Of a stretch of 30,696 nt of DNA, positions 1 to 30,696 are shown in pieces. The notes under the pieces were generated by a model. It was not told where the DNA came from. It ran no database searches and saw nothing but the letters and a program-made list of their open reading frames with translations. This DNA is from a virus: IMG/VR virus record IMGVR_UViG_3300037493_000814, positions 1-30,696 of that record; one strand, written 5' to 3'. The position numbers were made by a program, and so were the translations under genes. Positions within the stretch are counted from its first letter, which is position 1. Every line of letters begins with the position of its first letter.

Positions 1-64
1 CTTGTGAGAGCGACTGGTTTGCGTTTGTCTGGCTATCGTTGCCAACGAATGTATTTTGATCCAT
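1..64 (-). CDS. Duplicate 5' fragment of the scaffold gene (partial)
   Basis: This is the first 21 codons of the same gene that is complete at 29844-30629, cut by the contig end. It is present only because of the terminal repeat and is not a second gene. Its last codons read Leu-Ser-Gln, where the complete copy reads Leu-Ser-Gly, because bases 1-5 differ from the right-hand copy. Confidence 0.8.
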   Translation of the reverse strand, partial: MDQNTFVGNDSQTNANQSLSQ

Positions 65-131
65 GTTAAATTTTTTCTTGCTGTAACGGAGCAACCGAGT
101 TTGTAATGTATTTATTCATCTGTATCAAATT
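6..131. repeat. Left copy of 126-bp terminal direct repeat
   Basis: Bases 6-131 are identical to 30571-30696, at the very ends of the contig. This is the pattern of an assembled circular or terminally redundant molecule; the length is close to common assembler k-mer sizes, so it need not be a biological terminal repeat. The repeat holds the start of the scaffold gene (ATG at 62-64, minus) and its upstream motif. Bases 1-5 differ from the bases preceding the right copy, which suggests a variant allele at the contig end. Confidence 0.93.
104..117 (-). promoter_or_regulatory. ATAAATACATTA motif upstream of scaffold gene
   Basis: On the minus strand the site reads GAATAAATACATTA. It lies in the portal-scaffold gap about 40 nt upstream of the scaffold ATG, and again at 30669-30682 in the right repeat. 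It belongs to a recurrent set (1811, 5277, 6247, 9287, 16300, 19301, 26997). The TATAAATA-like core resembles T4-type late promoters or a sigma70 -10 element; no good -35 is visible here. Confidence 0.5.
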
Positions 132-137
132 TGTGTT

Positions 138-1766
138 TTATCTTCCAATACTCATTGTGTTCAATATGACAGGTGCAACTTGTGCAGCATAGTAAGTCAT
201 ACCTACATTAGTTACAGGAGTTCCAGCACCACCTAGTAAACTAGTGTTGTCTGGTTGTCCTATACTGTTATCATATTCTGCTTGTTCTTTTCCAGTCTCA
301 TCATCTTCTTCACCATACATCTCATGTTTTGGTATCATTGATGGCATTAAATCACGACTCAATACTGCTTGATCGGTTTCCATCATTAAGTTTCTTAAAT
401 CTGGATCTTGTACTGTCTTAATGTATGCTTGTCTATATTCTGGAATCTCTGTTGCTGGAGCAAGCATGCCAATAATCTCATTAGTAATTAATGATTGAAT
501 CATTGGATTGTCACCAACTAATTCTTTTGCTGATCTCATCACAGCCATTCTATAGTTGGTATCATGTGCTTCATAGTCTGTGTTGTAACTTACTTCACCA
601 GCCCAACGCATGTCCATAAATCTTGCTGCAAATGTGAAAATCATTTCTTCTGTAACTTCCATCAATCGTGCTTTGCTCTTGGCTGTTCTGTGCAATTGCT
701 TGCGTTCTTCAATGATAGCAACACCGGAAGCGATTTGGTTCTTGCTTGTACGCAATCCACCTAATCCAGTCAATGCTTCAATCTGTTCTAGTATGTCTTG
801 TTGTGATTTGATAATCTTATCAACATCACCTGTATCAACTGGTATGGCTTCAATCTGTCCTTCATTAGCACGAACAATCGCACCAGCATGTACAGGAACG
901 CTTACGCCTTTGTCAGCACGAATGATGGTGTGAGCAAATTGCAATGCTGTATACTTTTCGCATTCCATTTTGTAATGTTCTCTTTGTGCATCTACTGCTG
1001 AATCAATATCACTGATGCCTAAATCAATTGTGCGAGGGTCTCTGCGACCATATGCGATAAACAATGGAATGCTCATGCCAGGAGGATAATAACCTTCGCC
1101 AATCAATTCTGCTGGCTCATTCATTTCATTAGGTCCTTTGTTAACCTCATAACTCTGCCAGTAACTTGGTGTTGTTGCGTCACCTAAATGATAGCACTTG
1201 ATGTAGTAGCAATCTTCTTCTTCCATCTCTTTGACTTTAACATACTTAAGCATTGGTCTGCCACCGTAATAGTCAAACTCCCAGTCCCATACATCTAATG
1301 GATTGATCGCACATACATATGGGCGACCCAAGTTACCTTCGCTTTGTTGTGGCATATCCACTGCTACCCAGCAATGTCCATATATGCTTGTCAAGTCTCC
1401 AACACTTTCCATAAAACTTGTTAATGAACGATTGGTTAAGTCAGCATCTAACAAAAACAAATCACTCCATTCAGTGTTCTTTGGATCAATCATTTGTCCT
1501 GTTGTAGTACAAAATTGTACATTACGCTTGATGCCAGGTTCAAACAATACATCATTGATAGTGTCAACGATATAACGACAGATTGGCTGTGCTATGGTGT
1601 TGGTTACTAGGTCATTGTATAGTGTTGAATCTTCTGAGGGACGCTTCTTGCGTACTAACATCTTGAAGGGCATGCCTCCTAAATATGCGTATTGATATGA
1701 TAGCATTTGATTGTAGATACCGCTATACATTGCGTTACGCTTGAGTAAATCTGCTTTGGTTGTCAT
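138..1766 (-). CDS. Portal protein
   Basis: 542 aa. This is the predicted dodecameric ring at the capsid vertex through which the terminase pumps DNA and to which the tail connects. Evidence is position (after TerL and HNH, before scaffold and capsid), length typical of portals, and family-like segments: a central GISDIDSAVDAQREHYKMEC-type helix around 250-270 and the SGVAIIEERKQLHRTAKSKA segment around 350-370, which resembles the long portal helix of the SPP1/DUF4055-type families. The C-terminal 60 residues are acidic and Gly/Asn-rich. The ATG at 1766 follows an AGAGAG purine stretch and sits 14 nt after the HNH stop. The ATAAATACATTA motif at 1811-1824 inside the HNH gene may give it its own promoter. 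Family identity is from recall, not a search. Confidence 0.8.
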   Translation of the reverse strand: MTTKADLLKRNAMYSGIYNQMLSYQYAYLGGMPFKMLVRKKRPSEDSTLYNDLVTNTIAQPICRYIVDTINDVLFEPGIKRNVQFCTTTGQMIDPKNTEWSDLFLLDADLTNRSLTSFMESVGDLTSIYGHCWVAVDMPQQSEGNLGRPYVCAINPLDVWDWEFDYYGGRPMLKYVKVKEMEEEDCYYIKCYHLGDATTPSYWQSYEVNKGPNEMNEPAELIGEGYYPPGMSIPLFIAYGRRDPRTIDLGISDIDSAVDAQREHYKMECEKYTALQFAHTIIRADKGVSVPVHAGAIVRANEGQIEAIPVDTGDVDKIIKSQQDILEQIEALTGLGGLRTSKNQIASGVAIIEERKQLHRTAKSKARLMEVTEEMIFTFAARFMDMRWAGEVSYNTDYEAHDTNYRMAVMRSAKELVGDNPMIQSLITNEIIGMLAPATEIPEYRQAYIKTVQDPDLRNLMMETDQAVLSRDLMPSMIPKHEMYGEEDDETGKEQAEYDNSIGQPDNTSLLGGAGTPVTNVGMTYYAAQVAPVILNTMSIGR

Positions 1767-1780
1767 TGTTTTTTTTCTCT

Positions 1781-2242
1781 CTATATAGGAGTATAGGCAT
1801 TACCAGAATGTAATGTATTTATACTTGTTGGCTTGTGTTTACAGTTGTTGTTATGCCAACGACTCAACATATTTTTACCCATCGTTTTGTTACAATGAAT
1901 ACAAGTTCGTAATGGATTACCACCATAAGCATTTGCATGACCTTTGTTATACATATGTTGTGTAACATCTTGTCTTAAGCCAGTAACTAAGTGTGCTGGA
2001 TTACAGCATGTATAGTTACTACAGGTATGATAAACACATATATCATCAGGAACAATTGTTTGATTATGCAATTCATAACTAACACGATGTACTGTTCTCA
2101 TTCGTTTGCCATCACGAATAAAACCATAACCAATGTTGTTACAGCATCCTTGCCATTCCCAGCAATCTGTTACTGGGTCAATAGTTAGTTGGTCACTTAT
2201 TCTATCTTCTATACTCCAACCTCTGCGTCTTGTTATTGCCAT
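1781..2242 (-). CDS. HNH endonuclease with C-terminal CCHC zinc finger
   Basis: 153 aa. The core matches the HNH_3 pattern: H52 in a VHR context, then H72, C74, C79, N81 and H84 in a YHTCSNYTCCNPAHL block, followed by a QDVTQHM helix. The C-terminus carries a separate finger, C114-x2-C117-x12-H130-x3-C134, of a kind found in many phage nucleases (CxxC...RWHxxxC). The gene overlaps the end of TerL by 10 bp and sits between TerL and portal. HNH proteins next to terminase are known to help large terminase cut DNA in some cos phages (HK97 gp74), so a packaging role is possible; a free-standing homing nuclease is the alternative. No intron or intein boundary is visible in the flanking genes. Confidence 0.85.
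   Translation of the reverse strand: MAITRRRGWSIEDRISDQLTIDPVTDCWEWQGCCNNIGYGFIRDGKRMRTVHRVSYELHNQTIVPDDICVYHTCSNYTCCNPAHLVTGLRQDVTQHMYNKGHANAYGGNPLRTCIHCNKTMGKNMLSRWHNNNCKHKPTSINTLHSGNAYTPI
1811..1824 (-). promoter_or_regulatory. ATAAATACATTA motif upstream of portal
   Basis: Minus-strand GTATAAATACATTA, containing a perfect TATAAATA, 45-58 nt upstream of the portal ATG and inside the 3' end of the HNH gene. The -35 position (17-nt spacing) reads CTGTAA, only 3/6 to TTGACA, so a sigma70 reading is weak while a T4-late-like reading is good. Member of the recurrent motif set. Confidence 0.5.
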
Positions 2243-3663
2243 ACTTGATGATCCTGTTCTAAATTTTCATTCATTATTTCTTCCCAGGAAGGTCCTCCCG
2301 GATAAAGGGGTGATTCAGGCATATGCTCAATGCCTGGTTGCATCAGGCTTGACATTCTTGAGTCCATACCAATGTATTCTTTGATTGGTAAACTATCGTG
2401 GGTAATTGGGAACAAGTGATGTATTCCATAACGAATACAATCACCTAATCCGTCTATGTGTGCGTACTTTTGCTCAGTATACTTGACTAATCGTTTGCGT
2501 GTGCCATCTTCAAAATGATATGTTGTTAGTGCTTCTAATAAAAACTTATCTTCTGGCTTAACTACTAGTCCACCTCTGTTGATAAACGCATTTGCTGTGT
2601 TGTCTGTGTCTGATACAAGAGGATTCACCTTGCGTGTGTTAACGATTGTAAAGCCATACTTCTCTAAGATGATTCTATCTGTTACGCCAAAAGGACTTGT
2701 TGTGTCACGATTAACTTGCGTACCACTCATGTCAATAATACTGTTTATTCTACGCTTAGGAAAGTCTAAACGAATTGCTTGTGCTATGCCCTCTGTACTA
2801 CAGTCTGGTATCGCATAACTTTTTAATATCTCAATGGTACCATTTTTGTCACCACTCTTATATACTTGCGCTACTGTGGCACACATAACACGCTTGTTAA
2901 AATCATGGAATGTATAAAGATCGCCACCTCTATCACTAATCTCTTTTGTATACTTTGTTTTATCCCATGTATAATAGAAAGCATCACTAACGCTTTCCCA
3001 TTGACACATATAGTCTTGGTTAAACTTTAATGGGCTGATGATGCGTTTCTGTTCTTCAATGAACGCACGATTGCCACTACGCATTTGTAGGTAGTTGTAA
3101 TGTCTTACTGCATATTTGTCTGGGCTAGCCAATGCCAAGTTAAACAAATCATGCAATGGTCCTGTACCATTTGGTGTTGAGATAACAACCAATCTACCTT
3201 GTGTGTCTGGTGTGCCTACTCTTGGACGCAAGCGATTGGTTATCTCTTGCAATGTATCTTGTGTGTATAGTGCTGCTTCATCTGCTATCCATATGCCAAC
3301 GTTAAGACCTCTTAAGTTTTCACGCTGTTCTGCACTTTTACAGCGAATAAAAACACCATTAGGAAATCTAATGGTTAATTCACTGTTGTTTATGTCTGAT
3401 CCATCTTTAAGTCCAAAGTATGTTTGACATGATTTCTTTAATGGTTCCCATATGAGTGACTTGATCATTGCTCCAGTTGGTGCCGAGTAAATGATATCTT
3501 TACCTTTATGATACTTTTCATCTGTAGCAAATATAGGTAGTGCAATAGCGGCTAGAAATGTCTTGCCGCTGCCAACAGGAACTATATCTATACAATGTTT
3601 ATCTGTAGTAAGCCAATCTTGAAGGATTGTTGACTGCTCACCGTATAAGGGAACATTTATCAT
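2233..3663 (-). CDS. terL: Terminase large subunit
   Basis: 476 aa, the ATPase-nuclease motor that packages DNA into proheads. Walker A is VPVGSGKT (28-35), Walker B is IWIADEA (124-130, with D128 and E129), and the coupling motif is ISTP around S162-T163. The C-terminal RNase H-like nuclease has candidate metal ligands D254 (TFHDFN), D311 (IIDMSG) and D408 (GLGDCIRYG). Length is normal for the family. The ATG at 3663 overlaps the TerS stop in an ATGA tetramer, so the two are translationally coupled. The 3' end overlaps the HNH gene by 10 bp. All key residues are present. Confidence 0.95.
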   Translation of the reverse strand: MINVPLYGEQSTILQDWLTTDKHCIDIVPVGSGKTFLAAIALPIFATDEKYHKGKDIIYSAPTGAMIKSLIWEPLKKSCQTYFGLKDGSDINNSELTIRFPNGVFIRCKSAEQRENLRGLNVGIWIADEAALYTQDTLQEITNRLRPRVGTPDTQGRLVVISTPNGTGPLHDLFNLALASPDKYAVRHYNYLQMRSGNRAFIEEQKRIISPLKFNQDYMCQWESVSDAFYYTWDKTKYTKEISDRGGDLYTFHDFNKRVMCATVAQVYKSGDKNGTIEILKSYAIPDCSTEGIAQAIRLDFPKRRINSIIDMSGTQVNRDTTSPFGVTDRIILEKYGFTIVNTRKVNPLVSDTDNTANAFINRGGLVVKPEDKFLLEALTTYHFEDGTRKRLVKYTEQKYAHIDGLGDCIRYGIHHLFPITHDSLPIKEYIGMDSRMSSLMQPGIEHMPESPLYPGGPSWEEIMNENLEQDHQVWQ

Positions 3664-3989
3664 TGCTTCCAGTCAGACAATTCTGTGCTTGGAAAATTAA
3701 ATACTGCTTTTAATGGTTCGCCACCTGAAGTAACATCTAGTTCATTCTTTTCTGCTACTACTTTGTTTAGAAACATCTTTTCATAGTCACGCACTGCCAT
3801 CCAATCACATTCATTCTGCGCTCTTAAGTAATGTTCTGCTAAACTTGTTTCAAACTTCTTACCAGTAACTTTCTTAATTTCTTCAAGGATGGTGATACCA
3901 GATATCTTTTGTGTAGCACCCTTCTTGCGTCCACTTCCAACACGGGCTCCACCTTGCTTGATTTTTTGATTGTTTTTCAGATCAGACAT
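3660..3989 (-). CDS. terS: Terminase small subunit
   Basis: 109 aa. The N-terminus GGARVGSGRKKGA (13-25) is the basic Gly/Arg lead-in seen in many small terminases, followed by a helical region to about residue 85 likely to oligomerise. It would recognise the packaging site and load TerL. Placement directly before TerL with an ATGA stop/start overlap supports this. Its first codons overlap the 3' end of a possible 25-aa membrane peptide (3977-4054). Fairly short for the family but within range. Confidence 0.85.
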   Translation of the reverse strand: MSDLKNNQKIKQGGARVGSGRKKGATQKISGITILEEIKKVTGKKFETSLAEHYLRAQNECDWMAVRDYEKMFLNKVVAEKNELDVTSGGEPLKAVFNFPSTELSDWKQ

Positions 3990-4054
3990 AGTATTAATCC
4001 TATCACTACACCAATGATAAACTCAGGTAAATTGAAACGAATTGCGTACAACAT
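3977..4054 (-). CDS. Possible 25-aa membrane micropeptide
   Basis: An ATG at 4054-4052 overlaps the stop of the upstream gene as TAATG, and the frame runs 25 codons to a TGA inside the TerS start. The peptide begins MLYAIRFNLPEF, and residues 13-25 are almost entirely hydrophobic, enough for one membrane segment. It exactly fills the 64-bp gap before TerS in a genome that otherwise leaves few gaps, and TAATG coupling is used repeatedly here. It could equally be chance: no separate ribosome site and no homologue known to me. Function unknown. Confidence 0.38.
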   Translation of the reverse strand: MLYAIRFNLPEFIIGVVIGLILCLI

Positions 4055-4236
4055 TACTCGCCAAGTCTTTCAAAGAACCATTGCTCCAAATCAAGTCTTT
4101 TTGCATGATTAGGAATTTCATTTTGCACTTGAGTACGAAAATTTCTTACTTTTTGTTCATCAGAATCACGAATGAATTCTCTATACATACGCATCATCAT
4201 AGGTGTATCTACTAATTCACTTAATGATTGTTCCAT
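4054..4236 (-). CDS. Small protein, tandem paralogue copy 2
   Basis: 60 aa, function unknown. It is clearly related to the gene just upstream (4238-4423): both share the pattern YRE(F/M)IR ... lR..lQ ... P.H ... DL.q.F.ERLG and are mostly helical. The ATG at 4236 is preferred over an in-frame TTG at 4248 because GGAG lies 6 nt upstream of the ATG, and because it then follows the upstream stop by one base. A duplicated small helical protein before TerS might bind DNA or the packaging complex, but that is only context. Confidence 0.75.
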   Translation of the reverse strand: MEQSLSELVDTPMMMRMYREFIRDSDEQKVRNFRTQVQNEIPNHAKRLDLEQWFFERLGE

Positions 4237-4237
4237 A

Positions 4238-4423
4238 TTATGCTCCAAGTCTTTCTATAAATGCTTGTGCAAGGTCCTTAGTGCGTGGATGGTCAGGTGC
4301 ACATTCTTGTAGGACCTTACGCAAATCTTGCACTACTTCTACTGGCTGTACACGAATCATCTCTCTGTATGTTTTCATTACAAAGGGATCACGTAATCTA
4401 TCACTTATTGATAATTGGTTCAT
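4238..4423 (-). CDS. Small protein, tandem paralogue copy 1
   Basis: 61 aa, function unknown. Begins MNQLSISDRLRDPFVMKTYREM and ends FIERLGA; aligns along its length with the next gene (YRExIR, then DLxQxFxERLG). The ATG at 4423 has AAGG about 10 nt upstream, within the end of the 55-aa gene that overlaps it by 23 bp. The shared C-terminal DL-x2-x-F-x-ERLG is the best conserved part and probably the functional surface. No catalytic motif is visible. Confidence 0.75.
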   Translation of the reverse strand: MNQLSISDRLRDPFVMKTYREMIRVQPVEVVQDLRKVLQECAPDHPRTKDLAQAFIERLGA

Positions 4424-4568
4424 CTGTTGTTACCTTTTTCTTTCTTGATCGTTTTTCTTTAACGACTACTTCTACTATTTGATCATTCATGGGAATGAGT
4501 ATCGTAGATTGTGGAATTCTACTGTTTGGTAGTTTTACTTTTAACCATAGTGATTTTAACCAGTTCAT
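4401..4568 (-). CDS. Small basic protein (55 aa), not in a >=60 aa ORF scan
   Basis: Reads MNWLKSLWLKVKLPNSRIPQ at the start and has a strongly basic KEKRSRKKK run at 38-45. The start ATG overlaps the stop of the 122-aa gene as ATGA (4565-4568), the same coupling used at TerS/TerL, and the stop lies 23 bp inside the next gene. It fills a gap of about 140 bp. The N-terminus is amphipathic (W3, L4, L7, W8, L9), so membrane association or nucleic-acid binding are both conceivable. Family unknown. Confidence 0.6.
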   Translation of the reverse strand: MNWLKSLWLKVKLPNSRIPQSTILIPMNDQIVEVVVKEKRSRKKKVTTDEPIINK

Positions 4569-4933
4569 ATATAGACCTTTATGTAATCTTCAGGGTTATC
4601 TTCTGGATCTAGTCCATCAAAGTATTGACCTGTACTTTTCTCTTTGAACTTCAATGTACCAAAAACGCTTAAGAATTTTTGATTCTCTGCTTGCCATTGT
4701 TTTGTAAGTTCTAGGAACCTATCACGACCAAAAAGTATTTGTAGTTGTGTTTTACAATCTTCTGGACTTGGGTTGATATCGTATTTGGTATCATTTAATG
4801 TGTGCATGAAACTGATGCATTGATCAATTTCATACTCAGTCATGTACTTTGACAACTCAGTTGTCATTTTATCAAAATTCTTGATATGCCCTACATAGAA
4901 GGGTTTATCAATTAAGCCTTGAAATTCTGCCAT
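4565..4933 (-). CDS. Hypothetical protein (122 aa)
   Basis: Not recognised. An acidic, soluble, mainly helical protein beginning MAEFQGLIDKPFYVGHIKNF, with an acidic C-terminus (DGLDPEDNPEDYIKVYI). The ATG at 4933 has AAGGAA 6 nt upstream. It lies 8 nt after the 101-aa gene and overlaps the 55-aa gene by ATGA, so it is part of one leftward operon between polymerase and terminase. No membrane segment, signal peptide or metal-binding motif is visible. Confidence 0.75.
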   Translation of the reverse strand: MAEFQGLIDKPFYVGHIKNFDKMTTELSKYMTEYEIDQCISFMHTLNDTKYDINPSPEDCKTQLQILFGRDRFLELTKQWQAENQKFLSVFGTLKFKEKSTGQYFDGLDPEDNPEDYIKVYI

Positions 4934-4941
4934 ATTGTTCC

Positions 4942-5247
4942 TTAATGTAATGTATGCACTGTTACTTCATCCAGCAATTGATTGGTCTGAATGTTAACTG
5001 TGCCATTTAATTCTCTTGCTGCGTCTTTAAGAGTTTGTTCTTGTACAAGTGCGCCTAAGAATTCGTGTATTGTTTTAAGACCAAGTATCTTAAGGTTAAA
5101 GATTTCTTTATCTTCATTTGTTAATGTATCAATAGGTATATCCATCATCTTGTGAATGGATTTCTCTATGTCGTTCATCAAGGGCTTGACTGTGACAAGT
5201 AGTTCACCGTCTTGGTCTTTTGCTAATCTATATGTGTATTCAATCAT
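4942..5247 (-). CDS. Hypothetical protein (101 aa)
   Basis: Not recognised. Starts MIEYTYRLAKDQDGELLVTV (a short beta-rich stretch), then helical from about residue 25 to 75. Starts 8 bp inside the upstream zinc-finger gene. A member of the ATAAATA motif set (5277-5290, read TAATAAATACTAT) lies about 30-43 nt upstream of its ATG, so it may start a separate transcript. No catalytic motif seen. Confidence 0.72.
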   Translation of the reverse strand: MIEYTYRLAKDQDGELLVTVKPLMNDIEKSIHKMMDIPIDTLTNEDKEIFNLKILGLKTIHEFLGALVQEQTLKDAARELNGTVNIQTNQLLDEVTVHTLH

Positions 5248-5485
5248 TATTGTCTTTCAATTGTTTCTTTCGTGATATAGTATTTATTACTCTACAAAGA
5301 TTTCTATGGTTTATTAGTACTATTTTGCTTTTGAATGCTGTATCGCACTTTTTGCATCTATATCCTATTGTTCTCCACATTTGTGTTAGTTGAACATACT
5401 GATGTTGTACTGAAGCATAGTCCATGCATTCTGGTATTAGATGTGCTTCATGTAGTTGTTGTGGCGTTAGTTTTTGTATCGTCAT
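5240..5485 (-). CDS. CCHC zinc-finger protein (81 aa)
   Basis: The only recognisable element is C44-x2-C47-x12-H60-x3-C64, with hydrophobic residues F51 and V56-L57 placed as in a classical ββα finger. The spacing is the same as in the finger at the C-terminus of the HNH endonuclease (C114...C134). The rest is helical and the C-terminus basic. It overlaps the NUMOD3 gene by 38 bp upstream and the next gene by 8 bp. Probable nucleic-acid binding; perhaps a detached nuclease module or a small transcription regulator. Confidence 0.72.
   Translation of the reverse strand: MTIQKLTPQQLHEAHLIPECMDYASVQHQYVQLTQMWRTIGYRCKKCDTAFKSKIVLINHRNLCRVINTISRKKQLKDNND
5277..5290 (-). promoter_or_regulatory. ATAAATACTAT motif upstream of 101-aa gene
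   Basis: Minus-strand GTAATAAATACTAT; its 3' part ATAAATACTAT matches the T4 late-promoter consensus TATAAATACTATT closely. It lies within the zinc-finger gene, 30-43 nt before the ATG at 5247. No convincing -35 box. Confidence 0.42.
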
Positions 5486-5801
5486 AGTGGCTGTGGCTTA
5501 TAAGTTTACGACGCCTTGCCCATGCTGTTTTCATTGCTTGTTTGTGTTCCTCTGACTTGGGTTTACCAAGTTTTGCTAGACTCATTTTTTTCTTTTGCTC
5601 AGGAGTTTTAGGTACTCCCTTACATGCTTTACGGACAGCGATTCGTAATGTATTTAGTTGAACCTCTGAAAATGGGCCCGTTCCACGCTTCCATTCACTA
5701 AAGCCTGTGTCATTTGAGGGCTTTTCCCCCACTGGATGATTCTTAATGTATTTGACACCATGCTCATCAAAGCGGTGCCATCTGGTGTATAGTATTGTCA
5801 T
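5448..5801 (-). CDS. NUMOD3-type DNA-binding protein (117 aa)
   Basis: Residues 61-97 match the NUMOD3 modular DNA-binding motif of homing endonucleases: KTPEQKKKMSLAKLG followed by KSEEHKQAMKTAW, two helix units with the usual spacing. No catalytic domain (GIY-YIG, HNH or LAGLIDADG) is visible in the first 60 residues, so this looks like a binding-only remnant or an independent regulator. The C-terminus is Thr/Asn-rich. It starts 35 bp inside the upstream gene and overlaps the zinc-finger gene by 38 bp, unusually long overlaps. Confidence 0.7.
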   Translation of the reverse strand: MTILYTRWHRFDEHGVKYIKNHPVGEKPSNDTGFSEWKRGTGPFSEVQLNTLRIAVRKACKGVPKTPEQKKKMSLAKLGKPKSEEHKQAMKTAWARRRKLISHSHYDDTKTNATTTT

Positions 5802-6234
5802 GTGATGGTATTATAAAAGGACTAAGACCAATAACAAATTTGATCTGTTCATTGGATCTAGTATTAATACTTATTTCTTCTAGAGCCTGACCAAATAAAA
5901 CCATTTGTGCTGATATGTTTTCTATTGCATCCATTGTACTTGTACTGAGGTCTCTTTGAGTTCCATACATAAGATTATGTAATAGACCACTGACTAGTGA
6001 AAGAGGACTGTTCTGACCTGTATTGCCTTTAGGTAATGTACCTGTGCGTTTATACCACCAGTGTTTCATCACTTGTCTTATGTCCTCATTACGATGAACA
6101 TCAAGCATACCCATGAGTGATATCCAATAAATGAATTCACTTTGTAACCATACCATATCATTTGGGTCTATGGTAACATACTGTGTTTTTGCATTAGTTA
6201 CTTTTGGTATATATTTAATATAGCGCATATACAT
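5767..6234 (-). CDS. Hypothetical protein (155 aa)
   Basis: Not recognised. First leftward gene after the polymerase, starting at MYMRYIKYIPKV (a second Met lies two codons in). Tryptophan-rich in the first half (W29, W37, W59, W60) and helical in the middle. A motif reading AGATAAATACATTA at 6247-6260 lies 13-26 nt upstream, so it may be transcribed separately from the polymerase. The last 35 bp overlap the NUMOD3 gene. Confidence 0.68.
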   Translation of the reverse strand: MYMRYIKYIPKVTNAKTQYVTIDPNDMVWLQSEFIYWISLMGMLDVHRNEDIRQVMKHWWYKRTGTLPKGNTGQNSPLSLVSGLLHNLMYGTQRDLSTSTMDAIENISAQMVLFGQALEEISINTRSNEQIKFVIGLSPFIIPSHDNTIHQMAPL

Positions 6235-6246
6235 TATCTTTCTTGA

Positions 6247-6260
6247 TAATGTATTTATCT
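6247..6260 (-). promoter_or_regulatory. ATAAATACATTA motif upstream of 155-aa gene
   Basis: Minus-strand AGATAAATACATTA in the 47-bp gap between the polymerase stop (6282) and the ATG at 6234. Member of the recurrent motif set. A TTGACC lies nearby but only 8 nt upstream, too close to be a -35. Confidence 0.5.
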
Positions 6261-6281
6261 AAATGGGTCAAAAAACGCCAG

Positions 6282-8006
6282 TTACACTAAATGTTGTATA
6301 AAGTCAGGTAGTTTATTTGTAGTATGTCCAACAATTCTATAATGTTCTTTTGCTTGTTCTTTAGTCATCAAGCGAATGTAAGGATCATTTGTAGGATCGT
6401 ATTCTGATTGACCATAATCACAAGAATCATCATAAAATCCTTCAGAAGGAATTGATACATGTTTATGTTTTAATTTAACTATAGGCTTAATATGTTCTAC
6501 ACCTGTTAATTTACTAAATGCTTCTTCTATATCTGATTCGTCATCTTCATTATAGGAAAAGCCCCGATTAAAATTTTCTTGAAAACTAATAATTTTGCTA
6601 CCTAACCAGGACAAGTTACCGGTAACAAATTGTTCTTGTAACATTACATGTAATTCTTTCATGTCTACCTTTTTATTGGTATAAACACAATCATGCACAC
6701 GCAATAACACTTTTATATCGTTATCTTGTATAAATTTACTTGACATATCCATGATAATCCGTTCTGTTTTCTGAAAGAAATATGCCATAACTCTGCTTCT
6801 GTTTAATGCATTTCTTCCATCAACTAAGAATGGCTGTAGTTCTTTGGTTACTACTTGTTCGTTGATAAGCATATCTGTAATCAGTTTAGTCATCTCTTGT
6901 TGTTCAATGATAAACTGACTCATCCAAGAATCCTTCAAAAACAAATCTACTGATTTAGTTTTAACTCCATTAATCATTTTAGTGTATTCTATCATTTTTC
7001 TTTTTCCATCATGACCTTTGATTGGATAAGAAAAAATATCGCTTAATGAATTTTGTTGCCAATTATTTCTTTTATCATAAAATCCTGGACTACTAGTAGT
7101 TGCCCCAAAGCCAATTGCTGTAATTGCTTCTTTGATAATTTTTAATCTGTTTTCAAAAAATTTATTAGATTGGTCAATATCAAAGCAATACATTGCTAAT
7201 CGTTTTCTTATGTTATCTTTGTATTTGCCACCGCCCTCAATGTATTCACTGGTATATGTGAATTTTTTGTTGGTAATATCACTTACATAGTTTAGTTTGA
7301 TAGCATAAACTGCTGTATTCAAATCATATTGATAATGATCACCCAATGCGGCATTTCGTACTACTTTACTAGTGTTTTGTAAATTGATACCTTTATAATA
7401 TCTACGCCCATACTCGCTTTCGCTAATAACTTGTGGAAGTATACCATTAGTCATTTCAGCAATTAATAATATAGAATCGGCTTCTTCATGGTATTCTTTA
7501 ATCTTGTCATTTTGAGTATGAAAGTTTTCATTGCCCTTCATAAATGCTTTAAGGCTATTGATATTGATTGGTGTGATGTCAACTAGATTTTCATCTGTAA
7601 TATCTACATTACCATAAAGTTGTATTAGTAATTCTTCAGTATTTTTTGTACGAATTAATTGTTTGAGGTTAAAATTGAGTGTCACGAATGATACCTTTCC
7701 ATTGATTGAATTACCTTCTTGTTCTACATTATAAAAGTTGCTAAATTTCTTCATTACATTGGCAAACTTTTCTCTTTTATCAGTTCCATATATGGACATG
7801 AGACCGCATTTTGTTACAAAATCATCATGTGCTAATTGATATAAATCTGCTTTCTGATATTTAAGTTTATCAGTTAACTGATTTACCAATATATTTCTAT
7901 AATGGTCAATTGCATGATCAATTCGTTTTATATGCCATTCTTGGGTAGCCTTGAAGTAATTGTAAATGGGCTGTGGATCAACAGGTAAAAAATCAGCAAG
8001 ATTCAT
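6282..8006 (-). CDS. Putative palm-domain nucleic acid polymerase
   Basis: 574 aa. Reading in order: GRRYYKGINLQN (200-211); motif A candidate YDLNTAVYAI with D228; motif B candidate K292-x7-F300-G301, matching the K-x7-(Y/F)-G spacing of family A DNA polymerases and T7-type RNA polymerases; motif C candidate RVHDCVYT with H438-D439, like the HD(E/S) of the same superfamily. The N-terminal 190 residues are helical with no recognisable exonuclease or primase signature; the C-terminal 90 residues are acidic then basic. It is the only replication-type gene found, so it probably copies the phage genome or transcribes it. A strong AGGAG lies just before the ATG. The identity rests on motif reading only, and the catalytic call is an inference. 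Confidence 0.55.
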   Translation of the reverse strand: MNLADFLPVDPQPIYNYFKATQEWHIKRIDHAIDHYRNILVNQLTDKLKYQKADLYQLAHDDFVTKCGLMSIYGTDKREKFANVMKKFSNFYNVEQEGNSINGKVSFVTLNFNLKQLIRTKNTEELLIQLYGNVDITDENLVDITPININSLKAFMKGNENFHTQNDKIKEYHEEADSILLIAEMTNGILPQVISESEYGRRYYKGINLQNTSKVVRNAALGDHYQYDLNTAVYAIKLNYVSDITNKKFTYTSEYIEGGGKYKDNIRKRLAMYCFDIDQSNKFFENRLKIIKEAITAIGFGATTSSPGFYDKRNNWQQNSLSDIFSYPIKGHDGKRKMIEYTKMINGVKTKSVDLFLKDSWMSQFIIEQQEMTKLITDMLINEQVVTKELQPFLVDGRNALNRSRVMAYFFQKTERIIMDMSSKFIQDNDIKVLLRVHDCVYTNKKVDMKELHVMLQEQFVTGNLSWLGSKIISFQENFNRGFSYNEDDESDIEEAFSKLTGVEHIKPIVKLKHKHVSIPSEGFYDDSCDYGQSEYDPTNDPYIRLMTKEQAKEHYRIVGHTTNKLPDFIQHLV

Positions 8007-8179
8007 GCTATCTCTCCTACTAGATCAGAGCATGAGTTTGCTTTACCCGGGGGCGTTTCCCCGTAGGGGATATGCCCCGTGATGAATTTAAGATGAGAAC
8101 ATCTATTAGTCGTATCACTTTTTTGTTCTATATTAGTCGTATCACTTTTTAATATTAACCAGTTATAATTTATTTTCAT
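8003..8179 (-). CDS. Possible small leader protein (58 aa)
   Basis: Begins MKINYNWLILKSDTTN and overlaps the polymerase ATG in an ATGA tetramer, as several true gene pairs here do. Against it, the frame runs through two perfect 20-bp repeats (giving KSDTTN twice) and a GC-rich hairpin, and the composition is unlike the neighbours. It could be a coupled leader peptide or simply an open frame through a control region. An upstream in-frame TTG (8194) is less likely. Confidence 0.3.
   Translation of the reverse strand: MKINYNWLILKSDTTNIEQKSDTTNRCSHLKFITGHIPYGETPPGKANSCSDLVGEIA
8048..8079. promoter_or_regulatory. GC-rich nested hairpin before the polymerase gene
   Basis: GGGGC (8050-8054) pairs with GCCCC (8074-8078), and inside it TCCCC (8058-8062) pairs with GGGGA (8066-8070) around a GTA loop, with a symmetric 3x3 internal loop. 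It stands out in an AT-rich genome. No U-tract follows on either strand, so it is not an intrinsic terminator. It lies about 40 nt upstream of the polymerase ATG: an mRNA leader structure or part of a replication origin. Confidence 0.6.
8104..8150. repeat. Two perfect 20-bp direct repeats, 27-bp period
   Basis: TATTAGTCGTATCACTTTTT occurs at 8104-8123 and 8131-8150. On the minus strand each contains GTGATACGACTAATA. Tandem repeats upstream of the replication gene suggest iterons, operators or phage-type promoters. Confidence 0.8.
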
Positions 8180-8186
8180 ATATGTA

Positions 8187-8271
8187 TTTCTCAATTGATA
8201 GTAATTCTCATTCTCTTTTAGCGTAAAGATGACAGCCCTGACGCTAACCAGGGACTGTCTTGATTGAGAAA
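8187..8271. ncRNA. Structured non-coding element with nested and overlapping stems
   Basis: An outer stem pairs 8187-8198 with 8260-8271 (9 Watson-Crick pairs then U-G, G-U and A-U if read as plus-strand RNA). Inside, 8218-8224 (TTAGCGT) can pair with 8241-8247 (ACGCTAA), and 8232-8240 (ACAGCCCTG) with 8249-8258 (CAGGGACTGT, one bulge). These two inner stems interleave, so they are alternatives or a pseudoknot. Such nesting is unlikely by chance in 85 bp. Transcription strand and function are unknown: leader switch, structured RNA or origin. Confidence 0.45.
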
Positions 8272-8292
8272 CATAAAATGTCAGAGTATTAA

Positions 8293-8314
8293 ACTGACTA
8301 TCTATTTAGTCAGT
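8293..8314. promoter_or_regulatory. Perfect 8-bp dyad, candidate operator
   Basis: ACTGACTA (8293-8300) and TAGTCAGT (8307-8314) form a perfect inverted repeat with a 6-base centre. On the minus strand it abuts a possible -10 TATACT, with a weak TAGTTA -35 17 nt upstream, so it could be an operator for the leftward transcript. GACTATCT from this dyad recurs at 8379-8386 inside the spacer of the plus-strand promoter. Confidence 0.45.
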
Positions 8315-8365
8315 ATATACACAAACCATACTTTTAACTAGTGTTTTGGATAAACCCAGAAGAAT

Positions 8366-8394
8366 TTGACAATAAATAGACTATCTGATATACT
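8366..8394 (+). promoter_or_regulatory. Consensus sigma70 promoter for the lipoprotein gene
   Basis: TTGACA (8366-8371), 17-nt spacer, TATACT (8389-8394), with an extended -10 TGA directly before it. Expected transcription start is 8400-8402, which coincides with the lipoprotein ATG at 8401, so the mRNA would be leaderless. The best promoter in the window. Confidence 0.85.
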
Positions 8395-8400
8395 ACATCT

Positions 8401-8655
8401 ATGAAATCATTAATCGTTCTCTTTATCCTGCTTCTTACAGGTTGTGGCACTTGTCAGCATCATTGTATCGCAGGATTTGGTCCTGGCAATAAAGCATTTG
8501 ATGCTATGGGTGATCATTACGACACAATGGACCCATGTCAATATCATGGTAAGCCTGAGGGCTATAAACTTGCTGATTTTTGTTTTGCTAATAGAAGTAA
8601 AACTGTTTATCATGTCAGAGATACTAACGGTAAAACAATTTACAAGGTCCAATAA
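8401..8655 (+). CDS. Phage lipoprotein (moron), candidate superinfection exclusion
   Basis: 84 aa; the only plus-strand gene. MKSLIVLFILLLTGC is a type II signal peptide with lipobox LTGC, so C15 would be lipidated. Mature protein is about 70 aa with C18, C22, C46 and C61 available for two disulphides, and ends in VYHVRDTNGKTIYKV. It has its own consensus promoter, a terminator directly after the stop and opposite orientation to all neighbours: the layout of a moron. Short lipoproteins of this size in other phages (T5 Llp) block the phage receptor, so superinfection exclusion is a fair hypothesis; an outer spanin is less likely because there is no proline-rich region and no partner nested with it. 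No Shine-Dalgarno, consistent with a leaderless message. Confidence 0.82.
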   Translation: MKSLIVLFILLLTGCGTCQHHCIAGFGPGNKAFDAMGDHYDTMDPCQYHGKPEGYKLADFCFANRSKTVYHVRDTNGKTIYKVQ

Positions 8656-8657
8656 AA

Positions 8658-8685
8658 AAAGCCCCAATATTTCTATTAGGGCTTT
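8658..8685. terminator. Terminator between Dps and lipoprotein transcripts
   Basis: AAAGCCC (8658-8664) and GGGCTTT (8679-8685) form a stem with a 14-nt loop. On the minus strand the stem is followed by a run of T (complement of the seven A at 8654-8660), a strong terminator for the late leftward operon. On the plus strand the T-run is only three, so lipoprotein termination would be weaker. The 154 bp from here to the Dps stop hold only a possible TAAATA motif (8811-8820) and no convincing gene. Confidence 0.82.
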
Positions 8686-8839
8686 AAGGATAACGGAATA
8701 AAATGACTACAATATTATTATAATTTATGTAGAGAATGCTATAAGGATGAAGTTAAATGGCATTATAACTTCAAGATATGCAATCAGTAGGATACGCACT
8801 TTCTACACAACTATTTATCAATAGTAATAGTATATGTAA

Positions 8840-9274
8840 TTATTCTGTAGTGCTACGAAGTTTCCACATAATCTTACCTAGGTCATCCATCTGACCTTCA
8901 ATGAAGTTGATTAGCCCATAGCACTTTTCTTCAACTGCCATATCATGACATTCTTCATAATGATCCATTAAAATCTGACTATCTGCTAGTAAATCTTTGA
9001 CCATTCGTAATGCTTCTGGTCTTTCCTTACCATCCTCAATAGAACCAAGTTCCATAATTCGTTTTAGACTGAATGGTGCAATTGCTTGCAATACACGAAT
9101 ATGTTCAGGAATACTATCACTTGCTTCATCAGCAAATTCATATACTTCACCAAACAATTGATGATACTGAACAAAGTCAGGACCTACAACATTAACATGA
9201 AAGCCATGCGCCTTTACATAGTATTGGTAGTTTGTTGCGAATAATCGCTTCATACATTCTATTAATTTTTCCAT
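8840..9274 (-). CDS. Dps-like ferritin protein
   Basis: 144 aa. Fits the Dps fold: YVKAHGFHVNVVGPDFVQYH near the N-terminus and the family ending GQMDDLGKIMWKLRS. Ferroxidase ligands at the dimer interface are H26, H38 (12 apart, as in family), D53 and E57; the usual Asp four residues after the second His is G42, with E43 next to it, so iron oxidation may be altered. Dps proteins form 12-mers that store iron and protect DNA from oxidative damage. It lacks the long basic N-terminal tail that E. coli Dps uses to bind DNA. It is the last gene of the late leftward operon, with AAAGGACAAATAAA before the ATG and a CTAAATACTAC motif at 9287. Likely acquired from a bacterium. Confidence 0.82.
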   Translation of the reverse strand: MEKLIECMKRLFATNYQYYVKAHGFHVNVVGPDFVQYHQLFGEVYEFADEASDSIPEHIRVLQAIAPFSLKRIMELGSIEDGKERPEALRMVKDLLADSQILMDHYEECHDMAVEEKCYGLINFIEGQMDDLGKIMWKLRSTTE

Positions 9275-9275
9275 T

Positions 9276-9470
9276 TTATTTGTCCTTTGTAGTATTTAGT
9301 TTGATTTCTATTCTGTCCATTTGTTTAGTCAATTGTTCTATTTGAGTATGAACGACCGCGACTTTAGTTGATAGTTCATCTATCTTAGTGTTCATTGACA
9401 TATAACCAGTACCACCTAAACCAAGTGATCCAATGACTATCCATGATAATTGTTTAAGACTGAATTCCAT
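9276..9470 (-). CDS. Membrane-anchored coiled-coil protein, lysis candidate
   Basis: 64 aa from the ATG at 9470, chosen because it follows the upstream stop by 4 nt; an in-frame upstream ATG at 9542 would overlap the previous gene by 68 bp. Residues 8-27 (LSWIVIGSLGLGGTGYMSMN) form one membrane segment; 28-60 are a heptad-like coiled coil (KIDELSTKVAVVHTQIEQLT). This architecture is shared by inner-membrane spanins and by XhlA/holin-associated proteins. Its place after the fibre genes, where lysis genes often sit, supports a lysis role, but no motif proves it. Confidence 0.6.
   Translation of the reverse strand: MEFSLKQLSWIVIGSLGLGGTGYMSMNTKIDELSTKVAVVHTQIEQLTKQMDRIEIKLNTTKDK
9287..9300 (-). 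promoter_or_regulatory. CTAAATACTAC motif upstream of Dps gene
   Basis: Minus-strand ACTAAATACTACAA, 13-26 nt before the Dps ATG and inside the 3' end of the coiled-coil gene. Weaker member of the recurrent TAAATA set (C rather than A or T before TAAATA). Confidence 0.3.
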
Positions 9471-9474
9471 TTGT

Positions 9475-9687
9475 TTATTCTGGTAATGGTAAGTTAAAAA
9501 AGATTCTTGCCTCTTCTTCACTATCAAAGTAGTACCAATCATTGACTGGATAAGTGTAGGTATCTTTTTGATCTATGCTTAATTCTATGCCATCCGGGAA
9601 TATAATATAATTTGGCGCACAAAATAAGCGTAATTCTTCATCACATTTATAAAAACCCGGGACTGGTATTGTTTCAATTGTTTCCAT
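9475..9687 (-). CDS. Hypothetical protein (70 aa)
   Basis: Not recognised. Acidic, aromatic-rich (METIETIPVPGFYKCDEELR at the start, NDWYYFDSEEEARIFFNLP near the end), no membrane segment. It lies 3 nt after the LRR protein gene and 4 nt before the coiled-coil gene, so it is co-transcribed with them. Could be a virion accessory or a lysis regulator; nothing in the sequence decides. Confidence 0.68.
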   Translation of the reverse strand: METIETIPVPGFYKCDEELRLFCAPNYIIFPDGIELSIDQKDTYTYPVNDWYYFDSEEEARIFFNLPLPE

Positions 9688-9690
9688 ATA

Positions 9691-12249
9691 TTATCCTGTC
9701 AATGTAAAATTCTTAAATGTTGCTAATGTAGTATTCAAGTTTCTACTTGAAATTGATGTTGTAGTGGCATTACCGCTGGGCCACGCTGTTAATACAATAT
9801 TAGCATTAGTATTGATACTTGCTATTTTAACATCAAATAATCCATTTGCTGGACCTGCTGCTGTTAATGTTAATGGTGTACCGCCGGGAGTGGCACTTAC
9901 ATCATAATATGTTGGTGAGGTGCCAGACGCATTTGATACATAGTATGGTGTATTTGCTGTTAATCCACCGGTTGCAGCAAATACTTTAATCATATTATTT
10001 GCGTCTGCTAAATTGTTTGCTGATAATTTACTATTAGCATATGTTGTGATTGATACATTGGCAGTTAAATTAGCACTAGTACAAGTCATACCAACTATTA
10101 AATTAGTAGTGTTTGTCATAGTAACAACATTACTTGTATTGTTCCATGTGCCAGATAAACTTACTGCTGCCGAACTCGCCGGCGTATTAGTAATTGTAAT
10201 TGTTTTACCTGTTGTATTGGCAATTAAATTTGCAAATATATTTTCCATGGGTGTTTTGGCTAATAAGGTATCAGTAAGAGTAATACTTTGCCTAACATTG
10301 CTAATATTTAATGTAGCCAAATTATTACAGTTAGCAAATGTAGTTGTTAAAGCACTGATGCCATTTGCATTAATATTGCCAATACTTGCTATTCCAGAAC
10401 AACCAGAAAATGTCTGAACAGCAGTAAAACCAGTAGTCTTGGCTCCTAGGTCAGGCACTTGTTCTAAATTTGTACATCCAGTAAACATGGTACTCATATT
10501 AGTACTATTGGCTAAACTATTAGCAAATGTTGTTGGAATAGTTCTCAATGGAAAACATTGATAAAAAATAGTACTGGTATCACATGATACATTTGATATA
10601 GCAAATGTATTTGGAATAGATTGCATTGAAGAAGCAGCACCAAACATATTGTTCATGCTAATGCAGTTTGACGTATTAAATGCAGGAAAAGTAACTAATG
10701 AACTACATGATGCAAACATACTGCTCATATCAACGACTTTATTTGTTACAAATAAAGGCACACTTTGTAAATTATTACAAGCACTAAACATTGTAGTCAT
10801 GGTTGTAACATTAGCAGTATTAAATAATGGTACTGTTTGTAATGATCTACAATTTTGAAACATATTACCCATAAGTGTTGCACTAATAGTATTAAAAGTT
10901 GGAACAGTAACCAAACTATAACAGTTCAAAAACATATTGGTAAAAACTGTTACGCCACTAGTATTAAATAAACTTATATTTTTTAAGTTATAGCAATTTT
11001 GAAACATGCCGACGCAAGTTGTTAATAAACTTGTAGTTATTAATGGACCAACAGAAACTAATGCAGTAGCGCCAGCAAATGAGATACTAGGTGCTTTACT
11101 AAAATTGATTCCGGGCACTGTTCTTAAATTATAACAAGTTGCAATCCAAGATGTAGTTGTAGTTACATTACCAAAATTAAACAATGGCAATGTTTGTAAT
11201 GACCAACAATTTTGAAACATACTTGCAATAGTTGTAACATTAACTGTGTTAAATAATGGAATATTAACTAATGAAAGACAACCAGTAAACATTGAACTTG
11301 TATCTGTTAATAATGTACTAAAATTTAATCTAGGTATGGTCAGTAAACTAGTAGCAGTACTAAACATGCTAGTAGCAGTAGTAACTTTAGATACATCTAA
11401 TCCCACGATTGTTCTTAAACTAGGACAATTACTAAACATACTAGCACAGGTAGTATTATTAGTTGAAGTGGAATAATCAGGTACTATTTGTAAATTAGTG
11501 CAACTTAGAAAAAATGACGACATGTTATTAAATTTAGTACAATCTATACTTGGGGCAACTTGTAGTGATAAACAATTTTGAAAAAAACCAGAACCACTGT
11601 ATGTGTTTAATGTTATATTTGAAAAATTTAATGTTGGAACTGACTGTAATTTACTACAATTAGCAAAAAATAAGCCACTAAATGTAGATGCGGTAGACAT
11701 CAATTGATATTGTTGTAACCAAGTCATAAAAACTGTTTGACTACCTGCTCCACATGTAGTTGATGTCATGAATGGACTACCAACAATAATATCTAACCAC
11801 TTGGCCGAATATGTGCTTAATGCCGGCACATTAACATATTTTACTTGTAATCCAACACTAGTTAAATTGCCGGTAGTTGGTGTAACAGTTATAATTGTTT
11901 GTCTATATCCTTCAGAAGTAGTTGTGCCTGCACTTATACTAGCATAATCAAATACTTTTTGTGCTGTAGCACCACTAGCAAATGTTTGAGTTGCTGATCC
12001 ATCTCCCCAATCAACCGTATAAGTTCCTGCGCTTGTTGCTGCTGTAAACGCAATATAATTATTTGTATCATTGGTAATAGCAAGCAATCCAGCAAACTTT
12101 TGATCTGTACTTGTAACAGTTGGCAATGTTAGCCAATCACCCGGTCTAGTCCATGCTGTTGGAGCATTGTTTGGTAATGCTACTGGAAAAACAGGTGTTG
12201 GTATATTCCTAGGCGCAATATTACTACTAGAAAATGTTTTGATACTCAT
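9691..12249 (-). CDS. BspA-type leucine-rich-repeat adhesin
   Basis: 852 aa. N-terminus holds WTRPGDWLTLP (33-43), a lead-in seen in phage fibre proteins, and a YTVDWGDGS stretch (77-85) of PKD type. Residues about 193-650 contain some 19 repeats of about 24 aa with the pattern MF-x-NC-x-SLQ-x-VP-x-FNTS-x-VTTM, the DUF285/BspA LRR class that includes bacterial surface adhesins. The last 200 residues are Thr/Asn-rich beta, with a module TANTPYYVSNASGTSP related to one in the 253-aa protein. Probable receptor-binding or adhesion protein on the tail. Starts by a TAATG overlap with the 108-aa gene. The repeats vary strongly, so this is not recent slippage. Confidence 0.82.
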   Translation of the reverse strand: MSIKTFSSSNIAPRNIPTPVFPVALPNNAPTAWTRPGDWLTLPTVTSTDQKFAGLLAITNDTNNYIAFTAATSAGTYTVDWGDGSATQTFASGATAQKVFDYASISAGTTTSEGYRQTIITVTPTTGNLTSVGLQVKYVNVPALSTYSAKWLDIIVGSPFMTSTTCGAGSQTVFMTWLQQYQLMSTASTFSGLFFANCSKLQSVPTLNFSNITLNTYSGSGFFQNCLSLQVAPSIDCTKFNNMSSFFLSCTNLQIVPDYSTSTNNTTCASMFSNCPSLRTIVGLDVSKVTTATSMFSTATSLLTIPRLNFSTLLTDTSSMFTGCLSLVNIPLFNTVNVTTIASMFQNCWSLQTLPLFNFGNVTTTTSWIATCYNLRTVPGINFSKAPSISFAGATALVSVGPLITTSLLTTCVGMFQNCYNLKNISLFNTSGVTVFTNMFLNCYSLVTVPTFNTISATLMGNMFQNCRSLQTVPLFNTANVTTMTTMFSACNNLQSVPLFVTNKVVDMSSMFASCSSLVTFPAFNTSNCISMNNMFGAASSMQSIPNTFAISNVSCDTSTIFYQCFPLRTIPTTFANSLANSTNMSTMFTGCTNLEQVPDLGAKTTGFTAVQTFSGCSGIASIGNINANGISALTTTFANCNNLATLNISNVRQSITLTDTLLAKTPMENIFANLIANTTGKTITITNTPASSAAVSLSGTWNNTSNVVTMTNTTNLIVGMTCTSANLTANVSITTYANSKLSANNLADANNMIKVFAATGGLTANTPYYVSNASGTSPTYYDVSATPGGTPLTLTAAGPANGLFDVKIASINTNANIVLTAWPSGNATTTSISSRNLNTTLATFKNFTLTG

Positions 12250-12575
12250 TAGGTTATCTCCGAACCAAATAAACTAAATGACACATTTGCTGTATTAGCA
12301 TATACTGTTACAACATCAGTATTTGCCAATGCTACACCAATTGTTAAAAATAATGTGTCATTTGCACTTGCTACTGCGTCATAAACAATATATTGTTTTG
12401 CTTCAATTGCTGCTCCAGCAACTCTTACTGCTGCTCTTACTGTTGTACTAACACCCTGATTACATATTGCTAATGTACTACCCACTGCACCATTTGCTGT
12501 AGCGCAAGTGTACAATGTTGTGTTAGTTGTTGCTGCTGGGATAGATTGTCCCAATACTTTATAGTTTGTTGCCAT
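12249..12575 (-). CDS. Small virion-associated protein (108 aa)
   Basis: A beta-rich, hydrophobic protein (MATNYKVLGQSIPAATTNTT ... FSLFGSEIT). Very similar short proteins accompany tail-fibre genes in many marine phages; I recall the family but not a proven function. Probably an Ig-like or decoration-type virion component. Ends by TAATG overlap with the LRR gene, 1 nt after the collagen-like gene, so all three are translated in series. Confidence 0.75.
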   Translation of the reverse strand: MATNYKVLGQSIPAATTNTTLYTCATANGAVGSTLAICNQGVSTTVRAAVRVAGAAIEAKQYIVYDAVASANDTLFLTIGVALANTDVVTVYANTANVSFSLFGSEIT

Positions 12576-12576
12576 G

Positions 12577-16232
<3,656 letters not shown>

Positions 16233-16263
16233 ATTGTTTTTCCTTTGCTAACTCGCATGGTGA

Positions 16264-16291
16264 CGAACATTCGCTGTCTCGCAATTGTTCG
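16264..16291. promoter_or_regulatory. Leader hairpin upstream of 253-aa gene
   Basis: CGAACATTCGC (16264-16274) pairs with GCAATTGTTCG (16281-16291) through 11 positions with one mismatch and one wobble, loop of 6. No T-run follows on the minus strand. It lies between the TAAATA motif (16300) and the gene start (16232), so it would sit at the very 5' end of that mRNA, where it could protect the transcript or be a binding site. Confidence 0.5.
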
Positions 16292-16299
16292 TGTGTATA

Positions 16300-16313
16300 T
16301 AATCTATTTATGC
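16300..16313 (-). promoter_or_regulatory. ATAAATAGATTA motif, promoter for 253-aa gene and fibres
   Basis: Minus-strand GCATAAATAGATTA overlapping the stop of the FG-GAP gene. With TAAATA as -10, the 17-nt-spaced -35 is CTGATA (4/6). Intergenic and just upstream of the collagen/LRR fibre genes. Confidence 0.55.
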
Positions 16314-17518
16314 TACGGACCTAATAATATCAGATTGCCTGTTAAACTATTATTTCCAGCAGATGTAATCATCAATGATCCACTGTAATTAATGTCAACT
16401 ACTGTACCAAAATACTGTGCTGCTGGATATTGAATTTGTTGTGTTGATATATAATTATTATTATTACTAGAATCAATGTAGGTTAATAATGATGTATAAT
16501 TTGCTGTTGTGATATTACTATCAAATGTTGCTGATATTGCAATTATAGAACCGTTTCCTGAAATACCTTGTGGAGTTGTATCTTCCCCGCCTACTCCAAA
16601 TGTACCAACATTACCAAATGGCAATAATTTTTGAACTTCTGTCCATGAATTACCTGACCCTTTGTAAACATATGCAGCACCGGTTGAACTATTAACGCCC
16701 GGTGCTGTAACTACAATTGTATTACCATCATTACTAATATCAACCTGTGCACCAAAATTATCATTTGCTGCACCATCTGATGCTAATAAAGTAGCAAGCA
16801 ATGATCCACTAGTGCTATCATATACGTATGCTGCCCCACTATAGGTACCATTATTATTAGCCCTATATGCACCAACGGCTAATGTATTGTTACCGTCTAA
16901 TGAAATAGAACATCCAAAAAAGATATTGTTAGCAGTAGGTGCTGGTATATTTGCTAATGATGACCAGGTATTTCCTGAACGTGAAAATGTTCTAACAGTC
17001 TGTGTTCCATATATTATGCTTTCGGCAACAGCAATTACATCACCATTATTATTAATAGACACCGCCGAACCAAAATCAACACAATTTGATGTTGGAGCAT
17101 TTATTTGCTGTTCATAACTCCATGATGTGCCGGATCTAACATAAATTCGTGCGGCGCCTTGTGCTCCAGGTCCCGGAATAGCATTTGGACCAGTTTGTGG
17201 CGCGCCACCGATAAATCTAGTGCCATCATAATCAATATCAATTGAACTACCAAATTCAAGTACAGCGTTTGATCCTTCAAGATTACCAATAACATTTGCT
17301 TGATTTATTAAAACATTATTATTTACAGTATAAACTTTAACTATGCCAGCACTATTGGCAACCGAGTTACTAGCAATTACATAATTACCATCTTCAGAAA
17401 TTGCAACATCTTCACCTACATTTGTATTGGCAAGAACATATATAGGACTATAACCACTAGATCCCTTAGCACTCCAACCATTTGTACTTAGTGAATTAAA
17501 AGTTGAAACAAAACTCAT
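16313..17518 (-). CDS. FG-GAP beta-propeller protein
   Basis: 401 aa with seven imperfect repeats, each FG-x2-(V/I)-x-I-(S/D)-x-(D/N)G-x4-(I/V)-x2-A followed by a strand such as GAAYVY: about residues 30, 90, 150, 200, 250, 310 and 370. This is the integrin-alpha-like FG-GAP pattern and would form a seven-bladed propeller. No signal peptide. Begins by TAATG overlap with the 420-aa fibre gene, so it is made with it. Likely an adhesin or a tip domain on the tail binding glycans or protein. Each loop has Asp/Asn suited to bind Ca2+. Confidence 0.75.
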   Translation of the reverse strand: MSFVSTFNSLSTNGWSAKGSSGYSPIYVLANTNVGEDVAISEDGNYVIASNSVANSAGIVKVYTVNNNVLINQANVIGNLEGSNAVLEFGSSIDIDYDGTRFIGGAPQTGPNAIPGPGAQGAARIYVRSGTSWSYEQQINAPTSNCVDFGSAVSINNNGDVIAVAESIIYGTQTVRTFSRSGNTWSSLANIPAPTANNIFFGCSISLDGNNTLAVGAYRANNNGTYSGAAYVYDSTSGSLLATLLASDGAANDNFGAQVDISNDGNTIVVTAPGVNSSTGAAYVYKGSGNSWTEVQKLLPFGNVGTFGVGGEDTTPQGISGNGSIIAISATFDSNITTANYTSLLTYIDSSNNNNYISTQQIQYPAAQYFGTVVDINYSGSLMITSAGNNSLTGNLILLGP

Positions 17519-18780
17519 TAACCATACCTCGTAGCACTACCCAATATATCATATGTTGGAGTAGTTGATGTTTTTACTATTGTAAATACATACGATGTTA
17601 ATGTATTTGCTACTTGAGATGGTATTACATTAGATGCCCATTTAATTGTTTGTACTGAGGTATCTACTTGTAATGCTGTTATTCCATATGGTGTGCTTCC
17701 TGTTTTGAATACATAAGTACCAGTAATACTTTGTCCATTCGCTAACAAAGTATTTGCTGAAACAGTTGAATTGCCTCTAAAATTTAATGTTAGATTGGCA
17801 CTAGCATTACTAGTTGTATATCTTATTGCATTACTAATAAGATCAAAATTATATGTACCTGTTTGTGCTGCAATTAAATTTAATTGTTCAATGCCATATG
17901 ATAATATTACTGGTGCAGTTACATTTCCTGCGGTAATATTACCAGTTGCACTTATATTGCCTACAGAAATATTACTAGTAACTGAAAGATTATTTGGTAT
18001 TGCTGCATTGCCAGTAGTTTTGTTAAAAGTAAATCCTACATTTCCAGCAAAATTACCACCATCATTAAATTGAATTTGAGTATCACTTCCACCAACAACA
18101 CCATTGCCACTGCCACCGCCACTAACCCATGCTATATTACCAGCACCGTCTGTTTGTAAATATTGACCATTCGTGCCACCTGTAATATGTACATTAGCAT
18201 TTGACCCTAATGCTACATTACTTGCACTAGTTAAATTAATTACTCCGGTGCTTGTTAATCCAGTCAACGTGCCTAAACTAGTGATGTTACTTTGTCCAGC
18301 AATTGTTACATTGCCTGCATATGCAGCATAATTAGCATTAGCAACAGTACCAGTAACATTGGCGCCTGCAACACTATATGCTGTACCTGCAAAGTTTGCA
18401 TAATTAGCATTAGCAACTTGTCCCCATGATAAATTACCTAATCCATCAGTGATTAGAGCATAATTGGCTGAGCCACCTGTAATATGTATATTACCTATTG
18501 CACCTAATGCTACATTGCTAGCATTAATAAAATTAGCAGTAGAAGTAACGTTAATATTTGTTGCAGTAGTTAATCCTCCACCGTATGTAAGGTCGCTAGT
18601 TCCATTTAATATTCCACCGGCATTAAATTGAACTGTCCCTGTGTTTCCACCAGGAACACCTACTCCACCTGTATAAAAGTTTAAACCAATGGCGTCTGGA
18701 GTAAAACTTAAGGTGTTAGTTTCTACTGTAACTGATAAATCAATTGGAGAAATCTCAATAGTTTGAGTAATGTCAGACAT
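17518..18780 (-). CDS. Modular tail fibre protein (420 aa)
   Basis: Beta-rich, Gly/Asn/Thr-rich, no membrane segment. Two copies of a module around NVHITGGTNGQYLQTDGAGN (NIHITGGSANYALITDGLGN earlier), alternating with NANYAxxAG repeats, and one TQIQFNDGG...FTFNKTTGN module. The same two modules occur in the collagen-like fibre ([21 protein letters not shown] and TQIQFND). These are repeats of trimeric fibre shafts. Starts and ends by TAATG overlaps with both neighbours. Likely a side or central fibre. Confidence 0.72.
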   Translation of the reverse strand: MSDITQTIEISPIDLSVTVETNTLSFTPDAIGLNFYTGGVGVPGGNTGTVQFNAGGILNGTSDLTYGGGLTTATNINVTSTANFINASNVALGAIGNIHITGGSANYALITDGLGNLSWGQVANANYANFAGTAYSVAGANVTGTVANANYAAYAGNVTIAGQSNITSLGTLTGLTSTGVINLTSASNVALGSNANVHITGGTNGQYLQTDGAGNIAWVSGGGSGNGVVGGSDTQIQFNDGGNFAGNVGFTFNKTTGNAAIPNNLSVTSNISVGNISATGNITAGNVTAPVILSYGIEQLNLIAAQTGTYNFDLISNAIRYTTSNASANLTLNFRGNSTVSANTLLANGQSITGTYVFKTGSTPYGITALQVDTSVQTIKWASNVIPSQVANTLTSYVFTIVKTSTTPTYDILGSATRYG

Positions 18781-19286
18781 TATTGATACCTTACGATAAA
18801 GCCAATTGGTTCACGACTAAAATCTACTAAACTACTTAATGCGTCAGTTCTTTGTACACCCAATGTAACAATAACCAATGTACTGTTTGCGCCACTGTTT
18901 GCTAATGATATTACTGGAGTAGCATTTGGAGTACCTGTACCACCAGTTAAATTTGTAGGAATATAAAGGTATCCTATACCACTTGCTGCTGTTGTAAATA
19001 CTGCTGTAAGATTAGCACTATATGTTCCTCCACCGGTACTTGGTTGTGGACTATTTAATGTTAAATCTCCTAAATCAACTGTACTAGTAGTTGGATAAGT
19101 AACTGTACTCACAGCATAAAATTTTGCTGCTGTACTTAATGTCCAACCAGTACAATTAATAGCATTGCCAACATTGTCAACAAAACTGAATGGAATTGTA
19201 TAACTCTCACCTGTATATATCTCTAGACATTGCATTTCTGTCCCTGCAATTGTCATCGTCTTTGATCCGTTTAATAATAAACTCAT
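18780..19286 (-). CDS. BppU-like baseplate/fibre adaptor (168 aa)
   Basis: The segment GESYTIPFSFVDNVGNAINC, then TGW and a TVDLGDLTL strand, has the look of BppU-type N-terminal domains that plug receptor-binding proteins into the tail tip. No membrane segment. First gene after the tail hub, preceded by AAGGAAACAAAATT and an ATAAATAGATAT motif (19301), so fibre expression may start here. Family assignment is tentative. Confidence 0.6.
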   Translation of the reverse strand: MSLLLNGSKTMTIAGTEMQCLEIYTGESYTIPFSFVDNVGNAINCTGWTLSTAAKFYAVSTVTYPTTSTVDLGDLTLNSPQPSTGGGTYSANLTAVFTTAASGIGYLYIPTNLTGGTGTPNATPVISLANSGANSTLVIVTLGVQRTDALSSLVDFSREPIGFIVRYQ

Positions 19287-19300
19287 AATTTTGTTTCCTT

Positions 19301-19314
19301 ATATCTATTTATAT
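19301..19314 (-). promoter_or_regulatory. TATAAATAGATAT motif, promoter for fibre module
   Basis: Minus-strand ATATAAATAGATAT with a perfect TATAAATA, in the 36-bp gap between the tail hub stop and the ATG at 19286. A -35 is not evident. Member of the recurrent motif set. Confidence 0.5.
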
Positions 19315-19322
19315 CTTTTTTG

Positions 19323-21896
19323 TTATAATACTGATCCAGGACCAATGTATCGTTGTTGAACCGCATAAGTTCCTGCATATACTGTTAAATTACTACTAGC
19401 CGTTATGTTTCTAATAAATCCGCCAACTTCTATTACTTCACTTGAGGCTTGCAAATTAATCGTAAAAGATGCGATTGAAGTATATGGATCTGCATTAGTT
19501 GTTGTATATGTTTGCAAATATTGTGTTTGCAAAACATTATTTCCAGCATCATTACTAAAACGAACATATGGAACAATTTGATATAATGTAGTTGCGGTAT
19601 CGGATGATACATTAAATGTTCCTTGACTTATGATTAATTCTGTATCATCCCATGTAACACTTGATAAATCTACCCCAATTAATTTATACCAGTTTTGATA
19701 ACTACTAAGACTGGTACTAATATATAGTAATGTTGATATTGCAGGTGTCCATGCAGCAGTACTATTTGCAGCATAACCATTTGCAGTAGTTGCTGTTCCC
19801 TGAGCATATGGAAATATATAACTAGCACCGGGGGCAGATCCAGGATAAATTAATGGTATATTTCTAGTGGTAGTACTTGTAGCGGCTACTGGAATTTGTA
19901 ATGAACCGCCGGCATTAGGTACGTCATAACTAGTTACAACTACTGCTCCTGTGGCACTTGGACTTAATTGATTAAAACTTAAACCACCTGTATTTGATAC
20001 AGGATCATATGTTGTTACCTGAGGACCTGCCCATACATATGATGCACTTGCCGCTGATTTATAACCACTCTCAGTTGTTCTTGCTGTAGTAGACCAATAA
20101 TATGTAGCAGGTGGTAAATTAACAACACTAACAGATACTGATGTACTAACTGCAAATGGTGTTCCATCACTTGTTTGAACCGTGGTGTATGATTTATGTG
20201 TGTCAACATTACTAGTCAATCCATAATTAAAATCCATAAACATAGTACTACCAACCGCAGGTGTTGTACTTGCTACACTAAAACCTGCCACGGTTCCATT
20301 TGCTAATGGATTAGTTGTAATAGTAGGGGTGCCAGGATTGTCTAACCATTTTGGATTAATTAATCCTGTGTTTGCTTCTGGTATAAAATCATTTAATGGA
20401 TCGTTAGCATATATGGTATCGTTATATTCAAACGCTGAGATACGAGCACCCAAGAATCCTGACTCATCTTTAACTTCTTGTACTTGACTTACACGGAATA
20501 ACTTTTCACTCCAGCCATACTCTGCTAATGTAACTCTTACAACATCGCCTGCTTCAATTTGTATACCACTATAGTCTAACGCACAAGTGATAATCAAATC
20601 TTCACGACTTTGTAGCAATCTACGCTCACCAAGATATGCTGCTTGAATATAGTTGTTTACTTGAGGATAGTTAACACTCAATTGATTTACCGCTTCGTTT
20701 GGACTCATTACTGCTGGCACATAGTCAACTAAGTTGAATACTCTGTAATCAGTTTGATCTTTAATGTTTACATTTGGATAACCAACTTCTAAACTGTTAT
20801 ATGTATTGTTTAAGTCAATTGGATTGATATCAATGCCACCAATTAATTTAGAACTGTCAATCAAATACAAGTCATTGAAGGTAGTGTAATCTAAATAACT
20901 TTGATTGATAACAACTTTCCATTGTCCAGTCAATTCGCTGTATTGTAGCCAACTATCGCAAGCATCACATAAATCTTGTAAGTTTGCTAAACAGTTTTGT
21001 CCTGTGTTGATAGGGCCATTGATACGATATCTTGCTTGTGTTGCGGTGCCACCACCTGTAGGTATATAATCAATCAATTCATCACTATATGCGACCAATG
21101 CTGCTAAACTTGCTGTATCAACATTGGCTACTGGAATGGCACAACCGTATACTGTGTTAGTCAAATAATCTTCAATAACATCACCTGGATTATCTAAATC
21201 ATTAATCAATTGAAAATTCAAACTTCCAATTTGTGTTGTGCCGGCATCAGTATTGTATTTTAACTCAACAATAGCAAACGCACAACTACTCATTGTGTCT
21301 GTTGCTGACCAACGACTATCAATTGGGATACTAACATCTGAAAGTATTTGTATTGCAGTTTGCCCACCAGTATTGATACCACTACTACTGCCATCATTAA
21401 ACAAATATATAAACATGTTGCCAGCAATTTTGGTATCTGTTTGTGGAGGAACAGCGTTGTTTGTTAAACTTAAGACTTTGGCAGCATCACCACCAGTGCC
21501 TAGTGTTACTAAGTCACCATTGTAATATATGTTACCAAATGTATATGTACCTGTATCTGTTACTTCACTTAACGCACAAACATAGTACATTGTTTGTTGG
21601 TCAGTACTAAGTATCGCATCAGTAATCGTAGGACCAACATATGCTGAACCATATACTACTGGAATCTTGTTAACTGTTGTTGGAGACTTCTGCGCTCTTG
21701 GATCTGCTGCTGGTGTATTGCTACCTGCTGCTGGCGTATCAGTAGTATTTGATATTAATTTACTAATACCAATTGTCAATAATGTTCTTGCGGCAAACGC
21801 ACCAACAGCACCAATTGCTGATGCTGCTGCGGCACCAATACCAATTGCTCCTGCTATTGCTGTGACACCTGCTGCTATGGCTGTAAAAACTGGCAT
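19323..21896 (-). CDS. gpJ-like tail tip / central hub protein
   Basis: 857 aa. The N-terminal 45 residues are an Ala/Gly-rich hydrophobic segment, as in lambda gpJ-type and related tail tip proteins. Then IPVVYGSAYVGPTITDAILS (79-98 approx.), a beta-rich body with the hub-like phrase AGDVVRVTLAEYGWSEKLFR near 450, and a C-terminal half with FN3-like strands (APATYYWSTTAR type) after about residue 515. This protein closes the tail tube and usually positions or forms the receptor-binding end. Starts 2 nt after the GNAT gene. Length is moderate for the family (lambda gpJ is 1132 aa). Confidence 0.8.
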   Translation of the reverse strand: MPVFTAIAAGVTAIAGAIGIGAAAASAIGAVGAFAARTLLTIGISKLISNTTDTPAAGSNTPAADPRAQKSPTTVNKIPVVYGSAYVGPTITDAILSTDQQTMYYVCALSEVTDTGTYTFGNIYYNGDLVTLGTGGDAAKVLSLTNNAVPPQTDTKIAGNMFIYLFNDGSSSGINTGGQTAIQILSDVSIPIDSRWSATDTMSSCAFAIVELKYNTDAGTTQIGSLNFQLINDLDNPGDVIEDYLTNTVYGCAIPVANVDTASLAALVAYSDELIDYIPTGGGTATQARYRINGPINTGQNCLANLQDLCDACDSWLQYSELTGQWKVVINQSYLDYTTFNDLYLIDSSKLIGGIDINPIDLNNTYNSLEVGYPNVNIKDQTDYRVFNLVDYVPAVMSPNEAVNQLSVNYPQVNNYIQAAYLGERRLLQSREDLIITCALDYSGIQIEAGDVVRVTLAEYGWSEKLFRVSQVQEVKDESGFLGARISAFEYNDTIYANDPLNDFIPEANTGLINPKWLDNPGTPTITTNPLANGTVAGFSVASTTPAVGSTMFMDFNYGLTSNVDTHKSYTTVQTSDGTPFAVSTSVSVSVVNLPPATYYWSTTARTTESGYKSAASASYVWAGPQVTTYDPVSNTGGLSFNQLSPSATGAVVVTSYDVPNAGGSLQIPVAATSTTTRNIPLIYPGSAPGASYIFPYAQGTATTANGYAANSTAAWTPAISTLLYISTSLSSYQNWYKLIGVDLSSVTWDDTELIISQGTFNVSSDTATTLYQIVPYVRFSNDAGNNVLQTQYLQTYTTTNADPYTSIASFTINLQASSEVIEVGGFIRNITASSNLTVYAGTYAVQQRYIGPGSVL

Positions 21897-21897
21897 C

Positions 21898-22341
21898 TTA
21901 TGTACTCCAGGTATGCTCTATGGGCTTGAAGCCAAAACGTGAATAATTCAATGTCTGGCCCTCCATTTGGCTTATCGTGTAATTTGCTATCATTGAGTCG
22001 TCTTTCATTTGTTCACATTCTTTTACATATTCTTTAAGCAATCTGTAACCTGCTGTGCCACCTCTATGTTCTAACTCTACCCAATAGGCAATCTCATTCA
22101 TTATGTATTTGCTATTGTCCCACAAGAATGGCACTTTGTATGCTATCAACATACCAACTAATTCATCATTTTTTTCAGCAACTAATGCTATGCCAGCGCC
22201 TGCTAATATATGTGTAAGTACTCTCAATGCTGTTTGTTCATCAGCAATGTTTAGTCCCTCTATATCACCAGAGTCATGGTAATGCCAAAGCATATTGATT
22301 ATGCTTCTAGCATCATATTTGGTAGCATGTCTTATCTTCAT
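21898..22341 (-). CDS. GNAT family acetyltransferase in the tail module
   Basis: 147 aa. N-terminus MKIRHATKYDARSIINML is the GNAT motif C start; motif A is seen at YWVELEHRGGTAGYRLL (86-102), the acetyl-CoA loop; the end FGFKPIEHTW is the usual final strand. It would transfer an acetyl group to a small molecule or protein amine. It lies between two tail proteins with ATGA overlap upstream and 1 nt downstream, so it is made with the tail. Comparable acetyltransferases appear in tail clusters of other aquatic phages; the substrate is unknown. Confidence 0.82.
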   Translation of the reverse strand: MKIRHATKYDARSIINMLWHYHDSGDIEGLNIADEQTALRVLTHILAGAGIALVAEKNDELVGMLIAYKVPFLWDNSKYIMNEIAYWVELEHRGGTAGYRLLKEYVKECEQMKDDSMIANYTISQMEGQTLNYSRFGFKPIEHTWST

Positions 22342-23012
22342 CTTGGAGACCTAGTGCTTTGATTGCCTTGCGCTGAAGTTGCTGATGCTGTACTTTGTGT
22401 TGTTGCGCCTTCTTTTGGCTTCACACCAAAGTCAAAATATTGATCTGCTAAACTATAAACATTATCCATTGAGGTATCAGTGGCTGATACAGAAAATGAT
22501 TTCCAACTCTCACCATTTGTCTTGCGTCCAGCAACACGATTCTCTAATACATTTTTATAACTACTTGCATTTAATGTAATGGTAAAGTTGTCTACTAAAT
22601 CACGGCGTTCTTCAGTTATATTGTAACTTGTTACAATGCCAGTAAAACGCTGTGCAGTGCTGGTCAATACATAATTGGCATTGTAGAAACCTCTGATGAC
22701 TTCAATCTTACTACCACGAATTTTTGTACCTAATACGATTGCCATGTTGTCTGAGCCATCACTAGGGATACCACTCAAACTGATTGATGTATCTGCTGAT
22801 GTAACACGAATGTCTCTTTGTTGAATACCTACAGCAAGCAATCCACCCAATGGGCTATACTGTGTTCCACCAATTGTCTCATACTTATAAGCACTTGAAA
22901 ATGTGTAAATGGTTGTATCCGCTGTGTTTGCCACATCGTTATAAATTGTTAGTTTAACAAACTCAGCACTATTAATGCTATTTTTATCGTCAACTGCTGG
23001 TATGATTTCCAT
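22338..23012 (-). CDS. Tail tip protein (224 aa), gpL-like position
   Basis: Beta-rich N-terminal 150 residues (VKLTIYN, YSPLGGLLAVGIQQRDIRV, TSISLSGIP), typical of tail-tip beta domains of the DUF2163 or DUF1833 kind. GRKTNGESWKSFSVSATDTS follows at about 160-180, and the last 30 residues are a disordered Ser/Thr/Gln tail. Sits between a Dit-like protein and the hub, as gpL does in lambda. Overlaps both neighbours (TAATG before, ATGA after). No CxxC or C-terminal NlpC/P60 domain. Confidence 0.62.
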   Translation of the reverse strand: MEIIPAVDDKNSINSAEFVKLTIYNDVANTADTTIYTFSSAYKYETIGGTQYSPLGGLLAVGIQQRDIRVTSADTSISLSGIPSDGSDNMAIVLGTKIRGSKIEVIRGFYNANYVLTSTAQRFTGIVTSYNITEERRDLVDNFTITLNASSYKNVLENRVAGRKTNGESWKSFSVSATDTSMDNVYSLADQYFDFGVKPKEGATTQSTASATSAQGNQSTRSPR

Positions 23013-23698
23013 TATGCTTCTCCAACAAATTCGTAAAGATAGAAATTATCTGACCATTCTAAGTAAGCATTGTTTGTTGTTATACCACTTGCAATTTGCC
23101 AACCGCCGGGTATTAATTTATACACGGGCATGTTAGGACAGAATACATTAAATGTACAATCATTACCAACTGTGATACCATATCCAGTAACGCTACTTGA
23201 TATGATGTTTGGTCTGCTTGTTGTAATGGTTACTGTTCCACTAGTGCCACGCAAAACATCTTGCTGAGTTGTGAATGGGTATGGGAAAGTATTGATTTGA
23301 ATCAAGTCATTCTTTTTAAACATTACTGTAGTTGCTGCTACAGTAGGTAAGCCACTCAATACCAATTGATTGCCAGTATAACTTACTACTGTTAATCCAC
23401 TTAGTTGTGTGTTAGTCAATGAACCTTGATATCTAAATATCCAACTAAGTTTGGGGTTGTTGCTAAATGTTACTTCTTGGTTATTAAAAGTATCTAATGT
23501 ATCAAGTTCTTCCATCAATGCTCTAGCATCACTATAGCGAAAACTGTTTGGCATTTCAACTGTAATCTTCCATGGATTCTTTGTTGGTGTTTGACTAACA
23601 CGAGGTATTTCGTTTCGTGTAAATTGTGTTCCAACAACATTACGACGGTTAAACTTAATCGTGTTACAATTGTCTAAGATTGTTTGTAATCCGCTCAT
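23012..23698 (-). CDS. Distal-tail-like protein (228 aa)
   Basis: First gene after the tape measure, where distal tail (Dit) or gpM-type proteins lie. Beta-rich with an early helix at 55-70 (SDARALMEELDTL). Near 170-190 is a hydrophobic FNVFCPNMPVYKLIPGG strand pair. AAGGAATAATAA precedes the ATG. It would cap the tube at the tip and join it to the hub. Identification is by position and secondary structure only. Confidence 0.6.
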   Translation of the reverse strand: MSGLQTILDNCNTIKFNRRNVVGTQFTRNEIPRVSQTPTKNPWKITVEMPNSFRYSDARALMEELDTLDTFNNQEVTFSNNPKLSWIFRYQGSLTNTQLSGLTVVSYTGNQLVLSGLPTVAATTVMFKKNDLIQINTFPYPFTTQQDVLRGTSGTVTITTSRPNIISSSVTGYGITVGNDCTFNVFCPNMPVYKLIPGGWQIASGITTNNAYLEWSDNFYLYEFVGEA

Positions 23699-23708
23699 TT
23701 ATTATTCC

Positions 23709-26132
23709 TTATCTGTTACCGTAAGGTAATTCTTTTTGTGCTAACTGTACTGTACCAAGTAATGATTTACGATTCTCAGCAAACATTTGCGCTACACTCT
23801 TACTATCTATCGCTGATATGTTGTTGGTAATATATGTCTTGTTAACAACACCACCATCCATGCCTGCACCATTTGGTATGATTGTTCCTGCTGATCTTGG
23901 TATAAACAATTCAGGACCTTTCTCACCAACAATACTTGGCTTGTTGATTGGTGGACTACCACCTTCAGCAAAGCCTAACATGTTTCCAATAAATGAGAAT
24001 ATACCACCACCGCCACCTATCATTCCTAATAATTTGGTTGCTTGTGCTTTCAATTCAATCTTAATCAAATCTTGTATGATAGACTTAGCCAAATCTCCGA
24101 AACTAAACTTACCATTTTCAACAAAGTTATCAATAGCACTATTCATATTGCTAGTGACTGCACTAAACACTTCTCCTGCTCTCGTGGCAGCGTTGGTTGC
24201 GTTATCCATGTAATTGTCAAACGCTGTTTTCCAACCTTGTTCCCATGAACGACTTGCTGCTAAGTTATCCATTTGTGATTTAGCAATGCCTTCATATGCT
24301 GTGGCAATTTTATCTAATCCATCAGCCAATTCTTTTGCTTGTGCTGTTGACAAATCCATATCTTCAAAGCCTGCTGAGAATGCTCTGCCTGCTTCTAGTG
24401 CGGCTTTACGAGCATTTTCTTGGATTTGTGCCATTTGTTTTTCTAATGGATTGCGTCCTGCTTGTGCTGTTTCAAATCCTTGATCAACTTTCTTATCATT
24501 GATCCCTTGCATTATACCAGCCAATGTTTGTTGACGACTAATCTGATCTTCAATTGCTTTGACCATATTTTGTTGGTCTTGTAATCTAGCAGCCTCAATC
24601 ATTTTGGCACTTTGTAAATCTACTATTTGTTCACCAATCTTTCGTTTAAAAAGAACAAACAAATTGTCTGTGTCACTGGCTTCTTGTTGAATCAATTTAA
24701 TTCTTTTGCCTAATAAATTATTGGCTTCTTCATCTTTGGTTAATGATTTTTCTTGTTCTAATTTTTGAATTATTCTACTAAATTCTTCTTGCTTACTAAC
24801 ACGAGCCATTTCAAGATCAAATAACTTAGTTTGTACTTCTTTTTGATCTTCAGTAAGCCCAACTAGGCCCTTTTCAAATGTTAATTTAGTACTCATGTTG
24901 CTTAACTCTTGACCCTGCATACTCAATGATTGTTTAGAATTTAATGCGGCTTTAGCAACTTCAGCATTAAATTTCTTTGTGGCCTCTTCACCGCGCTTAA
25001 TCTTAGCCTGCTGTTCATCAAGATATTCCTGCATTCGTCTAGTATCTTCAGCGGAATAACTACGTCCTTGTGGACCTTCTACGTCTTTGCCAAAACCCAA
25101 ATATTCTCTCATGGCACCAATGGCACCGCCAATTGCTGTGCTTAAACTGAACCAATGTTTTGCTAAAAATGCAGTACTAATACCCATAGCATTTAATACT
25201 ACAATAACTTTAGCACCTAACCCACCGCCTAATTCTTGAAGGGTAAGAAGCAAATTGCTTCTAGTCAATGGGTTAGATAATGCTCTAAATAATCCTATTA
25301 TTCCACCTGTTAAATTAGTTATGGCTCCGTATGCGGCAACTGCTGCTGCACCTAATACATACAATGCTCTACCTATTAAAGTAAATCCTGCAACAATTAC
25401 AGCCCCAATTACTGCTGCTTTTAATATATCAAAAAATTTACCAAGTGCATCAGTACTAACTTTTACACTATTAATAAAATCTGTAATAGGTTGAATTGCT
25501 TTAAGTAATTCTAATTGTAATGTTTTAATGGCAGCAGCAATATTATCATTAGCATCTGCACCACTCTTAATAGCAGAACTATATCTTGCGGCTTTTTCAC
25601 TGGCTTCATCAAAGTCAGCGGCAACATTCTTAAAATTAACTAATTTTGCTTCTTTGCCTAATAATTCTGTAGCAAGTCTTGCTCTAGTAGCAACATCGGT
25701 GATGCCGGCAAGACCTTTAATTGCTTGCTCAAATATTTGACTACTTGTTTTTGTTCTTAGGTCAGTTAAACTTACACCAACTTGTTTGAATGCTTCACGC
25801 CCACTGCCCGCTGAATTTGCTGCGTCATCAATACTAGCAACTAACTTTGCTATACCCTTTTGAGCCCCTTCAACTGTTCCACCATTGGCTTGAACTGCTG
25901 CGCTGAAACCTAATACTTTTTGTATTGATATCTCAGTAGCATCACTTAAATCGCTAATTGAATCAGCAAATTTAATAGCACTAGAAATCATTGATCCAAA
26001 TGCAATACTACCAAGTGCTGCGCCTAATGCATTAAAACTAGTTTTTAATCTAGCAATTTGTGTTTCTACTTTATTGAGTGTGGTAAGGGCAGGAGCACCA
26101 TTAATGTCCATTGTATACGTTAAATCTGCCAT
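23709..26132 (-). CDS. Tape measure protein
   Basis: 807 aa, the largest tail-module protein. Long helical/coiled-coil stretches, hydrophobic membrane-like region at about 238-285, a Gln/Glu/Lys-rich rod at about 360-580, and the lambda-type C-terminus: NGKFSFGDLAKSIIQDLI, a GGGGG linker, then VGEKGPELFIPRSAGTIIPN. It sets tail length and is ejected into the host envelope. At about 0.15 nm per residue a tail of roughly 120 nm is predicted. No lysozyme or peptidase motif seen. AAAAGGAAAGTAAG precedes the ATG. Confidence 0.92.
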   Translation of the reverse strand: MADLTYTMDINGAPALTTLNKVETQIARLKTSFNALGAALGSIAFGSMISSAIKFADSISDLSDATEISIQKVLGFSAAVQANGGTVEGAQKGIAKLVASIDDAANSAGSGREAFKQVGVSLTDLRTKTSSQIFEQAIKGLAGITDVATRARLATELLGKEAKLVNFKNVAADFDEASEKAARYSSAIKSGADANDNIAAAIKTLQLELLKAIQPITDFINSVKVSTDALGKFFDILKAAVIGAVIVAGFTLIGRALYVLGAAAVAAYGAITNLTGGIIGLFRALSNPLTRSNLLLTLQELGGGLGAKVIVVLNAMGISTAFLAKHWFSLSTAIGGAIGAMREYLGFGKDVEGPQGRSYSAEDTRRMQEYLDEQQAKIKRGEEATKKFNAEVAKAALNSKQSLSMQGQELSNMSTKLTFEKGLVGLTEDQKEVQTKLFDLEMARVSKQEEFSRIIQKLEQEKSLTKDEEANNLLGKRIKLIQQEASDTDNLFVLFKRKIGEQIVDLQSAKMIEAARLQDQQNMVKAIEDQISRQQTLAGIMQGINDKKVDQGFETAQAGRNPLEKQMAQIQENARKAALEAGRAFSAGFEDMDLSTAQAKELADGLDKIATAYEGIAKSQMDNLAASRSWEQGWKTAFDNYMDNATNAATRAGEVFSAVTSNMNSAIDNFVENGKFSFGDLAKSIIQDLIKIELKAQATKLLGMIGGGGGIFSFIGNMLGFAEGGSPPINKPSIVGEKGPELFIPRSAGTIIPNGAGMDGGVVNKTYITNNISAIDSKSVAQMFAENRKSLLGTVQLAQKELPYGNR

Positions 26133-26133
26133 C

Positions 26134-26424
26134 TTACTTTCCTTTTAATATTTGTTTAACACGCTTCTTGATGAATGCTTCAGTTGGTGCTGTCATACCA
26201 TTGGGACTTTGTTGACTGTAACCTTCATCTAATCTTTTAGCGTAAGGGTAATTAGCCTCAATAACATTACCATTTATTTTGGTACTGCGTCTTGCACGAC
26301 CACTACGAATTGGCGTTTCTTTTACAAATTCTTTGTAGGCTTCTTGTGGAAGCAATTTAAGTTTTTGTTTGATGCGTTTCAAACTACTTGTAACATTATC
26401 AGTAACTGTAAGTGTTATAGACAT
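26134..26424 (-). CDS. HK97 gp10-like tail protein (96 aa)
   Basis: Contains TPIRSGRARRSTKINGNVIE and YAKRLDEGYSQQSPNGM, which resemble the HK97-gp10 family (P-x-R-x-G-x-(A/L)-x-x-S ... YAxxxExG). Those proteins complete the head-tail or tail-terminator joint and usually lie before the tail tube gene; here it is between the chaperone and the tape measure. TAATG overlap with the upstream gene, 1 nt before the tape measure. Basic. Confidence 0.68.
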   Translation of the reverse strand: MSITLTVTDNVTSSLKRIKQKLKLLPQEAYKEFVKETPIRSGRARRSTKINGNVIEANYPYAKRLDEGYSQQSPNGMTAPTEAFIKKRVKQILKGK

Positions 26425-26645
26425 TATTCACCCTTTACCTTATCCATTATGTTCTGTAATTCATCTGTTGTATAATCTGGCATCGGCTCACGCCCATTGT
26501 TCATTGATTTTTTGTGATGATAGTTCTCAAAAGTCATTGCTGCGTCCATTATATACAAATCAAATGTATTACTTCTTTCTAATACTTCACTTGGTAGCAT
26601 TCCATAACGCTTACCAAGGCCATCTACGGTCAGTATTAAAGCCAT
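26424..26645 (-). CDS. Tail assembly chaperone, gpT-like part (frameshift product)
   Basis: 73 aa from the ATG at 26645, though the likely product is a fusion. The frame extends upstream without a stop to the GGGAAAG site, adding 12 residues (VTQDSIDPKSEK), so ribosomes that slip -1 make a 183-aa protein (98+12+73). The 26645 ATG has only GAAAAG before it, a weak start, favouring fusion. The segment GLGKRYGMLPSEVLERSNTF and LYIMDAAMTFENY resembles second-part tail chaperones. In lambda, gpG and gpGT coat the tape measure during tube assembly. Confidence 0.75.
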   Translation of the reverse strand: MALILTVDGLGKRYGMLPSEVLERSNTFDLYIMDAAMTFENYHHKKSMNNGREPMPDYTTDELQNIMDKVKGE

Positions 26646-26677
26646 CTTTTCAGATTTAGGGTCAATACTGTCCTGTG

Positions 26678-26974
26678 TTACTTTCCCAATACTTCGGTCA
26701 CCTTACCAATTGCCTTCATCAATACATTAGTTGGAAGCATGGCATCATCTTTAAGAATCTCTTTACCATTTTCATCTAATATCAATGTGCGAACAATGCC
26801 TATAATCTCTGATGTATCTTTGGTAGACGCACCAGCAAGTTTCATAAACACATCCATTGGTTGTCTGTCCCATGTGTGAAAGGTAATGGATTCACCAAAC
26901 TCTTTAATGATATCTTCATCATTAAGTTCAATAAGAATCAATTGGGGTTTTGCTGTTAGTTGCGAGAGTTTCAT
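26678..26974 (-). CDS. Tail assembly chaperone, gpG-like
   Basis: 98 aa; MKLSQLTAKPQLILIELNDE at the start, and a helical end MKAIGKVTEVLGK. The last codons are TTG-GGA-AAG-TAA, which contain the lambda-type slippery heptamer G-GGA-AAG in the right phase. AAAAGGAAAAACAA precedes the ATG, and a promoter with TTGACA-17-TAAATA lies upstream. It would be made in excess over the fused form and guide tape-measure folding and tube growth. Confidence 0.82.
   Translation of the reverse strand: MKLSQLTAKPQLILIELNDEDIIKEFGESITFHTWDRQPMDVFMKLAGASTKDTSEIIGIVRTLILDENGKEILKDDAMLPTNVLMKAIGKVTEVLGK
26681..26687 (-). other. Programmed -1 ribosomal frameshift site GGGAAAG
   Basis: The minus-strand GGGAAAG lies immediately before the TAA of the gpG-like gene, with codons GGA-AAG in the zero frame (X-XXY-YYZ phase). 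After a -1 slip, translation continues GTA-ACA-CAG... with no stop to the gpT-like frame. The heptamer is the same as in lambda gpG-gpGT. Confidence 0.88.
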
Positions 26975-26996
26975 TTGTTTTTCCTTTTAAGTTGTT

Positions 26997-27030
26997 TAAT
27001 CTATTTATTCTTTTTCATCTAGGTTGTCAA
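26997..27030 (-). promoter_or_regulatory. Promoter for tail assembly module (TTGACA-17-TAAATA)
   Basis: TTGACA (27025-27030, minus), exact 17-nt spacer, TAAATA (27002-27007) inside the recurrent GAATAAATAGATTA motif. It lies within the end of the 59-aa gene, about 28 nt before the chaperone ATG. The strongest sigma70-like match in the motif set, so the motif may contain a -10 element. Confidence 0.65.
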
Positions 27031-27184
27031 TCAATTGATTGAGTAACGCTATACGAAATGCCTGTTTGGCTTTCATTTGTCTTACCGTTGCTAACATATT
27101 GTCAAGCATAGGCATCATCTTTGCTTCATCACTTAATAATGAACGCAGTTTTTCTTCATCTGTTTTAAGATATGGTTGTTCCAT
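27005..27184 (-). CDS. Small helical protein (59 aa), missed by a 60-aa cutoff
   Basis: Begins MEQPYLKTDEEKLRSLLSDE, helical throughout, charged, ending DNLDEKE. It fills the 284-bp gap between tail tube and chaperone, reads in the same direction as its neighbours and has a weak AGAAAG ribosome site before the ATG. It follows a terminator (27210), so it needs read-through or its own start. Function unknown; by position a tail assembly factor. Confidence 0.65.
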   Translation of the reverse strand: MEQPYLKTDEEKLRSLLSDEAKMMPMLDNMLATVRQMKAKQAFRIALLNQLIDNLDEKE

Positions 27185-27209
27185 GATTTGTTTCTTTCTA
27201 TAAATTGTT

Positions 27210-27239
27210 AAAAAAGGGATACCTTTTGAGTATCCCTTT
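27210..27239 (-). terminator. Intrinsic terminator after tail tube gene
   Basis: GGGATAC (27216-27222) pairs with GTATCCC (27230-27236), extended by AAA/TTT, loop of 7. On the minus strand it is followed by six T. Placed 20-49 nt after the tail tube stop, it would end the high-level head/tail-tube transcript. Confidence 0.85.
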
Positions 27240-27258
27240 CTTTGCGTACACTCTCTGA

Positions 27259-27741
27259 TTACGGCACTTGGGCTACAGTGAAAGCACCATCAACTGCGAT
27301 AGTTAATGGAGTCACCCAGACCGGTGCATCAGGACTAGTAGTTGGAGCAAGACTTGTTATAAAGCCTGATCCACTATAGTAGTATGCGTTAGCACTAGTA
27401 CCGTTCCAATAGATTTGAAAATCTAAATTGTTTTTGTTTGTTGATAAACTTGCGATACCTAGGTTAGGTGCTGAGTTGGCTGCTGCCGCGGCGTTACCAA
27501 AGTATGCTAAATTATCAACTACAACATTTGTACTTGCTTCATTATCAGCGGGTGTACTAAGTTTACGCATATCAACATCACTAAATGTTGTGTATGAATA
27601 AACACCAGTACTGTTGGTGATAGTTAAGTCTTGTACGAATGGTACAGTAATTGTTGCCGCTGTATTAGCCAGGTTAGCCCCGTCTAATCCAATGATGATA
27701 ACTGGTTGTGTTCCAGTTGTATTTGTCGTGATTCTTGCCAT
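27259..27741 (-). CDS. Major tail (tube) protein
   Basis: 160 aa. Called from position (after terminator candidate, before chaperone and tape measure) and beta-rich composition: MARITTNTTGTQPVIIIGLD at the start and a final VTPLTIAVDGAFTVAQVP. Good ribosome site AAGGAGA before the ATG and a terminator directly after the stop, both expected for a highly made structural protein. Size is normal for tube proteins. Confidence 0.68.
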   Translation of the reverse strand: MARITTNTTGTQPVIIIGLDGANLANTAATITVPFVQDLTITNSTGVYSYTTFSDVDMRKLSTPADNEASTNVVVDNLAYFGNAAAAANSAPNLGIASLSTNKNNLDFQIYWNGTSANAYYYSGSGFITSLAPTTSPDAPVWVTPLTIAVDGAFTVAQVP

Positions 27742-27762
27742 GATTGTCTCCTTGTATGTTGG

Positions 27763-28218
27763 CTATGTATTAAATTCTAGTCGTAAAACTCTGAATGTCC
27801 AGTCGTGTCTTTCTGCCTGCGTTGGTCCATATGTTCTTACTTGCGTGAAATCTCTTTCAAAATATCCATCAAATAATTGTTCACCATCGTCTTTAACTGC
27901 GGTTACTAGGTTAGCAATAATCGCATTTACTGGTTGATTATATGGGTCCTCTTGGAATGAAATATAAGTCACGCTAAATGTATCATAAGCATGATATATA
28001 CTTCCACCATATTGAACACCAAGTTGGTGAGGATTTCTATCGTCTTGGTGAACATCACTTACATATACTCCATATCTTACCTTTTCAGATTCGCTTGGGA
28101 AATCTTCAAAGACAGGGATGTTCCATGTTGTTGGAATATCTCTCCTTATAACTGCAAGTATTTGCTCTTGCGTTGTATAAGGTTGATTGAGTACTGTGTA
28201 TGATATTGCTTGTGCCAT
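27763..28218 (-). CDS. Tail terminator-like protein (151 aa)
   Basis: Alternating helix-strand layout: TQEQILAVIRRDIPTTWNIP (16-35), strands VRYGVYVSDV and FSVTYISFQ, a helix NAIIANLVTAVKDD and final strands WTFRVLRLEF. This matches gpU/tail-terminator-like folds that cap the tube at the head end. Starts by TAATG overlap with the preceding head-completion gene. Call is by position and predicted fold. Confidence 0.55.
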   Translation of the reverse strand: MAQAISYTVLNQPYTTQEQILAVIRRDIPTTWNIPVFEDFPSESEKVRYGVYVSDVHQDDRNPHQLGVQYGGSIYHAYDTFSVTYISFQEDPYNQPVNAIIANLVTAVKDDGEQLFDGYFERDFTQVRTYGPTQAERHDWTFRVLRLEFNT

Positions 28219-28745
28219 TAGAAGTATCTCCGGTCACCATTAAAGAAATCAACGTCAGCAGTCCAATTTTCTTCAAGTTTTGTAGTCGGTCCATTTGGTG
28301 CATCCTGATATAAATCATAGAAGTTCATCAATTGTAACGCCTTTGTCCACTCATTTTCACAACGCTTGACGGCAAACTCATAGTTTTGCACATCTACTTC
28401 ATTCATGTTAGACACATCAGTGACTAGTGATTCATAGAAAACTTGAATCGCACCGAATGTATCTAACCGAATTAATGTTTGGTCGTTCTTAATAAGTAGA
28501 CTAGGATTAAAACTTGATATCAATTGTCCATTAGGCAAATTGGCATAATAGTAAGCACCAAGTACTGTATCACAATACTTTTGCCACCAACCGAATTCCA
28601 ATTTATAAAGCCATTCTTGCGAACCAACTTTAAAATAAGGTTCCCAATCAACGTTAAGAGCCGATGCTCTACGCTCCGCTGCCGGATCGTAAAACTGTAT
28701 GTCTCTTACTGTTGCGTTTGAGATTCTTTGATAGGGTACTGACAT
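28218..28745 (-). CDS. Head completion / head-tail connector protein (175 aa)
   Basis: Directly after the capsid gene. Aromatic-rich and mainly helical (EWLYKLEFGWWQKYCDTVLG and NEWTKALQLMNFYDLY), without a recognisable family motif. Proteins at this place usually close the portal ring after packaging or bind the tail. Shares a TAATG junction with the next gene. Confidence 0.55.
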   Translation of the reverse strand: MSVPYQRISNATVRDIQFYDPAAERRASALNVDWEPYFKVGSQEWLYKLEFGWWQKYCDTVLGAYYYANLPNGQLISSFNPSLLIKNDQTLIRLDTFGAIQVFYESLVTDVSNMNEVDVQNYEFAVKRCENEWTKALQLMNFYDLYQDAPNGPTTKLEENWTADVDFFNGDRRYF

Positions 28746-28772
28746 ATTATTTTCCTAGACAAATTCAAATTC

Positions 28773-29816
28773 TTACTGCTGAATATTAATAGCACCACCT
28801 CTACGAAGGTCACCAACGCCAGAACCGAAGTATCCAACACCAGTCAACCAGATTTGTAGACCACCAGGTACTTCACCAGTCTTGATCTGTAGTCCTTCTT
28901 TCATAACAGTGAACAAAGCACTGTCACCGAAGTAAGCACCAACCAATACTGAGAATGGACCAGAACCCAAGAACGTACGGCTAGAAGTTTGCAAGAATGT
29001 AGTGAACATAACCATACAGCCATATACAGATTCAATACGACCTGTTGATAGCAATTCGTTACCCAATGCTGATAGATTACTACCACCAGACTGAGAAACA
29101 GCACCACCGGTCAATTCAGCCAATAGACGATTCAATGAAGAACCTACTTGACCTGCAACTGCACCTTCTGCGTCACCATTACTGTCTAAAACAATAACAG
29201 GAGTTCCAGGCATACGAGCAACTTTAAAGTTTTGCTTGACTAAACGAATCAAGTCAAGAACGCTTGCTGCGCTGAAACCAGCGGTACCACCTGCTGCGAC
29301 TGTTACGTTTGTACCAGACTCTGCAAGTTCCATAGCACCTAATTGTAACACACGGGTAAAACCGTCTGCACTAGTTGCATAGTAAGTATTAGCAGGAGAT
29401 ACTTTGAAACCCGTGAATGCTGCTGTAACACGTTGATCAACCTTTTCAGCAAAACTCTCACCAAGTTCAGCACCTAGCGTTGCTGCTAGTGTGAAAGAAG
29501 TAGTCCAGCCGTAGAAGATATCAAACGCTGTTTGTGCAACTGCTGGAGTTGCTGTGATTGTACCTTGACCTAATGATGGGTTTTGTACAACCGCATTACC
29601 TGTACCAAATGTACCACCAGTGCCGTTAGCATTGTAGTCTTGATATGTGATAGGTGCGAAGTTAGGTACTAAGAATGTTTGACCTTGTGTAGGTGTAACA
29701 ACATTAGTAAAGTTAACTAAACCATTTGATTCGTGCATGGCACGTAGTGCGAAGTTGGAGATAGCAGTGGTAAAACCATCACCTTCATTATTTGGACCGC
29801 CGAGAACATAAGCCAT
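28773..29816 (-). CDS. Major capsid protein
   Basis: 347 aa of HK97-fold type by position and layout: N-terminal region to about residue 60, extended E-loop-like Gly/Thr segment (TYQDYNANGTGGTFGTGNAV), a long helix at about 180-200 (AASVLDLIRLVKQNFKVAR) and P-domain strands PVIVLDS. The C-terminus VGYFGSGVGDLRRGGAIN is a typical A-domain/terminal segment. GC and codon use look more regular than in neighbours, as in highly made proteins. AAAGGAAATATT precedes the ATG. Confidence 0.85.
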   Translation of the reverse strand: MAYVLGGPNNEGDGFTTAISNFALRAMHESNGLVNFTNVVTPTQGQTFLVPNFAPITYQDYNANGTGGTFGTGNAVVQNPSLGQGTITATPAVAQTAFDIFYGWTTSFTLAATLGAELGESFAEKVDQRVTAAFTGFKVSPANTYYATSADGFTRVLQLGAMELAESGTNVTVAAGGTAGFSAASVLDLIRLVKQNFKVARMPGTPVIVLDSNGDAEGAVAGQVGSSLNRLLAELTGGAVSQSGGSNLSALGNELLSTGRIESVYGCMVMFTTFLQTSSRTFLGSGPFSVLVGAYFGDSALFTVMKEGLQIKTGEVPGGLQIWLTGVGYFGSGVGDLRRGGAINIQQ

Positions 29817-29843
29817 AATATTTCCTTTAAATTAAGTTGGCAA

Positions 29844-30629
29844 TCAGAGTACTTTACGACTCGCACTTGATACTGTCGCTGTAACGCCTATACCTTTGAG
29901 TCCTGTACCTTTACCTAAACCGTTTTTGTTGGCCCATGCGTTAAACGCTGCTGGGTCACGGCTATAGTCGGGTACTGCCTCATCACTTGCGCCAGTGAAA
30001 CTACCTTGTCCGGGTCTTAAACCAGATCCAGAATTTAGATTACTCTGTTTGAGTAGTTTAGGATTACCCTGCGCTACTTCATTTACTAAACCCTGAATTG
30101 AAAGTGGATTACCATCTTGACCATAACGTTCACGACCTTTACTATCTGTGATTTGATAAGTGCCATCATTATTCCATTGAATATTTGACTTTACTTTGTT
30201 CAAAGCATAATCTAGCAAGTCGCTATCAAACTTCTCACCCATGGCTCGCTGGATATCGCCATCTAGTTCCTTCTCACGAAGTGCTTGGTCTTTACGAGCC
30301 AAGTCTTGTTGAAGTTTACTAAATTGCTCCTGCAAGTCATTTGCTGTGACCCGATTAGAACGATTCTGATTCTGTTGGTTATCTACTGGCTGTGCGTTGC
30401 CATCGGATTTTGTTTGCTGAACACTAGTTCTTGCCATGAAGGCTAACGCCTCTTCAACACTACCAAATTGACTGCCAGAAGCATTGCTTAGTGCATTCAA
30501 TATAGATTGTGTAGTGCTTTTGCGAATAGCACCTGGGTCAATCTTTTGCTCATTGCCACCTTCTGCTCCGGAGAGCGACTGGTTTGCGTTTGTCTGGCTA
30601 TCGTTGCCAACGAATGTATTTTGATCCAT
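29844..30629 (-). CDS. Capsid scaffold-like protein
   Basis: 261 aa from ATG 30629. Upstream TTG (30659) gives a 10-residue extension but is a poor start. Hydrophilic, Asn/Gln/Ser-rich, with a coiled coil at about 97-130 (DLQEQFSKLQQDLARKDQAL) and a flexible C-terminus rich in Gly/Ser. It lies directly before the capsid gene, the usual scaffold position. The 5' end lies in the terminal repeat, so the gene is intact in this copy. The protein would guide prohead assembly and then leave. Confidence 0.75.
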   Translation of the reverse strand: MDQNTFVGNDSQTNANQSLSGAEGGNEQKIDPGAIRKSTTQSILNALSNASGSQFGSVEEALAFMARTSVQQTKSDGNAQPVDNQQNQNRSNRVTANDLQEQFSKLQQDLARKDQALREKELDGDIQRAMGEKFDSDLLDYALNKVKSNIQWNNDGTYQITDSKGRERYGQDGNPLSIQGLVNEVAQGNPKLLKQSNLNSGSGLRPGQGSFTGASDEAVPDYSRDPAAFNAWANKNGLGKGTGLKGIGVTATVSSASRKVL

Positions 30630-30696
30630 GTTAAATTTTTTCTTGCTGTAACGGAGCAACCGAGTTTGTAATGTATTTATTCATCTGTATCAAATT
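30571..30696. repeat. Right copy of 126-bp terminal direct repeat
   Basis: Identical to bases 6-131. Contains the scaffold start and the ATAAATACATTA motif (30669-30682). Joining the two copies makes a circle of about 30,570 bp, with the portal directly upstream of the scaffold gene in the reading direction. Confidence 0.93.

Follow-up and report, generated by a model that had tools for sequence, protein, structure and literature searches.

The gene at positions 6,282–8,006 of the window, as we call the entire 30,696-nt viral record IMGVR_UViG_3300037493_000814, codes for an enzyme of the DNA polymerase I type that has diverged very far and whose nearest described kind is TV-Pol. It occupies a genomic slot at which close relatives carry unrelated replication modules, with primase-polymerase and helicase-like genes among them, and a perfect 20-bp repeat pair lies ~100–145 bp upstream of its start codon (Table 1). 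We consider it probable that this TV-Pol-like protein is a primase-polymerase and initiator that constitutes the phage's whole replication module, acting at an adjacent origin with a host helicase.

Table 1. Features of the polymerase gene and its upstream region (positions in the window; aa, residues of the encoded protein)
Feature	Position	Strand	Remarks
TV-Pol-like family A polymerase gene	6282..8006	(-)	574 aa; polymerase core modelled at ~residues 124-490
β-hairpin GRRYYKGINLQNTSKVVR, aa 200-217	7356..7409	(-)	Equivalent of PolA TGR..NLQ..R; R201 nearly invariant
Motif A YDLNTAVY, aa 227-234, catalytic D228	7305..7328	(-)	Alignment
R267, one helix ahead of motif B	7206..7208	(-)	Invariant; aligns near the PolA D-I-H position
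Motif B K292-x7-F300-G301-A302	7101..7133	(-)	Alignment
Motif C RVHDCVY, aa 436-442, catalytic D439	6681..6701	(-)	Alignment
Direct repeat copy 1, AAAAAGTGATACGACTAATA, iteron-like	8131..8150	(-)	Sequence search, shuffles
Direct repeat copy 2, identical 20-mer	8104..8123	(-)	27 bp start-to-start
Inverted repeat GGGGC-ATA-TCCCC-TAC-GGGGA-AAC-GCCCC	8050..8078	(-)	Between direct repeats and start codon

The reading frame and the three motifs recognized in a preliminary description of this DNA (D228 in YDLNTAV, K292-x7-F300-G301 and H438–D439 in RVHDCVYT) lie where that description placed them, and the motifs are not chance resemblances: they are kept across ~30 diverged relatives and fall within a family A fold that is modelled with confidence. 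Alignment A8, which comprises 28 sequences from two clades, retains R267, K292, G301, A302, E415, H438 and D439 in all 28, and R201, Q210, Y227 and D228 in at least 90%. It also contains a fourth conserved element, absent from the preliminary description, namely a β-hairpin (GRRYY..NLQN..R) that matches the TGR..NLQ..R segment of PolA. K292 of the fingers is invariant, but the −4 position holds no conserved Arg, so that the RxxxK feature is missing; the region equivalent to the TV-Pol fingers Asp reads K-D/x-x-[IL]-R, with a variable Asp. The steric-gate Glu that follows motif A in PolA is replaced by V, A or P across the family, a loss that would fit relaxed sugar selection, and motif C reads HD[S/C/A/G], where PolA has HDE and T7 RNA polymerase (RNAP) has HDS. 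No exonuclease domain was found in the 574-aa protein, in agreement with the earlier reading of its N-terminus.

To obtain a predicted fold, we built an AlphaFold2 model with alignment A8 as input, and pLDDT values were ~75–93 across most of residues 130–460; a model built without the alignment (pLDDT of 31) was discarded. The model has the thumb–palm–fingers arrangement of family A. A fold search, which the preliminary description had proposed, returned only family A DNA polymerases as best Foldseek matches in the PDB (6vdd, E = 2e-5, prob 1.00), and VIA-align gave Z scores of 15.2 over 277 residues for Pol θ, 14.2 for T7 DNA polymerase, 13.4 for Klenow and 12.1 for mitochondrial RNAP. Among the viral models in BFVD, uncharacterized phage proteins rank first, followed by virophage proteins that include the Zamilon 'DNA replication protein'. 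In the model, D228 and D439 fall on those strands where motifs A and C should lie, and helices 149–158 and 167–185 precede the hairpin and may correspond to the two-helix coiled-coil thumb of TV-Pols. The N-terminal ~120 residues are modelled at low confidence. A winged helix at this end seemed plausible from a sequence pattern in the second clade and plasmid proteins described below, but profile searches gave no confirmation and found no significant helix–turn–helix family in the second-clade N-terminus.

Sequence searches of Pfam, PHROGs, NCBIfam and the PDB with the single 574-aa protein returned no match. The curated family A DNA polymerase model, PF00476, did not match the window, and PF00940 gave no match in a search whose control also failed. 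Viral scans with single proteins and two scans of genome contigs found no relatives, the contig scans thus giving no hint of a host or prophage. The first lead was a tblastn match (E = 0.1) to Desulfovibrio phage 7757, from which relatives encoded by the Polaromonas plasmids pW9NP1 and pH8NP1 were reached, and synteny combined with profiles yielded ~10 homologs of the window protein in phages, together with a second clade of phage proteins (19 contigs). A family member was also reached in an island of a large E. coli plasmid; the copy in E. coli plasmid pF16EC0470-1 (L087:7572-8717) lies near an integrase/AlpA/RadC island, and that in pBone4_5 (L091) is broken across reading frames. In HMM–HMM comparisons, the window clade matched the plasmid branch (99.1%, E = 1e-18), which in turn matched PolA (95.7%, E = 1e-8) with motifs falling on motifs in the aligned columns. 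The window clade by itself scored poorly against PolA (4.5%, E = 0.009), and the sequence link between them depends on the plasmid branch. Comparison by hhalign with five T7 RNAPs gave <1%, and a terminase control also gave no match. The superfamily assignment in the preliminary description, to family A DNA polymerases or single-subunit RNAPs, was thus right, and the profile check that it suggested came out positive for PolA, through the plasmid branch, and negative for T7 RNAP.

The kinship with TV-Pols rests on both sequence and architecture. Our profile A1 matches gp030 of phage Ma-LMM01 (E = 2e-7, motifs aligned; hhalign 84.8%), and Iyer, Abhiman and Aravind named Ma-LMM01 among TV-Pol carriers in 2008 (PMC2579912); the identity of the phage and a transposase neighbor suggest that gp030 is the protein they meant. 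In common with the TV-Pols (PMC2579912; Sputnik V13, SCCmec CcPol, Ma-LMM01), the window protein has a minimal family A core without a fused nuclease, the hairpin Arg (R201), two catalytic Asp residues in the palm and the fingers Lys, and both occur in small mobile elements and phages. Because the Arg of RxxxK is missing, with the invariant R267 one helix earlier instead, we classify the protein as a TV-Pol-like variant and not as a strict member; gp030 lacks this Arg, too. Klenow, T7 gp5 and Pol θ share its fold and motifs A, B and C, but the window protein has neither a 3′–5′ exonuclease nor the steric-gate Glu, and has HD[C/S/A/G] for HDE. The divPolA1 and divPolA2 proteins (PMC11348598) are likewise diverged PolA-like phage proteins without an active exonuclease, but they accompany a regular DNA polymerase in large phages; kinship with divPolA2 was considered and dropped, as the family profile misses both the divPolA2 example and the immuto_3-5A record. 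The connection to the published TV-Pol family goes beyond the preliminary description. The phages studied here link phage, plasmid and island polymerases that are named in none of the family libraries searched.

We compared the replication slot, which has the tail genes on one side and the terminase on the other, among loci whose terminases are 80–97% identical to that of the window. Unrelated replication modules swap at this position. Relatives carry the window polymerase clade or the second TV-Pol-like clade; an AEP PrimPol (PF09250, E = 1.5e-14) with a DUF5906 protein; a PrimPol with a DUF3987 protein; another primase-like/DUF5906 pair; or a ~255-aa protein of no known family. On a terminase tree of 26 phages, nine module changes are required: for example, L041, with the polymerase, is sister to L047, with the ~255-aa protein (support 100/98), and L030 and L106, with the second clade, group with L035 and L037, with PrimPol (support 100/100). 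The window itself is nested in a 100/100 clade of phages with the ~255-aa protein, its nearest neighbors being up to 97% identical. Because the slot of these closest relatives (L006:4814-5581, L007:1279-2061, L012:5818-6585, L047:5716-6447 and L076:5599-6342) holds no recognizable replication gene, the polymerase module may be dispensable; the ~255-aa protein is possibly an unrecognized initiator. The DNA polymerase swapping of Caudoviricetes (PMC11348598) likewise exchanges replication genes in place among close relatives, whereas here TV-Pol-like genes, AEP PrimPol with DUF5906 and an uncharacterized gene replace one another in ~30-kb phages. One 36-kb contig (G003, IMGVR_UViG_3300042868_002254; L048, L096, L119) has a DUF5906 gene at its start and a TV-Pol-like gene near its end. 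The co-occurrence of a helicase-like gene and the polymerase in it had first suggested a genome combining TV-Pol with an SF3 protein; we dropped this reading and do not rely on the contig, as two versions of one slot most likely reflect a strain mosaic assembly.

The direct repeats upstream of the polymerase gene are linked to it. None of 500 shuffles of the region gave a repeat as long as the 20-bp pair. The same pair, at the same spacing, is present in L092, whose polymerase is 47% identical, though much of the DNA around the pair has diverged; a scan of IMG/VR found the 20-mer elsewhere only in the L092 contig, and none of the terminase relatives without the window polymerase clade has the pair. 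Other members of the clade carry a related pair, AAAAGTCACGG, at the 5′ end of the gene. In L041, L096 and L099, both copies lie inside the ORF in different reading frames, which argues that DNA rather than protein is constrained. A search for this pair returned seven contigs, four with the polymerase and three with unrelated tandem repeats in other contexts, and L094, L095 and L097 have no clear repeat pair. The nested inverted repeat keeps its fold in L092 through a compensatory C–G to T–A change, which hints at conservation, two sequences being too few for proof. A second inverted repeat, ACTGACTA-AATAGA-TAGTCAGT, lies upstream of the polymerase module (8290-8315, minus strand). In the second clade, the ORF of L079 contains a 50-nt repeat (5055-5104 and 5892-5941, 88% identical) that encodes IYPIVQQVG twice; similar peptides recur in L030, L105 and L116, and the L079 repeats are possibly iterons.

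The genome of this tailed phage has almost every gene on the minus strand, with portal, HNH, large terminase and small genes at one end and scaffold and capsid genes at the other. Because portal and capsid genes are near neighbors in a circular relative, DSL-LC06 (29.8 kb), the window appears to be a near-complete genome. The scan for other replication genes covered the portal, HNH, zinc-finger-like, homing-endonuclease-like, Dps-like, acetyltransferase, tape-measure and capsid proteins, and none of these matched a helicase, primase or polymerase; DUF5906 was not found in G000. For the ORFs scanned, this agrees with the preliminary statement that the genome has no other replication machinery.

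Two observations, the swaps with PrimPol modules and the cis repeats linked to the gene, point to a role in initiation. In 2008, TV-Pols were predicted to act as primase-polymerases, and Iyer et al. likewise argued function from exchange with primase-polymerase genes (PMC2579912). In the scheme we favor, the N-terminal part would bind the two 20-bp repeats found a short distance upstream of the polymerase gene, which would serve as the origin; a core with the active site, made up of thumb, fingers and a palm with D228 and D439, would start and extend DNA on the opened strand; and helicase, SSB and probably most elongation would come from the host. De novo primer synthesis is suggested by the slot exchange and by analogy with CcPol–MP of SCCmec (PMC7581432, PMC10061031), in which an A-family polymerase takes the place of the primase of a mobile element. 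By the account of its authors in 2020, the SCCmec enzyme was at that time the only TV-Pol tested biochemically; CcPol makes primers de novo with MP bound and on its own performs only primer extension (PMC7581432). CcPol has MP, an OB-fold protein, and a helicase as partners and is, by its author's account, close to housekeeping Pol I, whereas the window protein is very diverged, and the window shows no recognized MP homolog or other candidate for the priming partner that CcPol needs. The window also differs from TV-Pol carriers in that no D5 helicase, recombinase or SSB partner is recognized in it and the polymerase gene, with its linked repeat pair, is the sole recognized replication gene of a 30-kb tailed phage. 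A more far-reaching version, which we put forward tentatively, is a self-initiating single-protein replicon, in which a family A polymerase fused to its own repeat-binding domain would combine the tasks of initiator, primase and polymerase at a neighboring origin of repeats, so that a tailed phage could do with it in place of an entire PrimPol and helicase module. As a natural test case, the phages are minimal: they have one polymerase gene, one repeat pair and no recognized phage helicase, and their genomes otherwise closely resemble those of phages with other replication modules.

Other roles for the enzyme fit less of this evidence. It could be a helper polymerase that depends on primers and serves in gap filling, repair or recombination-dependent replication, while the host starts phage replication: the close relatives without a recognizable replication gene imply that host machinery may suffice for the lineage, and CcPol alone only extends primers. 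The PrimPol exchange and the repeats favor initiation instead, and we think a helper role rather improbable. Slightly less plausible still is a phage RNAP that would use the repeats as promoters and transcribe phage genes as T7 RNAP does. The missing steric-gate Glu, the resemblance of motif C to HDS and of the hairpin GRxY to RGRxY, and the Z score of ~12 for mitochondrial RNAP would all suit such an enzyme, and this idea was also put forward for divPolA2 by its authors (PMC11348598); yet T7 RNAPs share no profile similarity with the family, the repeat pair occurs once, at the polymerase gene and not ahead of other transcription units, and relatives fill the slot with PrimPol and DUF5906. Between the two functions offered in the preliminary description, a minimal replicase is therefore favored over a phage RNAP, and the TAAATA motif proposed there as an element read by the polymerase is not enriched (TAAATAG, 7 found versus 8.7 expected). 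A very unlikely alternative is that gene and repeats form a small mobile cassette, akin to a transposon or satellite, that moves through these phages and has no phage function: TV-Pols mark mobile elements (PMC2579912), occurrence among near-identical phages is patchy and relatives reside on plasmids, one beside an integrase/AlpA island, but no integrase, transposase or flanking repeat adjoins the gene in the window, and exchange is always at the same slot, for other replication genes.

Most coding-strand TAAATAG matches appear to be intergenic. Elsewhere on the minus strand, the window encodes a Dps/ferritin-like protein (8840-9274; PF00210, E = 2e-13; PHROG 'DNA binding protein'), an 81-aa protein with a weak match to a C2H2-like zinc finger (5240-5485, E = 0.001) and a 963-aa collagen-like GATG repeat protein that is probably a tail fibre (12577-15468).
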